Notes under the pieces: generated by a model | What the model was told of the DNA's origin: nothing | Seen by the model: only the letters and a program-made list of their open reading frames with translations | Database searches by the model: none | Program-made: the position numbers and the translations under genes | Shown here: positions 1-64,000 of the stretch, in pieces | Position numbering within the stretch: position 1 is the stretch's first letter | How the letters are laid out: each line of letters starts with the position of its first letter | Assembly: GCF_027023985.1 (NCBI RefSeq) | Contig: NZ_JALVTW010000011.1 | Span: forward strand, 1 to 64,000 | Length of the DNA: 64,000 nt | Direction: 5' to 3' | Source: Persephonella sp. | Lineage (GTDB): Bacteria; Aquificota; Aquificia; Aquificales; Hydrogenothermaceae

Positions 1-2
1 AA

Positions 3-293
3 TTTAGAGTCGTAGATGCTACTGAAATAGGGCAGGAATACCAAAATATTGATATACTTTTTCTGGATTTAGAAAAGGCAAAATATATAGAAGCAATAAA
101 AACTCTAGAAAAAAATCTTTCTCCAGATGGAATGGTGATAGCTGATAATGTTCTGTTCCAAGGAAAAGTATTGTTTGAACCACAGCATAAAAAGGCTAAA
201 ATATTAGACCAGTTTAACAAATATATGTTTGAAAATTATTTTTCGGTTATTCTTCCGATTAGAGATGGAATATTGGTCGGTATAAGGAGATAA
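3..293 (+). CDS. SAM-dependent O-methyltransferase, C-terminal part
   Basis: The window opens inside this gene; about 96 codons and the TAA stop are present. The visible part contains LFLDLEK followed by a helix and LSPDGMVIADNVL, the core of class I O-methyltransferases of the caffeoyl-CoA/catechol type: the acidic residue after the beta-strand, then a strand carrying the ADN motif that helps bind the metal. The C-terminal strand (ILPIRDGILVGIRR) also fits this family. The stop lies one base before the next start, so it is probably cotranscribed with the glycosyltransferase that follows. The natural substrate cannot be told from the fragment. Confidence 0.75.
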   Translation, partial: FRVVDATEIGQEYQNIDILFLDLEKAKYIEAIKTLEKNLSPDGMVIADNVLFQGKVLFEPQHKKAKILDQFNKYMFENYFSVILPIRDGILVGIRR

Positions 294-294
294 A

Positions 295-1179
295 ATGCCT
301 CAAGTTAGTGTTGTAATTCCCGTTTATAATGGCGAAAAATATGTTGTTCAATCTATAAACTCCATATTAAATCAGACTTTTAAGGACACAGAGATTATTA
401 TTGTGAATGATGCCTCACAGGACAATTCGGAAAAAGTTATTTATGAGAATTTTGAAGACTTGATAGATAACGGAAAAATCAAATATACGAGAAATCAAAA
501 AAATCAAGGAAGAAATATATCTGGGAATATTGGGGCTAAATTAGCTTCAGGAAATTATCTATTCTTTTTGGATGCCGATGATTTATGGAAAGAAAATCAT
601 ATAGAAGAAATTCTAAAAATCTTTGAAAGTCAAAATCCAGATATAGTTTTTGCAAGGCCAAGAACGTTTATAGATGAAACAGGAAAGATAAAAAGAAAAT
701 CAAAAAGTAAAATCCCAGAAAATATTGATTACATTGTATTTTCTTCTAAAATTGGCTTTCCTTCGGCAACTGCTTTTAAAAAAAATACATTTATTTTTTA
801 TAACCCAGAGTATAAATTCCGTGAAGATATTGAACTTTTTTTTAGAGCAAGATTATCTGGCCAAAAAATTGTTATTGCGGACACAGATACAGTCCTCATA
901 AGAGAGCATTCAGCTCCTACACGAATGAGTAAAAGTAGTAATTTTTATAAATATACATTAAAGCTTTATGAAGATTATAAAGACAAAATTCCTGTAAACT
1001 ATAGGGGAAATTTTTATTTTCATATTTCTGAAGTGGCTTTTAAGTTTGGTGATTTTAAAACAGGATATAGCTTTTTATTTAAAGCACTTAAAGCAAAACC
1101 TTCTCTTATTTCTGATGGTAGATTTTTAATTACCTTTTTAAAAAGAGGCTTTAGAATAGATAGATTATTTTTTTCCTGA
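295..1179 (+). CDS. family 2 glycosyltransferase (GT-A fold)
   Basis: This 294-residue cytoplasmic enzyme should transfer a sugar from a nucleotide-sugar donor to a cell-surface glycan or protein. The N-terminus (VSVVIPVYNGEKYV) and VNDASQDNS near residue 38 form the nucleotide-binding part. FLDADDLW (DADD at 93-96) is the metal-binding DXD region, and REHSAPTRMS near residue 205 resembles the acceptor-side region of the family. No membrane segment is seen. The ATG follows the previous stop by one base. Its 3' end overlaps the oppositely oriented glycosyltransferase by 15 bp. The acceptor is unknown; surface polysaccharide or glycoprotein synthesis is inferred from the neighbours. Confidence 0.85.
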   Translation: MPQVSVVIPVYNGEKYVVQSINSILNQTFKDTEIIIVNDASQDNSEKVIYENFEDLIDNGKIKYTRNQKNQGRNISGNIGAKLASGNYLFFLDADDLWKENHIEEILKIFESQNPDIVFARPRTFIDETGKIKRKSKSKIPENIDYIVFSSKIGFPSATAFKKNTFIFYNPEYKFREDIELFFRARLSGQKIVIADTDTVLIREHSAPTRMSKSSNFYKYTLKLYEDYKDKIPVNYRGNFYFHISEVAFKFGDFKTGYSFLFKALKAKPSLISDGRFLITFLKRGFRIDRLFFS

Positions 1180-1917
1180 TTTTTCTTTGATATATTTCTC
1201 ATATAAAAATGCATATTTCATAAAGGCATACATACTTCCAGAAAGGGCAATGATTAACCCCCTTGTGCCGTCAAGGAAGCCTCTTTTAATAAAATAAAAT
1301 TTAATAAAATATGCTATAGGATTTAAGATTAGATTATAGGCATGGAATTTTTTTCCCTGTGAATACATTAGGTCTGCTGATTGTTGGGCAAATCTAACTG
1401 TTTTATCAAATTGTTCTTTTAAACTCCTAAATGAATAGTGATATAAGTCCCCTTTAAGTTTACCTATGCTTCCTTTGCATATAGGTTTGGCGTGGACTTT
1501 TCTCTCATACTCAACCTTTCCTTTTTTAAAAAGTCTTAATCTCCATTCAGGATACCATGAGTAATTCAGGAATTTCCCAAGATAATATGTTCTTCTGTTT
1601 ACCATATAACAATCTGCAGTAGGATTTTTTATTGCTTCTTGAATTGATTTTTTTAACTCTGGTGATACTTCCTCATCTGCATCAAGGACAAATAACCATG
1701 GCTGGCTTACCAGCTTTATTGCATAATCAACTTGGTCGCCATAGTTTTTCCATTCACGAAAAAATACTTTGGCACCGTATTTTTTGGCAATTTCAACTGT
1801 TTTATCAGTAGAACCTGAATCAACCAGTATTATTTCTGAGGCTAAATCAGATACACTTTTAAGAGCTCTTTCTATTCTGTCTTCTTCGTTCTTAGCAACA
1901 ATAACTACAGAAAGCAT
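1165..1917 (-). CDS. family 2 glycosyltransferase, LPS-core (WaaE/KdtX-like) type
   Basis: This is a 250-residue glycosyltransferase. MLSVVIVAKNEEDRIERAL and LVDSGSTDKTVEIA form the nucleotide-sugar fold, and FVLDADEEVS (DADE at 79-82) is the metal-binding motif. The pattern IVAKNEEDRI...DSGSTDKT is typical of the WaaE/KdtX branch that acts on the lipopolysaccharide inner core, and the basic stretch with Tyr-Lys-rich C-terminus suggests peripheral membrane association. It converges on the upstream glycosyltransferase, with overlapping 3' ends, and lies 32 bp downstream of moaA, so it may be read from the same transcript as moaA. Family assignment is firm; the LPS substrate is an inference. 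Confidence 0.85.
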   Translation of the reverse strand: MLSVVIVAKNEEDRIERALKSVSDLASEIILVDSGSTDKTVEIAKKYGAKVFFREWKNYGDQVDYAIKLVSQPWLFVLDADEEVSPELKKSIQEAIKNPTADCYMVNRRTYYLGKFLNYSWYPEWRLRLFKKGKVEYERKVHAKPICKGSIGKLKGDLYHYSFRSLKEQFDKTVRFAQQSADLMYSQGKKFHAYNLILNPIAYFIKFYFIKRGFLDGTRGLIIALSGSMYAFMKYAFLYEKYIKEKSGKK

Positions 1918-1949
1918 AAAACCTCTTGCTTTTTTTCAAATAGTATATC

Positions 1950-2921
1950 CTATCCTCCTATACTTGTCATTATTCTTCTGCAATCTGAGAATGCATAGCC
2001 TGATTTTATGATTTTCTGATTTGAGATTTCCTTCTCAATAAGAACTTTTTTGATAAATCTGTCTAGTTCTTCATCTGTTCCATTTCTAATAACAGGTTTT
2101 GCATCTATCTCCTCATCTGTTCTGAGACATAGCTTTATATGTCCTTCTGCAGTTAGTCTTAGTTTAGAACATCCATCGCAGAAAGGATTTGACATAGGGG
2201 TGATAAATCCTATTTTTGTGTTTAACTTAGGCACTTTATAAACCCTTGCTGCACCGCTTCCTATGGAAATTGAAGGAATTAGCTTTCCATATTTCTCTTC
2301 TATTTTTTGTTTTATTTCATCAAGGGGTTTGACCTTTTCTTCTGACCAGTTTATAAGTTCTCCGCCTATTGGCATCATCTCAATAAATCTGACTTCTACT
2401 CCGTATTCTGCTCCAAACTCAACAAAATCCAATGCCTCATCTTCGTTTAAACCTTTTACAATAACTGCATTTACTTTTATGGGGTCGTATCCCAGTTCTT
2501 TTGAGACTTTTATGCCTTCAAGGACATCCTCAAGTTTGCCTTTTGTTATCTGATAAAATAGGTCTGGTTTTAGGCTGTCTATGGAAATATTCAGTCTATC
2601 TAAACCTGCTTTTCTAAGCTCTTCTGCATGTTTTGCAAGTGTAATTCCGTTTGTGGTGAGGGATATATCTTTTATTTCCGGAATTTCCCTTAGCATTCTA
2701 ACCAGTTCTTCCAGTTGTGGTCTTACCAGAGGTTCGCCGCCGGTTATACGAACTTTTTTCAGGCCATATTTTGTCATTGCCTTTACAAGTCTGGCTATTT
2801 CTTCATATCTCAAGATTTCTTCATGGGGAACGAACTCTGAGTTGTCAGGACGACAGTAAAAACACTTAAGATTGCATTTATCTGTAACAGAAACCCTCAG
2901 GTATGTTATTTCCTGCAACAT
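1950..2921 (-). CDS. moaA: GTP 3',8-cyclase MoaA (molybdenum cofactor biosynthesis)
   Basis: MoaA catalyses the first step of molybdopterin synthesis, the radical-SAM conversion of GTP to 3',8-cyclo-GTP. The radical-SAM cluster ligands are C16, C20 and C23 (CNLKCFYC), with the GGEP SAM-binding motif at 61-64. The second cluster that binds GTP is present as C248, C251 and C265 (CxxC-x13-C). The protein ends in Gly-Gly, the conserved MoaA tail needed for catalysis. Length (323 aa) is normal. RBS-like AAGGAGA lies just upstream of the ATG. A 10-bp inverted repeat occupies the 119-bp gap to rsmG and may be regulatory. Molybdoenzymes themselves are not in the window. Confidence 0.96.
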   Translation of the reverse strand: MLQEITYLRVSVTDKCNLKCFYCRPDNSEFVPHEEILRYEEIARLVKAMTKYGLKKVRITGGEPLVRPQLEELVRMLREIPEIKDISLTTNGITLAKHAEELRKAGLDRLNISIDSLKPDLFYQITKGKLEDVLEGIKVSKELGYDPIKVNAVIVKGLNEDEALDFVEFGAEYGVEVRFIEMMPIGGELINWSEEKVKPLDEIKQKIEEKYGKLIPSISIGSGAARVYKVPKLNTKIGFITPMSNPFCDGCSKLRLTAEGHIKLCLRTDEEIDAKPVIRNGTDEELDRFIKKVLIEKEISNQKIIKSGYAFSDCRRIMTSIGG

Positions 2922-2934
2922 CTTTAATCTCCTT

Positions 2935-2995
2935 AACCGTTATTACTTTTAAGATATAACAAAAATTTCATTATTACAAGAAAGAAATAACGGTT
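2935..2995. repeat. inverted repeat upstream of moaA
   Basis: AACCGTTATT at 2935-2944 is repeated as its exact reverse complement AATAACGGTT at 2986-2995, with 41 bases between. The left arm overlaps the region just ahead of the moaA start, so folding of the leader would bring the ribosome-binding region close to a stem. A second weaker pair (ATTTCAT/ATGAAAT) nests around it. The role is unknown; it could be an operator pair or a leader fold. Confidence 0.35.
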
Positions 2996-3040
2996 TTTAA
3001 TATGAAATTATTTTGAGGAGAAAGCATTGATATAGCTCAA

Positions 3041-3646
3041 TCAGGATTTCTGGATAATTACGAACTTTCTCTCCGGTAGTCCTGCAAATTTCATAGATAG
3101 GGTATATGGCTTTAACTCTTCCTCAACTTTTTTGCCTTTCATAATAATCAGATAGCCATCTTCTTTTAACAGGTCTTTTCCCCATTTTAAAACATCAAAA
3201 ACATCTCCTGTGGCACGGCTCAGAACGATATCAAATTTTTGGTCTATATTCTCTGCCCTGTCGCACAACACCTTATAATCCAGCTCAAGCTCCCTTCCAA
3301 GCATTTCCAGAAATATACATTTTTTCTGAACAGCCTCAATCAGATACATATCAATTTTATCCCCATAATATATCTTAATAGGAACTCCGGGAAATCCTCC
3401 ACCTGAACCAAGGTCAGCTATTTTTTTACCTTCTACAGATATACCTGTCCTTTCAAAAACTTTAACAAGGGTAAAACTATCTAAAAAATGCTTTGTTATT
3501 ATTTCCTCTTTTTTTCTTATTGATGTGAGATTATAAACCCTGTTCCATTTAGATAGTAATTCCAGATATTTCTCAAACTTCTTTAGCTGCTCTTCATTAA
3601 GATATATCCCGTTTTTTTCTGCCAACTCTTTTAGTTTTTGTATCAT
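3041..3646 (-). CDS. rsmG: 16S rRNA (guanine527-N7)-methyltransferase RsmG
   Basis: RsmG (GidB) methylates N7 of G527 in the 530 loop of 16S rRNA using S-adenosylmethionine. The 201-residue length is typical. The SAM-binding loop is IADLGSGGGFPGVPI at about residues 76-90. WNRVYNLTSIR near residue 34 and FLDSF near 54 are family signatures, and ILSRATGDV matches the conserved SRA region. It sits alone, divergent from the signalling genes to its right, with 63 bp between the two starts; moaA follows it on the same strand after 119 bp. Confidence 0.95.
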   Translation of the reverse strand: MIQKLKELAEKNGIYLNEEQLKKFEKYLELLSKWNRVYNLTSIRKKEEIITKHFLDSFTLVKVFERTGISVEGKKIADLGSGGGFPGVPIKIYYGDKIDMYLIEAVQKKCIFLEMLGRELELDYKVLCDRAENIDQKFDIVLSRATGDVFDVLKWGKDLLKEDGYLIIMKGKKVEEELKPYTLSMKFAGLPERKFVIIQKS

Positions 3647-3709
3647 TTCCTTGCCTAATAACCTTTTTACATAATACTATATCAAGAAAATCCATTTACG
3701 AGGATAAAC

Positions 3710-4162
3710 TTGGATAAAAATTTTAGATTAAATGCTTTAAAACATGAGATAAACAATTTGTTTTTTAAAATAGAGACTGCCTCAGAATTATTATCAGAAA
3801 ATGAATTGTCAAATAAAGAAAGGCAGGAAGCGTTCAGAATATTAAAATCAAACATAGAATTGCTTAAAGTTCTTATTGATAATTTAATAGTTCTTGAAAC
3901 GCTGAATAAAAAAGAAAAAATAGACCTTTACGACTTTTTTGAAAAGACTGTATCAAAAAGATACATTAATGGTTATCCCAATGCTTTGAAAAGGGCTTTG
4001 GAAAATTTAAAATTTTTAGGTGTTGATTTTTACATGGAAAATGATGTTCTGCAAATAAACAGAATACCGGAAGACAAAATTTCCGGATACTTGCTTTACT
4101 TAACAGAATATTTCTTTAAATTAAACTGTATAAAAATGATACAGAAGGAAAGTGATGATTAA
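3710..4162 (+). CDS. small helical protein with HE-x-N motif, sensor-kinase dimerisation-like
   Basis: A 150-residue cytoplasmic protein read from a TTG start (AGG lies 9 bases ahead). Near the N-terminus, LKHEINNLFFKIETASELL places H12 in a pattern (H-E-[IL]-N-N) like the phospho-accepting helix of histidine kinases that use an HE-x-N box, followed by a second long helix (SNIELLKVLIDNLIVLETL) as in a four-helix DHp bundle. No ATP-binding domain follows. It overlaps the NtrC-type regulator gene, so the two are probably translated together, and it could be a kinase remnant, a phosphotransfer protein or an anti-activator. One copy of a palindrome shared with the cytochrome promoter lies inside its coding sequence. 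Function is inferred. Confidence 0.6.
   Translation: MDKNFRLNALKHEINNLFFKIETASELLSENELSNKERQEAFRILKSNIELLKVLIDNLIVLETLNKKEKIDLYDFFEKTVSKRYINGYPNALKRALENLKFLGVDFYMENDVLQINRIPEDKISGYLLYLTEYFFKLNCIKMIQKESDD
3949..3965. promoter_or_regulatory. 17-bp palindrome, copy 1 (TGTATC-N5-GATACA)
   Basis: TGTATCAAAAAGATACA is a perfect 6-5-6 palindrome located inside the coding sequence of the HE-x-N protein. The same 17 bases, with an extended 20-base match, occur at 5477-5493. The 6-5-6 layout is that of NtrC-family enhancer sites. As this copy lies within a gene it may be a distant auto-regulatory site or a decoy. Confidence 0.5.
4127..4143. promoter_or_regulatory. 17-bp palindrome, copy 2 (degenerate)
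   Basis: TGTATAAAAATGATACA differs from the perfect copies at two of 17 positions and keeps both outer half-sites. It ends only 11 bases before the regulator start codon. Its position suggests negative autoregulation or cooperative binding by the NtrC-type protein encoded immediately downstream. Confidence 0.4.
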
Positions 4163-5474
4163 GAGGAAAATACTAATTGTAGATGATGATAAGGATATTT
4201 TATCCCTTATGAGAATAAAGCTAAAAAATGAGAGTTTCCTGGTAAAAACTGAAAATTCTCCATTAAAAGCCCTTGATATAATTTCCAGTGAAGAAATAGA
4301 CCTTATTATAGTCGACCAGCAAATGCCTGAAATAACAGGTTTAGAATTCATAGAAATAGTAAAAGAACAATATCCGGAAATGCCTATAATTCTTATGACA
4401 GCCTATGGTCAAATAGAAGACGCAGTTAAAGCAATAAAAATAGGAGCACTCCATTACATAACAAAACCTATAAATTATGAAGAGCTGAAACATGTAATTA
4501 ATCAAGCCTTTGAGATAACTTCTCTCAAGGAAGAGATTAAAAATTTAAAAGATATTATTTCAGATGAAATTATCGTAGAAAGTAAAAAAATGAGAGATAT
4601 TATTGAAACCGCAAAAAAAGTGGCACCTTTTGATGCTACTGTTTTAATAACAGGAGAAAGCGGGACAGGGAAAGAGGTAATAGCAAGATTCATTCATAAA
4701 CATAGTAAGAGGGCAAAGAAATCTTTTATTGCAATAAATTGTGGAGCGATACCGGAAAATTTACTTGAGGCTGAGTTGTTTGGATACCAAAAAGGTGCAT
4801 TTACAGGGGCAGATTTTGATAAAAAAGGTCTGATAGAAGAGGCCAATGGAGGGACATTATTCTTAGATGAGATTGGGGAGTTACCACTTAATTTGCAGGT
4901 TAAACTTTTAAGGGTTATTCAAGAGCAAGAAATAAAACCTCTTGGAAGCAATAAATCAAAGAAAATAAATGTTCGTTTTATAGCAGCTACTAACAAGAAT
5001 TTGGAAAAACTTGTAAAAATAGGAGCATTTAGAGAAGACCTATATTACAGGTTAAATGTGATAAAAGTTAATATTCCTCCTTTACGAAAAAGGAAGGAAG
5101 ATATAATTCCCCTTGCACAGTTTTTTATAAAAAAATATTCCCTGAAATATGGAATAAAGCCAAAAACTTTGTCTAAAAAGGCAGAAGAAGACCTATTGAA
5201 TTATGATTGGCCTGGAAATGTTCGTGAACTTGAAAACACCATTGAGAGATTACTTTTAACAACCTCCGGAAATACCATTAGAAAAATTTTTAAAAAATCT
5301 TCAACGGTTGATAATCTGAAAAAATTTCGGGATGCAAAGGAAGAATTTGAAAAAAGGTATATAGAAAAACTGCTTGAGAAAACAAAAGGTAATATATCAA
5401 AGGCTTCACGAATTTCAGGGCTTACGAGAGCTCAGATATACAGATATATAAAGAAATATAATATCTCTTTCTAA
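4155..5474 (+). CDS. NtrC-family sigma-54-dependent response regulator
   Basis: This 439-residue protein activates transcription by sigma-54 RNA polymerase. A receiver domain (about 1-120) has the acidic pocket VDDDKD and phospho-acceptor D54 in IIVDQQMPE. The AAA+ domain carries Walker A GESGTGKE (167-174), the GAFTGA loop (214-219) that contacts sigma-54, and Walker B GGTLFLDE (232-239). A Fis-type helix-turn-helix lies at the C-terminus ([18 protein letters not shown]). I chose ATG 4155 over GTG 4152 because of its spacing to GAAGGAA. It overlaps the upstream HE-x-N gene. The next gene is preceded by a sigma-54 promoter and a palindrome, so the nonahaem cytochrome is its likely target. Confidence 0.95.
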
Positions 5475-5476
5475 AC

Positions 5477-5493
5477 TGTATCAAAAAGATACA
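5477..5493. promoter_or_regulatory. probable enhancer (UAS) of the cytochrome promoter, palindrome copy 3
   Basis: TGTATCAAAAAGATACA, a perfect 6-5-6 palindrome, begins three bases after the regulator stop codon. Its centre is about 86 bp upstream of the start site predicted from the sigma-54 promoter at 5545-5560, a normal distance for an NtrC-type enhancer. Binding by the adjacent regulator is inferred from layout. Confidence 0.6.
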
Positions 5494-5544
5494 TCTGTAA
5501 ATCCTGAATTCAAGAAAGTCATTGAAAAACAATAAATTTTCATT

Positions 5545-5560
5545 TGGAACATCTCTTGCG
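5545..5560 (+). promoter_or_regulatory. sigma-54 (-24/-12) promoter for the nonahaem cytochrome
   Basis: TGGAACATCTCTTGCG matches the consensus TGGCACRNNNNTTGCW with invariant GG (5546-5547) and GC (5558-5559) at the required 10-base gap; it departs only at the C-to-A change and the last base. The start site would be near 5571, 24 bases before the ATG at 5595, which has a strong GGGAGG ribosome site. Confidence 0.7.
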
Positions 5561-5594
5561 TTAATTTTCCCAAAAAACTTACGGGAGGAAAGCT

Positions 5595-7334
5595 ATGAAA
5601 AAAAAGCTCATGGCAGGGTGTATGGTTTTAATAGCTTCCATGTTCGTTTCCTGCGGAGGAGGCGGTGGTAGTGGAAGTGATTCTGGAAATGTAGTATTTA
5701 ATGGAGAGGATGAACACAAACATAATACATATGATGGAGATAATGGTGGGGAAAATGATAACAATGGTGGGAATACCGGTGGTGGAAACACAACTCCGGC
5801 AACAGGAGATTATATCGTAGTTGCATGGAATGACCTTGGAATGCACTGTATAGATAAAGATTTTTCTGTTTTTTCTATTTTGCCTCCTTTTAATACGATT
5901 AATGCTCATGTAATTAGAAGAGGTCATGAACCTGAAAAACTTTCAGATACCTCTGTTAAAGTTTTTTATCAGGCTCAGGCTGATTCAGATGGCACTATAA
6001 ACTCAACAAGCGTTGGAAAAACAAATTTCTGGGATTATGTTCAGAGCCTTTTTGGTGTTAATCTCCAGCCGGATGTGGGTTTAAAAGGTTTCCACATGGC
6101 GAGCACTATACCCTATAAGATGAGTTTTCTGAGTAAATATAACATATTCCAAGCAGAAGGAATACCGGCAACTCCCTATGATGATAACGGAACAAAAGAT
6201 GAATATCCTCTTGTTAAAGTTGTTGCGCAAGATTTAAATGGGAATGTCCTTGCAGAGACTACAACAGTAATGCCTGTAAGTGATGAAATGACATGTATTG
6301 CCTGTCATGGTTCTAATTCAGGTAATACAGAGGCTTTACCTTCTCAACCTGTTAATGACCCGAATCCAGAAAAGGATTATCGCTGGAATATACTGAGAAA
6401 ACACGATGAAAAACACAAAATCTCTCAAAATATGCTTAATCAGCTTGCAAATAAAGGATATTATTATCAATCTTCTTTAGAACAAACTGCAAGAAATGGA
6501 ACACCTGTTTTATGTGCAGCCTGTCATAAATCAAATGCTTTACCGGGTTCAGGTATTAACGGTGTGCCTCCATTAACCCAGGCAATACACTCAAAACATG
6601 CCAGACCAGTAGCAAATACAGGAAAGACAGGAAGAAATGCCTGTTATATGTGTCACCCCGGTTCACAAACCCAGTGTCTAAGAGGCGCTATGGGTAATGC
6701 CCATGTTGAGTGTCAATATTGCCATGGAACAATGGCAGATGTTGGAAGTTCTTCAAGGGAAGGATGGTTTGATATGCCCAAATGTCAGCAATGTCATCAA
6801 GGAGGACATAGATACAAAACGGTTTTCCAAAACGACATAATAGGTGGTTCGTTAAGAACAGTTGTTGATAATAGATTTGCGACACAACCAGACACTCCTA
6901 TACCTGGAAAATCCCTTTACAGATTCAGTAAAGGTCATGGAGGTCTTCAATGTGAAACTTGTCATGGTTCTCCACATGCAATATATCCTTCAAGCTTAGC
7001 AAAAGACAATGTTCAGATACAGGCACTTCAGGGATATAAAGGAACACTCAGAGAATGTGCAGTATGCCATAAAAATCAAGTTCCTTTAACTGCGGATGAA
7101 GGTCCTCACGGTATGCATACAATAGGACAGGCATGGGTAGATAAACACGGTGGATACGTGGAAAAGAACGGATACAATATGTGTAAAGCGTGCCACGGAA
7201 CAAATCTAAGAGGCTCGGAACTTTCTGAAGTAAAAACCTCAAAATCCTTCAATACAGAATGGGGAACAAAAACTTTCAATACAGGACACGCAGTCAGCTG
7301 TTATGACTGCCATAATGGTCCTAATGGGGATTAA
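5595..7334 (+). CDS. nonahaem c-type cytochrome lipoprotein
   Basis: A 579-residue exported electron carrier. The signal peptide ends in a lipobox (FVSC, lipidated C20), followed by a Gly/Ser/Asn/Asp-rich linker to about residue 70. Residues 72-225 form a haem-free domain with the conserved NDLGMHC stretch. Nine CxxCH haem sites follow, starting at C234, C307, C350, C373, C397, C453, C488, C530 and C569. Similar proteins with NDLGMHC domains and multiple haems occur in metal-reducing and sulfur bacteria. Outer-surface or periplasmic electron transfer is inferred. It is isolated between a sigma-54 promoter and a terminator, so it is probably a separately regulated single gene. Confidence 0.92.
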   Translation: MKKKLMAGCMVLIASMFVSCGGGGGSGSDSGNVVFNGEDEHKHNTYDGDNGGENDNNGGNTGGGNTTPATGDYIVVAWNDLGMHCIDKDFSVFSILPPFNTINAHVIRRGHEPEKLSDTSVKVFYQAQADSDGTINSTSVGKTNFWDYVQSLFGVNLQPDVGLKGFHMASTIPYKMSFLSKYNIFQAEGIPATPYDDNGTKDEYPLVKVVAQDLNGNVLAETTTVMPVSDEMTCIACHGSNSGNTEALPSQPVNDPNPEKDYRWNILRKHDEKHKISQNMLNQLANKGYYYQSSLEQTARNGTPVLCAACHKSNALPGSGINGVPPLTQAIHSKHARPVANTGKTGRNACYMCHPGSQTQCLRGAMGNAHVECQYCHGTMADVGSSSREGWFDMPKCQQCHQGGHRYKTVFQNDIIGGSLRTVVDNRFATQPDTPIPGKSLYRFSKGHGGLQCETCHGSPHAIYPSSLAKDNVQIQALQGYKGTLRECAVCHKNQVPLTADEGPHGMHTIGQAWVDKHGGYVEKNGYNMCKACHGTNLRGSELSEVKTSKSFNTEWGTKTFNTGHAVSCYDCHNGPNGD

Positions 7335-7342
7335 ATTCACAG

Positions 7343-7367
7343 AGGGGCTTCCCACCTGCCCCTTTTT
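7343..7367 (+). terminator. rho-independent terminator after the cytochrome gene
   Basis: AGGGGC and GCCCCT form a six-pair GC-rich stem with a nine-base loop, followed directly by a run of five T. It lies nine bases past the cytochrome stop codon. Confidence 0.75.
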
Positions 7368-7383
7368 AGAAAAAAATATATAA

Positions 7384-7398
7384 TTATCATTATTATCA
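7384..7398. promoter_or_regulatory. possible Fur-like box before the porin gene
   Basis: On the minus strand the bases read TGATAATAATGATAA. The first heptamer matches the Fur 7-1-7 half-site TGATAAT exactly and the second matches at five of seven positions. The region is very AT-rich, so chance is a real possibility. It sits about 20 bases before the porin-like gene start. Confidence 0.25.
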
Positions 7399-7416
7399 AT
7401 TTTATAAAAGACAGTA

Positions 7417-8412
7417 ATGAAAAGATTTCTTTTTTTATTTTTGTTTTTTTATACGCTTGCCTATGCAGAAGATATTTCTTACAAATTTGGTAGAGGTTTA
7501 AATCTGGGTAGATATTTCTGGTTTGGTGGATATATATCTTTAAATTACTGGAAAAAAAATAGTAAACATTCTTTTAAGCTGGATGATCTGGCATTTTTAA
7601 CCAGAATAAGTTTAAACAGATTTTCAATATTTTCCGAACTGGAAGCTGATGATGTATATGTATCCTCAAGCACGGAAAAAAATAGATACTGGCACATAGA
7701 ACCTGAAATAGAAAGGCTTTATGTGAACTATTACTATAATGAATTTCTTAATTTTAAGATTGGTAGATTTTTAACACCCCTTGGTATATGGAATAAAATT
7801 CATATAGATGCTTTAAAATGGACAGCATCCGACCCTTTAGTCTCAACATTTTTTTTCCCAATGTTTACAACAGGTTTAAACCTGAATGGATATCTTCCTT
7901 TTCTGGAAAGCCTCAGATATGACTTTTTTATTCAAAAGGGAAAGGGTATAAATGCCTCTTATAACAACATAAAAACAGATGATATGGTTGGTTTCCAGTT
8001 GGAAAAAATATTTGATATAAACAAAAAGATAGGATTAAACGGTGTAATTCTTGATGCAGATAATGTAAATGAAAAATATAAATTTTTAGGTGTGTATGGA
8101 AAAACAAAATTGAAAAATTATTATCTATCTTCAGAGGTTTATTATGCAAATGAAAGGAAAAAGGGTAATGTCAGACACAAAGAACACGGGAAAATCACAT
8201 ACTATGTCCAGGTAGCAAGAAGAGTATTCAATAAAACATATTTCATTTTCAGGAAAGATGGACTTTATGATAGTTCGGATAAACATCGTGTGGATATATG
8301 GACTTTTACATTAAATTTTAAGCCTAGATTTAACATATCTATGAAAGCCGAGTATCAACTTTATGAAAGGAAAAATGACTACATAAGACTATCCTTTGCT
8401 TTGTTGTTCTGA
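7417..8412 (+). CDS. porin-like outer-membrane beta-barrel protein
   Basis: A 331-residue exported protein. The signal peptide (hydrophobic residues 3-16) ends in AYA before Glu-Asp. The rest is rich in alternating aromatic/polar strands typical of a barrel, and contains IGRFLTPLGIWNKIH, a strand-turn pattern found in phosphate-selective-porin-like proteins; it ends in a strand with terminal Phe, as expected for an outer-membrane protein. The stop and the next start overlap (TGATG), tying it to the PstS-like gene. A TATAAA lies about eight bases before the ATG and no clear ribosome site is seen. It could admit the ligand sensed or used by this operon; the substrate is unknown. Confidence 0.7.
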   Translation: MKRFLFLFLFFYTLAYAEDISYKFGRGLNLGRYFWFGGYISLNYWKKNSKHSFKLDDLAFLTRISLNRFSIFSELEADDVYVSSSTEKNRYWHIEPEIERLYVNYYYNEFLNFKIGRFLTPLGIWNKIHIDALKWTASDPLVSTFFFPMFTTGLNLNGYLPFLESLRYDFFIQKGKGINASYNNIKTDDMVGFQLEKIFDINKKIGLNGVILDADNVNEKYKFLGVYGKTKLKNYYLSSEVYYANERKKGNVRHKEHGKITYYVQVARRVFNKTYFIFRKDGLYDSSDKHRVDIWTFTLNFKPRFNISMKAEYQLYERKNDYIRLSFALLF

Positions 8413-8837
8413 TGAGAAAATTAATTTTTATTTTTATCTTTTTAATATGGAGTAATAATTCTTACAGTGAAGAAATTACTATTTATGTAGTTTCGGGAAA
8501 GCAATCAGGCTTAAGGCTTAGTTGTAGAGATATTAAGTTCGCTTACCTGAAAGAAAAGATTTTTTCAAATAATATAAAAATTATCCCTGTAAATCTACCG
8601 GCAAATAACAAACTGAGAAAGCTATTTAACAGATATGTTCTAAAGATGGATGAAGATGAACTTAGTATTTACTGGAACCAAAGATATTATGAAGGGATTA
8701 CTCCGCCTCTTGTTTTAAAATCAGAAAAAGCTATGAGAAATTTTCTAAAAAGCGTGAAAGGTTCCATAGGATACCTTACTAAAGAATATTTAGATAAAAG
8801 CTTAAAAATTTTATGTATTATCAGGGCAAAAAGATGA
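8412..8837 (+). CDS. small PstS-like periplasmic substrate-binding protein
   Basis: A 141-residue exported protein whose signal peptide ends near NSYS before Glu-Glu. The body follows the phosphate ABC-transporter substrate-binding (PBP-like) family: ITIYVVSGK at the N-terminus, YWNQRYYEGITPPLVLKSEKAM near residues 90-110, and a final VKGSIGYLT strand. It is about half the length of full PstS, as in the single-domain relatives often found beside sensor kinases and porins. The gene overlaps the porin gene upstream and the response-regulator gene downstream, so a sensory role for phosphate or a similar oxyanion is plausible but not shown. Confidence 0.65.
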   Translation: MRKLIFIFIFLIWSNNSYSEEITIYVVSGKQSGLRLSCRDIKFAYLKEKIFSNNIKIIPVNLPANNKLRKLFNRYVLKMDEDELSIYWNQRYYEGITPPLVLKSEKAMRNFLKSVKGSIGYLTKEYLDKSLKILCIIRAKR

Positions 8838-9160
8838 AAAAAGTTCTGATTATAGATGATGATGCACATAATAGGTTCTTACTTAAACTGATTCTTCAAA
8901 AGGAAAATTTATCTGTTGTAGAAGCAAAAACAGGGAAAGAAGGTATAGAAAAAGTCCTGAAAGAAAATCCAGACCTTATTTTACTTGATGTTATGATGCC
9001 TGATATTAATGGCTATGAAGTCTACAAGAAGATAAAAGACAAAAATATTCCTATTATTTTCCTAACAGCTTCAGAAGATAATGAAGAAGACGTAGACTAT
9101 ATTTTAAAACCCATTGATATAAACAGGCTGATAACAAAAATAAAAGAGAAATTAAGATGA
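8834..9160 (+). CDS. single-domain response regulator (CheY-like receiver)
   Basis: A 108-residue stand-alone receiver. The acidic pair is in LIIDDD, the phospho-acceptor is D52 in LILLDVMMPD, the switch threonine is in IIFLTAS and the lysine in ILKPID. No output domain follows, so signalling would go by protein contact. I prefer ATG 8834, which overlaps the previous stop as ATGA, over the in-frame ATG at 8813 that would add seven residues. Its own stop overlaps the sensor kinase start (ATGA), indicating translational coupling; the kinase is its likely partner. Confidence 0.88.
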   Translation: MKKVLIIDDDAHNRFLLKLILQKENLSVVEAKTGKEGIEKVLKENPDLILLDVMMPDINGYEVYKKIKDKNIPIIFLTASEDNEEDVDYILKPIDINRLITKIKEKLR

Positions 9161-11082
9161 GTATCAGAACAAAAATATTATTAGCATTGCTTTTTTTAGG
9201 GCTTCTACCTTACGGAATAACAGGATGTTTTATTTTTAGGTATGGTGAAAATCTCCTTAAAGAAAATATAAAAAATCAGCAAATACAAAATATAGAGCTT
9301 GTTAAGAAAAATATAGAAGACTACTTTTCTTCCATAAGTAAAAATCTCCTTTTCTGGTCAAAAGCTCAGATTATGGACGATATTGTTACAGGTGATATGG
9401 ATAAAAGAATACAGATATTTTTAGACCAGATAAAAAGAAACTATAGGATAAAAGGCGATATATTTGTTGTGGATAAGAAAGGTAATGTTATTGCTTCTAC
9501 CAGAGAAGGAAGTTTCGGAAAAAGTATTTCAAAGTATATAGAAAATAAAAATATTTCTATATCTTTTGATATATATGCGTCTTTTCACAAGGAAAAAATA
9601 GGGAAAATAATATACACCTTATCTCCTGAAAATTTGAAATATTTTCTTTTTTCCAGTTCTATAGCATCACTTTCTGTTTTTGACCCTAAAACAAATCAAA
9701 ATATTGGGTTTATAAAAAATATTCCCCAAAAATATAACTATGAAAATGACAAATACCTTTATATTTTTGAGAAATTCAAAGAAAAACCTTTGAAAAACTG
9801 GTTTCTTGTATCTAGGATAAATAAAAATATAGCTTTCTTCCCTTTAAAAAAGGTTGAAAATTTCTTTTTCCTTGTGTTTTTTAGTGGTTTTGGATTAATA
9901 GTCTTTCTTGCTTTTTATCTATCAAAAAAGCTTGTAAATCCTATGAAAAAAATTGCTAATACAATGGAAGATGTTGTAAGAACCAAAAACTATTCAAAGA
10001 GGTTTTTTTATCATGGAGATGACGAAATAGCCATTTTATCAAAAGCATTTAACTATATGCTTTCAGAAATAGAAAAAGCCCTAAATACTATAAAAGAGGA
10101 AAATAGAAAAAGACTTGAACTTTTTAGTAATCTTATTGAAATTTTCAGTAAAATTACAACTTTGCAAAATGAAAAAGAAGTGCTTAATGTTGCTGTTGAG
10201 GAACTAAAGAAATTTTTCAGTGATACAAAAGTAAGTTTTTTAGAAAAAGAAAAACCATTTTCAGTAAAAATTGAAACGGAAAAGGTTAAAGGTTATCTTG
10301 TTTTTGAAACAAAAAGAAAAATTTCCGAAGAAGAAAAGAAGTTTTTTGTATCAATAGGAAATCTTATAGGTTTACTTATAGAAAAAGTAGAACTTTTGAA
10401 TAAATCTCAGGAAGCCTCAAAGGCAAAATCAGCGTTTATATCAAATATGTCTCATGAACTGAGGACTCCGTTAAATAGCATAATAGGATTTTCCCAATTT
10501 TTAAAAATGGAAGAAAAGGACAAAACTAAAAAGGAAGCATTAAATAGTATAGAAACTTCAGGAAAACATCTCCTTGAAATAATAAATGATATTCTTGAGT
10601 ATGCAAAAATAGAAGCCGGTGCCGTAAAAATAAATAAAGAAAAATTTAATGTAAAAGAACTATTTGAAGAAATTAAACAGATAATAAAACCTCTATCAGA
10701 TGGGAAGAATCTTGAGCTTGTTTTTCCGGATAGGAATATTGAAGTCTATACTGATAAAAAACTATTAAAACAGGTTTTGATTAACCTACTTTCTAATGCT
10801 GTCAAATTTACAGAGAAAGGAAGTATAAAGGTTTCCGTCTGGACAGAAGGAAATAAAGTGTTTTTTTCTGTAAAGGATACAGGAATAGGTATTAGGGAGG
10901 AGGACATTCCAAAAATATTTAAAAATTTTACCCAGCTTGAAAATCCTTTACAGAAGAAATATAAGGGAACAGGTCTTGGACTTGCTATTACCAAGGAATA
11001 TGTCTATCTGTTAGGTGGAGAAATAAAAGTTAAAAGCGAAGGTATAGGAAAAGGTTCAGAGTTTATTTTTTATATTTCTTAG
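9157..11082 (+). CDS. membrane sensor histidine kinase (HAMP, GAF-like, HisKA, HATPase)
   Basis: A 641-residue inner-membrane kinase. TM1 (about 7-28) and TM2 (about 236-256) enclose a periplasmic sensor of roughly 205 residues. A HAMP linker follows (about 257-310), then a GAF-like region (about 325-415), the dimerisation helix with H433 in SNMSHELRTPLN, and the ATPase domain with N-box near 540-555, G1 DTGIGI (574-579) and G2 GTGLGLAI (604-611). The start overlaps the stop of the receiver gene, and the operon includes a porin and a PstS-like protein, suggesting that a small solute is sensed. It may also phosphorylate the NtrC-type regulator upstream, which has no complete kinase next to it. 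Confidence 0.93.
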   Translation: MSIRTKILLALLFLGLLPYGITGCFIFRYGENLLKENIKNQQIQNIELVKKNIEDYFSSISKNLLFWSKAQIMDDIVTGDMDKRIQIFLDQIKRNYRIKGDIFVVDKKGNVIASTREGSFGKSISKYIENKNISISFDIYASFHKEKIGKIIYTLSPENLKYFLFSSSIASLSVFDPKTNQNIGFIKNIPQKYNYENDKYLYIFEKFKEKPLKNWFLVSRINKNIAFFPLKKVENFFFLVFFSGFGLIVFLAFYLSKKLVNPMKKIANTMEDVVRTKNYSKRFFYHGDDEIAILSKAFNYMLSEIEKALNTIKEENRKRLELFSNLIEIFSKITTLQNEKEVLNVAVEELKKFFSDTKVSFLEKEKPFSVKIETEKVKGYLVFETKRKISEEEKKFFVSIGNLIGLLIEKVELLNKSQEASKAKSAFISNMSHELRTPLNSIIGFSQFLKMEEKDKTKKEALNSIETSGKHLLEIINDILEYAKIEAGAVKINKEKFNVKELFEEIKQIIKPLSDGKNLELVFPDRNIEVYTDKKLLKQVLINLLSNAVKFTEKGSIKVSVWTEGNKVFFSVKDTGIGIREEDIPKIFKNFTQLENPLQKKYKGTGLGLAITKEYVYLLGGEIKVKSEGIGKGSEFIFYIS

Positions 11083-11751
11083 TTACTTCAAAACTTTACC
11101 TGTTTTGATGTAAAAGATATACAGGTCAAGTTCTGCCTGGGTTAGACCCATATCTGCGGCAATTTTTTCAAGGGCTTCCTCGCATTCAAGATAAACTTTT
11201 TTGGTTATAGTTTTTCTTGGCTGGACAAGGCCTTTTTCAAACAAAAATCTGGATATATGCCTGTCTATAATAGCAACATCATCAAATCCTATATTTCTTA
11301 AAAAATGGCTGGCCTCTTTGTATCCATAACCGTATATGGCTTTTACCAGTTTTTCTCTTGCTTCTTTGCCATTTTTTTCTTTTGCAATCTCAAGTAAAAA
11401 ATCTTCCTGACTTCTGAGTTTTATAATTCTTTCTGCCCTTTGGGCTGCAAACCTATGTCCTTTTTTTCTGATAATCTCAAATAATTTTTCAAAAGGATAC
11501 TCTTTAAATCCTTCAATACCTACTTCCTTTTGGATTTTTATTCCCATTACTGCAGAAGAATTAGCAGTCAAAATACAAAAACAAGCCTCTGAGAATATAT
11601 CAGCCTGGTAAGGTTCAATATCTACAAAAGGTCTAAAATCAAATGTTGTTAGATTTTTTTCTTTCAGGTTTTTAAATTCTGATATTCTTTGATTAACGTA
11701 TTTTTCTACTTCCTGTTTTGCTTTTTCTATTTCTTCTTTAGCAGGTATCAA
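11083..11751 (-). CDS. 8-oxoguanine DNA glycosylase/AP lyase, Ogg2 family
   Basis: A 222-residue base-excision repair enzyme that would remove 8-oxoguanine and cleave the abasic site. It has the HhH-GPD fold of the archaeal and thermophile Ogg2 family: a helix-hairpin-helix around AIYGYGYKEASHFLRNIGF, catalytic lysine K145 and aspartate D163 in AIIDRH. The 18-residue gap between them is as in Ogg2 from Methanocaldococcus, from memory. The C-terminus ends in Lys as is characteristic of this family. It overlaps the RodZ-like gene upstream by four bases and abuts the kinase gene stop with no gap. Confidence 0.85.
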   Translation of the reverse strand: MIPAKEEIEKAKQEVEKYVNQRISEFKNLKEKNLTTFDFRPFVDIEPYQADIFSEACFCILTANSSAVMGIKIQKEVGIEGFKEYPFEKLFEIIRKKGHRFAAQRAERIIKLRSQEDFLLEIAKEKNGKEAREKLVKAIYGYGYKEASHFLRNIGFDDVAIIDRHISRFLFEKGLVQPRKTITKKVYLECEEALEKIAADMGLTQAELDLYIFYIKTGKVLK

Positions 11752-12476
11752 CTTTCTTCCTGTGCCAGATTGTATCCATTATAGAAGACTCCTTCGTTAT
11801 CAACAAAAAGATTATGGATTATTTTTTGATTAAGGGCAACTTTTCTGTTATCAAAGATAATAACAAGATTATTCGCATTCCCTATAGTTTCAAATTTAAT
11901 CTTTTTATTGAATTTTAGTTTTATAGATTGACCTTTTCTTAGTTTTATTACTTTTTCTTTACCGTCTATATAGGCTGTAATCCACACATAATTTTTTGCT
12001 TTCAGGTGGATGTTTTTAATATTTTTTATATTTCTATCAGGATTTTTCTGTGGTTTGGCGTTTTCCTCAGGGGTTGAATTTAGAAGGGATAAAAATGATG
12101 CAAAATTGTCTTCATCTTTTTCTTTAAATGAAAATGACAGGGCTGTGAATAAAACAAGTATTAATGCTCCAAAAACACCTTTAAAGAATTTAAGAAAGGA
12201 ACTTTTTGGCTGATATTCTACTATTTCTTCCCTTTCTTTTTTTGGTTCTTCCGGTGAGATTTCCCTTGAAAGCTCCTCATCTATACCAAAATAGTTCAAA
12301 AGGACTTTCATCTGGAAATAGGCGTATGGTTCTTTTTTAAGGTAATTTTCATCTTCTTCTAATCTTCTTATGATGTCAACAGGTAGTTTCGTGATTTTGT
12401 GAAGGTCTTTTCTGGATAGACCTCTCTTTTCCCTCTCATCTTTGCAAATTTTAGATGCTTGAATGAGGTCAATCAA
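11748..12476 (-). CDS. RodZ-like helix-turn-helix membrane protein
   Basis: A 242-residue protein with an N-terminal Xre/RodZ helix-turn-helix (about 4-65, including RKDLHKITKLPVDIIRRLEED), an acidic linker, one membrane segment (about 98-117) and a periplasmic strand-rich domain resembling the DUF4115 domain of RodZ (WITAYIDGKEKVIKL...KFETIGNANNLVIIFDN). RodZ links MreB to the cell-wall elongation machinery. The start codon is TTG. The gene overlaps the Ogg2 gene by four bases, so the two form an operon. No mreB is in the window, so the cell-shape role is inferred from domain order. Confidence 0.8.
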   Translation of the reverse strand: MIDLIQASKICKDEREKRGLSRKDLHKITKLPVDIIRRLEEDENYLKKEPYAYFQMKVLLNYFGIDEELSREISPEEPKKEREEIVEYQPKSSFLKFFKGVFGALILVLFTALSFSFKEKDEDNFASFLSLLNSTPEENAKPQKNPDRNIKNIKNIHLKAKNYVWITAYIDGKEKVIKLRKGQSIKLKFNKKIKFETIGNANNLVIIFDNRKVALNQKIIHNLFVDNEGVFYNGYNLAQEES

Positions 12477-12516
12477 TATTTTAAACCCTAAGTTAGTGAT
12501 ATGAAAAAGTATAACA

Positions 12517-13761
12517 TTAATAATAACTTAAATTCAAACTTTTTTCCTGTAAAGTCTTCTTACCTAACTGTCCGATTGTATGTGCTCCGAATATTCTTAT
12601 CTGAAGTTTTCCATTTTTTATATCTACTTTATGTTTTATTAATTCATTTTTAATTTTTTCTATATTACATCCGTATGAACCATCCGGTAGAGTATCACTC
12701 CAGAAATCTATAAATTCTGTTGCTGTGTCTTCCCCTATATACAGGTTTTGGGATTTCCCGTTTTCATCAAATTTAGTTTTTAACTGCAGTTCAACTTTAT
12801 CACCTATATTTAGCTGGGTTTCATTTCCTACAACAAAAATTGGATGTGTAAAATTCCTTGGTTTTTCAAGGGGGATTTCTTTTAGAGAAGAGTTTAAGAC
12901 CCATATCTGTGTATTTGATTTGCTTAAGAAGCATACCCTTTTATCTTCCAACTCTACTATGTCGCTGATTTTTGCTCTAAGTATTCCTTTTATTGAATGG
13001 GAACCCCATAAAACCGTGTGGAAAACATGTTGTTTATTAACTTTCATCACAGAAGATATTAAACGCCAGTTCATAAAATCAAAATCTTTTTCTGTGCAGG
13101 GTAGCCCCAGTTCTTCTGCAAAGGTTCTTATTTGTTTTATAAAAAGTAGTTCTTCTCTGCTACCTGGAAGTCTTCCTTTACCGAAGCTAACCAGTTCTTC
13201 CACAAACTCACCTTTTCTTTGCTGGAATAGGGCAAACATACACCCACAGTAATTCTGGTGGTATAGCTGGCTTTCTTTGGATAGCTTGTTCATCTTTTCA
13301 ACGCCGCCACCTTTACGGAAATCTATAGCTACAAACTCAAGACCATACTGGGAAGCTACTTTCTCACCTACAGATTTTAAAACCTGAAAATCCTTTTTAG
13401 GACTCATCATAAGAACGGTTGTGATTTTATTAAACCCTTTTTCTTTTGCTCTTTGTGCTGTTTTCTCCAGTCTGACATCGTGGCAAACTGTGCATCTTGC
13501 TCCTCTTTCTGGTTCATTTTCCAGTCCTTTAACTGCTGTTAACCAGTTCTGGATATCATACTCAGCTTTTTCACAGTTTATTCCAAGCTGATTACATACC
13601 CTTTGGGTTTCTACCCATCTAAGTTCGTATTCTTCCTCTGGGTGTATATTAGGGTCGTAGAAATACCCCTCTATATATGAATTTGGAAACTCTTCTTTTA
13701 TTTTTTGCAGTGCATAAATCGCATCTACTCCGCAGCATATATGAACCAAAATTTTATCCAT
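12517..13761 (-). CDS. queH: epoxyqueuosine reductase QueH with C-terminal extension
   Basis: QueH reduces epoxyqueuosine to queuosine in the tRNA wobble position and is the non-homologous substitute for cobalamin-dependent QueG. The family cysteines are present: C9-C10 (HICC), C90 and C93 (CTVC) and C172/C174 (YCGC), which hold an iron-sulfur cluster and a second metal. At 414 residues it is about twice the minimal QueH; residues 190-414 form an additional domain of unknown role with predicted strands (ILRAKISDIVELEDKRV, KVELQLKTKF). Long forms occur in Epsilonproteobacteria and Aquificota. The start overlaps the end of the HNH gene by eight bases. Confidence 0.9.
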   Translation of the reverse strand: MDKILVHICCGVDAIYALQKIKEEFPNSYIEGYFYDPNIHPEEEYELRWVETQRVCNQLGINCEKAEYDIQNWLTAVKGLENEPERGARCTVCHDVRLEKTAQRAKEKGFNKITTVLMMSPKKDFQVLKSVGEKVASQYGLEFVAIDFRKGGGVEKMNKLSKESQLYHQNYCGCMFALFQQRKGEFVEELVSFGKGRLPGSREELLFIKQIRTFAEELGLPCTEKDFDFMNWRLISSVMKVNKQHVFHTVLWGSHSIKGILRAKISDIVELEDKRVCFLSKSNTQIWVLNSSLKEIPLEKPRNFTHPIFVVGNETQLNIGDKVELQLKTKFDENGKSQNLYIGEDTATEFIDFWSDTLPDGSYGCNIEKIKNELIKHKVDIKNGKLQIRIFGAHTIGQLGKKTLQEKSLNLSYY

Positions 13762-14344
13762 TTTTTTCTCCTATATATTTGTTTAGTATTTCTTCAATCA
13801 GTTTATTTAAGGTTATGCCTTTTTCCTTTGCCTCCTGAACAAGCTTTTCCTTTAGCTCAGAGGATACAGATATACTTAATATATCCTTTTTGCCTAATAT
13901 TTTCATTATTTTTTGGGGACTTAATCCTGTCTGTTTTGAGATTTTATAAATGGAATATCCCTGGGCGTATAAATCAAATATTTCCTGATAATCCATTTCC
14001 TTTTTTTCCGGATAAGGACTCCATTTTAGATTGGAAACTTTGTTGTTTTCTCTATTTCCATCTATATGAACCACATATTTATAATTTTCAGGATTAGGGA
14101 CAAAATACTGGGCAACAAGCCTGTGAACGTATAAAACTTTTCTTTTCCCTTTATTACTGAGCTGAACTTGCAAAAAACCCTGTTTATTTTTAAATGGCTT
14201 TATCCGGAATTCTTTATACTTTTCAGGTAAAAGCCCATATTTCAGGCCTTTGTAGACATAACCTTTGTTGCTAACGGCGTAATTTTCAAAGCCATCTATT
14301 TTTTTCAGGATTTCATCCCCAAACTGATAGATTATTTCACTCAT
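13754..14344 (-). CDS. HNH/NUMOD4 endonuclease with HTH and ribbon-helix-helix tail
   Basis: A 196-residue protein with homing-endonuclease architecture. Residues 10-60 match NUMOD4 (IDGFENYAVSNKGYVY), followed by the HNH_3 nuclease motif (HRLVAQYF at 74-81; HIDGNRENNKVSNLKW at 93-108). A resolvase-like helix-turn-helix covers about 118-150, and residues 156-191 (SISVSSELKEKLVQEAKEKG) form a ribbon-helix-helix segment. I chose ATG 14344, preceded by GAGGTG, not the codon 42 bases upstream, because a longer version would start inside a perfect inverted repeat. It diverges from the restriction-modification genes. No intron or intein is evident, so it is free-standing; combining nuclease and repressor-like domains is unusual. 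Confidence 0.8.
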   Translation of the reverse strand: MSEIIYQFGDEILKKIDGFENYAVSNKGYVYKGLKYGLLPEKYKEFRIKPFKNKQGFLQVQLSNKGKRKVLYVHRLVAQYFVPNPENYKYVVHIDGNRENNKVSNLKWSPYPEKKEMDYQEIFDLYAQGYSIYKISKQTGLSPQKIMKILGKKDILSISVSSELKEKLVQEAKEKGITLNKLIEEILNKYIGEKNG

Positions 14345-14357
14345 TTTCACCTCTATT

Positions 14358-14386
14358 TTGCAATATTTAAATTTTGTATATTGCAA
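14358..14386. promoter_or_regulatory. perfect inverted repeat, probable operator of the HNH gene
   Basis: TTGCAATAT at 14358-14366 and ATATTGCAA at 14378-14386 are exact reverse complements separated by 11 bases. A related half-site (TATTTGCAG) follows about 25 bases further right. The repeat lies 14 bases upstream of the HNH start, in the region shared with the divergent methyltransferase gene. The ribbon-helix-helix tail of the HNH protein is a candidate ligand. Confidence 0.5.
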
Positions 14387-14515
14387 TAATAAATATAATA
14401 GACATTATATTTGCAGTAAAGGGTTATTTAGAATAAATTTTCCTATCCTATGGAAATTTATATAGAAAGGTGAAAGATTTTATGGGATTTTTCTCTGTGA
14501 TAAAATAGAAACGTT

Positions 14516-15682
14516 ATGATAAATAATAATTACCAAGCATTACCTTCCCATTTGGATAAAATCAACCTTATCAATAAAGGTGCATTTTATACCTCCCCTA
14601 TTTATGTTGATACGGTTTGGGATTTTATAGAACCATATATTGATAAAGAAACAGTTGTCTTTGACCCTGCTTGTGGTTATGGAGTTTTTTTATCAAAAGA
14701 AACAAAGGCAAAGAAAATCGGTAATGATATAGACTCTAAAGCATTAGAAATTGCAAAGAATAATACAAAAGATGTTGCTTACTATAACTATAATTTTTTA
14801 GAGGTTTTCAATAGAACTGCTTATGGTATAGATGAAGAAAAAAAATTAATTGTCATAGGTAATCCACCCTATAACGATATTACCTCCCAAGCTAAGAAAA
14901 GACTAAAAAAATTAAATTTTGGAGTGAATGAGAAACTTAAGACTAGGGACATAGGTATATCTTTTTTGAGAGCATTTGATTACCTAAAAGCAGATTATAT
15001 TTGTGTCCTTCATCCTTTGTCTTATTTAATTAAAAAGGCAAATTTCAACTTGTTAAAAAATTTTAGAGAAAACTATATAATAGTAGATAGTTTAATAATT
15101 AGTAGTAAATACTTTAATCAGACTTCAAAATCTTCTGAATTCCCTATTGTAATCGCCTTGTATAAAAGAAAAGAAAATAATGGAATGGATTATGAATATA
15201 TAAAGAATTTCAATTTTAAGACTATTGAAGGTAAAACTTTCAAACTTAGTGATTTTGAGTATATAGGAGATTTTATAAATAAATACCCTAAGAAAAATAT
15301 AAAAATTAAAGAAGGAGATATACTTTTTTATACATTAAGGGATATAAATGCATTGAAAAGGAATAAAACATTTATAGAAAAACCTATTGCAAATGCAGTT
15401 AAAGTAGATATAGATAAACTGGATTATTACATTTATGTTGATATTTTCAAGGATTTTATAAGACATGTTCCCTATTACTTTGGCAATTTAGATATTTTAA
15501 TTGATACACAATTATTCAGGAGATATAAAGACTACTTTATAAGCTATGCATTAAAAAAATATCCATTTTTAAAAAAGCATTATTCTAATTCCAAAATTCA
15601 TCCTAAAGATGAAACTTTTATCTTAAAATATTTCAAGGAGTTATTAAAAGGCCATTTTATTCCTATAAAGGAGAAAAAATGA
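14516..15682 (+). CDS. type II DNA N6-adenine methyltransferase
   Basis: A 388-residue modification enzyme. Motif I is FDPACGYGVFL (DPACGYG at 50-56), which binds SAM, and the catalytic motif IV is NPPY at 116-119; this order and NPPY point to an N6-adenine enzyme of the gamma class. GAFYTS near residue 22 matches motif X. The stop overlaps the start of the next gene (ATGA), which is the likely restriction partner. No ribosome site precedes the ATG, but TAAAAT lies nine bases ahead, so the mRNA may be almost leaderless. Base composition is even more AT-rich than the neighbours, consistent with transfer. The recognition sequence cannot be read from the protein. Confidence 0.88.
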   Translation: MINNNYQALPSHLDKINLINKGAFYTSPIYVDTVWDFIEPYIDKETVVFDPACGYGVFLSKETKAKKIGNDIDSKALEIAKNNTKDVAYYNYNFLEVFNRTAYGIDEEKKLIVIGNPPYNDITSQAKKRLKKLNFGVNEKLKTRDIGISFLRAFDYLKADYICVLHPLSYLIKKANFNLLKNFRENYIIVDSLIISSKYFNQTSKSSEFPIVIALYKRKENNGMDYEYIKNFNFKTIEGKTFKLSDFEYIGDFINKYPKKNIKIKEGDILFYTLRDINALKRNKTFIEKPIANAVKVDIDKLDYYIYVDIFKDFIRHVPYYFGNLDILIDTQLFRRYKDYFISYALKKYPFLKKHYSNSKIHPKDETFILKYFKELLKGHFIPIKEKK

Positions 15683-16446
15683 AAATATCTTCTGTTGATT
15701 ATAGGAACCAAAAAATTATTATAGAAATTCCTTTAACCCAACCTACAGGAAAGATACGAATTAAAGAAAGGCAAAGCTATACAGATTTTGGTGTTCCTGT
15801 AGCCACAAGGCAAAAAGTTTTTAATCCTAATATGTATGTTGAGTGGCAAATTGGATACGATGCAGAACTAAATTCAAGTAAGGCAGATTTTTCAAGATTA
15901 AAAGATAGAAATGACTTAACCTTCAAAGCATACAATGGGAAGAAAAAAGTCTTATACGAGTTGAGCGAGTATTTATATTATTTTTATGAAATGGGTGTAA
16001 TTTCCAAACAAGATATAGATACTTTGGAGATAAAAATCAAAAATATCCCTGAAAGTAAATTAATAGAAAACAGCTATAAAATATATAAGTCCAATCCTAT
16101 TCGTAAAACTTTTAATGAAATGGAATTTTTAGAAAGTGAAATTAAATATCCTCATTTAATATATGATTTTGATAATGGCTTTTTTATAATTGCCGAAATT
16201 ACCATAAGAGAAAAACAAAAGGCAATAGGCATACAACCGATGGTCTATATTTGTTTTCCTGTCTCTTACTTAAAAGACCAAAATGGAAACAGCATAATTG
16301 GGAGAAAAGCAGAAAAAAATGAAAAAGTTTACTTTGAACTTGATAAAGATAAAGCTTTCGTTATTATAGATAGTTTTAAAATTTTTGGAATGCTTTCTAA
16401 AAATCACAAGCATGACATTTTAGAGATTTTAAAGGTTATAAAGTAG
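15679..16446 (+). CDS. probable type II restriction endonuclease
   Basis: A 255-residue protein that I do not recognise by sequence alone. It is called a restriction enzyme because its start overlaps the stop of the adenine methyltransferase (ATGA), its length is typical of type II endonucleases, and it has no membrane segment or signal peptide. A possible core of the PD-(D/E)xK kind is DFDNGFFIIAEITIREK near residue 167, but the catalytic triad is not clear; the N-terminal half is rich in Lys/Arg and aromatic residues (YVEWQIGYDAEL). The gene ends 14 bp before corA. Base use matches the methyltransferase. Confidence 0.6.
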   Translation: MKISSVDYRNQKIIIEIPLTQPTGKIRIKERQSYTDFGVPVATRQKVFNPNMYVEWQIGYDAELNSSKADFSRLKDRNDLTFKAYNGKKKVLYELSEYLYYFYEMGVISKQDIDTLEIKIKNIPESKLIENSYKIYKSNPIRKTFNEMEFLESEIKYPHLIYDFDNGFFIIAEITIREKQKAIGIQPMVYICFPVSYLKDQNGNSIIGRKAEKNEKVYFELDKDKAFVIIDSFKIFGMLSKNHKHDILEILKVIK

Positions 16447-16460
16447 TATCATAAAATATC

Positions 16461-17417
16461 ATGATTAGATTATTTATTAGAGAAGAACAAACTATAAGGA
16501 TTGAAAGCATAGAAGACCTTTCAAGAAAGTGTAAACATCCTGAAAAGGTTCTGTGGATTGATATGATTTCTCCTACTGACGAGGAAATAGAATGGGTATC
16601 AAAGGAGTTTGAGGTTGAATTTCCATCCAAACAGGAAATCACAGAGATAGAAATCAGTTCCAGATATTTTGAGGATGAAGAAAGCATAACAATCAATGCC
16701 TATTATCTGATAACCAGTGAAGGAGAAACCCCTTTCAATGAAACTGTAACATTTATCCTGAAAAAACACCATCTGATAACAGTTAGATACAGGGAGCTTA
16801 AAACTTTCAAAGAGCTTGTTAAAAAGCTTATGATGAACCCAAGTGCCTACGAAGATGGTTATTACATATTTGCAGGACTGCTTGAAATTAGGATAGATAC
16901 AGATGCGGACACTCTTGAGTTCATAACCAGAGAGATAAGCAAACTTAGTAAGATTATCTTTACAGGAATTGATATAACAGAAGAAATCCTTGAGTCTATC
17001 TCTTATTTTGAAGAAATGAATATGACAATCAGGGAAAACCTGATTGATAAACAGAGAATATTATCCTCGTTGCTCAAATCTTACAAAGTTCCCCGTGAGG
17101 TAAGGGAAGAATTAAGGATAATGATAAAAGATGTTAATTCATTGATTGAATACACTACCTTTAATTTTGAAAGACTTGATTACCTGCAAAACACATTTTT
17201 AGGGTTACTTAATATCCAGCAGAACCAGGTTATAAAAATATTCACAATTATGTCTGTTATATTCCTGCCTCCTACACTGATAGCAAGTATTTATGGTATG
17301 AACTTTCAACATATGCCTGAACTTGCATGGAAATATGGTTATCCTTTTGCATTGCTTCTTATGATAATTTCAGCATTAATTCCACTTTATATCTTTAAAA
17401 GAAAAGGCTGGCTATAA
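16461..17417 (+). CDS. corA: CorA-type magnesium/cobalt transporter
   Basis: A 318-residue inner-membrane channel for Mg2+ and related divalent cations, acting as a pentamer. Residues 1-250 form the cytoplasmic funnel, ending in a long stalk helix. Two membrane segments close the protein (about 257-277 and 294-312) with the signature YGMN (278-281) between them as the selectivity filter. The tail is basic (KRKGW). It follows the restriction-modification pair on the same strand by 14 bp but is functionally unrelated to it, and it may have been the left border of the inserted cassette. Confidence 0.94.
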   Translation: MIRLFIREEQTIRIESIEDLSRKCKHPEKVLWIDMISPTDEEIEWVSKEFEVEFPSKQEITEIEISSRYFEDEESITINAYYLITSEGETPFNETVTFILKKHHLITVRYRELKTFKELVKKLMMNPSAYEDGYYIFAGLLEIRIDTDADTLEFITREISKLSKIIFTGIDITEEILESISYFEEMNMTIRENLIDKQRILSSLLKSYKVPREVREELRIMIKDVNSLIEYTTFNFERLDYLQNTFLGLLNIQQNQVIKIFTIMSVIFLPPTLIASIYGMNFQHMPELAWKYGYPFALLLMIISALIPLYIFKRKGWL

Positions 17418-17471
17418 CTTTTATGAGATAAACCATTAGCAAAACGAAGATAAATCTGCTAAATTAACAAT

Positions 17472-17777
17472 ATGTTCAAAAAATTAGTGGCGATTATCTT
17501 GCTAATAGGGTTTTCCTTTAATGTTTTTCATGAGTTTGTTTTTTATAAAATAGATCCATGTATGCAAAAAGTAGAAAGTCTAAAATCCTTCTATGACACA
17601 CATAAGAATAAAGACCCATTATGCGATATTCACCAAAATTTGCATCTGAAATATTTATTTGTTGAAAATTTTGAAATTAAAGAAATAGAATTTCCAGAAA
17701 AACCATTTTTTATCCTTCCAAATTTAAATCCACAAGAGTCTCCCCAAGAAATCTTTAAACCTCCAACCCTTTCTTAA
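17472..17777 (+). CDS. small exported or membrane-anchored protein of the metal-efflux operon
   Basis: A 101-residue protein with a hydrophobic N-terminus (about 4-20: LVAIILLIGFSFNVFHE) that is a signal peptide or anchor. The mature part has two cysteines and several histidines (DPCMQ, PLCDIHQNLHLKY), which could bind metal, and a proline-rich end. I do not recognise the family. It lies 57 bp ahead of an outer-membrane efflux gene and opens the RND operon, so a periplasmic metal-sensing or accessory role is plausible. No ribosome site is visible; TAAATT six bases before the ATG and TTAGCA 18 bases further up could give a leaderless transcript. Confidence 0.6.
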   Translation: MFKKLVAIILLIGFSFNVFHEFVFYKIDPCMQKVESLKSFYDTHKNKDPLCDIHQNLHLKYLFVENFEIKEIEFPEKPFFILPNLNPQESPQEIFKPPTLS

Positions 17778-17834
17778 TCAAAATTTTTACGGCCTTATTC
17801 TGTCTTTTTTCAAAACCATTTTAGGAGGTTTAGT

Positions 17835-19016
17835 ATGTTTTCCAGATTTTATGTTGTATTCCTATTAATAATTAGTTTTAGCTATGCTGCAACCTATGAG
17901 GATATTTTGCTGCAAGCCTTTAAAAACAGTCCATATCTAAAAAGCTATGAATATCAGAAAAAAGCTTATGATGGTAAAATCCTTTCTGCCAAAAGGACAT
18001 ATAATCCTGAGATTGATATTGAGTTTGGTAGACTTGTTTCCCAAACAGAAAGCGGTTTTGCTCTAACATCATTTTCCTTGAGTCAGCAACTTAGACTATG
18101 GGGAGAAAAAGATTTTGCCATAAAATCGGCAGTTCTCCAGAAAAAAGCACAGGAATATTTTTTCCAGCAACAGAAAAATATTCTCGCCGGTCAAATATAC
18201 CAGATTTTTTATGAAATTCTGTTTTTAGACCAGCAGATAAAAATAAAACAAAAAGAACTTGAGAACCTGCAAAAGCTTTATTCTTTTATAAAAGAAAAAT
18301 ATGACCTTGGAGATGCACTGTTAATAGATGTTTTGCGGACAGAAAAAGATATTTCCCTTATCCAGCTTGAAATACAGAAACTAAAATCAGAAAAACATGC
18401 CAGAGAAAGTTATCTGTTTGCAATTGCAGGAATAAACCCACAAAAAATAGAAGGAGACCTGTATCAGCTTAGGTCTTTGAAAGATATATCCATAAGTAAG
18501 CTTCCTTTAATAAGCTACTACAAACTTTTGATTAAATCTTATGATGAAGAGATAAAAAGGCAAAAAGTCCTTGCAAAACCTCAAATATCAATCGGTTTAG
18601 TAGCAGAAGAAGATGCAGAAGAACTTGGCAAATATGAGTTTGGGATAGGAATATCCTTTTCTATTCCTGTTTTTTACAGAAATCAGGGAGAAATAATTTC
18701 TGCTGTAAACAGAAAAAAGCAGCTTATAGCAAAAGAAAAACAGTATAAACTCCAGTATCAAGCACAGATAAAAAGCATTTCAGGTCAGTATAAAGTTTTA
18801 ACAGACCAGATTAAAAAGCTTGATAGCACTGCCATAGACAAGATTAAACAAAGCTTACAGCTTGCCTTATCAGGATACAAAGAAGGAACAATCACATACC
18901 TTGATCTGTCTTCAATCAGAAAACAGTATTATCAGACCCTTTTATACAAAGCGCAGCTTTATTACCAGCTACACAAACTTTATGGAGAATTTATAAAAAT
19001 TGGAGGTATTAGATAA
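17835..19016 (+). CDS. TolC-family outer-membrane efflux protein (CusC/CzcC-like)
   Basis: A 393-residue outer-membrane channel of a tripartite efflux system. The signal peptide ends near FSYA. The protein then shows the TolC repeat pattern: long heptad-rich helices (YEDILLQAFKNSPYLKSYEYQ and DQQIKIKQKELENLQKLYSFIKEKYDLGDA) in two related halves, with strand pairs such as SIGLVAEEDAEELGKYEFGIGISFSIPVFYRN. No lipobox cysteine is seen. A clear AGGAGG precedes the ATG. Its last base overlaps the start of the adaptor gene, so the channel, adaptor and pump are made together. Confidence 0.88.
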   Translation: MFSRFYVVFLLIISFSYAATYEDILLQAFKNSPYLKSYEYQKKAYDGKILSAKRTYNPEIDIEFGRLVSQTESGFALTSFSLSQQLRLWGEKDFAIKSAVLQKKAQEYFFQQQKNILAGQIYQIFYEILFLDQQIKIKQKELENLQKLYSFIKEKYDLGDALLIDVLRTEKDISLIQLEIQKLKSEKHARESYLFAIAGINPQKIEGDLYQLRSLKDISISKLPLISYYKLLIKSYDEEIKRQKVLAKPQISIGLVAEEDAEELGKYEFGIGISFSIPVFYRNQGEIISAVNRKKQLIAKEKQYKLQYQAQIKSISGQYKVLTDQIKKLDSTAIDKIKQSLQLALSGYKEGTITYLDLSSIRKQYYQTLLYKAQLYYQLHKLYGEFIKIGGIR

Positions 19017-20083
19017 TGAGAGGATTAATATTATTTCTTCTTATATTTGGTTTAGCCTTTGCTGAAGAGGAAAATATAGTATCTGAAAGTAATGAAATTC
19101 CACCAAAAATCCAGAAGGTTCTAGGAATAAAGACCACTGCTGTTCACGAAAAAGCTATAGATTTAATCAAAAAATATCCTGCCATAGTAAAAGAGGATTT
19201 AACTCTTGTTCAAAAGATTTATTCCCCTGTTGATGGAATAGTAAAAAAGCTTTTGGTAAAAAAGGGGGATACAGTTAAAAAAGGACAGATTCTTGCCTAT
19301 GTTTACTCTCCGGAAATAGCTAAAATCACAACCCAGATAAATCAGGCCAGAGTCAAGTATGAAACCCTGAAAAAGCTGTATGAAAAGGAAAAGCAGCTAT
19401 ACGACAAAAAGCTTATAACATATACCCGATTTTATAGCTCAAAAATTAATTATGAAAATGCAAAGGCAAATCTAAAGGCATTACAAGACAGCCTCAGAGT
19501 TTACGGAGAGGTTAGCGACGGTTTCCTCATTCTCAGGTCAAAAATAAATGGCTATATAACCGACCAGAATGTGGTTCTTGGAGATAGTGTTGATATAGAT
19601 AAAATGCTTTTCAGGATTTATTCAGATAAAAGATTATGGGTAATCGCAGCAGTTCCTGTGGAAGATACACCTTTTATAAAGAAAGGAGCTAAGGCACAGG
19701 TTATATCCCAAATAGGAAAAATTTCTGGAATTGTTGATTATGTAAGTAAACAGGTTGACCCTGAAACGAAAATGGTAAATGTCAGAATAATAGCAGATAA
19801 TCATAACCATATTCTAAAGCCAAATATGTATGTTGATGTAAAAATTCCCTTAAGAAAAATCAAAGGACTGTTTGTTCCTGCCTCTGCTGTTGTTGAAAAT
19901 GAAGGGAAGCACTTTGTTTTTGTGGAATATAAAGAAAACAACTTTAAACCTGTTGAAGTTAGGATAGGAGAAAGGATAAATGGCTACTATCAGATTTTGT
20001 CAGGTTTACAGGAAGGTCAAAAAATAGTTGTTCAAGGTGCGATACATCTAAAATCTAAATTCTTCGGAGAAGCAGAGGAGTAG
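19016..20083 (+). CDS. RND efflux periplasmic adaptor (CusB/CzcB-like)
   Basis: A 355-residue membrane-fusion protein with a signal peptide ending in LAFA. The lipoyl-like half-motifs are KIYSPVDGIVKKLLVKKGDTVKKGQILAYVYSPE near residue 62 and a second half near 170 (LRSKINGYITDQNVVLGD), flanking a helical hairpin (about 105-160). A beta-barrel region (LWVIAAVPVEDTPFIKKGAKAQV) and a membrane-proximal domain follow. It joins the TolC-type channel to the RND pump. The ATG overlaps the TolC stop by one base. The stop codon abuts the stop of a small antisense gene, leaving a 381-bp gap before the pump gene. Confidence 0.9.
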   Translation: MRGLILFLLIFGLAFAEEENIVSESNEIPPKIQKVLGIKTTAVHEKAIDLIKKYPAIVKEDLTLVQKIYSPVDGIVKKLLVKKGDTVKKGQILAYVYSPEIAKITTQINQARVKYETLKKLYEKEKQLYDKKLITYTRFYSSKINYENAKANLKALQDSLRVYGEVSDGFLILRSKINGYITDQNVVLGDSVDIDKMLFRIYSDKRLWVIAAVPVEDTPFIKKGAKAQVISQIGKISGIVDYVSKQVDPETKMVNVRIIADNHNHILKPNMYVDVKIPLRKIKGLFVPASAVVENEGKHFVFVEYKENNFKPVEVRIGERINGYYQILSGLQEGQKIVVQGAIHLKSKFFGEAEE

Positions 20084-20206
20084 TTATGAGTGTTTTTCTT
20101 TCTTTTCCAGCCAGTTTACTAATTTGGGCATCCATAATGGAAGGGTTGCAAAAATCAAGGCCATTAAAACCAGCGCTAAAAGTATGGAAAATAACATGCT
20201 ATCCAT
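20084..20206 (-). CDS. 40-residue single-pass membrane protein (antisense, in efflux operon gap)
   Basis: Reading the minus strand from ATG 20206 gives 40 residues with one hydrophobic helix (about 4-26, LLALVLMALIFATLPLWMP) and a basic, charged tail ending in EKKEKHS. A good ribosome site, GGAG, lies seven bases ahead. Its start overlaps the stop of the 77-residue gene (ATGGATAG), so the two are coupled, and its stop falls directly beside the adaptor stop. These placements support a real gene; I do not recognise a family. It is too short for routine gene calling and may be missed. Confidence 0.5.
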   Translation of the reverse strand: MDSMLFSILLALVLMALIFATLPLWMPKLVNWLEKKEKHS

Positions 20207-20432
20207 TTTCTTCTCCTTTTTTCCAAATGGTTATAGTAATTAAAAATAGTCCAATAAACAAAGCAGTCAAAAATAAAAAAGTTCCGAGAACCAAAAAATT
20301 TTCTTTATCATTGGGAGAAGAGTTTTTCACATATCCTTTTAATAAATTACCTAAGTATGTAAGAACAAGTATAAATAAAACTCCAAATCCTCTTCTTATT
20401 TCTTTAAGTTCTTCATATTTAAAGTTTTTCAT
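20199..20432 (-). CDS. 77-residue two-pass membrane protein (antisense, in efflux operon gap)
   Basis: A small inner-membrane protein with two hydrophobic helices (about 16-34, GVLFILVLTYLGNLLKGYV, and 47-70), a polar loop containing SSPNDKEN and a charged end. It runs opposite to the efflux operon and fills the space between adaptor and pump together with the 40-residue gene. No clear ribosome site is found; TAAAAT seven bases before the ATG could drive a leaderless mRNA. Alternative: a plus-strand frame of 132 codons covers the same DNA (20086-20484), but it lacks a ribosome site and overlaps the pump start, so I regard it as a shadow. The function is unknown. Confidence 0.5.
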   Translation of the reverse strand: MKNFKYEELKEIRRGFGVLFILVLTYLGNLLKGYVKNSSPNDKENFLVLGTFLFLTALFIGLFLITITIWKKGEENG

Positions 20433-20464
20433 AAAAAGTATTTTAACACTTTTGGAGGTTAAAA

Positions 20465-23400
20465 ATGATAGGTTTAATACTTAAGTATAGATTGATAGTC
20501 CTATTTTTGTTAATAGGGGCTTTAGCCTATGGATATTATGCATTTAAAACAATTCCCGTTGATACATTTCCAGACCCAACGCCGACGCAGGTGAATATAT
20601 TCACAGAAGCTCCAGGATACTCGGCAGAGGAAGTGGAAGCACTGATAACCAAAAAAATAGAAACTGTGATGAGTGGAATTAAGGATGTAGAAAAGGTTAG
20701 AAGTGTCAGCATAGCAGGACTGTCTTATGTAGCGATATTTTTCAAAGATGGAACAGATATTTATTTTGATAGGCGACTTGTTATGGAAAAACTACCTGAG
20801 GCTCAATCTAAATTACCTGAAGGGATTACCCCAATAATGGGGCCAAACTCTTCTGGTCTTGGAAATGTTTTGCTGTATGCACTTGTAGACAACTCAGGGA
20901 AATACTCATTAACAGACCTTAAAACCATTCAGGAATGGACTATAAGACCACTTCTAAAATCAATCAATGGTGTTGAAGACATTGTTCAATGGGGACCAGA
21001 CAAGGCATTCATTGTTTATCCAGATTTAGAAAAACTTCTTAAATATAAGCTAACTATTGATGATATTTTTACGGCAATTGATAAAAATGGAGGCTTGGCT
21101 GGCGGAGGATACACAAAAACAGCAGAAGGAGATTTGGTCATAAGGGCAGTTGGTAGTATTACATCTATTAAGGATATACAAAATATTCCTGTAAAAGTAG
21201 TTAATGGACAGGTTGTCAGAATAAAAGATGTGGCGATTGTTAAGGAAGATGAGGTGCCCCAAAGGAGAGGTGCATTTACCCTTAACGGAAGGGAAGTTCA
21301 AGGGAATATAGTTCTCAAAAGGATAGGAACAAACACACAGGAAATAGTTGAAAAGCTTAGAAAAGAGATAAAAAGAATAAATGAAGAAGTTCTACCTGAA
21401 GGCGTCCAGATAAAGCTCTTATACGACCAGTCTTATCTTACAGAAAAGGCGTTATTCACCATAGAAAAGGCACTGATTGAAGGTATTGTTCTGGTATCTA
21501 TTGCGATGGTTATATTTCTTGGAAATATCAGAGCAGCTGTTCTGGTTATCCTGTCTATTCCTTTTACATTGCTTATTTCATTTATCCTTATGAAACAGTT
21601 TGGTCTTACTGCAAATCTTATGTCCCTTGGTGGTCTTGCGATTGGACTTGGTCTGTTTGCAGATGCAACAGTTGTTGTTATTGAAAATATTTTCAGGCAT
21701 TTAAGCCATAATGAAGAAGGAGACAAAAGGTTCAAATTAGAGGTTATAAAGCTTTCTGTTCAGGAGATTATCAGACCTGTCGTTTTTGCTATTTTAATTA
21801 TAATTGTTGTTTTCCTGCCTATTTTTAGTTTTGAATCTGTTGAAGGTAAATATTTTAAGCCCCTTGCATTAACAATAATCTTTGCCCTTATATCTTCTTT
21901 GATTATTGCTTTAGTTGCTATGCCTGTGCTTGCTTATTTTGGATTAAAAGGTGGTTCTGAGAAAAATATAGTAATGGATTTTATTGAGAAGGTTTATCAC
22001 AAAGTTTTAAGATTTGCCTTTAAGATAGGAGCTATTTTATTTATTGCTACAGCAGTTGTATTTGGCGGCAGCCTTTATCTGCTTAGCAAGATAGGAACAG
22101 AGTTTACCCCTGAACTTGATGAAGGGGCTGTTTTACTGGAAGTTTATTTAGATCCGAATATCTCATTAGACCAATCAGAAAAAGTAGCCAGATACATAGA
22201 AAATCAGGCAAAGTCTTTTAGCATAGTCCAAAAGGTTTTTACAACAATTGGTAGAGCAGAAAAAGGAGAAGTTCAGGATGTTAACTATATGGAAACATGG
22301 ATACTTCTTAAACCTTATAATCAGTGGAAAGAGTTTTCCTCAAAGGAAGAGTTTAAAGAAGCCTTAAGGGAAAAATTAAAAGACCTGCCAGTTGCAGGGA
22401 TTATATTTACCCAGCCTATAGCAATGAGGATAGAAGAGCTGCTATCTGGAGTAAAAGCAACAGTGGCTATAAAAATATTTGGAGATGATTTAAAAAAAAT
22501 AAATGAAATAGCCTATAAGGTGGAAGAAATTGCAAAAAATACCAAAGGGGCTGTAGATGTTGAAACAGAGGCACAGACAGGGAAATTACAGCTCCAGATA
22601 GTTCCTAAAAGGGAAATTCTTTATAAATATGGTTTACATATAGGAGATATTCTTTCCCTCGTTGGAAAATACATGGCAGGTGCAGAAGTAAATGAGTATA
22701 GGGACGGGCTTATAAGCTATCCTATCTTTGTAAAAATTTCAGGAAAGGATTTAAGCGATATAGAAAAAATCAAGAATATACCCGTTTACAAAAAAGAAGA
22801 TGGGACACTTCTATATCTAAAGGACATAGCAGATGTAAAAGTGGTAGAAGGATTTTTCAAAATAAGACATGAAAATGGATTAAGATATGCCCTTGTCCAG
22901 TTAAATATAGAAGGAAGAGATTTAGGAGGATTTATAAAAGAATTAAGGGAGAAACTCCACAAAGAAATAAAACTACCTGAAGGCTATTTTATCCGCTTTG
23001 CAGGTCAGTTTGAAAATCAGGAAAGGGCAATGAAAAAACTGGCGATAATTGTTCCTGTGGCAATAGCACTTATATTCCTGCTGCTTTTTATAAACTACAA
23101 CTCAATAAGAGACGCATTTTTGATAATGCTTAATGTTCCTTTTGCCACAATCGGAGGAATTCTGGCACTTTATATATCAGGCTTTAATCTGTCTGTTCCT
23201 GCATCTATTGGATTTATTGCTGTCTTCGGTATAGCAACCCTAAACGGTGTGGTTCTGGTTTCATATATAAGGCAGGTATTAGACGAAGGAAAGGATATAG
23301 ATACCGCCATACAAAAGGCTACAACATTAAGGCTTAGACCTATTCTCATAACAGCTACAGCAGCATCTTTAGGTCTTGTGCCTATTTTGTTTACAAATGA

Positions 23401-23524
23401 TATCGGTTCAGAAATCCAAAAACCGATTGCTGTTGTGGTTATTGGTGGAATATTCAGTTCCACATTTTTGACACTAATACTGCTGCCTGTTGTTTATAGA
23501 TTTGTCTACAAAAGATTTAGCTAA
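20465..23524 (+). CDS. heavy-metal RND efflux pump (CusA/CzcA family)
   Basis: A 1019-residue inner-membrane proton-driven exporter with 12 membrane helices and two large periplasmic loops. The N-terminus (LFLLIGALAYGYYAFKTIPVDTFPDPTPTQV) and DP-type turn are typical of heavy-metal RND pumps. The fourth helix reads AIGLGLFADATVVVIEN: it keeps the central Asp and the Glu-Asn but lacks the first Asp of the zinc/cobalt type (DFG...), so it is closer to the copper/silver or unassigned branch. GGAGG precedes the ATG. It ends an operon with channel and adaptor, and its stop is followed by a hairpin. Confidence 0.92.
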   Translation: MIGLILKYRLIVLFLLIGALAYGYYAFKTIPVDTFPDPTPTQVNIFTEAPGYSAEEVEALITKKIETVMSGIKDVEKVRSVSIAGLSYVAIFFKDGTDIYFDRRLVMEKLPEAQSKLPEGITPIMGPNSSGLGNVLLYALVDNSGKYSLTDLKTIQEWTIRPLLKSINGVEDIVQWGPDKAFIVYPDLEKLLKYKLTIDDIFTAIDKNGGLAGGGYTKTAEGDLVIRAVGSITSIKDIQNIPVKVVNGQVVRIKDVAIVKEDEVPQRRGAFTLNGREVQGNIVLKRIGTNTQEIVEKLRKEIKRINEEVLPEGVQIKLLYDQSYLTEKALFTIEKALIEGIVLVSIAMVIFLGNIRAAVLVILSIPFTLLISFILMKQFGLTANLMSLGGLAIGLGLFADATVVVIENIFRHLSHNEEGDKRFKLEVIKLSVQEIIRPVVFAILIIIVVFLPIFSFESVEGKYFKPLALTIIFALISSLIIALVAMPVLAYFGLKGGSEKNIVMDFIEKVYHKVLRFAFKIGAILFIATAVVFGGSLYLLSKIGTEFTPELDEGAVLLEVYLDPNISLDQSEKVARYIENQAKSFSIVQKVFTTIGRAEKGEVQDVNYMETWILLKPYNQWKEFSSKEEFKEALREKLKDLPVAGIIFTQPIAMRIEELLSGVKATVAIKIFGDDLKKINEIAYKVEEIAKNTKGAVDVETEAQTGKLQLQIVPKREILYKYGLHIGDILSLVGKYMAGAEVNEYRDGLISYPIFVKISGKDLSDIEKIKNIPVYKKEDGTLLYLKDIADVKVVEGFFKIRHENGLRYALVQLNIEGRDLGGFIKELREKLHKEIKLPEGYFIRFAGQFENQERAMKKLAIIVPVAIALIFLLLFINYNSIRDAFLIMLNVPFATIGGILALYISGFNLSVPASIGFIAVFGIATLNGVVLVSYIRQVLDEGKDIDTAIQKATTLRLRPILITATAASLGLVPILFTNDIGSEIQKPIAVVVIGGIFSSTFLTLILLPVVYRFVYKRFS

Positions 23525-23529
23525 AATTT

Positions 23530-23550
23530 AGGGAACCGTAATGGTTCCCT
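23530..23550 (+). terminator. hairpin after the RND pump gene, weak terminator
   Basis: AGGGAACC and GGTTCCCT form a perfect eight-pair stem with a five-base loop, starting six bases after the pump stop. The T tract is short (TTTAT), so termination may be partial. Confidence 0.6.
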
Positions 23551-23572
23551 TTATCCTTGTCAAGAAGGATAA
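23551..23572. promoter_or_regulatory. operator-like palindrome A before the AAA-DUF4143 gene
   Basis: TTATCCTT and AAGGATAA are exact reverse complements with six bases between. A second palindrome of the same design lies 34 bp further on, centre to centre. Confidence 0.5.
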
Positions 23573-23584
23573 AATATTGTATTT

Positions 23585-23606
23585 TTATCCCTGTTTAGAG
23601 GGATAA
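23585..23606. promoter_or_regulatory. operator-like palindrome B, overlapping the ribosome site
   Basis: TTATCCCT and AGGGATAA are exact reverse complements with six bases between. The right arm contains the AGAGGG ribosome site of the ATPase gene, whose ATG is two bases away, so a protein bound here, or a hairpin in the mRNA, could block both transcription and translation. Confidence 0.5.
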
Positions 23607-23607
23607 A

Positions 23608-24885
23608 ATGAAGGAACTTTTTAAAAAATTAATAACTGACTTTATGGAAAGGGATTTAGAGGTATTAAGGAGAGATTATAATATTCCCCTTAATACAAAA
23701 AAAATAGTTTCTTTAATTGGAGTAAGAAGAAGTGGGAAAACATATATATTATTTGACTTAATAAATAAACTTAGAGAAAAAGGACTAAAGGAAAACATTA
23801 TCTATGTAAACTTTGAAGATGATAGATTGATTGGTATTACCTATAAAAACCTTGATGAACTAATAGAGGCTTATTTTGAGCTTTTTCCACAAAAAAGAGA
23901 TGAAAAAATATACATTTTTTTAGATGAAGTCCAGGAAGTTGAATACTGGGAGAAGTTTGTAAGAAGAATTTACGACTCGTTGAACACCCAAATATATATA
24001 ACAGGTTCTTCTTCAAAACTACTATCAAAAGAGATAGCAACTTCTTTAAGGGGAAGGACGATTAGTTATGAAATCTTTCCTCTTAGCTTTAAAGAATTTT
24101 TGGATTTTAAGAATATAGAGTGTAATCTGTATTCTTCAAAAAGTTTATCCTTTATAAAAAGTGCATTTAATGAATATCTTATAAAAGGTGGTTTTCCTGA
24201 GGTTGTTTTGGAAGAAAACGAGGATATCCAGATTAGAATTCTCAGGGATTATGTCGATTTAGTAGTCTATAGAGATATTATAGAGAGATACCATGTTAAA
24301 AATCTTTCCTTATTAAAGCTACTAATTAAGTATATATTTTCAAATCCGGCTACTCTGATAAGTTTCAATAAACTATATAATGATTTCAAATCAATGGGTT
24401 ATAAGCTATCTAAAGATACACTGTTTGAGTATTTTGAGTATCTAAATGATGCTTATGTAGCATTTACAACAGCAGTATTTAAAAGTTCTGTAAAAGAAGA
24501 AGCAAGGAACCCTAAAAAAGTATTTATTGTAGATAATGGATTCAATTATATATTCAACACTTCATTTTCTCCGGATTTCTCTAAATTATATGAAAATCTG
24601 GTTTTTATAAATTTAAGAAGGAAGTATAAAGAGATTTATTACTTTAAACAAAAAAAAGAGGTTGATTTTTACGTTCCTCAAGAAAAACTTCTTATAAATG
24701 TAAGTTATGATATATCCAGTAAAGAAACTTTAAAAAGAGAATTAACTGCCTTAGAAGAAGGTATGAAGTATTTCGGAATAAAAGAGTCATATTTGATAAC
24801 ATCTGAGAAAGAAGAAACAATTACTACTAATTCTTTAAAAATTCATCTGACACCATTATGGAAATGGTTAGTCAGTAAATCTTGA
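23608..24885 (+). CDS. AAA_14/DUF4143 ATPase
   Basis: A 425-residue ATPase of the family with an N-terminal AAA_14 domain and a C-terminal DUF4143 nuclease-like domain. Walker A is GVRRSGKT (38-45) and Walker B is YIFLDEVQEV (about 97-106); ITGSSSKLLSKE and LRGRTISYEIFPLSFKEFL are conserved in AAA_14 proteins. The C-terminal part contains KEVDFYVPQEKLLINVSYD, which fits the PD-(D/E)xK-like fold of DUF4143. These genes are often found singly in mobile or defence settings, but no specific role is proven. It is an isolated gene behind two tandem palindromes, consistent with acquired, self-regulated DNA. Confidence 0.85.
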   Translation: MKELFKKLITDFMERDLEVLRRDYNIPLNTKKIVSLIGVRRSGKTYILFDLINKLREKGLKENIIYVNFEDDRLIGITYKNLDELIEAYFELFPQKRDEKIYIFLDEVQEVEYWEKFVRRIYDSLNTQIYITGSSSKLLSKEIATSLRGRTISYEIFPLSFKEFLDFKNIECNLYSSKSLSFIKSAFNEYLIKGGFPEVVLEENEDIQIRILRDYVDLVVYRDIIERYHVKNLSLLKLLIKYIFSNPATLISFNKLYNDFKSMGYKLSKDTLFEYFEYLNDAYVAFTTAVFKSSVKEEARNPKKVFIVDNGFNYIFNTSFSPDFSKLYENLVFINLRRKYKEIYYFKQKKEVDFYVPQEKLLINVSYDISSKETLKRELTALEEGMKYFGIKESYLITSEKEETITTNSLKIHLTPLWKWLVSKS

Positions 24886-24977
24886 CTTTTTTGTCTCAGA
24901 TTTTAAAATAAAACACAGAAGATTTGATATTTTTCAAAGGCTTTCCAGACAGGGCAAATAAATCAAGGAGCGAGCTA

Positions 24978-25349
24978 ATGGCAGAGGCTACAAAACCTGT
25001 TGACACACCTGTTGAAGAAGAGATTACCACCGAAGAAACAGCCAAAAAGTCCCTGTCTAAATATTACACTTATGAAGATTACTTGATTAACAGAAAAGTT
25101 ACTATTCTATATGGAATAACATTCTTCTTTATATTTTTATCAGCTGTAGTCTCTGAAATACTATCCCTTGTTTTTGATGAAGGTCTCCTTAGTCCAGTTC
25201 AGGTGGTTTTCCATAGCTGCGCTTTTGTTGGTTATGTGACAACTTTCTATTATGTTTATAAAAAACAAGATTACATAGAAAAGAAAAACACGGAAATTTT
25301 TGAAAAACAGGAAAAGATAGATAAAGAGGAACTCAAAAGATTTCAATAA
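24978..25349 (+). CDS. two-pass membrane protein of unknown function
   Basis: A 123-residue protein starting at ATG 24978, which follows a strong AAGGAG by eight bases. An acidic, Thr/Glu-rich N-terminus (residues 1-30) precedes two hydrophobic helices (about 46-66, ILYGITFFFIFLSAVVSEI, and 77-97) and a highly charged C-terminal helix (KKNTEIFEKQEKIDKEEL). Tyr-rich YYTYEDYL lies before the first helix. I do not recognise a family. It lies between the ATPase and flgK, directly upstream of the sigma-28 promoter for flgK, so its own transcription is separate. Confidence 0.65.
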   Translation: MAEATKPVDTPVEEEITTEETAKKSLSKYYTYEDYLINRKVTILYGITFFFIFLSAVVSEILSLVFDEGLLSPVQVVFHSCAFVGYVTTFYYVYKKQDYIEKKNTEIFEKQEKIDKEELKRFQ

Positions 25350-25350
25350 G

Positions 25351-25377
25351 TAGAAAAATTTTTCATACTGCCGATAA
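25351..25377 (+). promoter_or_regulatory. sigma-28 (FliA) promoter for flgK
   Basis: TAGAAAAA, 11 bases, GCCGATAA. The -10 element is identical to the sigma-28 consensus and the spacing is exact; the -35 element agrees in the T-A start. It ends about 35 bp before the flgK ATG. Confidence 0.75.
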
Positions 25378-25412
25378 TATCTATATAAAACCCTGAAAAT
25401 TGAGGTAATGAA

Positions 25413-26873
25413 ATGTCTTCTCTATTTTTTTCTCTGTCTATTGCAGGACAATCACTCCTTACCCATAAGAGAGCAATGGATAATGTAAATAAAAATATGA
25501 CCAATATGTATTCTGAAGGATATTCAAGAAGGGTAAATCATCTTGCTGACTTGCCTGCAAGCAGTGTTTATCTGAAAAAAATAGAAAGGATTTTTGATAA
25601 ATCTCTTTTCGGTAGATATATTGCCACAAACAATCAAAAAGCCGGATACGAGAACTATCAGGATATCCTTCAGCAGATTGAGGATATATACAATGATATT
25701 CATGATTCGGGACTTGCAAGTGAACTAAACGATTTTTTTAATTCCTTTAATGATGTTGCAGTTAATCCAGATGATCTTGCGGCAAGATACTCAGTAATGT
25801 CAAAGGCACAGGCACTTGTAGGCAGAATTAGAAATAGCTATGAAACATTGCAAAATATAAAAGAAAAAACTTCACTTTCAATAAAGGACAGTATCGGAAA
25901 ATTAAATGACCTGTTAAATCAGCTTGCTTATGTAAATAAAAACATAAAGTTCTATTTCCACGATGAAGTCAGGCTAAATGAGTTTTTAGATGAAAGGGAC
26001 AGACTTGTAAAAGAAATATCCTCATTAATTGATGTTAAAACAAGAATAAATGATGATAATACCGTTGACCTTTTTACAGCTAAGGGCTTTGACCTTCTGG
26101 TGTTTGACCAGGCGGCAAAGGTAACCTATGACACAGATGAAAATAACAACCCTGTGGTTAGAGTTAGAGGAAATAATATCTCAGATATTCTTGGAAATGG
26201 GAAAATAGGCGGTTATATGAAAGGAATTAAAAAAGTTAATGAAGCCATAAATCAGCTAAATGACTTTACAGCAACACTTGCCCTTGTGGTTAATAAGCAA
26301 CACAGACAAGGATATGACCTGAACGGAAACAATAATATAGATTTCTTTGGAATTGACCCTGAAAGTTCAGAAACAAATATAAATGCAGGAAATATTATTC
26401 TTAATATAACAGACCCAAAGCAGATAGCAGCTGCATCTGACCCTGCTTATACAAACTCTGATAATACAAATATTAAAAAAATAATAAAACTAAAAGATGA
26501 TATAAACGGGGTATTAACAGCTTCCGAAGAAACTGACCTTTTATCCGATGGTTCAATTACCATTGGAGGAATTACATACACCCTTAATAATGTAAACAAC
26601 TACAATTTGATAAAAGAAAAATCCTTCCATGAGTTTTATGGTTCAGAAATGGTTACTCCTATCTCAACGGAGCTTTCCCATGTTAAAAACTTAACTGATG
26701 ACAGTAGTTTTATGCTTAATGCTATAGACCAAAAGATAAAGGAAAAATCCGGGGTTAATATAGATGAAGAACTGATTAATCTGACAAAACTTCAAAGGGC
26801 ATATGAAGCATCTGCCCGTATAATAAATGTTACAGATGAGCTATTGCAAACAGTGTTGAACCTTGTTAAGTAG
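25413..26873 (+). CDS. flgK: flagellar hook-associated protein FlgK
   Basis: A 486-residue hook-filament junction protein (HAP1), secreted by the flagellar export apparatus with no cleaved signal peptide. The N-terminal D0 helix has the FlgK sequence QSLLTHKRAMDNVNKNMTNMYSEGYSRR, where NMYSEGYSR corresponds to the common NxxTxGYSR signature. The C-terminus ends with LINLTKLQRAYEASARIINVTDELLQTVL, the matching coiled-coil partner. The middle holds the variable domain. A sigma-28 promoter precedes it. FlgL follows under its own sigma-28 promoter. Confidence 0.93.
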   Translation: MSSLFFSLSIAGQSLLTHKRAMDNVNKNMTNMYSEGYSRRVNHLADLPASSVYLKKIERIFDKSLFGRYIATNNQKAGYENYQDILQQIEDIYNDIHDSGLASELNDFFNSFNDVAVNPDDLAARYSVMSKAQALVGRIRNSYETLQNIKEKTSLSIKDSIGKLNDLLNQLAYVNKNIKFYFHDEVRLNEFLDERDRLVKEISSLIDVKTRINDDNTVDLFTAKGFDLLVFDQAAKVTYDTDENNNPVVRVRGNNISDILGNGKIGGYMKGIKKVNEAINQLNDFTATLALVVNKQHRQGYDLNGNNNIDFFGIDPESSETNINAGNIILNITDPKQIAAASDPAYTNSDNTNIKKIIKLKDDINGVLTASEETDLLSDGSITIGGITYTLNNVNNYNLIKEKSFHEFYGSEMVTPISTELSHVKNLTDDSSFMLNAIDQKIKEKSGVNIDEELINLTKLQRAYEASARIINVTDELLQTVLNLVK

Positions 26874-26877
26874 TTAT

Positions 26878-26904
26878 TAAAAAATAAATTATAATTACCG
26901 ATAA
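26878..26904 (+). promoter_or_regulatory. sigma-28 promoter for flgL
   Basis: TAAAAAAT, 11 bases, ACCGATAA, close to the consensus TAAAGTTT-N11-GCCGATAA with exact spacing, 35 bp before the flgL start. Confidence 0.65.
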
Positions 26905-26939
26905 TAAACTCAAATTTTGAAACAAAATAGGTGAGGAAG

Positions 26940-27887
26940 ATGAGAATTCCTGATATATCTTTCTTTGATACATTTATTAAATATGACAGGATAAGGGAAA
27001 AGGATATAGAGAAATATACAAGACAACTTGCATCAGGAAAGAAAATCCTTTCTCCGTCCGATAATACTGTAGATAATGTCAGGTCATTAAGATTTAAAAA
27101 ACTTATTGAGAATATAGATACTTACAACAGGAATATTGACAGGGTTAAAACACAGCTTGATGTGGCAGAGAGCACCCTTGCTAATATAATAGAGGCGGCA
27201 AGGGAAACCAAAGTAGAAATAATAAGACTTCATAATATAGGTGTTCTTGATGCTGATGATGCTGAAATTCTCAGGGATTTCTTTAAATCAATGAGAGATT
27301 ATATACTTAATCAAGCTAATGTTCAGGTTGGAGATACGAGATTATTCGGTGGTGTGAAATCCCAGACAGACCCATTTGCTTCTGATGGTAGTTATGTGGG
27401 AGAACTTGTTGAAACTACGGTTCCTGTATCAAAGGGAGTTGAACTTAATACAACATTTAATGGTAAGGAATATCTGGGAGTTAATGAAACCAGTAATAAA
27501 ATGCTTCTTGTAGAAGTAATTGATAAGATTATAGACATAATAGATTCAGGAGATTTATCAAGATTAGATAATCCTGCAGATTATATAAATGTTCAGATAG
27601 ATGGACATTCTTATGGAAATGTATCTGTGATAGAAGCTTTTGATATAGGAATGAAAGAAATTCTTCAACATAGGTCAATGTTGGGTGAACAAGTCAGGAT
27701 AGCTGATAATCTTAAACAGCAAAATGAAACCCTTAGGGTGAACTTTTCTGAGCTTGTTTCTAAACTTGAAGATGCAGATTATGCAGGAACCATTTCTGAG
27801 CTTGAAAAGGCTAAAACTGCATATGAAGCAACTATTGCTTCAATAATGCAAAATAAGGATTTAAGTCTGTTGAAATTCTACAAATAA
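26940..27887 (+). CDS. flgL: flagellar hook-associated protein FlgL
   Basis: A 315-residue junction protein (HAP3) linking FlgK to flagellin. The N-terminus (MRIPDISFFDTFIKYDRIREKDIEKYTRQ then LASGKKILSPSDNTV) matches the flagellin/FlgL D0 region, and the C-terminal helix (LVSKLEDADYAGTISELEKAKTAYEATIASIMQ) completes it. ATG 26940 is preferred; an in-frame GTG nine bases upstream lies inside the GGTGAGG ribosome site. The stop is adjacent to the stop of the FliT-like gene on the other strand, so transcripts converge with no spacer. Confidence 0.92.
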   Translation: MRIPDISFFDTFIKYDRIREKDIEKYTRQLASGKKILSPSDNTVDNVRSLRFKKLIENIDTYNRNIDRVKTQLDVAESTLANIIEAARETKVEIIRLHNIGVLDADDAEILRDFFKSMRDYILNQANVQVGDTRLFGGVKSQTDPFASDGSYVGELVETTVPVSKGVELNTTFNGKEYLGVNETSNKMLLVEVIDKIIDIIDSGDLSRLDNPADYINVQIDGHSYGNVSVIEAFDIGMKEILQHRSMLGEQVRIADNLKQQNETLRVNFSELVSKLEDADYAGTISELEKAKTAYEATIASIMQNKDLSLLKFYK

Positions 27888-28136
27888 TTAGCGGTATTTT
27901 TTCATATTCATCTTTTTTTCAATAGCTGAGATGATATTTTTTTGTTTTTCTGCTGCTATTTTTTCTATCTGGTTTATTTTCTGGACTATTTCTTTTGCTT
28001 CTTCAGGGGATAGATCGGAAACATCTATCCCCTGAAGTTGTTTCGAGAGCTGTTGGATTTTTTTGTAATCATCATTTTCAAGTGCCAGAAATATCTGGTC
28101 AAATAAATGTTTTAAATCTATGATATTCCCTCCCAA
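27888..28136 (-). CDS. small FliT-like flagellar protein
   Basis: An 82-residue, entirely helical, charged protein with a basic tail (KKMNMKKYR). FliT is the export chaperone of FliD, and a short helical gene directly after fliS is the usual place for it, so I call it FliT-like by position and composition; sequence similarity is not obvious. The first start in frame is TTG, which overlaps the fliS end by 19 bases. The strong GGGAGGG lies just inside, so the real start could be an uncommon codon a few positions later. It converges on flgL. Confidence 0.6.
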   Translation of the reverse strand: MGGNIIDLKHLFDQIFLALENDDYKKIQQLSKQLQGIDVSDLSPEEAKEIVQKINQIEKIAAEKQKNIISAIEKKMNMKKYR

Positions 28137-28477
28137 CCTTCTCTCAGTTTTTCTAAGATTTCCACAATGTCTTGTAGAAGCTGTGTATCATTTCTGGCAT
28201 GGGCTTCAAGGATTTTACCGTAAGAAAATTCATAAAGTTCTCTTAAGTTCTTGGCAATTTCCCCGCCTTTTTCCATATCAAGAGAAGAGTTCAGAGCAAG
28301 GATTATTTCTGTAGCCCTGTTAATATTATTTACTTTTGATTTAATATCGTTATTTTTGATATCTTCTATAGCTGCCTTTAAACAGGCAATTGCTTTATCA
28401 TAAAGCATAACAACCTGTTTAACCGGAGATGCAGTCGATATATCTGTTTTCAGGTAAACGTCATATGGGTTTGTCAT
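28118..28477 (-). CDS. fliS: flagellar export chaperone FliS
   Basis: A 119-residue four-helix chaperone that holds flagellin in the cytoplasm before export. The N-terminus (YDVYLKTDISTASPVKQVVMLYDKAIACLKAA) shows the family pattern, including SPxxLxxMLYDxAI. The remaining helices (DMEKGGEIAKNLRELYEFSYGKILEAHARNDTQLLQDIV) also fit. It lies ten bp downstream of fliD in the flaG-fliD-fliS operon. Confidence 0.93.
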   Translation of the reverse strand: MTNPYDVYLKTDISTASPVKQVVMLYDKAIACLKAAIEDIKNNDIKSKVNNINRATEIILALNSSLDMEKGGEIAKNLRELYEFSYGKILEAHARNDTQLLQDIVEILEKLREGWEGIS

Positions 28478-28487
28478 CGTTCAACTC

Positions 28488-29813
28488 CTATTGTTGATTT
28501 GGATTTAATAGAGAAACATTACCAAAAGTAGCAGTTATTCTTTGTCTTATATCCTGCATTTGCGCTATAAGCTGTTGCAGTGCTACAAATTGCATTTTTA
28601 ATGATTTTATTTCTTCATCAATTCTTTTTTTCTGCAGTTCTATGGATTCTTCAATACTCTGTATCTGTTTATCGTAACTTTTTTGTTTGAGTTTAATAGG
28701 GCTATCTGAACCGGTGATATATAGAAGAAAATCATACATATTGTCTTTAAGCTGGGAAATTTTATTTTTTACAGTGTCTTCATCTGTATATAGCATATCT
28801 TTTAGTTTTGTGCTGTCTATGGATATATGGCCAGTGTCTTTATCAACACTTAGAATACCAAGTTCAAATAAAGGGTCAAATCTGTTAAAGATTCCAGACC
28901 TTACAGATTGTAGAGTTGATATTTCATCGGATAGTAGTCCATTTTCTCCTGTATTATTTTTGATAAAATCCACTAACTCGTTATATTTATCAATCATTTT
29001 TTGAAAGTCATTCATAAAAGGTTCAAAATCCTGTTGGATATTTATGTTTACAGGAGAAGAAGATGTGGATTTTACATTTATTGTTAGTCCTGCAATAACA
29101 TTTTCAAAGGAGTTGTCTGCACTTTCTATAGTTTGGCCATATATACTGATCTGGGCATTTTGGGCAGTTTGTGCATGATAGAAGTTTCCTAATGTTGAGG
29201 ATAGGTTTCCTGAATCAGATATACTTACCGTATTATCACTTCCTGTGTCTTTGCCTTGTATAAGAAGTCTGTATTGGGAACCATCATAGAATATTGAAGC
29301 AGATATATTCATATCATTGTCTGCAGCAGTTGAGTTTATCTGTGAAACTATATCTTTAAGGGACATTGTGTTGTCGTAAGAAATATTTATTGTATTGCCC
29401 TGATAGATAATACTGAGAGTTCCGGAAGTGAGAGAAGATATGGCAGCATTTTGGTCAGATACACCTCCATTGGTAAGCCATACATCATTTTTGGCAAGCT
29501 GATTTACCTGAACGTCTATAGTTGAAGGTATAAGCTTAGTATCATCTGTTACTATTACATCTATGATGTTGTCATCTGAAACGCTAACTTTTTTCTTATC
29601 AAGTTCAAAAAGGTCTGTTACTTTATTAAAATAGTTTTTAAAGTCATTAACTATTTTTGCGTAATCTGATAAGGCAGATTTCTTTTGTTTTATCTGGTTT
29701 TCTCTTGATTGAAGTAGATATATCTGCTGGCTTTTTAGTGCTTTTATGCTATCTAAAATCTGTTGATAATCAAATCCACCTGTAAGATTACTTAAATAAA
29801 TTTCGCCGGCCAT
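28488..29813 (-). CDS. fliD: flagellar filament cap protein FliD
   Basis: A 441-residue HAP2 cap protein that folds incoming flagellin at the filament tip. FliD_N is at about 7-110 (YLSNLTGGFDYQQILDSIKALKSQQIYLLQ), and FliD_C at about 210-420, with the C-terminal helices ending in LKMQFVALQQLIAQMQDIRQRI. Length is typical of minimal FliD. The start follows flaG by three bases and it lies in one operon with fliS. Regulation is probably with flagellin. Confidence 0.93.
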   Translation of the reverse strand: MAGEIYLSNLTGGFDYQQILDSIKALKSQQIYLLQSRENQIKQKKSALSDYAKIVNDFKNYFNKVTDLFELDKKKVSVSDDNIIDVIVTDDTKLIPSTIDVQVNQLAKNDVWLTNGGVSDQNAAISSLTSGTLSIIYQGNTINISYDNTMSLKDIVSQINSTAADNDMNISASIFYDGSQYRLLIQGKDTGSDNTVSISDSGNLSSTLGNFYHAQTAQNAQISIYGQTIESADNSFENVIAGLTINVKSTSSSPVNINIQQDFEPFMNDFQKMIDKYNELVDFIKNNTGENGLLSDEISTLQSVRSGIFNRFDPLFELGILSVDKDTGHISIDSTKLKDMLYTDEDTVKNKISQLKDNMYDFLLYITGSDSPIKLKQKSYDKQIQSIEESIELQKKRIDEEIKSLKMQFVALQQLIAQMQDIRQRITATFGNVSLLNPNQQ

Positions 29814-29816
29814 GAT

Positions 29817-30194
29817 TTAAACCTCTTTTTTGATTAAAAGCCCTACCAGTTCATCTATCCTTTTGGCAAGTTCAAGGACATATTCAGGAGGAATCTGCCT
29901 TATGACTTTATTTGTTTGTTTATCCATTATTTTAATTACAGGTTCATGAAGGTCTTTGTCTATCTCTATTTTTAAATACTTGTTCATATAATCAAATTTT
30001 TCTTTTATATCTTTGAATAAGTCTTCTAATTGCTTTTTATCCAGTTTTTGTAAACTATTCTTTAGTTCTTCTTGTTGTTGTTTGGTAACTTGTTCAGCGG
30101 GAGAATTATTTATTTCTTTCGCTCGAGTTCGATCTAAAGTCTGACCTTCCACAAGGGACTTATCCATAACATTATTAACATTTTTGATATCCAT
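29817..30194 (-). CDS. flaG: flagellar protein FlaG
   Basis: A 125-residue FlaG family protein. The C-terminal half carries the conserved core FDYMNKYLKIEIDKDLHEPVIKIMDKQTNKVIRQIPPEYVLELAKRIDEL, where the strand with DxxTxExIRQIPPE is the family signature. The first 50 residues are polar and probably flexible. FlaG often influences filament length. It begins the flaG-fliD-fliS operon downstream of fliC, separated by two hairpins. Confidence 0.9.
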   Translation of the reverse strand: MDIKNVNNVMDKSLVEGQTLDRTRAKEINNSPAEQVTKQQQEELKNSLQKLDKKQLEDLFKDIKEKFDYMNKYLKIEIDKDLHEPVIKIMDKQTNKVIRQIPPEYVLELAKRIDELVGLLIKKEV

Positions 30195-30219
30195 GGCTTT
30201 TCCCCGTATTTAGTTTTTT

Positions 30220-30257
30220 CTTTATAAATACCTGCACATTGGCAGATATTTATAAAG
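30220..30257. repeat. 16-bp-arm hairpin between fliC and flaG
   Basis: CTTTATAAATACCTGC at 30220-30235 pairs with GCAGATATTTATAAAG at 30242-30257 with one mismatch and a six-base loop. It lies directly after the fliC terminator on the minus strand, close to the flaG start, so it could attenuate or protect the flaG-fliD mRNA. Confidence 0.55.
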
Positions 30258-30259
30258 AA

Positions 30260-30276
30260 GGGGAGAAAAACTCCCC
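30260..30276 (-). terminator. terminator-like hairpin after fliC
   Basis: On the minus strand GGGGAG, five T, CTCCCC forms a six-pair GC-rich stem 14 bases after the fliC stop, followed by TTCTTTATAA. The T tract is short, so readthrough into flaG is possible. Confidence 0.55.
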
Positions 30277-30290
30277 CTCTATTAAAGATA

Positions 30291-31151
30291 TTATCTGAGT
30301 AATTGTAAAACAAGTTGAGGAAGTTGATTTGCTTGTGCAAGCATAGCTGTACCAGATTGCATGAGTATTTGATTTCTTGTGAATTCAGACATTTCTTTAG
30401 CAAAGTCAACGTTTCTAATACGAGATTCAGCTTCAGAAACATTAACTCTTTGTGTGTTGTTGTTATTAATAATTTTTTCAAGTTCAATCTGATAAGAACC
30501 AAATTTAGCAGCAAGGTTGTCAACTGCTTTGATAAGGTCATCAACTACTTTTACAGAAGCATTAGCTTTTGTTTGTGTTGTAACATCAATTGTATAAGTT
30601 GTGCTACCAATTACAACGCTAGATGCTTGTGTGGCAGATGTTCCTGCAGTTGCTCCTGCTTTATCTCCAGTAATTTTTAATTCTTGGTCTTTTCTTCCAC
30701 CATAGTGAATTGTAAAACTTACTACTGCCCCAGAAGAGAATAAGTTAACCCCATTGAATTCTGTATCTTTGAAAATTTTACTGATAGTATCTACAAGATT
30801 ATTGATATCCTGTTGAATTTGCTGCCTTGCAGTTGAATCATTTGAATCGTTAGCTGCCTGAATTGTTTTAGCTTTAATGTCGTTTAGGATGTTGTAAACT
30901 TCAGAGAGGGAACCCTGTGCAATTTGGGCGATACTTACACCATCAGCAGCATTTCTTGTTCCTTGTTCAAGTGATACTACATAGGTTTTTAGCTGATCTG
31001 CAATGTAGAGACCTGCTGCATCATCGGCAGCTCTGTTAATTCTGTAACCTGTAGCCAACCTTTCAAGTGATTTGTTCATATTATGTTCAGTTCTTAATAG
31101 GTTGGCATGAGTAAAGTCTGCCTGAAAGTTGTAGTTAATTCTCAGTGCCAT
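30291..31151 (-). CDS. fliC: flagellin
   Basis: A 286-residue filament protein. The N-terminal D0/D1 region (LRINYNFQADFTHANLLRTEHNMNKSLERLATGYRINRAADDAAG) contains the family ERLATGYRINxAxDDAAG pattern, and the C-terminus (NVSEAESRIRNVDFAKEMSEFTRNQILMQSGTAMLAQANQ) carries ARIRDxDFAxE-type residues that pack with it. The middle domain is very short, so the filament would be thin and lack large surface domains. GGAGG precedes the ATG and a sigma-28 promoter lies within the end of the upstream glycosyltransferase gene. Glycosyltransferase-TPR genes on both sides suggest glycosylation. Confidence 0.95.
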   Translation of the reverse strand: MALRINYNFQADFTHANLLRTEHNMNKSLERLATGYRINRAADDAAGLYIADQLKTYVVSLEQGTRNAADGVSIAQIAQGSLSEVYNILNDIKAKTIQAANDSNDSTARQQIQQDINNLVDTISKIFKDTEFNGVNLFSSGAVVSFTIHYGGRKDQELKITGDKAGATAGTSATQASSVVIGSTTYTIDVTTQTKANASVKVVDDLIKAVDNLAAKFGSYQIELEKIINNNNTQRVNVSEAESRIRNVDFAKEMSEFTRNQILMQSGTAMLAQANQLPQLVLQLLR

Positions 31152-31157
31152 GACTGA

Positions 31158-32687
31158 TTACCTCCGATTTTGTTTTTGTTGAGTTTTATTATCGGAGGTG
31201 GTTTTTAATTTTTTAGTAAGATTATTAATTTCCTCATCAAATTTTTTAAGTTCTTCTTTCAAATTAAGATTTATCAAGCATTCCCGTATTTTAGGAATTA
31301 TATTAAGATCTTTTGTTTTTCGAAAATATGTTATTAAATCTTTAAAAGCAGTTTCATATTTTCCTTTTTCTAAGGCTTCTTTGCCTGAAAAATAATATAG
31401 CAAACTATTTTGAGGATCTACTTTTTGTAGTCTTTTAATAATTTTATTCTTTATATTTATATATCCCATATGTTCTGCATATAATAAAGCAAAGGATAAT
31501 GCTTTTGGAGAGTTATTATATAGATTTACAAATTTATTTAAAAATTTAGAGATATCTTGGTTTAATTCCTTGGCTGTAGTTACTATTAGGATTCCTAAAT
31601 ACTCTCCTTTTCTTTTCTTCCATAGGTCTATCAATTTTCCTAAGTTATATTGGTCAGATTTTTTTACGGTTTCAGGAATTATATTCTCAATGTAATAAGG
31701 AAGATTTAATAATTTATCTGATACAAATGAATGCCCTTTTGACAATATAAAAGGATTTTTAAGATGTTGATCTGTTAACGTTATAAATTTGAGGAAAGAT
31801 TCCACAGCTCTATTGTAGTTTTTTAGTTCTAAATATGTTTTACCCTCGAGGAATACAATATCCAAATAATCTGTGAAAATATTTTGAGCTTCTTTGACTT
31901 TTTTAAGAGCTTCATCATATCTTTCTTCTTTTAAAAGGGCTTCTATCAAATAAACATATACATAAATATCAAAAAATCGGGTTTCGTCTGTGATTTCATT
32001 TATAAATTTCGTAGCATACTTTATAACCTGTTTAGTATATTTAGCATCATAGGAAGATAGAACTGCGTAAGATTGCACTAAATAAAAAAGTTTTATATGG
32101 TATTGTTTAGAACTTTTGTCTAATTCTTTTAGTTCTTGCCTTAATAACTTTATATTACGCAAAGCTTTTTTTCTTAAAACAGCAGAATCTTGGAAACCGT
32201 AATGCTTTACAAAAACAGGTATTCCATAGCTTTCTGAAACATTCAATGTTTCATGAACTTTTCCTATCCACTTCACTTTGGGATTGTTCCGATGTATAAA
32301 AGTATTAGAGGAAATACCTGCACTTTCTAAGTTGTCACCTATATTTTTAATAAGTATATTGACAGCTAAAATATCTTCTGGAATGTTATTTAGATAATAT
32401 AAAGCCTTCCTCCACTCTTCCTCTTCCAATTCAAAGTCTGCATCAAAATGCCATATCCATTCCCCTGATGCTTTTGAAACTGCATAGTTTCGTGCATCTG
32501 CAAATCCCTGCCATTTTCTATGGTAAATTTTACATCCATATTGTTTTGCTATATCGACTGTTCTATCTGTTGAACCTGTATCAACAAGGATAATCTCATC
32601 AAATTTGCCTTTTAGACTTTCCAGCAGTCTTGGAAGGTTTTTTTCCTCATTTTTAGCTATGATACACGCAGATATATTTAGTGCCAT
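31158..32687 (-). CDS. family 2 glycosyltransferase with TPR repeats, probable flagellin modification
   Basis: A 509-residue cytoplasmic enzyme. The N-terminal GT-A domain (ISACIIAKNEEKNLPRLLESL; LVDTGSTDRTVDIA; HFDADFELEEEEW with the DAD metal motif near 78-80) resembles LPS-core and SunS-type glycosyltransferases. From about residue 190 on, helical hairpin repeats follow (TPR-like: ALLKEERYDEALKKVKEAQNIF, YLELKNYNRAVESFLKFI), often used to bind protein substrates. The stop is seven bases before the fliC start, and fliC's sigma-28 promoter lies within its last codons. A role in glycosylating flagellin is inferred from placement. Confidence 0.85.
   Translation of the reverse strand: MALNISACIIAKNEEKNLPRLLESLKGKFDEIILVDTGSTDRTVDIAKQYGCKIYHRKWQGFADARNYAVSKASGEWIWHFDADFELEEEEWRKALYYLNNIPEDILAVNILIKNIGDNLESAGISSNTFIHRNNPKVKWIGKVHETLNVSESYGIPVFVKHYGFQDSAVLRKKALRNIKLLRQELKELDKSSKQYHIKLFYLVQSYAVLSSYDAKYTKQVIKYATKFINEITDETRFFDIYVYVYLIEALLKEERYDEALKKVKEAQNIFTDYLDIVFLEGKTYLELKNYNRAVESFLKFITLTDQHLKNPFILSKGHSFVSDKLLNLPYYIENIIPETVKKSDQYNLGKLIDLWKKRKGEYLGILIVTTAKELNQDISKFLNKFVNLYNNSPKALSFALLYAEHMGYINIKNKIIKRLQKVDPQNSLLYYFSGKEALEKGKYETAFKDLITYFRKTKDLNIIPKIRECLINLNLKEELKKFDEEINNLTKKLKTTSDNKTQQKQNRR
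31189..31215 (-). promoter_or_regulatory. sigma-28 promoter for fliC
   Basis: On the minus strand TAAAAAAT, 11 bases, TCCGATAA. Spacing is exact and seven of eight -10 bases match GCCGATAA. It is embedded in the last 60 bases of the upstream glycosyltransferase gene, about 38 bp before the fliC ATG. Confidence 0.7.
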
Positions 32688-32722
32688 TGATAACCTCTTT
32701 TTTATTAATTTTCGTTATTTTC

Positions 32723-32749
32723 TAACTTTAGTATTAATAATACCGAATA
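32723..32749 (+). promoter_or_regulatory. possible sigma-28 promoter for the 32.8-kb GT-TPR gene
   Basis: TAACTTTA, 11 bases, ACCGAATA. It has correct spacing, and the -10 box differs by three bases from GCCGATAA, so support is moderate. It lies 33 bp before the ATG at 32782. Confidence 0.4.
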
Positions 32750-32781
32750 TAATCTATATAAATTTATTTACGGAGGCTAAT

Positions 32782-33990
32782 ATGCTCACAGTTTGTATAA
32801 TAGGCAAATCCCCTGACAAAACAATAAAAACCCTGCTGGAAAATGATTTGTCTGAAGTTGAAGAAATTATTATTACTGATCCAGATACAGCAATAGTTCA
32901 CCCTAAAATAAGAATAGTAGATATCAATTCTGATAATAAAGCTGTAATAAGAAATCAACTTATTGATGAAAGTTCACAGGATTATATTCTCTGGTTATCT
33001 TCTGATAATGAGCTTGAAGATACATCTATAGAAGAATTTATTGATGATATAGAAGACAACCCTGATGCTGATATTTTTTATGCAAATGAAATAATAAAGA
33101 TAGAGGATGAAGAAGATATAAGGAATTTTTCTGATTATTATGAAACAGAAGATGCACTTATACAGGCTTTGACACTTGAAAATGAAATACCTGAATGGGG
33201 TGTTGTTACTAAAAAATCTATTTTTGATAGATTAGGGAGATTTAATGAAGAGTATGAAGATTACGAGTTCTATGAGTTTTTATATAAGAACTTAAAAAAT
33301 CTAAGGTTAAAGCTGGCAGAATTTACATTTATAACCTTTAATCTTAGAGAAACTTTTATTGATACTTCTTTTAGAAGTAAAGCTTTGAGAGAGGCATTAA
33401 GCATTTATGATTGGAAAAAAGAGATATTTCCTTCTTTAAGCTGGGATAAAAATGAGAATCTTGCATATTCTACTGCATATACAATGATAGGGGATAAGCT
33501 TTTTAACTATTTTGATTTTTATAACGCCTCAGAATATTACAGAAAAGCTATTTTGTCTTTTCATAATCAGGTTTCTTTGAAAAAACTTATCAATACACTT
33601 GTAATGATGGGATTTTTTGATAAAGCAAAATCAATAACATCAACAGAGCAAGGATTGACTGAGCAGGATGTTCAGGAGATTATAGAAAATATAGATAATA
33701 TCAGTAAACTTGTAAAAGAATTAGAACTTGCAGTTGAAGAAGGGAAAGCCGGAGATATTCTTGTTTCTTCTTCTGATATCTTATCTGTTTATCAAGGTGC
33801 ACCTATTTATAACATATTAGGAGTAGTGTATGCACTAAAAGGAGAGTTTCATACAGCTTATAAACTGCTTTATAAAGCGGTAACTATGAATCCCCTGGAT
33901 GAAGACATTTTATATAATCTTCTTGATGTTGCTAATAAGATAGGAAAAAAAGAAAAAGTTGAGAAATTAGTCCGTAGATTATTATCTTGA
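32782..33990 (+). CDS. degenerate GT2-like protein with TPR repeats
   Basis: A 402-residue cytoplasmic protein with ATG 32782 after a strong GGAGG; a longer reading from 32605 would run into the divergent glycosyltransferase. The first 230 residues look like a GT-A domain (LTVCIIGKSPDKTIKTLLE; QDYILWLSSDNELED), but the usual DXD is replaced by SSDNE, so catalytic activity is doubtful. TPR-like hairpins fill the rest (FDFYNASEYYRKAILSF; GEFHTAYKLLYKAVTMNPLDEDIL). A sigma-28-like promoter and the neighbouring flagellin genes suggest a role in flagellar glycosylation or assembly. Confidence 0.75.
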   Translation: MLTVCIIGKSPDKTIKTLLENDLSEVEEIIITDPDTAIVHPKIRIVDINSDNKAVIRNQLIDESSQDYILWLSSDNELEDTSIEEFIDDIEDNPDADIFYANEIIKIEDEEDIRNFSDYYETEDALIQALTLENEIPEWGVVTKKSIFDRLGRFNEEYEDYEFYEFLYKNLKNLRLKLAEFTFITFNLRETFIDTSFRSKALREALSIYDWKKEIFPSLSWDKNENLAYSTAYTMIGDKLFNYFDFYNASEYYRKAILSFHNQVSLKKLINTLVMMGFFDKAKSITSTEQGLTEQDVQEIIENIDNISKLVKELELAVEEGKAGDILVSSSDILSVYQGAPIYNILGVVYALKGEFHTAYKLLYKAVTMNPLDEDILYNLLDVANKIGKKEKVEKLVRRLLS

Positions 33991-34049
33991 CGTTAGGTTA
34001 GTTATTGTTAACCGGCACTTATAAATCTAAACTTATTAATGTAAATCAA

Positions 34050-34078
34050 TTTAAATATTTAACAATTAGGTTTATAAT
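34050..34078 (+). promoter_or_regulatory. possible sigma-70 promoter for sqr
   Basis: TTTAAA, 17 bases, TATAAT, 36 bp before the sqr start. The -10 is a perfect match, the -35 is weak, and the region is AT-rich. The sqr gene has a strong GGAGG ribosome site. Confidence 0.4.
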
Positions 34079-34113
34079 TTGATATAAGACCAAATATCAA
34101 TGGAGGATTAATT

Positions 34114-35538
34114 ATGGCAAAGGTTGTGGTAGTAGGGGCAGGATTTGCCGGGCATTATGCGGCTCTCATTTTATCTGATGCCCTTAAGGGTAAGGGCAAT
34201 CATGATATCACAGTTATTACCCGTGTTCCAAAATTCACTTATATTCCTTCGCTTGTATGGGTTGGTGTTGGTCAAATGACAGCTGACCAGGTTCAATTTG
34301 ACTTAAAACCTGTTTACGACAAGGTAGGAATTAATCTTGTTCATGGTGTAGCAAAAGAAGTTCATCCAGATGAACAGTATGTTGTTGTTGAACTTCCGAA
34401 CGGAGAAACAAAAAATGTAGACTATGATTACATTATCATGGCTACAGGTCCTTACCTGAACTTTGAAGGAACCCCGGGACTTGGACCAGACAAAGGATAT
34501 ACACACTCAATTTGTACACCTCCACACGCAACAAAAGCAGCAGCTGCTTATCTTGAGCTTGTTCAAAGAATGGAAAAGGGAGACAAGGTAAAAATAGTTA
34601 TTGGAACAGGGCACGGTGCTGCTACATGTCAAGGTGCCGCATTTGAGTATATCTCAAACGTTCACAATGACCTTGTTGACAGAGGATTAAGAGATAGAGC
34701 AGAAATCCTCTGGCTATCTAACGAACCTGCGTTAGGAGATTTTGGTATTGATGGCCTTGAGATGAAACACGGCGGTGAAATCTTTACCGGTGAAGAAATG
34801 GTAACTTTCTTGTTTGAAAAATATGGAATCAAATGGCAGATTAAATCTCACGTTAAACAGGTTGATGAAAACAAAATATACACAATTGATGTTGATGGAA
34901 ATGAAAATGAAATTGAATACGATTTTGCAATGTTAATACCTCAATTCAAAGCTCAACCTATTAAATGGATAGACAAAGATGGAAATGATATAACAGACAA
35001 AGTATGTAACCCTGCAGGTTTTGTAAAAGTTGATGCTGTTTATGGCAAACCTTATGATGAGCTTGATGGTCCAGACTGGCCAAGAACATACCAAAACCCA
35101 ATTTATAAAAATGTATTCGCAGCAGGTATTGCATTCGCACCTCCAGGACCATTATCAAGACCATCTCAAGCTCCAGATGGTTCTCCGATAGCACCGGCTC
35201 CACCAAGAACAGGTTATACAGCTGAGCTTTCAGGTAAAGCTGCAGCACTGAATATAGTTGATATGATTGAGGGAAGAGAACCATCTCACACAGCATCAAT
35301 GGCAGAAACACCAGGTCTTTGTGTGGCTTCACTGAAACATCACCTTTTAACTGGTGAGGCTGTTACTATTGCTATCTATCCTGTTGCAAGAAACAGGGCT
35401 GCATTCCCAGAATATGGTAGAGACCTTGATAACTGTGTGGCAGAAATTGGACTTGCAGGTGCATGGTTCAAATGGTTCTTACACCATGCATTCCTATACA
35501 AACTCCAGGCTAAACCAGGCTGGAAACTTATACCTTAA
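34114..35538 (+). CDS. sqr: sulfide:quinone oxidoreductase
   Basis: A 474-residue monotopic flavoprotein that oxidises sulfide to sulfur and passes electrons to the quinone pool. The N-terminal FAD-binding fold is VVVVGAGFAGHYAA (residues 4-17), with a second dinucleotide signature at IIMATGP (107-113). Cysteines C134 (HSICTPPH), C172 (ATCQGAAFEY) and C403 (PGLCVAS) line up with the three catalytic cysteines of the Aquifex enzyme (compared from memory). The C-terminus has an aromatic, basic helix (WFKWFLHHAFLYKLQ) suited to membrane insertion. A 42-residue gene follows and a strong terminator closes the unit. Subtype is uncertain. Confidence 0.88.
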   Translation: MAKVVVVGAGFAGHYAALILSDALKGKGNHDITVITRVPKFTYIPSLVWVGVGQMTADQVQFDLKPVYDKVGINLVHGVAKEVHPDEQYVVVELPNGETKNVDYDYIIMATGPYLNFEGTPGLGPDKGYTHSICTPPHATKAAAAYLELVQRMEKGDKVKIVIGTGHGAATCQGAAFEYISNVHNDLVDRGLRDRAEILWLSNEPALGDFGIDGLEMKHGGEIFTGEEMVTFLFEKYGIKWQIKSHVKQVDENKIYTIDVDGNENEIEYDFAMLIPQFKAQPIKWIDKDGNDITDKVCNPAGFVKVDAVYGKPYDELDGPDWPRTYQNPIYKNVFAAGIAFAPPGPLSRPSQAPDGSPIAPAPPRTGYTAELSGKAAALNIVDMIEGREPSHTASMAETPGLCVASLKHHLLTGEAVTIAIYPVARNRAAFPEYGRDLDNCVAEIGLAGAWFKWFLHHAFLYKLQAKPGWKLIP

Positions 35539-35563
35539 TTAAAAAGTAATGGAGGGATTAGAT

Positions 35564-35692
35564 ATGGCTACTGATAAAAAAAGAGAAATGATGGAAAAAA
35601 TGTGGAAGTATAGAAAAAATCTTGCAGTTCAATTAATGAGATTTGTAGTTTTAGGACTGCATTTTAACAAATTAGTCAAAAAGGTTCATTAA
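35564..35692 (+). CDS. 42-residue basic helical protein downstream of sqr
   Basis: ATG 35564 follows GGAGGG by eight bases and the frame ends at TAA 35692, just before the operon terminator. The 42 residues are rich in Lys/Arg and Met, with a first charged helix (KKREMMEKMWKYRKN) and an amphipathic second (AVQLMRFVVLGLHF). It lies 25 bp after sqr and before any other gene, so it is part of the sqr transcript. It is too short to be found easily. A peripheral subunit or stability factor for SQR is a guess from location. Confidence 0.6.
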   Translation: MATDKKREMMEKMWKYRKNLAVQLMRFVVLGLHFNKLVKKVH

Positions 35693-35693
35693 C

Positions 35694-35726
35694 GATAAAA
35701 GCTCCGCTTTAAGCGGAGCTTTTATC
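35694..35726 (+). terminator. strong rho-independent terminator of the sqr operon
   Basis: A 14-pair perfect stem (GATAAAAGCTCCGC with GCGGAGCTTTTATC) encloses a five-base loop TTTAA. The stem begins directly after the small gene's stop and its right arm contains the U-rich tract; the symmetry means it could also work on the opposite strand. Confidence 0.8.
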
Positions 35727-35840
35727 AACATATAGTATTTAAAAAATTTACACACTATATATAGTTCTTGAAAATGGATAAAAAGTTATGCTAATACTAT
35801 TATCACTAAAAAATAAAACACTGTTTGAATTGAGAGGGCA

Positions 35841-36386
35841 ATGAAAAAATCCTTAGAAAAATGGTATATTGATTTTGTAAGAAAAGCTGCAAAAAAAGAA
35901 GAAAACATAGACATAGATAATTCTTCTGTTGATCATGCGGTTTTGGTTATAGAAGAATTAATTAGATATGCAAGTAAAAATATATACATTCTTACAGACG
36001 AATTTAAGGATAAATTTTATAGACTCTTAGATACTACTCTTATTAACTTTCTAAAAAAGGGAGGGAAAATATATATATTATCTTATAACGATATATCTAA
36101 TAATGAATTTCTCAAAGATCTAAAAAATAGATTCCCCAAAAATATTTTTGTGAAAAAAGTATTAAAAGAAGATAAACCAAAATTGTTTGTAGAAAAACAA
36201 CAAAAATACATAAATTTTATCCTTAATGATAAGAAAGGTGTTAGATATGAATTAGATGAAAAATTAAACGACTTAACTACAAGAGCTATCGTCAATTACG
36301 GGGATGAGGAGACTCATGATTTGTTTAAACAGGTGTTTGATAAATACTTTGAGAGGGGTGAGGAAGTAAAGTTTGATAAATCCTGA
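35841..36386 (+). CDS. PLD-like or nuclease-like protein of a two-gene cassette, function unknown
   Basis: A 181-residue soluble protein. The pattern YASKNIYILTDEFKDKFYRLL, FLKKGGKIYILS, KYINFILNDKKGVRYEL and ARAIVNYGDEETHDLFKQVFDKYF-like ending (residues 150-172) resembles the second half of phospholipase D-like domains, where GGKIxIL, FxVxDxxxxR and FGDxxxxxxLxxxFDxxW are usual; the catalytic HKD is absent. The next gene begins inside its 3' end, so both are made together. The cassette follows a terminator, is AT-rich and has no recognised function. A toxin, effector or defence component is possible, with weak evidence. Confidence 0.5.
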   Translation: MKKSLEKWYIDFVRKAAKKEENIDIDNSSVDHAVLVIEELIRYASKNIYILTDEFKDKFYRLLDTTLINFLKKGGKIYILSYNDISNNEFLKDLKNRFPKNIFVKKVLKEDKPKLFVEKQQKYINFILNDKKGVRYELDEKLNDLTTRAIVNYGDEETHDLFKQVFDKYFERGEEVKFDKS

Positions 36387-37158
36387 AAAAATAAAAGAAA
36401 ACTCCTCCTATATTCAAAAACTCAACAAATTAGTTAGAAACAAGTTTAATTTTGAAAACCATTTTTGGAAATTTGTAATTATTGTTTTTATCCTTTCTCT
36501 CTTATTGACCATTTTCTTGAGAGTGAATCCTTCAAAAGTTGATAGATTAGTAGGAGCTGAACAGGTTATTATTTTCTTTATAGGTGCAGTTATGTTTTTG
36601 TTTAATGAATCTTTAATAAGTTATTCTTCAATTTCTAAAATAAGCAGTAATTTATCTAATTTGGAGAATAGACAAAATGAGATAATTGAAAAATTGAATT
36701 TGGGCACTAATATTGAAAGAGCAACTATAAGTTCATCTTTTTCGGAGTTTGTAAAACTGATGAAAGAGATAATTGAATACTATAAATACAGGATAGAGGA
36801 CTTTAAAATATTATCATTTATTTTGTACTCTTTGATAGTTGGAGTAACTTTTTTACTTATAAGCTTTACACTGATAACAGTACCAGGAAGTAAAAAGAGT
36901 CTTGCTGATCTTACTTTTAGTGTTGCTTCAAACGTAAGTTTTCACCTCGGTAATTTTCTTTTGTCTTTTCTATTTATTTCTCAAACTTTATTTCTTACGA
37001 TGTGGGGTGTTATGGCTTCACGTCTTCATAAGCAGAAACTGGAAATTAAAAGGATGTTAGAGACTAAGGAGTTTATAAATGGTTTTAAAGATTTTATTAA
37101 TGAGTTAAATGAAAAAGAAGAAGTAAAAGCTGTAGGTAAAAAGTCTTTACTTGATTAA
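36373..37158 (+). CDS. four-pass membrane protein paired with the PLD-like gene
   Basis: A 261-residue inner-membrane protein read from TTG 36373, which overlaps the preceding gene by 14 bases; GAGG lies 11 bases ahead. Hydrophobic helices are at about 36-52 (FVIIVFILSLLLTIFL), 62-80, 155-175 and 195-218. A long charged segment between helices 2 and 3 (about 95-145) contains coiled-coil-like residues. I do not recognise a family. Its pairing with a PLD-like cytoplasmic gene matches the general layout of membrane-effector systems but does not prove one. The 3' end overlaps clpS by four bases, tail to tail. Confidence 0.55.
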   Translation: MINPEKIKENSSYIQKLNKLVRNKFNFENHFWKFVIIVFILSLLLTIFLRVNPSKVDRLVGAEQVIIFFIGAVMFLFNESLISYSSISKISSNLSNLENRQNEIIEKLNLGTNIERATISSSFSEFVKLMKEIIEYYKYRIEDFKILSFILYSLIVGVTFLLISFTLITVPGSKKSLADLTFSVASNVSFHLGNFLLSFLFISQTLFLTMWGVMASRLHKQKLEIKRMLETKEFINGFKDFINELNEKEEVKAVGKKSLLD

Positions 37159-37433
37159 ATAACAACCTCCACAGACAGGTCTATTTCTTCAAGAACATTT
37201 TGGACATAAAGGGCTTCTTCTAAATCACCTTCAAATACAACAGCTTTTCCTTTTGTATGAATTTCCCATGTTAAAGCTTCTGCTGTTGCAAGATCACATT
37301 TTGTAGCCTTCATTATTTGATAGATTACTTCTTCAAACGTATGCCAGTCGTCATTGTAAACTACTACTTTTGCTGGAATTCCAATCTCCGTTTTTTTCTT
37401 TTCCTGTATGTCTGTCTCAAATCCTATGCCCAT
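37155..37433 (-). CDS. clpS: ClpS, adaptor for N-degron proteolysis
   Basis: A 92-residue adaptor that brings N-end-rule substrates to ClpAP or ClpCP. The core VVVYNDDWHTFEEVIYQIMKATKCDLATAEALTWEIHTKGKAVVFEGDLEEA matches the family, with YNDDWHTFEEV and the helix around EIHxxG at the amino-acid binding pocket. The first 20 residues are a flexible extension. It lies four bases after nadD on the same strand and probably shares its transcript. No clpA or clpC is in the window. Confidence 0.92.
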   Translation of the reverse strand: MGIGFETDIQEKKKTEIGIPAKVVVYNDDWHTFEEVIYQIMKATKCDLATAEALTWEIHTKGKAVVFEGDLEEALYVQNVLEEIDLSVEVVI

Positions 37434-37437
37434 ACTC

Positions 37438-38067
37438 TCAGCCCCTATATAGTTTTTTATTTAAAATATATTTTTCTACCTGTGGTAAGACAAGATATTT
37501 GATAGATTTTCCTGTTTTTATTCTACTTCTAATTTCTGTAGAGGATACATCAATTCTTCTGCTACTGAAAAAATGCACTTTACCAGGATTTTCAGGATTA
37601 AGCTGGTTATCTGTTTTTAGTTCAATTTCCGGAAATTTATTTTTAAGAAAATTTTTTATTGCTTCAAGGGTGTCTTTTCCTCTACCAACCACAATAAAAT
37701 TAGTGTTTTTGATGAGTTCTTCAGGGCTTTTCCATTTATCCAGAGTTAAAAATGCGTCTGTCCCAACTATGAAAAATGGATAATAACCGAGTTTTTCTCT
37801 GTAAATTTTTATTGTATCAATAGTATATGATTTACCTTTTCTCTTAATCTCTATGTCATCAATATCAAAATAGGGATTATCTTCAGTGGCTATTTGTAGC
37901 ATATTTAGTCTATCCTGGGGAGGCGCTTTGCTTGGGTGTTTCAAAGGAGAATGATATGCAGGAATGAAAATAATTTTTTCAAATGAAAAATATTCTCTTA
38001 TATCCTCAGCTATTCTTAAATGTCCTATATGAACAGGGTCAAAACTTCCACCGTATAATCCAATCAT
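37438..38067 (-). CDS. nadD: nicotinate-nucleotide adenylyltransferase NadD
   Basis: A 209-residue enzyme of NAD synthesis that joins nicotinate mononucleotide and ATP. GGSFDPVHIGHLRIAED (residues 5-21) holds the nucleotidyltransferase HxGH motif, and the C-terminal SSTEIRSRIK (ISSTxIR pattern) is the second conserved site. FIPAYHSPLKHP (about 34-45) is the family's substrate loop. A hairpin separates it from the protease gene upstream; TATAAT lies nine bases before the ATG and no ribosome site is seen, so the message may be nearly leaderless. clpS follows. Confidence 0.94.
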   Translation of the reverse strand: MIGLYGGSFDPVHIGHLRIAEDIREYFSFEKIIFIPAYHSPLKHPSKAPPQDRLNMLQIATEDNPYFDIDDIEIKRKGKSYTIDTIKIYREKLGYYPFFIVGTDAFLTLDKWKSPEELIKNTNFIVVGRGKDTLEAIKNFLKNKFPEIELKTDNQLNPENPGKVHFFSSRRIDVSSTEIRSRIKTGKSIKYLVLPQVEKYILNKKLYRG

Positions 38068-38084
38068 AATTTGAATATTATAAA

Positions 38085-38103
38085 GCCTCCCGTTACGGGA
38101 GGC
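38085..38103 (-). terminator. terminator hairpin between the protease and nadD genes
   Basis: GCCTCCCG and CGGGAGGC form a perfect eight-pair stem with a three-base loop. On the minus strand it follows the protease stop by about eight bases and is followed by TTTATAAT. The T tract is short and merges with the nadD -10 element. Confidence 0.7.
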
Positions 38104-38110
38104 CAGAGTT

Positions 38111-39523
38111 TTATTTTTTACTTCTAAGTATAGGCATTACTGTGTAAATAGTTGTATCTCCTCTTCTGACAAATAATAACACACTGTCTTCTCCTTTTTT
38201 CTCGGCTTTCTTAATTTCTTTCCAGAAATCTCTGGCAGTTTTAACCGGTTTTCTGTTTACTGTGAGAATTACATCACCTGTTCTTATTCCTGCTTCATCA
38301 GCTACTGAGCCGTATTTTACCCCTAAAACCAGAACACCGTAAGGAACTTTTGGAATTCTGTATTTTTCTACAAGCTCTGGAGTTATGTCTCTTACGATAA
38401 GTCCATATTTGGCTTCCATTTCTTGCAGTGTGCCTTCAGATACTTCTGTTTCTTCTTCCCATGGAGCTGTTTTTACAGTAAAGTCAAGTTTTTTACCGTT
38501 TCTGATTACTGTTATTCTAAGTTTTGTTCCTGGGGGGTTTCTCATTATGTATTTTTGGAGTTCTATTATTTTGCTAACAGGTTTATCATTAACAGCTACT
38601 ATAACATCTCCTGGTTTTATTCCAGCTTTGTCAGCTGGTCCTCCTTTCATAACTTGGGCTACGAGAATACCTTTTTTAACACCGAAATGTTTTGCCAGTT
38701 CAGGGGTTAATGGTTGTATAACAACACCAATTTTACTTCTTTTTACTTTTCCGAATTTTAGAACTTGCTCCATAACCCATTTTGCCTGATTAATTGGAAC
38801 TGCAAAACCAAGTCCCTGTGCACCCATTATAATAGCTGTGTTTATTCCGATAACTTCTCCGTTTAGGTTTATAAGAGGTCCTCCTGAGTTTCCAGGATTT
38901 ATTGCTGCATCTGTCTGAATAAATCCTTCTCCTGGGTGTCCAGGCATTTCTCTGTTTAGTGCAGAAACTATTCCCATCGTTACAGTTCCTTTAAGTCCAA
39001 GTGGGCTACCAATTGCAATAACTGTCATACCTGGTTTAAGTTTATCTGAATCTCCCAGCTTTAGAACATGTTCTTCTGCAAATTTTTCTATTCCTTCTTT
39101 AAACGGAACAGCAATTAATGCAACATCACTAAGCTTATCTGTTCCAACAATTTTTGCGTCAAGAACTACGCCGTTTTTGAATTGAACTTTTATATTTTGA
39201 GCATTTTCAACAACATGGTTGTTTGTAAGGAGATAAACTTTTTTCTTTTCTTTGTCTACTTTTACAATAAATCCTGAACCGAGACCTTCCTGTCTTTGTT
39301 TAAATTCAGGCACATTTGGAATACCAAAGAAATCCCCAAAAGGACTACCGGCAAAAGGATTAGCAATTTTTACTTCTTTTATTGTGAAAATTGTGGCTAC
39401 CCCTGGTGAAACCCTTTCCACCAGTTGAATTCTTTCCTGCTCGAGCTGTTGCATTAAAGATGTTGCAAATGAAAGTTGAAATAAAAGTAGCAGAAGCAAA
39501 GCAGGAGACAAAACTCTTTTCAT
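38111..39523 (-). CDS. degP: DegP/HtrA family periplasmic serine protease
   Basis: A 470-residue periplasmic quality-control protease. The signal peptide (about 1-20) ends at FATS. The catalytic triad is H103 (LLTNNHVVENA), D133 (SDVALIAV) and S213 (GNSGGPL). Two PDZ domains follow: about 255-345 (PELAKHFGVKKGILVAQVMKGGPADKAGIKPGDVIVAVN) and 375-465 (VPYGVLVLGVKYGSVADEAGIRTGDVILTVN). The ATG is preceded by AAAGGAGG. A Do-type assembly (DegP or DegQ) is likely. Divergent from the HAD gene, with 83 bp between starts. Confidence 0.93.
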   Translation of the reverse strand: MKRVLSPALLLLLLFQLSFATSLMQQLEQERIQLVERVSPGVATIFTIKEVKIANPFAGSPFGDFFGIPNVPEFKQRQEGLGSGFIVKVDKEKKKVYLLTNNHVVENAQNIKVQFKNGVVLDAKIVGTDKLSDVALIAVPFKEGIEKFAEEHVLKLGDSDKLKPGMTVIAIGSPLGLKGTVTMGIVSALNREMPGHPGEGFIQTDAAINPGNSGGPLINLNGEVIGINTAIIMGAQGLGFAVPINQAKWVMEQVLKFGKVKRSKIGVVIQPLTPELAKHFGVKKGILVAQVMKGGPADKAGIKPGDVIVAVNDKPVSKIIELQKYIMRNPPGTKLRITVIRNGKKLDFTVKTAPWEEETEVSEGTLQEMEAKYGLIVRDITPELVEKYRIPKVPYGVLVLGVKYGSVADEAGIRTGDVILTVNRKPVKTARDFWKEIKKAEKKGEDSVLLFVRRGDTTIYTVMPILRSKK

Positions 39524-39570
39524 TTATTAATCCTCCTTTTATGTTATTTTGAACTTAAATTAAGCTTGTA

Positions 39571-39600
39571 TTGTGAAATTGCAGTGAAAGCAATTATAAT
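39571..39600 (+). promoter_or_regulatory. sigma-70 promoter of the HAD gene, leaderless
   Basis: TTGTGA, 18 bases, TATAAT. The -10 ends seven bases before the ATG at 39607, which has no ribosome site, so transcription probably begins at the start codon. Confidence 0.55.
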
Positions 39601-39606
39601 ACTTTT

Positions 39607-40401
39607 ATGAGGATAAAAGGGTTTTTAATAGATTTAGATGGTGTTCTTACAAAAGATGAAAATTTTTCTCCTATCAATGGGGCTATTGAGTTTATCAGTT
39701 ATTTGAAAAAAGAAAATATCCCATTTGTAATTGCAACAAGTAATTCCAGATATCCACCTGAAGAAATTGCAAAAAGAATGCAAAAACATGGTTTTGAAAT
39801 AGATAGTTCCAATATTGTTTCTCCGCTGGTTGTTGCTCCTGAAGTTTTGAAAAAAGAGAATATGAAAAGCTTATTTATTTTAGGTTCGGATGCTGTAAAA
39901 AAGTTTTTTATAGAGAAAAGTTTTGATGTGCTTAATGACTATCAGGTAGATGCTGTTCTGGTTGGATTAGATAAAAACCTTAATTTTCAAAAAATAAAAA
40001 TAGCCACAACAGCTTTAAAAAAGAAAAAGGCAAAACTTTATGCATTAAATAAAAATATTATCTCAAAAGATGATGATGGTCTTTTGTTCCCCGGGGTAGG
40101 AACGGTTGCAAAAATGTTTGCTACTGCCTGTCAGTGTAATGAAGATTTTAAACATTTTGGGAAAGGTGGAGAAGAGTATAACAAAGTTATTTTTGAGAAA
40201 ATTGGTATTGAACCGGAAAATCTGGCTATTATTAGTGATGATATATTTGTAGACCTTGGAGGTTATCAAAAACTTGGGCTGAAAACTATTTTTGTAACTA
40301 CCGGTAAGTATACCGTTGAGGACATACCTGAAGATATGAAAATAGATTTAGTTGTTAATTCCCTTACAGAACTTATTGGGAGGATTGAATTTATTGATTA
40401 A
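39607..40401 (+). CDS. HAD-IIA family hydrolase (4-nitrophenylphosphatase-like)
   Basis: A 264-residue phosphatase. Motif I is IDLDGVLT (D9 nucleophile, D11 acid/base) and FVIATSNSRYPPEEIAKRM holds the motif II Ser/Thr in the class IIA manner; KVIFEKIGIEPENLAIISDDIFVDLGGYQKLGL at the C-terminus is motif IV. Substrate could be a phosphorylated sugar or nucleotide. The gene seems to be leaderless and overlaps the prenyltransferase gene by eight bases, suggesting an operon with ubiA and fabZ. Confidence 0.85.
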   Translation: MRIKGFLIDLDGVLTKDENFSPINGAIEFISYLKKENIPFVIATSNSRYPPEEIAKRMQKHGFEIDSSNIVSPLVVAPEVLKKENMKSLFILGSDAVKKFFIEKSFDVLNDYQVDAVLVGLDKNLNFQKIKIATTALKKKKAKLYALNKNIISKDDDGLLFPGVGTVAKMFATACQCNEDFKHFGKGGEEYNKVIFEKIGIEPENLAIISDDIFVDLGGYQKLGLKTIFVTTGKYTVEDIPEDMKIDLVVNSLTELIGRIEFID

Positions 40402-41257
40402 AAAGATAAAACTTTATGCAGACCTAATAAAGTTTGAACATACTATATTTGCAATTCCTTTTGTTCTTGCTGCTGTTTTTATCGTAGAAAAAGGGCTGCC
40501 TTCATGGGATAAAATTTTTTGGATTATAGTTGCTGCTGTTGCCGGAAGAACAGCAGGAATGGCATTTAACAGATTTTTTGATTTACCGTTTGATAAGCTA
40601 AATCCAAGGACAAAAGATTGGGCTTCTGCTTCAGGTGCAGTAAAAGCCGGAGAAATTCTTGCACTTGCAATTGTTTCTTCTGGAGTTCTTGTTTTTGCTG
40701 CCTATCAACTTAATAAACTAGCCTTTTATCTATCTCCTGTTGCTATAGCCCTTTTGATTATCTATCCCCTTGGTAAACGATGGACAAATTTTGTTCATCT
40801 GATACTGGGAGCTGTTTATTTTATTATTCCAATTGCTGTTTCTATAGCTCTGGAAGGTAGAGTTGAGATATCAACTGTATTTTTAGGACTTGGTATGGCA
40901 TTCTGGGTGGCAGGATTTGATATTTTTTATGCTTTGCAAGATATAGAATTTGATAGAAAAATGGGAATTCATTCTATACCTGCCAGATTTGGTGTTAAAA
41001 AGGCAATTTTATTTGCGAGAATTTTTCATATTTTGACGTTTATATTTTTATTGCTTACAGGATATTTTGCAGGATTGGGACTTATATATTATATCGGTCT
41101 CTTGATATTGACCGGGGCTTTGATTTATGAGCATTCCTTAATCAAGGAAAATGACTTATCCAAAATAAATGTGGCATTTTTTACAATTAACGGATATATC
41201 AGTATACTTTATATGGTGTTTGTTATTTTAGATGTTTATCTAAAAATAACATTATAA
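40394..41257 (+). CDS. ubiA: UbiA-family prenyltransferase (quinone biosynthesis)
   Basis: A 287-residue membrane prenyltransferase that adds a polyprenyl tail to an aromatic ring precursor. About eight membrane helices are present. The two acidic sites are FNRFFDLPFDKLNPRTKDW (first NDxxD-like site, near 60) and DIEFDRKMGIHSIPARFG (second, near 190). It is most likely 4-hydroxybenzoate polyprenyltransferase (UbiA/MenA type). I chose TTG 40394, ten bases after GGGAGG, over ATG 40352, which lies inside the HAD gene and lacks a ribosome site. The ubiE-type methyltransferase is elsewhere in the window. Confidence 0.88.
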   Translation: MIKKIKLYADLIKFEHTIFAIPFVLAAVFIVEKGLPSWDKIFWIIVAAVAGRTAGMAFNRFFDLPFDKLNPRTKDWASASGAVKAGEILALAIVSSGVLVFAAYQLNKLAFYLSPVAIALLIIYPLGKRWTNFVHLILGAVYFIIPIAVSIALEGRVEISTVFLGLGMAFWVAGFDIFYALQDIEFDRKMGIHSIPARFGVKKAILFARIFHILTFIFLLLTGYFAGLGLIYYIGLLILTGALIYEHSLIKENDLSKINVAFFTINGYISILYMVFVILDVYLKITL

Positions 41258-41269
41258 GGAGGGTTTGAG

Positions 41270-41719
41270 ATGTCTTTTGCCGATGTTCAGGAGATAAAAA
41301 AAGTTCTTCCCCATAGATATCCATTCTTATTGATAGATAGAATTTTGGAGTTAGATATTGAAAATCTTAAGGTAAAAGCCCTTAAAAATGTTACCATAAA
41401 TGAAGAATTTTTTAATGGACATTTTCCCCATTTTCCTGTAATGCCAGGAGTTTTAATCATAGAAGCTATGGCGCAGGCGGGCGCTTATCTGATGATAAAA
41501 AAGGCACAGGCAGAAGGAATAGAAGGGGATTTTACGGTATTATTTGCCGGTATTGAAAATGCCAAGTTTAGAAAGCCTGTTGTTCCTGGAGACCAGATTA
41601 TTTTTGAGATAGAAGGGATAAACATTAAAAAAAGTATGGGTAAAATAAAAGCTGTCGCAAAAGTAGATGACAAAATAGTCTGTGAGGCAGTTTTAATGGC
41701 AGCCCTTAAAAAAGATTAA
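41270..41719 (+). CDS. fabZ: 3-hydroxyacyl-ACP dehydratase FabZ
   Basis: A 149-residue hot-dog enzyme that removes water from 3-hydroxyacyl-ACP in fatty-acid synthesis. The catalytic residues are H51 in GHFPHFPVMPGVL and E65 in EAMAQAG, the standard FabZ pair. LPHRYPFLLIDR at residues 13-24 is the conserved N-terminal motif. AAGGAGGG precedes the ATG. It is the last gene of the HAD-ubiA-fabZ unit and overlaps the oppositely oriented membrane-protein gene by 14 bp at the 3' end. Confidence 0.95.
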   Translation: MSFADVQEIKKVLPHRYPFLLIDRILELDIENLKVKALKNVTINEEFFNGHFPHFPVMPGVLIIEAMAQAGAYLMIKKAQAEGIEGDFTVLFAGIENAKFRKPVVPGDQIIFEIEGINIKKSMGKIKAVAKVDDKIVCEAVLMAALKKD

Positions 41720-43271
41720 ATATTATTTTGTAGCAAAATCTATTGATTTGCTTTGCCTGTATATTATGGGGATTTAGCTTTATTGCTTTATCTGTTAAAA
41801 ACAAAGCCTGTTCATAACCTTTTAAATTCAGATATAAGTAAGCTTCCTGTAGATATAAATAACTTAGCTTTTTAGGATTTTGAGTATTTTTTTCTTTTTT
41901 CCTAATTTCACATAATTTTGATGAATATTTTTCTTCTAATATGATTTGTGAATAATTTTGGGAATAATTGATAGGCCAGAAGACCCATAAAGCAAAAAAC
42001 ATCATTGCAAATATAGATAAAATTTTTGCTTTTAAATTTTTTTGGGAAATTGTTTCAAATAGAATACCTGTATAAAGAATAAGAGGTAGGAATAAGGGAA
42101 GTCTGTATCTATCTGTTACAAAAAACAAAAGCACTGTTAAAAGATAGGCTACGAAAAATATATGGACAGGTAAAAAGTCTTTTTTTCTTATAGAGAAAAT
42201 AAAGCCTGATAATCCTAGAAAGGTTATAATCCCAAAGGTTGTAGAGAGTTTTAAAAGGGGAACTTTAGATTTTAGATAGTTTTTGTTTATGTTATTGGGT
42301 ATATCATAGTTGTGGAATGTAAGAAATAGTTTTTTGATTTCCAGTAATAACCACCTTTTTGGATAAGAAATAATATCATTTAATGCTTTTTTCATCCAAA
42401 ATTTATTTACCTGAGATGGCTTTAGTTTTTTTCCTATTTCCTTTTCTGCCACATTTCTACCATCAAAGTAATGCCCAAAGGCTGATGCCCTTATGCCTGG
42501 TATAGATTGATAGCCACCTGTAGCATATTTGGAATTACCAATATAAAAATGTATTCCTCCAATTGCACTGACCATAACAAAATCTTTGGAAATTATGTAA
42601 TTTCGGAGTGCTGTTAAAGAAATGGTTATAATAACAGGAATTAAGGATATAATGGCAAATTTTTTATTTTTTACAAATAAATAGATAATGAGACCTAAAA
42701 CTACAGGTAAAAAGTTTATATAGATTAATGATGCCAGTGCAAAGAAAATTCCCAGGATAACAGGAAATATCAGATTTTTACTTTTTAGGCTGTATAAATA
42801 TAAATAAAAAACAAATCCCCATGTTATAAAAAAAATTCCCAGTGATGTTTTTAAGATGTGGACATCATATATGATAAAAATATCAAGAAACAAAACTATT
42901 AAAGAAAGTATCAAAGGTATCGGTTTTTTAAAGAAAAATTTCGCAGATAAATAAATAGCAATAGGAGTAGAAGAACCTGTGAGAATATTTATTATTCTGA
43001 GTAATTCAGGTCTAAGCATTGATGTTAAATATGCATAAAAAGGAGAATAGTAAAAAACTTCATTTGAATAAAGGAAGAAGTTTTCTTTTATGAACTTGCC
43101 TATAAAATAGTAAAAATCTTCATCTTTATTAGGTGGAAAACAGTGAAATGTTAGAGAATTTAGGTATTGGTAAGTAATTATTCTTAGGATTATTCCACTT
43201 AAAAAAAGAAACAGGAACAGAGAAAACTCTCTGTTCCTGAATATACCTTTAATATAATGCCCTTGAACCAT
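41706..43271 (-). CDS. GT-C type membrane glycosyltransferase-like protein with C-terminal TPR
   Basis: A 521-residue polytopic inner-membrane protein with about ten membrane helices. The N-terminal loop after the first helix (FHCFPPNKDEDFYYFIGKFI, residues 42-61) has the acidic pair typical of ArnT/PMT-like GT-C enzymes that use lipid-linked sugars. The final 60 residues contain a TPR-like repeat (AYLYLNLKGYEQALFLTDKAIKLNPHN). The first in-frame ATG is within the end of the lipoprotein gene, has no ribosome site and precedes a terminator hairpin that encodes residues 11-20, so the true start is uncertain. Sugar transfer to a surface polymer is inferred. Confidence 0.65.
   Translation of the reverse strand: MVQGHYIKGIFRNREFSLFLFLFLSGIILRIITYQYLNSLTFHCFPPNKDEDFYYFIGKFIKENFFLYSNEVFYYSPFYAYLTSMLRPELLRIINILTGSSTPIAIYLSAKFFFKKPIPLILSLIVLFLDIFIIYDVHILKTSLGIFFITWGFVFYLYLYSLKSKNLIFPVILGIFFALASLIYINFLPVVLGLIIYLFVKNKKFAIISLIPVIITISLTALRNYIISKDFVMVSAIGGIHFYIGNSKYATGGYQSIPGIRASAFGHYFDGRNVAEKEIGKKLKPSQVNKFWMKKALNDIISYPKRWLLLEIKKLFLTFHNYDIPNNINKNYLKSKVPLLKLSTTFGIITFLGLSGFIFSIRKKDFLPVHIFFVAYLLTVLLFFVTDRYRLPLFLPLILYTGILFETISQKNLKAKILSIFAMMFFALWVFWPINYSQNYSQIILEEKYSSKLCEIRKKEKNTQNPKKLSYLYLQEAYLYLNLKGYEQALFLTDKAIKLNPHNIQAKQINRFCYKIIFNLF
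43212..43239 (-). terminator. strong terminator overlapping the GT-C coding start
   Basis: CAGGAACAGAGA and TCTCTGTTCCTG form a perfect 12-pair stem with a four-base loop, followed on the minus strand by TTTCTTTTTTT. It begins ten bases after the stop of the 43.2-44.7 kb lipoprotein gene and overlaps the first codons of the GT-C gene. Confidence 0.8.
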
Positions 43272-44745
43272 ATTGTTTTAATATATTTTTTTCATCTTGA
43301 GAAAGTTCATTTGCATTTGCTTCAAATGGATACAGACAGATATTTAATGTTCCTTCTGAATGCATTTTTACAAATATTGGAAGGCTATCTTTCCAATTTA
43401 TCTGTCCGTCTTCATTTGTGTCATCTTTTTCATCTATTACTCCATCAAGATTATAATCACATCTGTCTGAATAATAAGTGACTATCTGGGCTTTTATTCC
43501 TTGTGCATTTGATTCACACTGTGCATATTGCATGGAATGTTCTACCCAATAACGTGTTTCATTTATTCTGGTATCCATATAACAATCATTTGCATCTTTA
43601 GACTGGGCGCTAACTTGATTTTTCAGAGTGCTGGATACGGCAACTTTAATACTTTCTTCCTGAATTCTTTGTGGACAAGGAAATGTATTCTGGAAATCCG
43701 GATCCCATGCACAGGTGTAATCTTCAAAATAATCAGATGTATTTGTAGCTACTTCTATAATTGTTCCTTTAATTTCTTCACCATCAAGAGCTGTTGTTTT
43801 ATAAACTGTATCAAGCTCATTAACGACATCTGTGCCATCTCCTTGTGTTAATGAAAATTCATCGTTAGGGAGGTTATATAATTTTTTGTCAAAATTTTGG
43901 TAAGGTTCATAGGTTGGGTTTTTGCCGTAGATAAAAACGATTCTTTTCCATTTATTTCCGCTACTGTCTGTGTATGGTTCAAGTTCAAACTCATTAGATT
44001 CTATTGCATTTGGAGCTATATTTGAATCACCGGGTCCAATCAATTGGAGTATATATTGAAGATCATATCTTAGGAAACAGAACTTATCTCTATTTTCCTG
44101 GTTTGCACACTCGTTATTGCCGATATATAAATTGTTTCCTTCCCATAATATATGATAGCTTTGGGGATAAGCCGGCTTAGTTTCATCTACCGATGCAGGA
44201 GCAACGTCATATCTGGAATCGTAATTGATCATGTCTGAATTTATGATAAAAGAGTCAACTGTTTCTTTTGCATCTTTTTTAAGTTTGTTGAATGTAATAG
44301 GAGTTTTTAATTTCCATTTTGTATAAGCTATAAACGGAATGTTGAAAGTATTATCATTTTCTTTAAGATTTAGTTCTAAGCGCATTGATGATAATAAAGC
44401 TCCATTGCATCTTCCATCTTCTGGATTGCCAGAATAAAATCCTAAATACATATAATTTTGCCCAACGTGGAGATTTGGAAGATTTACAACCGGATTATTT
44501 TTAGTTATTGTTCCATCAATCCATTGATTTCCACTATCTATTGAATATTCAATACAATTAATTTCATTTGATATATGCTGTGAATTGGGTTGAGAATCAT
44601 TAAATTTTATAGCGAGGTGTAAAGATGCTGTTTTTGGCTGTGAGGAGTTTTGGGAAGTGTTGGAATCTGAACCAACACAAGCCATATATGAAAGAGGGGC
44701 TACCATAATGGCAGCCAGAGCTAATTTTTTTATTTGATTTCTCAT
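43249..44745 (-). CDS. large lipoprotein with calcium-binding-like loops
   Basis: A 498-residue lipoprotein with a lipobox (SYMAC, lipidated C23) and a Ser/Asn-rich linker. The body is strand-rich with many Asn/Asp residues. Near the end, CDYNLDGVIDEKDDTNEDGQINWKDS reads as two EF-hand/dockerin-like calcium loops (DxNxDGxID). No enzyme motif is visible. It is 13 bp downstream of a similar large lipoprotein gene and ends at a strong terminator, so the two form a unit. A surface or periplasmic structural role is inferred. I do not recognise a specific family. Confidence 0.75.
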   Translation of the reverse strand: MRNQIKKLALAAIMVAPLSYMACVGSDSNTSQNSSQPKTASLHLAIKFNDSQPNSQHISNEINCIEYSIDSGNQWIDGTITKNNPVVNLPNLHVGQNYMYLGFYSGNPEDGRCNGALLSSMRLELNLKENDNTFNIPFIAYTKWKLKTPITFNKLKKDAKETVDSFIINSDMINYDSRYDVAPASVDETKPAYPQSYHILWEGNNLYIGNNECANQENRDKFCFLRYDLQYILQLIGPGDSNIAPNAIESNEFELEPYTDSSGNKWKRIVFIYGKNPTYEPYQNFDKKLYNLPNDEFSLTQGDGTDVVNELDTVYKTTALDGEEIKGTIIEVATNTSDYFEDYTCAWDPDFQNTFPCPQRIQEESIKVAVSSTLKNQVSAQSKDANDCYMDTRINETRYWVEHSMQYAQCESNAQGIKAQIVTYYSDRCDYNLDGVIDEKDDTNEDGQINWKDSLPIFVKMHSEGTLNICLYPFEANANELSQDEKNILKQYGSRALY

Positions 44746-44758
44746 AATTACTCCCTCC

Positions 44759-47569
44759 TTATTGTATTCCTATGTTTATATTTGCAGATTTTCCATAATC
44801 GATAGTGATTTCTTTATCTACTTTGTTTCCTGTTTCATCGGTTACTTCAATTTTTACATTAAATTCGTCGCCAGTTTTAGGTTTAGGATTCATCTGGTCG
44901 AGGTGTATGATTATACCTTCACATTTGTCTCCAAATTCAAATTCATACACAGGGTCATTATCCTGTATTTTGTTTCCGTTTACATACCATTCGCAGGTAT
45001 ATCTTTGACCATCCGGTTCGTATATGGAAGTATCTACATAAACTCTGGAATCATTTTCATTTGGATGTTCCGGATAAGCTGAGATATAAACTACAGGAGG
45101 TTCATCTTTAACTTTTAATACATACTTTCTAATTGATGTGTTTCCTGCTGTATCGTTAACTTCAAGTTTGAGTTTACACTCTGTTGCATTGTTTGGTATG
45201 TTGAATTTCTTATCAAATTTTATGTTTCCTTGTCCTGAACCTGTTGCAAGTTGATTATATTGACCGTTTCCTTCACAGTCATAAGAAATTGTGTATGTAA
45301 GATTTTCTCCTTCTAAATCATAAGCAGAACCAATTACATTAATATCAATGGCGGTACTTACTGCAGTTTTTGGATTTGTATAGAAGCTTAATATTTGGGG
45401 TGCTGCATTGTTCACATAGATTTGAACACTTCCCATGTAGATCTCTTGACTTTTACCACCTTCGGAATCTTCCAGTGATAAATAAAGTTTATATATGCCG
45501 TCATTAGATATATCATTTGTTGATATTTTTACATTTTCTTCAGAACCGAAAAGTTGTCCGTTTACAGTTTTAACAGTTGTTCCGTTAAGCTTAAGAGTAA
45601 TTGTATAGTTAATAGGATAATTTCCATCAGGGTCCCATCCGTATATTCTGGTGTTTATATCACTACCGGCTTTAATAATTTTTGATAGGACTTCTCCGTA
45701 ACCGTTTGGTTTGATATTTATTATTTTTATATCTTTAAGAATTACGTTCTTTCCATTATCCTGTGTTTCATTACTTTCTAATACACCATTAACGTTAAAT
45801 TGTAGAGATTTATCATAGGCGTATAACTGAATATCTGCATTACATGGAACAGCTTGAATAAATTCTCCATTCTGGTCTGTTGTTGTATAGGCATAAAATT
45901 CTAACTGGTCGTTTTTGAGTTGGATACCAACATTTTTTCTACCAGAACCTGTATCTTGAGAAACAACTTTTCCTTCTACCATACATTTATAAGGATTTTT
46001 TAGTGTTAAAGTAATTTTACATCCCGGCCCAAATGTAATTTCTTTTGTATTTGATATATACTGACGAGTATATGGATTAAATACATTTACTGTTCCTTTT
46101 GGAGGATCGCAGAATTTTAAAACGTTAGCATCTGCTTTTCCTTTTGCAGATGAAACACCATACCATGCGGATATACAGTTATTATTATCAGGTTCTACAT
46201 AAATATTTGTTGCCACAGGATTACCGTCTTCATCCTTAACAGTTATTTCACATTCTAAAATTTTGCTGGCAGGTTTTATATAGTCTAAATTTTTCCAGCT
46301 AAGATATGGATTAGTTGAGCTTACTACTACATAAGTTTTTCCACCTGAAGCGCATATTTGATTTTCGTCTGTGATTATATTGTTACCGGAACAACTAACA
46401 TCTTCGGGAGTTCCGTCATTATCTACATCTACACAGGCTGAACTACTGGAGTTTTGTGAACAAGAGTCATCATTTATACAACCATTTTTGATAATATAGT
46501 CCCAGGCAGTATCTATTTTGTCATTATCTTCACCTATTTCATAATAAGCTGTTGAACCATTTACAAATACACCTTCTCCGGCTTTTAACCAGTTACCTGA
46601 TTCCCTGTCAAAAGCATAGAATACATACTGGATACCTTCTTTATGAGGGTCAATATCAAGTGTTCCCAGACTTTTTTTCAGTTTTCTGAGCTGATCACAA
46701 TCAACAGACCTATAAATCCTGAAATATTCTCCTAAATCTTTTTTTGCCAGCTGTGGTGAAATATTTCCTTGTGCTAAAGGATTGTTTCCTGTTGTTGGGT
46801 CTTTTATATCAAGCCAATCAAATCCAAAGGAAATAAGCTTTCCACCTCCTGCATACTCTTCTCCAGGAAAGTTTTTGTAATCTTCAGGGTTTGATGGGGT
46901 AAATCCTTTATAAGAGATTTCAACAACTGAGGAATTGTTTGCCTGTAGTTTTGAAACTGGAATGGCCAGTTCCATCACAGTATTTTCTTGAGATTGGGTA
47001 GATATTTCGCGAACAACCTGTGATTTTATTTTTCCATTAGAATCTTTATAAAATCTGATTCTTACGGAGTTATTATTTACCGAGGCCAAATTAATATTTC
47101 CTAAATTTACGAGCTGTTTTTCAACAGGTTTTATAGGAATAACTATATTCAAATTTCTAACATCGTCTGGGGAACTATATTCAATTGTTTGAGTTCCCTG
47201 TGTAAATCCATCTTTATTTACGGATATTACTATTTTCCCGCCATCTTTTGAGATAGGAACGCTAACTCCAAAATAGCCATTGTTTTCAATAGTATTCGAT
47301 TTTCCAATTTCTTTTCCATTTTTGTCAATAGACAGTGCGGTAATTAAGGCTGGTTTAGCATCCCCCACAGCCTGAGTATTAATCCCTCCACTATCGACAG
47401 AACCACTTATGGTAGCCTGGGTTATTGTATTTTCTTCTTCTTGCGTAGGTGGTTCTGTTTTTGGAATGCTAACTCTTCCTCCATTTGAACTATCAAAGCA
47501 GGAGGAAACAAAAATTGATGCAGTTAAAATACCTGCAGACAGAGAATACCGGAACAAATGCTTTCGCAT
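44759..47569 (-). CDS. 936-residue surface lipoprotein with Ig-like repeats
   Basis: The signal peptide ends in a lipobox (VSSC, lipidated C24). The middle of the protein (about residues 440-620) has carboxypeptidase-regulatory-like stretches (KCMVEGKVVSQDTGSGRKNVGI), and the last 300 residues contain three Ig/PKD-like repeats (PQILSFYTNPKTAVSTAIDINV; EPPVVYISAYPEHPNENDSRV) typical of adhesins and surface-layer-like proteins. A DVDNDGTPED segment suggests calcium binding. The gene is followed at 13 bp by a second lipoprotein. Its role in attachment or biofilm is inferred; the family is not precisely assigned. Confidence 0.8.
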   Translation of the reverse strand: MRKHLFRYSLSAGILTASIFVSSCFDSSNGGRVSIPKTEPPTQEEENTITQATISGSVDSGGINTQAVGDAKPALITALSIDKNGKEIGKSNTIENNGYFGVSVPISKDGGKIVISVNKDGFTQGTQTIEYSSPDDVRNLNIVIPIKPVEKQLVNLGNINLASVNNNSVRIRFYKDSNGKIKSQVVREISTQSQENTVMELAIPVSKLQANNSSVVEISYKGFTPSNPEDYKNFPGEEYAGGGKLISFGFDWLDIKDPTTGNNPLAQGNISPQLAKKDLGEYFRIYRSVDCDQLRKLKKSLGTLDIDPHKEGIQYVFYAFDRESGNWLKAGEGVFVNGSTAYYEIGEDNDKIDTAWDYIIKNGCINDDSCSQNSSSSACVDVDNDGTPEDVSCSGNNIITDENQICASGGKTYVVVSSTNPYLSWKNLDYIKPASKILECEITVKDEDGNPVATNIYVEPDNNNCISAWYGVSSAKGKADANVLKFCDPPKGTVNVFNPYTRQYISNTKEITFGPGCKITLTLKNPYKCMVEGKVVSQDTGSGRKNVGIQLKNDQLEFYAYTTTDQNGEFIQAVPCNADIQLYAYDKSLQFNVNGVLESNETQDNGKNVILKDIKIINIKPNGYGEVLSKIIKAGSDINTRIYGWDPDGNYPINYTITLKLNGTTVKTVNGQLFGSEENVKISTNDISNDGIYKLYLSLEDSEGGKSQEIYMGSVQIYVNNAAPQILSFYTNPKTAVSTAIDINVIGSAYDLEGENLTYTISYDCEGNGQYNQLATGSGQGNIKFDKKFNIPNNATECKLKLEVNDTAGNTSIRKYVLKVKDEPPVVYISAYPEHPNENDSRVYVDTSIYEPDGQRYTCEWYVNGNKIQDNDPVYEFEFGDKCEGIIIHLDQMNPKPKTGDEFNVKIEVTDETGNKVDKEITIDYGKSANINIGIQ

Positions 47570-47717
47570 GATAAATCCTCCCTCTTATTTGAATATCAGA
47601 AATTTTATATTTTTATTATTATTTTTCTGTGTTTTATAACTAATTATACAAAAATATTTTTTTATGTAGAAATTTTTTAGAAATTCTTTAGGAATTTAAT
47701 GTGCAATAGTAGAGAAA

Positions 47718-47746
47718 TTCCAGAGACATAAAATCAATCTCTGGAA
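47718..47746 (-). terminator. terminator after the fasciclin gene
   Basis: TTCCAGAGA and TCTCTGGAA form a perfect nine-pair stem with an 11-base loop; on the minus strand it follows the fasciclin stop by 20 bases and is followed by TTTCT. The rest of the 197-bp gap (47570-47766) is AT-rich and shows no gene. Confidence 0.7.
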
Positions 47747-47766
47747 CGGAAGAGAAGATAATTTAT

Positions 47767-48246
47767 TTAAATGATTATACCTTTAATGGTATGAATAAAA
47801 CCGTTATAGCAGACTATATTTGCTGTTTCAATTTTGTTATTTTGGATTTTTGCATTTACATAGCAAGCGTTATCAATTAAGAATTCATAATCTTCTCTAA
47901 TATGGCATTCTACGTCAACGGAAATTTTTATACCGCTCAGAGTTGTTAATTCTTTTATATCAAGCATTTCTTTTAATGTTATAGGTTCCTCTACTATATG
48001 ATTTTCAAGAATTTCTTTTGCAAGTTTTTCATCTTTGAGAGCTTTTTCTACTATAGCAAGGGTTTCCGGTGATATATAATCAATTGTATTTTCAACAGGA
48101 ACGAATAATGTCAAAGCTCCTTCTCTCAGATAATCTTCATATCCGGCAATATGTATAAGTTGAAAAAAGTGTGGATAAGCAAGTCCTTCTACCAGTCTAT
48201 CATATATATTTGGTAATCCTTCGGCAGGTGGTTTCCATTTTTTCAT
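47767..48246 (-). CDS. fasciclin-domain protein
   Basis: A 159-residue protein with one fasciclin (FAS1) domain: HFFQLIHIAGYEDYLREGALTLFVPVENTI (H1 region), then ILENHIVEEPITLKEMLDIKELTTLSG, and the ending ANIVCYNGFIHTIKGIII (H2 region with the GFIHxIxxVL pattern). No signal peptide is visible, so it may be cytoplasmic or exported by another route. FAS1 domains usually mediate adhesion or protein contacts. It is isolated between radC and a terminator. Confidence 0.8.
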   Translation of the reverse strand: MKKWKPPAEGLPNIYDRLVEGLAYPHFFQLIHIAGYEDYLREGALTLFVPVENTIDYISPETLAIVEKALKDEKLAKEILENHIVEEPITLKEMLDIKELTTLSGIKISVDVECHIREDYEFLIDNACYVNAKIQNNKIETANIVCYNGFIHTIKGIII

Positions 48247-48291
48247 CTTCTGGCCCTCCGGTTAGTTTTTACTAACAAAATAAATTATTTT

Positions 48292-48993
48292 TTAGATATT
48301 ATCAAGTTTTCCTTCACGGGCAAATGAATAAAAATCTTTTTTCCCGACAATTATGTGGTCTAAGAGTTCAAATCCAATTTCAAGGGATAAGCGGTGTATA
48401 AGCTTTGTAAATTCTATATCCTCTTGTGAAGGATACGGAGGACCTTCAGGGTGATTATGAACAAGAATTATTCCATAAGCATTGTATTTAAAGGCTGGTT
48501 GGAAAATGTCCCGTGGTCTGACAGATACTACATTTATTGTTCCTAAAGCGACTGTTTCTTCTCCCAGTAGCTGGTTCATTGTGTTTGTGTATAAAACAAG
48601 CATTTGTTCTTTCTTTTCTCTGGATAGCCATTTTACGTGGGAATATACATCTTCCGGAGTAGAAAATATAGTGTTTTCTTCTTGATGCTCTATTCTTTTT
48701 AGAATTTCAAATATTGACAGGATTTGGAGTGCTTTTACTTTGCCTATACCTTTTATTTCTGTAAGCTGTTCAAGGGTTATATTTTTCATTGAGGATAAAC
48801 CTTTGAATTTTTTTAGGAGCAGGTCCGCAAGTCCAAGAACATTAAGTTCCTTTGTTCCCTGTCCAAGAGAAAGTGCCAGTAGTTCTGCATCTGATAATGA
48901 AGAAAGGCCATATTTAAGAGCTTTCTCCCTTGGCATAAGCTCTTCCGGGAGGTCTTTTATTCTTTTTTTGTATATATATTTTTCAAATTTCAT
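48292..48993 (-). CDS. radC: RadC/JAB1-MPN domain protein
   Basis: A 233-residue RadC-family protein. The N-terminal helix-hairpin-helix segment (about 55-95, LTEIKGIGKVKALQILSIFEI) is followed by the JAMM metalloprotease-like core: H179 and H181 with D192 in VHNHPEGPPYPSQED. These residues bind zinc in active family members. The role in DNA repair is not settled in the family. I prefer ATG 48993 with GGGGAG eight bases upstream over the upstream TTG at 49005, which adds four residues. It is divergent from the cyclophilin gene. Confidence 0.92.
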   Translation of the reverse strand: MKFEKYIYKKRIKDLPEELMPREKALKYGLSSLSDAELLALSLGQGTKELNVLGLADLLLKKFKGLSSMKNITLEQLTEIKGIGKVKALQILSIFEILKRIEHQEENTIFSTPEDVYSHVKWLSREKKEQMLVLYTNTMNQLLGEETVALGTINVVSVRPRDIFQPAFKYNAYGIILVHNHPEGPPYPSQEDIEFTKLIHRLSLEIGFELLDHIIVGKKDFYSFAREGKLDNI

Positions 48994-49050
48994 CCGCTCC
49001 CCCAATTTTTGATATAAATTTTATATAAAAATACCATTATGGAGAGGAAG

Positions 49051-49629
49051 ATGAAAAAAATATTTATGGTTTTGGCTTTTGTGATTGGAATTATAGGATT
49101 CTCCCATGCCAGGGAAAATCCGGTTGTTGTTATTAAAACAAATATGGGTGATATTTATGTGGAACTTTATCCTGATAAAGCACCTTTAACAGTTAAAAAT
49201 TTTCTTACCTATGTTAAAGAAGGATTTTATAATGGAACTATTTTCCATAGGGTTGTGAAAGGGTTTGTTATTCAGGGGGGAGGGTTTGATAAGGATTTAA
49301 ATTATAAAAAGCCCACCCATCCTCCAATTAAAAATGAATCAAACAATGGTCTGTCCAATGTTAGAGGAACTATAGCTATGGCAAGAACTTCTGACCCCCA
49401 TAGTGCAAACACCCAGTTTTTTATAAATCTTGCTGATAATACATATTTGGATTATGGAAAAAATCCACAAAAATGGGGATATACAGTTTTTGGGAAGGTC
49501 ATAAAAGGAATGGATGTTGTTGATGAAATTGCTGAACTTCCTGTGGTGAATATTGGCTGGATGATGAATGTTCCTGTTAAGCCTGTTATTATAGAAAAAA
49601 TAGAAATTGTGAAACCTGCTAAGAAGTAG
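49051..49629 (+). CDS. periplasmic peptidyl-prolyl isomerase (cyclophilin)
   Basis: A 192-residue cyclophilin-type isomerase that speeds proline isomerisation during folding. A signal peptide (about 1-19, ending SHA) directs it to the periplasm. The catalytic Arg is in FHRVVKGFVIQGG and the family core VRGTIAMARTSDPHSANTQFFINLADN is complete, followed by YTVFGKVIKGMDVVDEIAELP. ATG 49051 follows GAGAGG; an upstream in-frame ATG at 49039 would add four residues. Its 3' end overlaps the hyuB stop by 11 bp, tail to tail. Confidence 0.93.
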   Translation: MKKIFMVLAFVIGIIGFSHARENPVVVIKTNMGDIYVELYPDKAPLTVKNFLTYVKEGFYNGTIFHRVVKGFVIQGGGFDKDLNYKKPTHPPIKNESNNGLSNVRGTIAMARTSDPHSANTQFFINLADNTYLDYGKNPQKWGYTVFGKVIKGMDVVDEIAELPVVNIGWMMNVPVKPVIIEKIEIVKPAKK

Positions 49630-51181
49630 GATTTCCATATCCCCCGCCGCCGGGGGTTTCAATTCTGATTATATCACCTGCTTGCAATTTTTCTGAAAAT
49701 TTTGATGGTTTTATTTCTTCTTTACCATTTTTTATGACTATATTTTTACCTGTTTCTCCCGCTTCTCCTCCAAATAAACCGTAAGGAGCTATTTTTCTTC
49801 TTTCTGATATGACTGTTACCTGTGCATCTGCAAGGAGTTTTATTTCTCTGATAATTCCGTCTCCACCTCTATGGAAGCCATTTCCACCTGAGTTTTTTCT
49901 TATGGAATATCTGACAACCTGAAATGGATACTCAAACTCCAGAGCCTCAACAGGAGTGTTAAGGGTGTTTGTCATGTGGGACTGGATAGCACTTTCCCCG
50001 TCTGTTTTGACAGAAGCACCCATTCCGCCGCCGATGGTTTCGTAATATGTAAAAGATTGATCTGTTTCAGGATTTATTCCACCAATGGTTATGTTGTTCA
50101 TTGTTCCCTGACTTGCTGCAGGTATTTCTTCCGGTATAGCTTTTGATAAAGCACCTAAAACCACATCAACAATTCTTTGTGAGGTTTCAACATTTCCTGC
50201 AGATACAGCTGCTGGATGAGTGCAATCAACAATTGTGCCTTTTCTGGTAATCACTTTTATTGGTTTGAAACAACCGGCATTTGTTGGAACATCAGAAGAC
50301 AACAAAGACCTGAAAACATAATAAACAGCAGACATAGTTATTGCTTTTACTGCGTTTATGCTGCCCTCTGTTTGTGGGTCTGATTTTGTAAAATCAACTA
50401 TAGCCTCATCATTTTTTATAGAGATTTCCACTGCTATTTTTATCTCTGTGTTTCCAAGTCCGTCGTCTTCCATGTAGTCTTCATAAGAATAAGCACCGTC
50501 GGGAATTTCTTTTATTTTGTTTCTCATTATTTTTTCTGAGTAGTCAAGAAGAGCATTCATATACAGATTTACAGTTTTTAGAGAGTATTTCTGAACAAGC
50601 TCTTTTAATCTTTTAATCCCTGTTATATTTGCCATTATTTGAGCATTAAAATCTCCTTCTCTCTCCTCCGGAGTTCTGACATTATTTTTAATTAAACTGA
50701 AAATCTCTTTATCAATCTGCCCTTTTTTAACCAGTTTTACAGGTGGAATGATAAATCCTTCCTGAAATATTGAGTTAGAGATTGGCATTGAACCAGGAGA
50801 AGCACCACCTATATCTGAATGGTGGGCACGGTTTGCCACAAAAAACTGGAGCTTTCCGTCTATAAAAACAGGGGCAATTAGTGTTATGTCAGGCAGGTGT
50901 GTTCCTCCTTTGTATGGGTCGTTTAGAACAACCATATCCCCTTCTTCAAAGGAAATAGATTTTATTGTTTCCAAAACAGACATTGGCATTGAGCCCAGAT
51001 GAACAGGAATATGTGCAGCCTGAGCTATTAGCTCTCCTTTGCTGTTGAAAATTGCACAGGAAAAATCCCTTCTTTCTTTTATATTTGGGGAGTAAGAGGT
51101 TCTCTGGAGAATAACCCCCATTTCTTCTGCAATTGCTGAGGTTCTATTTTTGAAAACTTCCAGCAATATCGGATCTATCAT
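49619..51181 (-). CDS. hyuB: hydantoinase/oxoprolinase B subunit (HyuB)
   Basis: A 520-residue subunit of ATP-dependent 5-oxoprolinase or N-methylhydantoinase. The family signatures are clear: NRTSAIAEEMGVILQRTSYSPNIKERRDFSCAIF near the start, VVLNDPYKGGTHLPDITLIAPVF, and GGGMGASVKTDGES and GGNGFHRGGDGIIREI in the middle. The end reads GDIIRIETPGGGGYG, the typical C-terminus. It is separated from hyuA by a DUF3592 gene. All stops and starts in the operon are within three bases. The physiological substrate (5-oxoproline, hydantoin or another cyclic amide) is unknown. Confidence 0.92.
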   Translation of the reverse strand: MIDPILLEVFKNRTSAIAEEMGVILQRTSYSPNIKERRDFSCAIFNSKGELIAQAAHIPVHLGSMPMSVLETIKSISFEEGDMVVLNDPYKGGTHLPDITLIAPVFIDGKLQFFVANRAHHSDIGGASPGSMPISNSIFQEGFIIPPVKLVKKGQIDKEIFSLIKNNVRTPEEREGDFNAQIMANITGIKRLKELVQKYSLKTVNLYMNALLDYSEKIMRNKIKEIPDGAYSYEDYMEDDGLGNTEIKIAVEISIKNDEAIVDFTKSDPQTEGSINAVKAITMSAVYYVFRSLLSSDVPTNAGCFKPIKVITRKGTIVDCTHPAAVSAGNVETSQRIVDVVLGALSKAIPEEIPAASQGTMNNITIGGINPETDQSFTYYETIGGGMGASVKTDGESAIQSHMTNTLNTPVEALEFEYPFQVVRYSIRKNSGGNGFHRGGDGIIREIKLLADAQVTVISERRKIAPYGLFGGEAGETGKNIVIKNGKEEIKPSKFSEKLQAGDIIRIETPGGGGYGNPTS

Positions 51182-51183
51182 AG

Positions 51184-51705
51184 TTATTCTCCGTAGATTA
51201 TTGAATGGAGCCAGCTTTTTACCATATTTGCTAAATCAGATAAATCTGAGCCGTAAAAAATAATTTCAAATATCAGTGTATAAAGGAAAACAGACAGCAT
51301 GCTGAAAAATACAAGTGTCTGGATAAACATTCCTGTATGGTAGTTCCTTTTTAAAACGGCATCAGAAGGATTAAAGGGATTGTAATAAACCTTGACTTTA
51401 CTTCCTTCTGGGAATTTTTCAACCAGTTTTTTTATAGTTTCATAGTCAGATGCCATTTCTGTAAGGAAAATTCTGTCTGATATATACTCTTTGCCGTTTA
51501 CAGTGTATTTATATTCTATATGGGGATAGTAGTAGTCATAGGCTATCGTTCTTTTGTCTTTCTGGATTTCGGATTTTATTATGATTCCTTCTGTTTTAGG
51601 CCATAGATATATCCTGATTAAACGGTATAGAAGATAAAGGGTTATAAGTCCTAATACTGTTACCCAAAAACCAAAAGGCAGAAACAAGAATTTTCTGTCC
51701 TCCAT
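51184..51705 (-). CDS. DUF3592 membrane protein in the hyu operon
   Basis: A 173-residue protein with two membrane helices (about 8-28, GFWVTVLGLITLYLLYRLIRIY, and 128-150) and an extracytoplasmic domain of DUF3592 type: YPHIEYKYTVNGKEYISDRI and FPEGSKVKVYYNPFNPSDAVLKR are diagnostic. The function of the family is not known. It lies between hyuA and hyuB with three-base or smaller gaps, an unusual position, and is presumably translated with them. Confidence 0.8.
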   Translation of the reverse strand: MEDRKFLFLPFGFWVTVLGLITLYLLYRLIRIYLWPKTEGIIIKSEIQKDKRTIAYDYYYPHIEYKYTVNGKEYISDRIFLTEMASDYETIKKLVEKFPEGSKVKVYYNPFNPSDAVLKRNYHTGMFIQTLVFFSMLSVFLYTLIFEIIFYGSDLSDLANMVKSWLHSIIYGE

Positions 51706-53676
51706 TTAAACCTCTATTATTATGTTGCCGTATAAATCTATTATAGCCTTTGCAAAAGGCGGCACAACCGTTGTTGAAGAATATTCAACTATTATTGCTG
51801 GACCATTAATTTCGTTATTTGCAAGTAGTTTATCTCTGTCTAAAACGGCTGTTTTATACTCCTTGCCATCAAAAATAACAGGTCTATGGTCTATTACTGC
51901 TTCTTGTGATATTTGTGCTGTTCCTTCTGTGATTTTTTCTATTTCAGGTTTTTCTTTGTAGCCTGTTGCCCTTAGTCTGATATTTACAATTTGAACAGGT
52001 TTTTCTGGCATTTTGTAGCCGTAATTTTTTTCATATATGTTGTGGAAATCCTCAATAAACTTTTCTGAAAACGGAACAAATATCTCAAAAGATTGCCCTT
52101 TGTATCTCATATCAAGGATTTTCTGGATTTTAATATTTTGCTGGTCTATACCTTCCTGTTTTAAATCTGTTATAGCTTTTTCCTTTAGGGTTTCGAAAAG
52201 CTGGTCTAAATGACTAAAGCTATTCTCTTTGGCATCAAGTAAAACAGTTAAGGAATAGTCTTTCACTATATCAGACAAAAGCATTCCAAAAGCAGAGAAA
52301 ATACCCGGGTTTTTAGGAATTATTACCTTTGGGATACCTATTGATTTTGCTAAAAATGCAGCATGTAGTCCTCCTGCCCCTCCATAGACAAAAAGTGCAA
52401 AATCTTTTGGGTTATGACCTCTTTCAATGGATATTTTTCTTATGGCATTTTCCATTTTTGTATTGGCAATTGTTAGAACTCCTTCTGCGAGTTTTTCAAC
52501 GGGAATATCCCATTCCTGTGCGTATTTTTCAAAGTATTTGTATGTTCTCTCATAATCTAATTTCATTTTTCCACCGAGGAAATAGTCAGGAAGCAGGCGA
52601 CCTGTGATAAGGTTTGCATCTGTGACAGTGATTTTTTCACCTTTTCCATAGCAGATTGGTCCCGGGTCAGCACCGGCACTTTCAGGACCTACATTTAAAG
52701 CTCCACCCTCGTCCAGATATGCAATAGAACCGCCACCGGCACCCACCGTGTGAATATCGATAACAGGAACCTTTATAGGAAAATCCGATATTGTAGATTC
52801 TGTTGAAAATGGTATCTGATCATCTATTAGAGAAACATCTGTTGATGTTCCTCCCATATCAAAAGTAATTAGTCTGGTCTGGCCTATTAGCCGTCCTATG
52901 TGGTATGCTCCAACCACACCACCAGCAGGGCCTGATAAGACTGTTCTAACCGGTTCTTTTTTTGCGATCTCCGGTGAAATTACTCCACCGTTTGATTGGA
53001 TTATCCTAAACTGGTCTTCCGGTAATAGATTTTCCTGTATATAGCTTATGTAATAGTTCATCTTAGGCATTACATAAGAGTTAATAACAACTGTTGAGGA
53101 ACGTTCATACTCTCTGAACTCTGGAATTAATTCATGAGAAACCGTTACATAAAAGCCATTTTGAATAAGTTTTTCTTTGAGTATTTTTTCATGTTCAGGA
53201 TTTAAAAATGAAAATAAGAATGAAACTGCTACAGACTGGATATTTTCCTGTTTTAGCAGCTGGATAATCTGCTCTATTTCTTTTTCATTTATATCTTGAA
53301 TAATCTCACCTTTACTGTTTACACGGCAATTGATACCGTAGCAATGTTTTTGTTCAACAAGAGGCTCAGGTCTTCTGTAAAAAAAGTTATAAAGCTCTTT
53401 TCTGTTTTGTCTACCTATATAGATGATATCTTCAAAACCTTTATTTGTGATGAAAGCTGTTTTTGCTCCTTTCCTTTCAAGGACGGCATTGGTGGCGACA
53501 GTTGAACCATGGGTTATATCTTTTTTGTTGTCCTGGCCTATATGCTTTATTCCTTTTAAAACAGCAATGGCAGGATTTTCAGGGGTTGACAGGGTTTTGT
53601 AAATATGCCACTTTTCATCTTTTTTGTAAATAAAATCTGTAAAAGTTCCCCCTGTATCAACCCCTATGATTACCAT
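51706..53676 (-). CDS. hyuA: hydantoinase/oxoprolinase A subunit (HyuA)
   Basis: A 656-residue ATP-binding subunit. The actin-like ATPase fold starts with MVIIGVDTGGTFTDFIYK, the family motif GVDTGGTFTD. LSGPAGGVVGAYHIGRLIGQTRLITFDMGGTSTDVSLI holds the second phosphate-binding loop, and VGAGGGSIAYLDEGGALNVGPESAGADPGPICYG is conserved in HyuA. It begins immediately after the zinc-ribbon gene (no gap) and is followed by DUF3592 and hyuB. Full length for the family. Confidence 0.93.
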   Translation of the reverse strand: MVIIGVDTGGTFTDFIYKKDEKWHIYKTLSTPENPAIAVLKGIKHIGQDNKKDITHGSTVATNAVLERKGAKTAFITNKGFEDIIYIGRQNRKELYNFFYRRPEPLVEQKHCYGINCRVNSKGEIIQDINEKEIEQIIQLLKQENIQSVAVSFLFSFLNPEHEKILKEKLIQNGFYVTVSHELIPEFREYERSSTVVINSYVMPKMNYYISYIQENLLPEDQFRIIQSNGGVISPEIAKKEPVRTVLSGPAGGVVGAYHIGRLIGQTRLITFDMGGTSTDVSLIDDQIPFSTESTISDFPIKVPVIDIHTVGAGGGSIAYLDEGGALNVGPESAGADPGPICYGKGEKITVTDANLITGRLLPDYFLGGKMKLDYERTYKYFEKYAQEWDIPVEKLAEGVLTIANTKMENAIRKISIERGHNPKDFALFVYGGAGGLHAAFLAKSIGIPKVIIPKNPGIFSAFGMLLSDIVKDYSLTVLLDAKENSFSHLDQLFETLKEKAITDLKQEGIDQQNIKIQKILDMRYKGQSFEIFVPFSEKFIEDFHNIYEKNYGYKMPEKPVQIVNIRLRATGYKEKPEIEKITEGTAQISQEAVIDHRPVIFDGKEYKTAVLDRDKLLANNEINGPAIIVEYSSTTVVPPFAKAIIDLYGNIIIEV

Positions 53677-54150
53677 TTACCTTTCCCAGTGAACCCTTAT
53701 ATATTTTGTTCCTTCAGGATACTGGAAGTTTAATTTTCCTTTGTATGCTTTATGAACAGCCTCTCCGATTCTCCTTGCAAGATGTTCATAGGTTGTAGTT
53801 ATTGTTATTTTATTTCCTTCATCATTTATTTCTATTATTCTTTCAAGGGGTCTATATGCCATCTCTTCCTCTTCAACATTTCTTATAAGATTTAGAATTT
53901 CATCTTTATGGGATGCAAGGAATTCTCCTTCAAGGACAACAACTCCCCCTTCATATCTGTCCTCAATTCTTCTACATGCAGGACATATCATTTTTTCAGC
54001 GTTAGCAGGTGGAGGCTCAATCCACTGGAAAATACCATCGTGGAAAACCACTCCACATCTTTCACACACAGATGGGTCATGATATTTTTCCTTAGTAAAG
54101 TATGGGTCGTGTATATACTCTTTCAGCAGTCTGTCTTTTCTGTTGTTCAT
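53677..54150 (-). CDS. zinc-ribbon BCAM0308-type protein
   Basis: A 157-residue protein. C29 and C32 (CERCG) with C56 and C59 (CPACRR) form a four-cysteine zinc ribbon (residues from the first Met). The rest (GGVVVLEGEFLASHKDEILNLIRNVEEEE... TTTYEHLARRIGEAVHKAYKGKLNFQYPEG) matches the BCAM0308/NMD3-like family, of which the role is unclear. It starts the operon with hyuA, its stop meeting the hyuA start with no gap. RBS-like GGAGG precedes it. Confidence 0.8.
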   Translation of the reverse strand: MNNRKDRLLKEYIHDPYFTKEKYHDPSVCERCGVVFHDGIFQWIEPPPANAEKMICPACRRIEDRYEGGVVVLEGEFLASHKDEILNLIRNVEEEEMAYRPLERIIEINDEGNKITITTTYEHLARRIGEAVHKAYKGKLNFQYPEGTKYIRVHWER

Positions 54151-54200
54151 TTCAGGCCTCCTTAAAAAACGGTTATTATCATTATTAAATATAGAATTGG

Positions 54201-54214
54201 GTTATAATTATAAC
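54201..54214. promoter_or_regulatory. palindromic promoter element upstream of cysS
   Basis: GTTATAATTATAAC is a perfect 14-bp palindrome containing TATAAT, 21 bp before the cysS start and in the space shared with the divergent hyu operon. It may act as a -10 box for either direction and as an operator. Confidence 0.4.
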
Positions 54215-54234
54215 AACAACTGGAGGTGAGCGGC

Positions 54235-55698
54235 ATGAGTTTAAAGGTTTATAACACCCTTTCAGGACAAAAAGAAGAATTTGTTCCTATAAATCCCGGT
54301 GAAGTCAAAATATACACCTGTGGTGTTACTGTTTACGATGTTAACCACGTAGGACACGGAAGAAGTTTAATTGTCTTTGATATGATAAGAAGGTATCTCA
54401 GGTATCTGGGATACAACGTTAAGTTTGTCAGAAATTTCACTGATGTTGATGACAAGATTATAAACAGGGCAAAAAATGAATGCTTACCTTTTACAGTAAT
54501 AGCAGACAGATATATAAAAGAGTATTTTCAGGATGCTGAAAATTTCAGGATAGAGCCTGCAGATGTTGAACCAAGGGTAACAACCCATATCCCCGATATT
54601 ATAGATTTTATCCAGAAGCTTATAGATAAAGGCTATGCCTATGAAGTTGAAGGGGATGTTTATTTTTCTGTTAGGAAATTTAAGGATTACGGAAAGCTAT
54701 CCAAAAGAAGTGTTGATGAGCTGATAGCAGGTGCAAGGGTAGAACCTGGAGAAAAGAAAAAAGACCCACTTGATTTTGCACTCTGGAAAGCATCAAAAGC
54801 AGGAGAACCTGCATGGGATAGCCCATGGGGCAAAGGAAGACCTGGCTGGCATACAGAATGCTGTGCAATGATTTTTAAACATCTTGGTGAAACAATTGAT
54901 ATACATGGTGGAGGTTTAGACCTTACATTCCCTCACCATGAGAATGAGCTTGCTCAGGCAGAGGCTTTGTCTGAGAAACCATTTGCAAGATACTGGATAC
55001 ATAACGGGTTGGTTACAGTTAACGGCCAAAAAATGTCCAAATCTCTCGGAAATTATATAACCCTGAAAGAGATTTATTCTAAATATGAACCGGATATTCT
55101 TAGACTACTGGTTTTATCTGTTCATTACAGAAGTCCCCTTGATTTTTCATGGGAAAAGATGGAAGAAACCAAAAAGGCCTACGAAAGACTAAAAAATGCG
55201 ATGGATGAGTATGAAATACTGGAAAAACTGCCGGAAAATCCAGATTTTGAAGGCCATTTATATGATGCTATTGCAAAGGCTGAACAGGGATTTTATGCTG
55301 CAATGAGCGATGATTTTAATACACCTGAGGCTCTGGCTGCATTGTTTAGTCTTGTTAGAGAGATGAATATCCTTAAGGACAAGGCAGTGAAGGAAGGAGG
55401 AATATCTAAAAAAGCCCTTGCTTCATACAAAGAGGCTGCAGAAGTGCTTCATAAAATAGGAAAAGATATATTTGGTCTTTTTGATAGCCTGCAACCTTGT
55501 GTTGAGGTTGAACAGATTCAGGTAGAGAAAAAAGAAGAGGCAATAGATGAAGAGTTAATAGAAACACTACTTGAAGTTCGAAATATAGCCAGAAAACAGA
55601 AAAACTTTGAAATTGCAGATATGATTAGAGATAGACTGCAGCAACAGGGAATAATAATAGAAGATACCCCTGTTGGAACAAAATGGAAGAAAAAATAA
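54235..55698 (+). CDS. cysS: cysteinyl-tRNA synthetase
   Basis: A 487-residue class Ia enzyme that charges tRNA-Cys. The N-terminal HIGH motif is present as HVGHG (38-42) after the zinc ligand C29 ([10 protein letters not shown]), and the second motif is KMSKS. Zinc-binding GWHTECCAM and the His-Glu pair ([13 protein letters not shown]) in the middle are typical of CysRS. ATG 54235 is chosen, eight bases after GGAGG, over the GTG nine bases upstream that is part of the ribosome site. A methyltransferase gene follows with one base between. Confidence 0.95.
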
Positions 55699-55699
55699 A

Positions 55700-56374
55700 A
55701 TGGCTCAGGAAAAAATAGCTGAAAGGATATTTGACAGCGTCGTCAAGTCTTACGACGCTTTTTTGTCTTCTGTAACATTTGGACTTATAAATAAATGGCA
55801 GAATATACTTGTTGATAATACACCTGTCGGCAAAATTTCTGTTGATCTGGGGACAGGAACAGGAGAGGTTATAAAAAAAATTAAAAAATTCTATCCTCAA
55901 ACCTTTACCATCGGAGTTGATGTATCCCAGAATATGCTTTTAAAGGCAAAAGAAAAACTCAAAGATACAAATACCGCCCTTGTAAAAGCCTCTGCATACA
56001 AAATGCCTTTTAAAAATAATAGTGTTGATTCTATTCTAATGTCCCTTGTTTTCAGACATCTTGATGCTGAAAAAGCAATTCCAGAATTTAGCAGAGTTTT
56101 AAAAAAAGGAGGTTATGTATCAATACTGGATATATCAAAGCCACACAAGATAATATTTAACTCAATATTCTTCTTCGCCAATAAAGTATTTAGACCTCTT
56201 GGACAAAGGATATTTACAAAAGAAGAATATGACTATTTTATGGAAAGTGTTTTGAATTCCAGAAAACCAGAGGAATTGGAAACACTTTTTAGAAAGTATT
56301 CATTTAAAAAAGAATATATAACAACAAAATTTGGTGGTATGGTAGTCATTGCTGTATTTAAAAAGGAAAACTGA
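55700..56374 (+). CDS. UbiE/MenG-type quinone methyltransferase
   Basis: A 224-residue class I methyltransferase of the UbiE/MenG family, which methylates demethylmenaquinone or a ubiquinone precursor. Motif I is DLGTGTGEV (49-57), and VFDSVVKSYDAFLSSVTFGLINKWQ at the start is the family N-terminal motif. VDSILMSLVFRHLDAEKA and the ISKPHKIIFNSIF segment complete it. ATG 55700 is used; the upstream ATG at 55673 lies inside cysS. No good ribosome site is visible, so translation may depend on coupling to cysS. Quinone synthesis fits the ubiA gene. Confidence 0.85.
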   Translation: MAQEKIAERIFDSVVKSYDAFLSSVTFGLINKWQNILVDNTPVGKISVDLGTGTGEVIKKIKKFYPQTFTIGVDVSQNMLLKAKEKLKDTNTALVKASAYKMPFKNNSVDSILMSLVFRHLDAEKAIPEFSRVLKKGGYVSILDISKPHKIIFNSIFFFANKVFRPLGQRIFTKEEYDYFMESVLNSRKPEELETLFRKYSFKKEYITTKFGGMVVIAVFKKEN

Positions 56375-56406
56375 TATTATAATTAATTAAAAAACGGGGT
56401 CAGAAG

Positions 56407-57402
56407 ATGAAAGAGTTCATAGTAGATGCTTCAGATTACGACAAAACAATAATCACAACAGCAATTGAAAGTGGTGCTGATTATATCATTGTTCCGGAAG
56501 ACAAATTAAAAGAAGCCAAGAAGCTGGGAAGGGTTAATTTTATAACAATTGATAAAAATGGGAATTTGTCAGACGATTTTGTTCTTGTGGTTATAAATGA
56601 TAAAAAAGATGAAGAAAGGGCTGCCCAGCTGGCCAAATCAGGGAAAAAAGTCATAGTGAAAACAACAGACTGGACGATTATCCCTCTGGAGAACCTGATA
56701 GCCCAGTCAGAAAATATCTACGCAGTGGTAAAAAATGCAGATGAGGCAGGTATTGCCGTTGGAATACTGGAAAAAGGAGTTAAAGGCGTTGTCCTCGAAA
56801 CAAAAGACTTGAATGAGATTAAAAAAGTTGCCAATGTAATAAAAGAAACTACCGAAAAAATAGAACTGGTAAAAGCCAAAGTTACAGCAATTATTCCAGT
56901 TGGAATGGGGGATAGGGTTGCAGTTGATACCACCTCCCTGTTTAAAAGAGGGGAAGGTATGCTTGTCGGTAATTCTTCTGCAGGTATGATTTTTGTCCAT
57001 GCAGAAACAGAAGAAAGTCCTTATGTTGCATCAAGACCTTTTAGGGTTAATGCCGGTGCAGTGCATATGTATACCAGAGTTCCCGGTGGAAAAACTGTCT
57101 ATCTATGTGAACTGGAAGCAGGAAAAGAAGTTATGGCTTATGATATAGAAGGAAATGGAAGGGCTGTTGTTGTTGGAAGGGCAAAAATAGAAAGAAGACC
57201 TATGCTTCTTGTGGAAGCAGAGTATCAGGGTAAAAAACTGAGTGCTGTCCTGCAAAATGCTGAAACAATCAGACTGGTTAAAGGGGATGGTTCATTAGTA
57301 TCCGTTGTTGACCTTAAGGAAGGAGATGAAATTTTAGGATATGTAGAAGAAGCAGGCAGACACTTTGGTATGAAAGTAGAAGAAACAATTTTAGAAAAAT
57401 AA
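56407..57402 (+). CDS. 3-dehydroquinate synthase II (archaeal type)
   Basis: A 331-residue enzyme of the DHQ synthase II family (AroB'), which makes 3-dehydroquinate from amino-ketose precursors in place of the normal AroB route from DAHP. Recognised by VAVDTTSLFKRGEGMLVGNSSAGMIFVHAETEESPYVASRPFRVNAGAVHMYTRVPGGKTVYLCEL, a strongly conserved central block. It is soluble. The archaeal pathway needs an aldolase partner that is not in the window. The gene is 14 bp before the MCE gene; a functional link is unlikely. Confidence 0.88.
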   Translation: MKEFIVDASDYDKTIITTAIESGADYIIVPEDKLKEAKKLGRVNFITIDKNGNLSDDFVLVVINDKKDEERAAQLAKSGKKVIVKTTDWTIIPLENLIAQSENIYAVVKNADEAGIAVGILEKGVKGVVLETKDLNEIKKVANVIKETTEKIELVKAKVTAIIPVGMGDRVAVDTTSLFKRGEGMLVGNSSAGMIFVHAETEESPYVASRPFRVNAGAVHMYTRVPGGKTVYLCELEAGKEVMAYDIEGNGRAVVVGRAKIERRPMLLVEAEYQGKKLSAVLQNAETIRLVKGDGSLVSVVDLKEGDEILGYVEEAGRHFGMKVEETILEK

Positions 57403-57416
57403 TTTAAGGTGCTATT

Positions 57417-58967
57417 ATGAACACAGCCTTTAGGGTGGGGCTTTTTGTTTTAATTATTTCTGCTATAGCAGGTTATTTAATAATAACATTCAGTGGTAAA
57501 GAGTTCGGAGTGTCAACCAAGGAATATGTGATTTATTTTGATGCTGTTGAAGGATTATCTCAGGGAGCTGATGTTCAGGTAAAAGGTGTTAAAGTCGGTA
57601 GGGTAGAAAAGATAGAGTTTGATAAAGGAAAGATAAAGGTAACAATCGGTATCAGGAAAAGCATCCCCATTTATAAAAACGCTAAAGCCTATGTCCGAAC
57701 ACTTGGATTGATGGGAGATAAGTATATATACATAGACCCTGGGACTCCAGATGCCGGAGAGTTGGCGGAAGGAGGAGAGATTACAAACGCGCAGGTTTAT
57801 GCATCTACAGAAGAGGCTTTTGCATCTGTCCAGGATATAGCCAAAAAAATAGGGAAACTAGTGGATAATCTGAATGATGCCCTTGGAAATGGAAATCTTA
57901 AAGAAATGGTTGAAAATATTAAAATCCTTGCTAAACATGCTGACGAAATGGTGGTTGAAAATAGAAAAGGGGTTAAACAGGCAATAGACAATATAGTTGC
58001 CATTACCGATAGTCTTAGGAAAGAACTTCCACCACTTATTCAAAAAATAGACAGAATAGCAACAAATCTGGAATCTATAACAGGAGAAAACAGAGAAGAT
58101 ATCAGAGAGCTGATTAAAAATCTAAAAGAAACTTCAGTTGCTCTAAAAGAGAAAACACCAAAAGTTCTTGATGAAATTGGAGCGGCAGCAGAAACAATAA
58201 AAGGCACTGTTGGAGAAAACAGGGAGGATATAAAAGTCGCAATTAAAAAGATAAAAGAAGCCTCTGAAAAATTAGACAGAATTCTGGCAAAAATAGACGA
58301 AGGAAAAGGAACATTGGGAAAACTGGTTAATGATGATAGTCTTTATGAAAATGCAAACTCCGGAATTAAGGAGTTTGCAAAACCATTTGCAGTTGTAAAC
58401 AAATCTCAGCTTGATATTATGCTTTATGCGGAAAAGCACACAGGAAACGAGGATTCAAAAGCCGGAATAGCAGGAAAGTTTGCCCCAAGTAGTAATAGCT
58501 ATATATACGCAGGGCTTCTTACCAATAGCAATGGAACAGTCACAAAAAGGAAAGAATATACAGACAATTCAGGAACAAGAGAAGAAGTTGAAAGGAATTA
58601 TGGAATTCTGTTTGATGTCCAGTATGCCCACAGGCTTATTGATATATGGAAATCAAGCTTATGGATAAGAGGAGGTCTTAAAGACTCAACAGGTGCAGCA
58701 GGTGCAGACCTTTATTTAAATAGAAATCTGGTTGTAAAAGCAGACCTTTATAACTTTGACAGGAAATATCTAAAAAATAACAAGGATATTGATAATCCGC
58801 AACTGGATATTTATTTTCAATATAAGATGCCCAGTTATCCAATATTCGTTAGACTTGGAGGTTCTGACCTCCTGAATAGTGATGTAATGGGTATTTATAT
58901 TGGTGGTGGATTTATGTTCAGAGATAATGATATAAAATATTTACTGGGAAGTATGCCAAAACCTTAA
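57417..58967 (+). CDS. mlaD: MCE (MlaD-like) protein with coiled coil and barrel-like C-terminus
   Basis: A 516-residue lipid-transport protein. The N-terminal membrane helix (about 6-27) is followed by an MCE domain (about 36-115: YVIYFDAVEGLSQGADVQVKGVKVGRV). A long helical coiled coil spans about 125-320, with repeated GENREDI segments. Residues 330-516 are strand-rich and look like an outer-membrane barrel domain (IAGKFAPSSNSYIYAGLL; DLYLNRNLVVKADLYNF; GIYIGGGFMF). This is longer than E. coli MlaD (183 residues). Fused trans-envelope forms have been described in diderm Firmicutes. No mlaE/F genes are next to it. The barrel assignment is inferred. Confidence 0.85.
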   Translation: MNTAFRVGLFVLIISAIAGYLIITFSGKEFGVSTKEYVIYFDAVEGLSQGADVQVKGVKVGRVEKIEFDKGKIKVTIGIRKSIPIYKNAKAYVRTLGLMGDKYIYIDPGTPDAGELAEGGEITNAQVYASTEEAFASVQDIAKKIGKLVDNLNDALGNGNLKEMVENIKILAKHADEMVVENRKGVKQAIDNIVAITDSLRKELPPLIQKIDRIATNLESITGENREDIRELIKNLKETSVALKEKTPKVLDEIGAAAETIKGTVGENREDIKVAIKKIKEASEKLDRILAKIDEGKGTLGKLVNDDSLYENANSGIKEFAKPFAVVNKSQLDIMLYAEKHTGNEDSKAGIAGKFAPSSNSYIYAGLLTNSNGTVTKRKEYTDNSGTREEVERNYGILFDVQYAHRLIDIWKSSLWIRGGLKDSTGAAGADLYLNRNLVVKADLYNFDRKYLKNNKDIDNPQLDIYFQYKMPSYPIFVRLGGSDLLNSDVMGIYIGGGFMFRDNDIKYLLGSMPKP

Positions 58968-58982
58968 TAGAAGAGGATTTAA

Positions 58983-59666
58983 ATGGATAAAGAAAATTTT
59001 CTGAAAAATGTGCCACTGTTAGAAGGTATACCGGAAGAGGACTTAGCAGAGATATCAAAATATTTCCATTTAAAAGAGTATAAAAAGAATGAATATATAT
59101 TTTTTGAAGGGGATGAAGAACCGGGGATATACATTGTTATTGAAGGAATTGTAAAGCTAATAAAAGAAACAGCTGACGGAAAGACAGTTATTCTCAGGCT
59201 TGTTACACCTAAAGAGGTATTTGGCTGGCTTGTAGTTGGGGAGAGTAGACCAGAAAGCACATATACAGCTCAAGCGCTTGTAGATACAAAAGTTTTATAT
59301 ATATCAAACAAAGATTTTCTGAAACTTTTAAATCTTTATCCTGCCCTCGCAATTAAGATTACATGTGATGCAAGTAAAATGCTACTTGAAGCCTATGATA
59401 GGCTTAAAAGTCTTGCAGCAGAAAAGGTTGAAGGAAGAATTGCTAATCTGCTTTTAGAACTTTCCAAAAAAATAGGAAAAGAGGTTGATGGAAAAATAGT
59501 TATAGAAGCTCCTATAACCAGACAGGATATTGCAGAGATGACCGGAACTACAGTTGAAACAGCCATAAGAATAATGAGTAAATGGAAAAAAGAAGGAATA
59601 GTTAACACAGAAAGGGGAAAAATAGAGATACTAGACCCTGACTATCTGGAAGATTTGATTGCCTGA
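58983..59666 (+). CDS. Crp/Fnr-family transcription regulator
   Basis: A 227-residue regulator. The N-terminal cyclic-nucleotide-binding-like domain (KKNEYIFFEGDEEPGIYIVIEGIVKLIKETADGKTVILRLVTPKEVFGWLVVGES) has no cysteine cluster at the start, so it is not an oxygen-sensing FNR. The long C helix (about 115-145) and winged helix-turn-helix (ITRQDIAEMTGTTVETAIRIMSKWKKEGIV) follow. Ligand unknown. It lies 15 bp after the MCE gene and 108 bp before the TolC gene, where an inverted repeat is found, so it could control that efflux operon. Confidence 0.9.
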   Translation: MDKENFLKNVPLLEGIPEEDLAEISKYFHLKEYKKNEYIFFEGDEEPGIYIVIEGIVKLIKETADGKTVILRLVTPKEVFGWLVVGESRPESTYTAQALVDTKVLYISNKDFLKLLNLYPALAIKITCDASKMLLEAYDRLKSLAAEKVEGRIANLLLELSKKIGKEVDGKIVIEAPITRQDIAEMTGTTVETAIRIMSKWKKEGIVNTERGKIEILDPDYLEDLIA

Positions 59667-59713
59667 GGGAAATATTCTGCTCTAATCCTGTTCTTGAAAA
59701 TCTTAACTTTTCA

Positions 59714-59747
59714 GAATATAATAATATTCTAATATTCTTATTATATT
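59714..59747. promoter_or_regulatory. overlapping inverted repeats upstream of the second efflux operon
   Basis: Two nested palindromes: GAATAT-N4-ATATTC at 59714-59729, and a perfect ten-base pair AATATAATAA (59715-59724) with TTATTATATT (59738-59747). The region is very AT-rich, so the second is less secure. They lie 28-60 bp before the efflux TolC start. Confidence 0.4.
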
Positions 59748-59774
59748 TCCGGAAAATAATAAGAGAGGTGAAAA

Positions 59775-61169
59775 ATGAGGAGACTCGGTATATTACTTGC
59801 TCTCATTTCGGTTGTCATCACCGGATATGCAAAGGAATTAACCCTAAAAGAAGCAATAGATATTGCTCTTCAAAGAAACTATGAACTTAAAGCATCCCAG
59901 CGCCAGTTGAAAAGCAAAGAGCTTGAATATCTGGCAACAAAAGGTTTAAGATGGCCAACAATCACATTCAGTGAAATGTTTATGAGAACTAATATTCCTG
60001 GCTGGGCGATGATGAATGAGCTCAACCAGCACAGACTAACAATGATGAGTTCTTCAAAATATGTAGATATGACTTCAATGAATACTATGTTCGGTATGCC
60101 TATGTTTCAACCTCCGCATTATCCGGAATGGAACAACTGGCAAACAAAAATCCAGTTTCAACTTCCTATATGGGCAGGTGGAAAGATAGGAACCGGTATT
60201 CAGATGAGAGAAAAAGAGTTTCAGGCATCAAAATTTGATTTAGAAAGAACAAAACAGAAAGTTATTTATGATGTCACTAAAGCATATTACGGTGCTTTAC
60301 TTGCAAAGGAAGCTATAAAATTAGCAAAGCAAGCTTACAAAAGCATGGAAAAGCATTATAAAACTGCTGAAACAATGTATAACAACGGTCTTGCAATATA
60401 TGCAGATGTTCTCAGGGCTAAAGTTTATCTTTCAAAGGTAAAAAGCAAAATAACAGAAGCAGAAAATCAATATATGGTAGCTAAAAGAGGATTGTTACTT
60501 GCAATGGGAATAGATAACGAAGACCCGGGACAGATTGACGTGGTAGGTCAGCTTGAATTAAAAGAGCAACCAAAAGACCTTCAGTTCTGGGAAAAGGTTG
60601 CTATTTCTTCAAGACCAGACCTTATAGCCCTTAGAACAAGAGTTGAAAATGCAAAAAGATATGCAGCATTCCAAAAGGGAGATATGCTCCCAACAATTGG
60701 AGCATTTGGATATTATCAAATGGATGATAGATATTCTCCGTTTGGCACAGATGGAACAGGATTTACCCTTGGAATAGCTCTTAACTGGAAGATTTTTGAT
60801 GGTTTTCAGGCATATAACAGATACAGAGCTGCAAAGGAAACTTACAGAAAGTATGCAAACCTGAAAAAAGGTTTTGAGGAGTATATAAAATTCAGTGTGT
60901 ATAAAGCATACAAAGATTATATGACAGCATTGGATAGACTTAAAGCTGCAGAAGATAATGTCAAATATGCAGAAGAGGTTCTTAAAATTACAGAAAAAAG
61001 ATATAAAAATCAGCTTGCATCAATGATAGACCTGCTTGATACCCAAACAATGTATGACAAGATAAAATTTGAAAAGGCAAAGGCTACTTATGATGCGAAT
61101 ATATCCCTTCTGGAACTTAAATATCAGGCAGGCCAGTTAAAAAAAGAAAATAACGGAGGAGATAAATAA
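59775..61169 (+). CDS. TolC-family outer-membrane efflux protein
   Basis: A 464-residue outer-membrane channel. The signal peptide ends at GYA. The family pattern is seen in KELTLKEAIDIALQRNYELKASQRQLKSKELEY and in the second half (DPGQIDVVGQLELKEQPKDLQFWEKVAISSRPDLIALRTRVENAKRYA). A Met/Pro/Trp-rich insert (about 60-115) lies in the first part. Its strong RBS (GAGAGGTG) lies behind inverted repeats. Its last base overlaps the adaptor gene's ATG, so all three efflux genes are one operon. It differs strongly from the first TolC protein. Confidence 0.9.
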   Translation: MRRLGILLALISVVITGYAKELTLKEAIDIALQRNYELKASQRQLKSKELEYLATKGLRWPTITFSEMFMRTNIPGWAMMNELNQHRLTMMSSSKYVDMTSMNTMFGMPMFQPPHYPEWNNWQTKIQFQLPIWAGGKIGTGIQMREKEFQASKFDLERTKQKVIYDVTKAYYGALLAKEAIKLAKQAYKSMEKHYKTAETMYNNGLAIYADVLRAKVYLSKVKSKITEAENQYMVAKRGLLLAMGIDNEDPGQIDVVGQLELKEQPKDLQFWEKVAISSRPDLIALRTRVENAKRYAAFQKGDMLPTIGAFGYYQMDDRYSPFGTDGTGFTLGIALNWKIFDGFQAYNRYRAAKETYRKYANLKKGFEEYIKFSVYKAYKDYMTALDRLKAAEDNVKYAEEVLKITEKRYKNQLASMIDLLDTQTMYDKIKFEKAKATYDANISLLELKYQAGQLKKENNGGDK

Positions 61170-62335
61170 TGAAAAGCGTAGTCAAATTTGTGGTGTTTTT
61201 CGTTATACCTATTACTATTTTCATCCTCTGGCTTGGGGGCTTCCTTACACCAAGAGTTGAGCCTGGATATGCAGAAGAAGAAGCTAAAAAGGTGGTTCAG
61301 GTTCCAACAATGGTTGTCCAGCCACAGGAAGTTGGACAGGTATATCAGGTTGATGGTTCGGTGATATCCAATAACACAGCAAAAGTTGCAACAAAACTGA
61401 TGGCAAAAATCCTCAAAATAAATGTTAAAGAAGGAGATTTTGTTAAGAAAGGACAATTATTAGCAGTTTTAGATGATAGTGAGATTAATCAAAATATAAA
61501 AGAAGCCTATGCAGGACTTGAAGAGCTTTCTAAAGCAAGGGAAGAAGCAAAAGCAGGTCTAAAGGCTGCACAGGCTGGATACGAGTTTGCAAAAAGAACC
61601 TATGAAAGATTTAAAAATCTGTATAAAGAAAATGCAGTTTCAAAACAACAATTTGAAGAGATTGAAACAAAAATGATAGGTGCAAAGGCACAGGTTGATG
61701 CCATTAAAGCAAAGCTAAAACAACTTGATGCAAAGGAAAAACAGGTAAGGGCAAAACTTAAATATGCACAAATTATGAAAGGTTATGCTTATGTTAAAGC
61801 ACCATTTGATGGTGTGATTATCAAAAAGATGAATGATGTTGGAGATATGGCAGCTCCCGGAATGCCAATATTTATCATTGGAGATAAAAATCTAAAATTC
61901 ATGTCTATGATAGATGAAAGCCTTATAAACAAAGTAAATATTGGAGATGAGATCACAGTTTCAGTGGAAACTATAGGAAAAACTTATAAAGCAAAAGTTG
62001 TGGAAAAAAGCAATAGTGTTGACCCTATGAACAGGACATTCACTATAAAAGCAGAACTTCCCCATGACCCAGATTTAAAGCCCGGAATGTATGGAAAGGT
62101 AAAAATACCTGTTTCAAAAGAAGAAAAAATTCTTATACCAAAAACAGCAGTATTCCATTGGGGACAGCTTGATGCCGTTTACAAAGTAGATAAAGATGGC
62201 ATTGCACATATAGCTTTCGTAAAGCTTGGAGAAGAAATAGATGGAAAAGTGGAAGTTATTTCTGGATTAAAACCCGGTGATGTTATTGTTGCAAGTGAAG
62301 TTGATAAAGCTTGTGAAGGTTGCAAAGTTCGTTAA
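61169..62335 (+). CDS. RND efflux periplasmic adaptor (AcrA/MexA family)
   Basis: A 388-residue membrane-fusion protein with an N-terminal anchor (about 5-25), not a cleavable signal. Lipoyl halves lie near TKLMAKILKINVKEGDFVKKGQLLAVLDDSE and YAYVKAPFDGVIIKKMNDVGDMAAPG, flanking a coiled-coil hairpin (about 110-195). The C-terminus has beta-barrel strands and two cysteines (KACEGCKVR). It connects the TolC and RND pump of the same operon. It follows the TolC gene with a one-base overlap and is 26 bp from the pump gene. Confidence 0.9.
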   Translation: MKSVVKFVVFFVIPITIFILWLGGFLTPRVEPGYAEEEAKKVVQVPTMVVQPQEVGQVYQVDGSVISNNTAKVATKLMAKILKINVKEGDFVKKGQLLAVLDDSEINQNIKEAYAGLEELSKAREEAKAGLKAAQAGYEFAKRTYERFKNLYKENAVSKQQFEEIETKMIGAKAQVDAIKAKLKQLDAKEKQVRAKLKYAQIMKGYAYVKAPFDGVIIKKMNDVGDMAAPGMPIFIIGDKNLKFMSMIDESLINKVNIGDEITVSVETIGKTYKAKVVEKSNSVDPMNRTFTIKAELPHDPDLKPGMYGKVKIPVSKEEKILIPKTAVFHWGQLDAVYKVDKDGIAHIAFVKLGEEIDGKVEVISGLKPGDVIVASEVDKACEGCKVR

Positions 62336-62360
62336 ACCACTTAGTAGCGGAGGAAAATAA

Positions 62361-64000
62361 ATGGATAAGATAAAGAAACAATACGGGCTTGCCGGAAAGA
62401 TAGCTAAGGCTTTTATCAATTCACCTCTTACACCTTTACTTGTTTTAGCATCACTGCTAATGGGACTTTTTGCAGTTTTAACAACTCCAAGGGATGAGGA
62501 ACCTCAAATTGTTGTTCCTATGATTGATATTATGGTTCCTGCACCGGGTAAGCAGGCAAAAGAAGTTGACAAGCTAATCACAAAGCCACTTGAAAAAATA
62601 ATGTGGGAAGTTTCTGGTGTTGAGTATGTTTATTCTTACGCAGGAGATGGGTTTGGAATAACCACAGTTAGATTTTATGTTGGAACAGATCCTGAAGATG
62701 CACTGGTAAGGCTTTATAGTAAGTTAAATTCTAATATGTATAGAATGCCTCCAGGCACAATGCGACCTATTGTAAAACCAAAATCAATTGATGATGTTCC
62801 TATTCTTGCTCTGACATTTTACAGTGACAAATATAGTTCTTATGAACTTAGAAGATTTGTTGAACAGGTTGAAGATGAACTTAAGCAGTTAACAAATGTA
62901 ACAGAAACCACAATAATAGGTTCCAAACCAAAAACAATAAATATATATTTTGACCAGGCTAAACTTAACGCATATCATATAATGCTTCCTCAAGTAGTTC
63001 AGGCACTGCAACAGGCTAACTTTACACTGCCTTCAGGGGAAATTGATGAGAATAATTACAAAGTAAAGGTAAGGACAGGGCAGTTTCTTAAAACAGTTGA
63101 GGATGTTAAAAATGTAGTTATTGGGGTTTACAACAACAAACCAATCTTTATAAAAGATGTTGCAAAGGTATTTGAAGGGGAAGGAGAACCTACAAATTAT
63201 GTTGAGTTTGGATACGGAGTTCAGGGAGAAGGAGATAGACATAAGATTTATAATGCTGTAACCCTTGCTATAGCAAAGAAAACAGGAAGTAACGCTGTTT
63301 TTGTCGCAGAAGACATTCTCCATAAACTGAAAGAAATCCAGGAAAAATATCTACCAAAAGATGTTCATGTAAAAGTAACAAGAAACTACGGTGAAACGGC
63401 TACAGAAAAGGCTAATGAGCTGATTGAACACCTTTTAATAGCAACATTTTCTATTGTTCTGCTGATTGCTGTAACACTTGGATGGAGAGAGTCCCTTATA
63501 GTTGCAGTTACTATTCCTGTTACACTGGCAATAGCACTGTTCCTCAGTGAGCTTTATGGATACTCACTAAACAGGGTTACATTATTTGCACTTATATTCT
63601 CAATCGGTATTCTGGTTGATAACTCTATTGTTGTTCTGGAAAACATACACAGATGGCTTGAGATGCGGAAACTTCCGCCTGATGAAGCGGCTGTCGTTGC
63701 AACAGATGAGGTTGGTAACCCAACAATCCTTGCAACATTTGCAGTTATTGTTGCTCTGCTTCCTATGGCTTTTGTTACAGGTATGATGGGCCCTTACATG
63801 AGACCTATACCTGTTAACTCTTCTGTTGCGATGTTCTTTTCTATGCTTGTTGCATTTATCCTGACACCGTATCTTGCAATAAGATGGCTTAAACATGAAG
63901 TAGAAGAACTTACTCCGAGAGACCTTGAGAAAGAGGAAGAGGAGACAGCAGGAGTTTTAGCAAAGTTATTTGAAAAAATCTATATGCCCTTATTTAAAAG
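62361..64000 (+). CDS. RND efflux permease (partial, cut at window end)
   Basis: The ATG at 62361 is preceded by GGAGG; 546 codons are present and the frame is open at the end. The first membrane helix (LTPLLVLASLLMGLFAV) leads to TTPRDEEPQIVVPMIDIMVPAPGKQAKEVDKLITKPLEK, the RND porter region. Helices 2-6 begin near residue 360, and the fourth reads FSIGILVDNSIVVLENIHRW, the RND family helix with the central Asp. Substrate type is unclear, neither clearly a metal nor a drug pump. The last 12 residues and the C-terminal half are missing from the window. Confidence 0.9.
   Translation, partial: MDKIKKQYGLAGKIAKAFINSPLTPLLVLASLLMGLFAVLTTPRDEEPQIVVPMIDIMVPAPGKQAKEVDKLITKPLEKIMWEVSGVEYVYSYAGDGFGITTVRFYVGTDPEDALVRLYSKLNSNMYRMPPGTMRPIVKPKSIDDVPILALTFYSDKYSSYELRRFVEQVEDELKQLTNVTETTIIGSKPKTINIYFDQAKLNAYHIMLPQVVQALQQANFTLPSGEIDENNYKVKVRTGQFLKTVEDVKNVVIGVYNNKPIFIKDVAKVFEGEGEPTNYVEFGYGVQGEGDRHKIYNAVTLAIAKKTGSNAVFVAEDILHKLKEIQEKYLPKDVHVKVTRNYGETATEKANELIEHLLIATFSIVLLIAVTLGWRESLIVAVTIPVTLAIALFLSELYGYSLNRVTLFALIFSIGILVDNSIVVLENIHRWLEMRKLPPDEAAVVATDEVGNPTILATFAVIVALLPMAFVTGMMGPYMRPIPVNSSVAMFFSMLVAFILTPYLAIRWLKHEVEELTPRDLEKEEEETAGVLAKLFEKIYMPLFK

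Follow-up and report, generated by a model that had tools for sequence, protein, structure and literature searches.

The locus described here raises two linked questions about the control of surface electron transfer in the Aquificota: which protein reads the palindromes that lie in and around an NtrC-type regulator gene of Persephonella sp., and how might phosphate reach that protein? The window, i.e., the whole stretch of DNA analysed (64,000 nucleotides of contig NZ_JALVTW010000011.1), holds a cluster whose genes all lie on the + strand in the order DHp-only protein, NtrC-type regulator, nine-haem cytochrome, porin-like protein, PstS-like protein, receiver and histidine kinase (Table 1). 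An original prediction, made from the letters of the window, tied three copies of TGTATC-N5-GATACA to a sigma-54 promoter for the cytochrome and proposed a small regulon in which the regulator also controls itself. It overlooked the DHp phosphotransferase-like protein, the kinase and receiver of the cluster, and the swapping of cargo between genera, all of which enter the argument below.

Table 1. Features of the cluster, with positions in the window
Feature	Position	Strand	Evidence or remark
DHp-only protein, 150 aa, TTG start	3710-4162	+	kinase-derived, phosphotransferase-like; overlaps regulator start
Palindrome copy 1	3949-3965		perfect TGTATC-N5-GATACA; within DHp gene, where it codes V-S-K-R-Y
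Palindrome copy 2 (TGTATAAAAATGATACA)	4127-4143		one change; near 3' end of DHp gene, just 5' of regulator start
NtrC-type response regulator (REC, sigma-54 AAA+ with GAFTGA, Fis-type HTH)	4152-5474	+	Pfam matches
Palindrome copy 3	5477-5493		perfect; directly past regulator stop codon; proposed main enhancer
-24/-12 (sigma-54) promoter element TGGAACATCTCTTGCG	5545-5560	+	elements at the same place in related loci
Nine-haem c-type cytochrome, lipoprotein-like N-terminus; regulated gene	5595-7334	+	MtrC/MtrF-like domain, E 1e-10
Terminator-like hairpin (AGGGGC, 9-base loop, GCCCCT) and T run	7343-7367	+	3' of cytochrome; read by eye
Putative porin-like outer-membrane protein	7417-8412	+	conserved neighbour in the module; no Pfam family above cut-off
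Short PstS-like periplasmic protein	8412-8837	+	family profile against PDB PstS, E 6e-5
Single-domain response regulator (CheY/Spo0F-like)	8813-9160	+	Response_reg, E 3e-25
Membrane histidine kinase (Cache-like, HAMP, HisKA, HATPase_c)	9157-11082	+	Pfam

Conservation of the palindrome and the promoter

A motif scan found both palindromes that had been called perfect (copies 1 and 3) where they were claimed to be, and gave copy 2 one change where two had been reported. The regulator gene does lie between copies; that copies 1 and 2 fall inside a coding gene, that of the DHp-only protein, had gone unremarked. Three perfect palindromes occur in the genome (1.9 Mb, 38 contigs), two at this locus and the third within a gene elsewhere. 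The promoter element also has the layout ascribed to it, with GG at 5546 and GC at 5558 of TGGAAC-ATCTC-TTGCG in phase, boxes resembling TGGCAC-N5-TTGC, and copy 3 centred about 86 bp upstream of a start predicted near 5571. Describing it as a good promoter was justified only in part: its score of 9/11 is equalled by five sites in the window, and we accept the element because it is conserved across loci rather than for that score. Consensus-perfect -24/-12 elements occur in G027, G043, G054, G071, and G084, and RpoN is encoded in the Persephonella genome. Sigma-70-like promoters were no more numerous than in shuffled sequence.

For each of 16 genomes, we took the stretch between the start of the DHp gene and the first target gene (31.6 kb in all), using both pieces where regulator and target lie apart. 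With at most one change allowed, this DNA contains 21 sites with a spacer of 5, against 0.04 in dinucleotide shuffles; of the remaining spacer lengths in the range 0–12, 6 has five sites, 10 and 11 have one each, and the others have none. Chance occurrence in AT-rich DNA might seem a reasonable explanation for individual copies, given that shuffles of the window yield about two matches when two mismatches are tolerated. The comparison of 21 sites with 0.04, together with enrichment confined to spacers 5 and 6, leaves a chance origin with a probability close to nil, and we rejected it. As a separate observation, genus g7 (G055, G029, and G043; loci L119, L123, and L118) uses a palindrome with spacer 6 alongside the one with spacer 5.

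The position of the site relative to the promoter is also conserved. In 11 genomes, the palindrome lies 67–137 bp upstream of the -24 element, and in seven of these the spacing is 67, 68, 68, 69, 70, 70, and 70 bp; G051 and G054 have no good copies near the promoter. An NtrC-type enhancer is expected to be a dyad that precedes a -24/-12 promoter and is inherited with its regulator; this is the arrangement seen here, and the comparison across 16 genomes supports the predicted role of the palindrome as the regulator's enhancer in front of the cytochrome promoter. Judged by sequence conservation, the link between enhancer, promoter, and regulator very likely holds.

The regulator itself has orthologues in 16 of the 112 genomes of the order, spread over two families and eight genera. 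All 15 aligned orthologues retain a GAFTGA or GSFSGA loop and the phospho-acceptor D54 of the REC domain, and in all of them the recognition helix reads TRA[QE]IYR, from which the helices of the genome's six other sigma-54 activators differ. These features suggest that the NtrC-type regulator is probably the protein that binds TGTATC-N5-GATACA. Its nearest relative with a solved structure is NtrC1 of Aquifex aeolicus (PDB 4l4u, 1ny5; E 2e-112), which has identical domains; the recognition helix is PLRTLYRRL in NtrC1 versus TRAQIYRYI here, so a different DNA site is expected. On account of this helix, we also rejected the possibility that the regulator is the orthologue of NtrC1.

Exchanged cargo and separated regulators

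Several genomes provide natural experiments on what the palindrome accompanies. G049 (L026) has the cytochrome but, at the cut-off applied, lacks a regulator orthologue; upstream of the gene there is no palindrome and no -24/-12 element. G077 and G085 carry the DHp-regulator pair at a separate locus, where its genes hold no palindrome with two or fewer changes; the cytochrome promoter of both genomes retains one. In G027, G071, G084, G095, and G106, other lipoproteins or haem proteins replace the cytochrome, and the site and promoter persist. Taken together, these cases indicate that the site follows the regulated promoter, not the cytochrome or the regulator gene.

The same genomes bear on whether another DNA-binding protein, e.g., a repressor, could recognize the palindrome, its closeness to the NtrC-type regulator being incidental. 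We infer binding by the regulator, and 15 perfect copies occur across 96 genomes that lack it, both of which leave some room for such a protein. Yet across 16 genomes the sites go with the regulator and its promoter, at an almost constant distance from the -24 element; of the 20 perfect copies in genomes that have the regulator, 17 by hand count fall within the module; and G049 lacks regulator orthologue and site alike. We consider a different binder very unlikely, and take the NtrC-type regulator as the probable reader in what follows.

The cytochrome matches its earlier description, with nine CXXCH motifs in a translation of 579 aa. Its closest named relatives by locus are metagenome-assembled genomes labelled Persephonella sp., Hydrogenothermaceae bacterium, and Aquificota bacterium. 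A sequence search found no relative of the nine-haem family with a solved structure. The family, marked by an LGMHC motif (L028-L086), also occurs in Proteobacteria, Planctomycetes, Acidobacteria, Bacteroidetes, and others. The flanks of 59 other cytochrome loci, from other phyla, contain no relative of the DHp, porin-like, or PstS-like proteins; general kinases or regulators are present in some.

At L121, L126, L118, L025, and L027, the same promoter is followed by Asp-repeat-rich surface lipoproteins with a common N-terminal domain, either in place of the cytochrome or in addition to it; no Pfam family accounts for them. In G054, dihaem proteins, DUF3570, and ApbE are among the products encoded after this regulator and promoter, and similar gene orders occur in other f2 genomes. 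The G054 genes resemble clusters for extracytosolic flavinylation containing ApbE and DUF3570 (PMC8238504), described in a paper whose main text mentions neither histidine kinases nor Aquificota.

Between the cytochrome and the porin-like gene stands the terminator-like hairpin, which the automatic hairpin scan, with its loop limit of 8, does not list. A hairpin and T run are found at the corresponding place in G043, G051, G055, G077, and G085 (L025, L116, L118, L119, and L120). Its position between the cytochrome and the sensor arm points to possibly separate transcripts: the sensor arm may be transcribed separately, from its own promoter, or through read-through.

Extent of the regulon and control of the regulator

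The expectation of a small regulon was borne out within the limits of the search, since no second palindrome with a convincing -24/-12 element turned up in the genome. Twelve other copies with at most one change were inspected: all but one are intragenic, and none has a convincing, properly placed -24/-12 element in front of a gene. One further copy of this kind, on contig C36, lies outside those 12. On the evidence of the 12 inspected copies, we rejected a wider regulon in this genome. Comparison across genomes lends good support to the palindrome, the NtrC-type regulator, and the sigma-54 promoter as a small, closed regulon.

The intragenic copies pose a different question. A single 17-base sequence, TGTATCAAAAAGATACA, lies within the DHp gene in two genomes (G000 and G057) and within the linker joining the AAA+ and HTH domains of the regulator in two others (G027 and G071), always encoding V-S-K-R-Y. 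In G057, whose DHp gene is cut by a contig end and visible as a fragment, it occupies the position that matches copy 1 (L027:10-26). The presence of identical bases in two unrelated genes implies that the DNA itself is what is conserved. Four genomes (G000, G029, G043, and G055) have a copy late in the DHp gene, just 5' of the regulator start; in the last three it has a spacer of 6 and a position similar to that of copy 2. In the second family of the order, palindromes within the regulator gene are spaced 181 and 260–269 bp apart. Two perfect palindromes also lie inside the cytochrome coding sequence of G077 and G085, downstream of the promoter (L116:3412-3428 and 4391-4407; L025:43-59 and 1052-1068).

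Copies 1 and 2 could control the regulator's own expression, either by activation or by blocking transcription, and the recurrence of a copy directly before the regulator start in G029, G043, and G055 is consistent with this idea. Against it, no convincing -24/-12 element follows these copies or precedes the DHp-regulator pair, the separately located pairs of G077 and G085 have no copy with two or fewer changes while their cytochrome promoters keep one, and further copies lie downstream, within the regulator linker or the cytochrome coding sequence. Self-control by the regulator, a part of the original prediction, is therefore unlikely. The intragenic palindromes look more like distal or extra enhancers for the downstream promoter, although those just 5' of the regulator start may have some influence on the regulator.

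A candidate phosphorelay

The DHp-only protein has the features of a kinase reduced to its phosphotransfer domain. Its match to HisKA is weak (E 2e-4), the family profile matches the cluster kinase with a probability of 91%, and H12 aligns with the kinase H box. This histidine is invariant in the 15 family members aligned, mostly in a K-H-[DE] context. None of the 15 matches HATPase_c, and the N and G boxes are absent from their alignment. HisKA is the one signaling family that Pfam detected in several members; no member matched Spo0B or ChpT. The best PDB matches are to HK853 (E 0.01–0.02). The structure model is weak (pLDDT 57), showing the helical hairpin at moderate confidence, and a Foldseek search with it returned no significant match, only weak likenesses to DHp domains among others. 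The family thus combines a conserved acceptor histidine in a predicted DHp hairpin with the lack of a functional ATP-binding domain. Among 136 genomes of the phylum, it occurs once in each genome that has the regulator and nowhere else, one-to-one with the regulator, G057 being counted by its fragment at the contig end.

The remaining components of a relay are present and appear intact. The H, N, and G boxes of the kinase are invariant among 11 orthologues, and D15, D16, D59, and K99 are invariant in the family of the single-domain receiver. An intact kinase, a receiver with an acceptor aspartate, a putative histidine phosphotransferase, and an output receiver are inherited together. The PstS-like gene and the regulator are both found in 14 genomes, only one of them in 2 and 3 genomes, and neither in 93 (Fisher p = 3e-13, phylogeny ignored); their co-occurrence also holds where the regulator and sensor arms are unlinked. 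Half of the PstS-like family (8 of 16 members) matches PBP_like_2, and the AlphaFold model of the protein has a pLDDT of 46. With PstS-like and porin-like partners, the signal could, as speculation, be a small anion or an envelope cue.

These parts suggest a path in which the membrane kinase would pass phosphate to the receiver, the receiver to the DHp-only phosphotransferase, and the phosphotransferase to the regulator, as in KinA-Spo0F-Spo0B-Spo0A. A dimer of the regulator would then occupy TGTATC-N5-GATACA and, from the site about 86 bp upstream of the predicted start, contact sigma-54 RNA polymerase at the -24/-12 element, with the extra sites inside the DHp and regulator coding sequences assisting activation. 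Firing of sigma-54 polymerase would express a surface electron-transfer gene, in this case the nine-haem cytochrome. We lean toward a four-step phosphorelay, with some reserve, as the means by which phosphate is delivered to the regulator; the direction of flow is deduced from sequence.

Ordinary two-component control would account for many of the same genes. A kinase, that of the cluster or another, might phosphorylate the regulator directly, in which case the DHp protein would be a dedicated modulator, such as a docking partner or a phosphatase, and the small receiver would serve as a phosphate sink or control a target of its own. NtrC-type regulators as a rule receive phosphate straight from a kinase, the kinase here has an intact core, and the DHp protein is only weakly HisKA-like. 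However, the regulator always adjoins a protein without an ATP-binding domain, not a kinase, and the kinase adjoins the small receiver; moreover, the DHp histidine is invariant, and the DHp protein is never found without the regulator. Direct transfer is possible but rather doubtful, and the four-step relay remains our preferred reading.

The receiver varies among loci. G039, G054, and G084 have a longer protein at the locus, which proved to be of HD-GYP type in the cases tested; G027 carries the long and the single-domain form. Receivers with a long C-terminal part (again HD-GYP where tested) stand beside or in place of the single-domain form at L121, L124, L126, L128, L129, and L130. HD-GYP-type receivers link the module to possible turnover of c-di-GMP.

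Relation to known systems

The promoter arrangement resembles that of NtrC enhancers and sigma-54 promoters such as glnA/NtrC: a 6-5-6 dyad about 86 bp before the predicted start, a REC-AAA+-Fis activator, and an element with phased GG and GC. It differs in a half-site (TGTATC) and a recognition helix that are specific to this group, and in having several copies within the coding sequence of neighboring genes. We found no precedent for the palindrome in the literature searched, and the search returned no papers on the regulation of Aquificota cytochromes.

The proposed relay has the same parts as the Spo0F-Spo0B-Spo0A system of Bacillus, namely a kinase, a single-domain receiver, a DHp-type protein without the motifs of kinase activity, and a DNA-binding response regulator. 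Unlike the Bacillus relay, it lacks a Pfam Spo0B match, ends in a sigma-54 activator, is encoded at one locus, and belongs to the Aquificota. In Caulobacter, ChpT consists of a DHp helical hairpin with a phospho-accepting histidine followed by a kinase-derived alpha/beta domain that does not bind ATP, and it receives phosphate from a hybrid kinase (PMC3433190). The DHp-only protein shares the hairpin and histidine, as judged by sequence, but has no Pfam ChpT match and, at 139–170 aa across the family, a much smaller C-terminal part. By analogy, it probably works like Spo0B and ChpT, though homology to those families was not detected. No description of a four-step relay of this kind was found in the literature searched.

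As a whole, the locus likely represents a self-contained signaling and expression module of the Aquificota, in which an enhancer switch is joined to a relay. There is about an even chance that it constitutes a four-protein relay specific to the Aquificota with an independently miniaturised phosphotransferase, enhancers placed in the coding sequence of the phosphotransferase and the regulator linker, and a one-locus switch reused across genera for different surface electron-transfer equipment.

For a thermophilic phylum in which regulatory codes have been little studied, the locus offers a testable one, comprising a site, its spacing, a promoter, and a probable cognate activator. It suggests a further origin of the Spo0B/ChpT strategy, by which a kinase is pared down to a carrier of phosphate, here feeding a sigma-54 activator, and since the proteins of a thermophile are expected to be stable, the steps of the relay should be testable in vitro. 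The conserved promoter with its swapped cargo, in turn, illustrates a way in which one surface electron-transfer system may give place to another while the controller stays fixed.

Follow-up and report, generated by a model that had tools for sequence, protein, structure and literature searches.

A long MlaD with a predicted outer-membrane-type barrel in Persephonella, and a putative MlaEFD system found in most Aquificota

Does a 516-residue MCE protein of Persephonella span the envelope, and if so with which partners? The question is raised by an open reading frame in the window, the stretch of 64,000 nucleotides analysed here. The initial annotation had proposed a possible one-piece lipid bridge, consisting of an inner-membrane start, an MCE ring domain, a long coiled coil of about 200 residues with GENREDI repeats and a strand-rich, barrel-like C-terminus, and had suggested that this design is old or widespread. 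The closest homologue of the protein is 87% identical over its full length and is encoded in a metagenome-assembled genome of Persephonella, a genus of Aquificota. The features of the locus, all on the forward strand, are as follows.

56407..57402, + strand: 3-dehydroquinate synthase II, upstream neighbour outside the system (PF01959, E 2.7e-127)
57417..58964, + strand: mlaD, long form, 516 aa (open reading frame and translation; ATG start, stop codon at 58965-58967)
57435..57491, + strand: N-terminal inner-membrane helix, residues 7-25 (VGLFVLIISAIAGYLIITF; top Kyte-Doolittle 19-mer, 2.5)
57516..57743, + strand: MCE/MlaD domain, residues 34-109 (PF02470, E 2.1e-21; whole-genome match at the same coordinates)
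57789..58400, + strand: long amphipathic helical region, about residues 125-328 (AlphaFold2 helices 125-320 and 299-329; hydrophobic period)
58407..58919, + strand: predicted outer-membrane-type beta-barrel domain, residues 331-501 (AlphaFold2, Foldseek, strand alternation)
58536..58598, + strand: charged beta-hairpin, strands 374-383 and 386-394 (lowest mean strand hydrophobicity, weak alternation)
58923..58949, + strand: short C-terminal helix, residues 503-511, with a KYLLG-like motif (AlphaFold2; motif conserved in the alignment)
58983..59666, + strand: Crp/Fnr-type regulator, downstream neighbour (PF00027, PF13545)

The mlaD gene is packed closely between its two neighbours (56407-59666), and 14 bases separate it from the end of the 3-dehydroquinate synthase II gene. 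In two relatives mlaD is flanked by open reading frames whose lengths match those of the flanking genes in the window. The Crp/Fnr-type regulator is treated here as a neighbour and is not counted among the components of the MlaEFD system. Farther downstream (59775-62335) lie genes for a TolC-type outer-membrane factor and an HlyD-type adaptor, a pair that looks like part of an efflux pump. Scans for promoters and terminators gave nothing above shuffled sequences.

The N-terminal half of the protein agrees with the initial annotation. No other 19-mer of the protein is as hydrophobic as residues 7-25, in keeping with an inner-membrane start, and the MCE domain that follows scored 76.4 bits against the PF02470 cut-off of 25.1. 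The model for E. coli-type MlaD (TIGR04430, the OM_asym_MlaD equivalog) gave 85.5 bits, below its curated cut-off of 135; judged by these profiles, the protein is related to E. coli-type MlaD but not of that type. The family profile matched the mycobacterial Mce1 chain 8fed_B over positions 5-283, which covers the MCE and helical regions (E 4e-31), and also E. coli-type MlaD 6zy2 (E 1.7e-17).

The long helix after a single MCE domain is present, as in the long MlaD proteins of the type described by Grasekamp et al. Given the full-length sequence by itself, AlphaFold2 produced a model of low quality (pLDDT 43) whose C-terminus was unusable; only its helices are relied on here. In the mean hydrophobicity of 44 homologues a period of 3.60 residues stood out sharply: its power was 193, whereas periods of 3.5 and 3.667 gave 22 and 14. 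The phase hardly drifted between residues 150 and 290. When the window protein was analysed by itself, its peak was higher than that of any of 500 shuffles. Because the period is 3.60 instead of the 3.5 of a heptad, and because its phase is nearly steady, this region is better named a straight amphipathic helix, and the initial annotation is corrected to this extent: the helix is not a classical heptad coiled coil. Its hydrophobic stripe, which keeps a straight course for about 140 residues (about 21 nm in helical form), would suit a tube of parallel helices. The repeats were borne out in part: an ENR motif recurs at residues 180, 223 and 266 with an exact spacing of 43 residues, but GENREDI itself occurs in only two copies. 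Weak hits of the helix in Pfam, NCBIfam and the PDB (apolipoproteins, ZorA, designed bundles) were ascribed to amphipathic-helix composition and set aside.

For the C-terminal domain, AlphaFold2 was run on residues 296-516 with 42 Aquificota homologues (mean pLDDT 83, pTM 0.73). The model has twelve strands within residues 331-501, followed by the helix 503-511, and is barrel-like. The best 50 Foldseek matches in the PDB were all membrane beta-barrels, natural or designed, mostly with probabilities >0.8; their E-values were at least 0.002, and their query-normalised TM-scores low to moderate (0.17-0.42). With strand limits taken from the AlphaFold2 model, the odd-even hydrophobicity difference of the strands averaged 1.25, compared with 0.68 ± 0.15 for shuffled columns, and none of 5000 shuffles was as high. 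Outer-membrane barrels also made up most of the named matches to this domain in the viral library. Pfam gave no named family for the domain, OMP_b-brl matching weakly in 3 of the 42 members (best E 0.0044), and a search of PDB sequences with the domain profile stayed empty up to E 10. Two strands, 374-383 and 386-394, are charged and weakly alternating, so they probably form a hairpin that extends the neighbouring strands outside the membrane; about ten membrane strands would then remain. The model thus supports an outer-membrane-type beta-barrel, the structure foreseen by the initial annotation, and not the soluble or non-barrel fold that would have spoken against it. Given TM-scores of 0.17-0.42 and no PDB match with an E-value <0.001, closure and strand register are predicted at most.

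The search for a permease and an ATPase elsewhere in the genome, which the initial annotation had recommended, found both. The source genome (1.90 Mb, 99.97% complete) encodes one MCE protein, and the C-terminal domain occurs in the 516-residue MlaD only. The MlaE permease is present in a single copy on contig C17 (E 2e-77, above the TIGR00056 cut-off). An MlaF-like ATPase on contig C33 is 40% identical to E. coli MlaF; MlaF (PRK11831) is its best NCBIfam model, with a score under the curated cut-off, and its assignment means the best match among ABC ATPases. The second-best ATPase match, LptB on contig C15, scored above the LptB cut-off and was rejected as the partner. Since mlaD, mlaE and mlaF are each on a separate contig, the pairing of their products rests on the single copies of MlaD and MlaE and on synteny in relatives. 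MlaA and MlaC profiles found nothing in any of the 136 Aquificota genomes, while the E. coli and Caulobacter controls were positive.

Matches to MlaD were obtained in 125 of the 136 Aquificota genomes and in all 30 genera, and matches to MlaE in 126 genomes. The profile of the barrel domain was also found in 125 of the 136 genomes, including 84 of the 88 good ones, and in 29 of the 30 genera, the exception being the divergent genus g23. A C-terminus conserved across the phylum is no chance feature of one open reading frame. In two genomes of family f5, which belongs to the same class as the source genome and lies outside its order, the genes run mlaE-mlaF-mlaD(long) in an operon with overlapping ends. 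By coordinates, MlaE lies just upstream of MlaD in other f5 genomes, while in families f2 and f3, and in the family of the source genome itself, the gene for barrel-type MlaD is not next to its mlaE. Where the operon is intact, then, MlaEF is encoded together with the barrel-bearing MlaD. As judged from gene content, trans-envelope MlaEFD appears nearly universal in Aquificota, its operon kept in f5 and broken up in others. A tblastn search of plasmids found MCE proteins; among the 15 matches listed, the alignments went no farther than about residue 331 and none extended over the barrel.

All these parts have a precedent. MlaD of Veillonella parvula combines a membrane helix at the N-terminus with a single MCE domain, a long helix and a ten-stranded barrel, and its barrel construct was found in outer-membrane fractions; its partners are MlaE and MlaF, without MlaA or MlaC (Grasekamp et al., 2023; PMC10665443). 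In the same paper, 103 MlaD sequences from across the diderm phyla were predicted to carry a barrel, and the long-MlaD form of MlaEFD was put forward as ancestral and widespread. That Persephonella MlaD belongs to this architecture, already described in other bacteria (PMC10665443), is well supported. That the design is old or widespread, as the initial annotation suggested, is therefore not a new idea. There are differences: V. parvula MlaD has 419 residues and a helix of about 150, compared with 516 and about 200 in Persephonella, and the charged hairpin is a feature of the Persephonella barrel domain. The V. parvula genes form one operon with tolC and tamB, tolC adjoining mlaD, whereas in the source genome mlaD, mlaE and mlaF are scattered and the TolC-type gene lies downstream in the likely efflux pair.

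Other MCE systems share less. E. coli MlaD (PDB 6zy2, 6xbd) has the membrane helix and the MCE domain, but is 183 residues long, lacks the long helix and the barrel, and works with MlaA, MlaB and MlaC. Mycobacterial Mce1A-F (PDB 8fed) likewise has MCE domains followed by a long helical tunnel, but is made of six different chains, each giving one strand to a small shared barrel (PMC10665443). E. coli PqiB and LetB are also MCE proteins that bridge the periplasm, but each chain contains several MCE domains and lacks an outer-membrane barrel; their inner-membrane partners, PqiA and LetA, have no ATPase domain (PMC12436622).

In our judgement the long trans-envelope MlaD probably acts with MlaE and MlaF in a three-part lipid ABC system without MlaA and MlaC. 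This reading builds on the domains, the candidate partners, the operon linkage in relatives, the conservation and the barrel-like model obtained here, and takes the hexamer, the tunnel, the location of the barrel, the substrate and the direction by analogy from characterised relatives. In the inner membrane, an MlaE2F2 transporter would carry a hexameric ring made by the N-terminal helix and MCE domain. The straight amphipathic helices of the six chains would stand side by side, their hydrophobic stripes facing inward, and so enclose a tunnel through the periplasm. This tunnel would be held at the outer membrane by the C-terminal barrels inserted there. The term 'one-piece' is thus right for the chain but not for the assembled bridge, in which the protein would presumably be one of six subunits.

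It has to be counted against this scheme that six barrels round one tunnel form a geometry that nobody has seen, and a hexameric ring of barrels was considered unlikely by Grasekamp et al. (PMC10665443). Compatible with the three-part system, and indeed a variant of it, is the reading that the barrel only fastens the protein to the outer membrane and that lipids enter or leave the helical tunnel at the inner leaflet, bypassing any barrel lumen. A single barrel was judged too narrow for phospholipids and an anchoring role was left open (PMC10665443), and the Persephonella domain, with about ten membrane strands, is in the same size class; a larger barrel fused from several chains is nevertheless possible, and we hold the anchor-only variant to be evenly poised between true and false. 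Another reading, six complete barrels round one tunnel or merged into one large pore as a continuous conduit from inner to outer membrane, seems clearly unlikely; if true, it would be a conduit of a kind unseen in any structure and kept in nearly all Aquificota.

A rival reading makes the C-terminus a soluble or periplasmic strand-rich domain, bound to a separate partner protein of the outer membrane in the manner of PqiB and PqiC. The low to moderate TM-scores would suit such a domain; the uniformly membrane-barrel character of the best 50 PDB matches, strand alternation far beyond that of shuffles, the viral-library matches and the even strand count with both termini on the same side, which fits an outer-membrane barrel, make it highly improbable. 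The direction of Mla transport has been debated in other bacteria. A tunnel has no inherent direction, and export could be considered for the Persephonella system as well. V. parvula MlaEFD, however, behaves as a retrograde system that is genetically opposed to TamB (PMC10665443), and a TamB protein, encoded in the source genome, could serve the anterograde route; a direction other than retrograde is thus rather unlikely.

If the three-part reading is correct, trans-envelope MlaEFD is near-universal core equipment of Aquificota, a phylum that is not named in the main text of Grasekamp et al. (PMC10665443). Added here are this near-universality, the scattered partners, the intact f5 operon and the 3.60-residue stripe. 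MlaF was identified in that survey only in synteny with other mla genes (PMC10665443), and when MlaF is accepted only beside such genes, a scattered MlaF would tend to be missed. Aquificota proteins are heat-stable and therefore a practical source for structure determination, and a structure could settle how the barrels fit with a hexameric tunnel, left open by Grasekamp et al.

Several Aquificota depart from the common pattern. A second MCE operon is present in some genomes (L066, G030; similar coordinates in G001, G007, G031-G034, G098, G100 and G104); in G030 its products are an MlaE much lengthened at the N-terminus (327 aa), an MlaF and a short, barrel-less MCE protein (305 aa). At L048 (G001:C1:331000-333150) the barrel-type mlaD is split over two reading frames, by a frameshift or a sequencing error. 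The MCE protein of L053 (G113, family f4) is very divergent, with about 452 aa and 24% identity to the window protein; its C-terminus falls outside the barrel profile, yet looks strand-rich, and its last residue is phenylalanine. In the f5 genome G131 (C2:203736-213938), MlaE and barrel-type MlaD matches occur in two copies with identical scores, about 7 kb apart.
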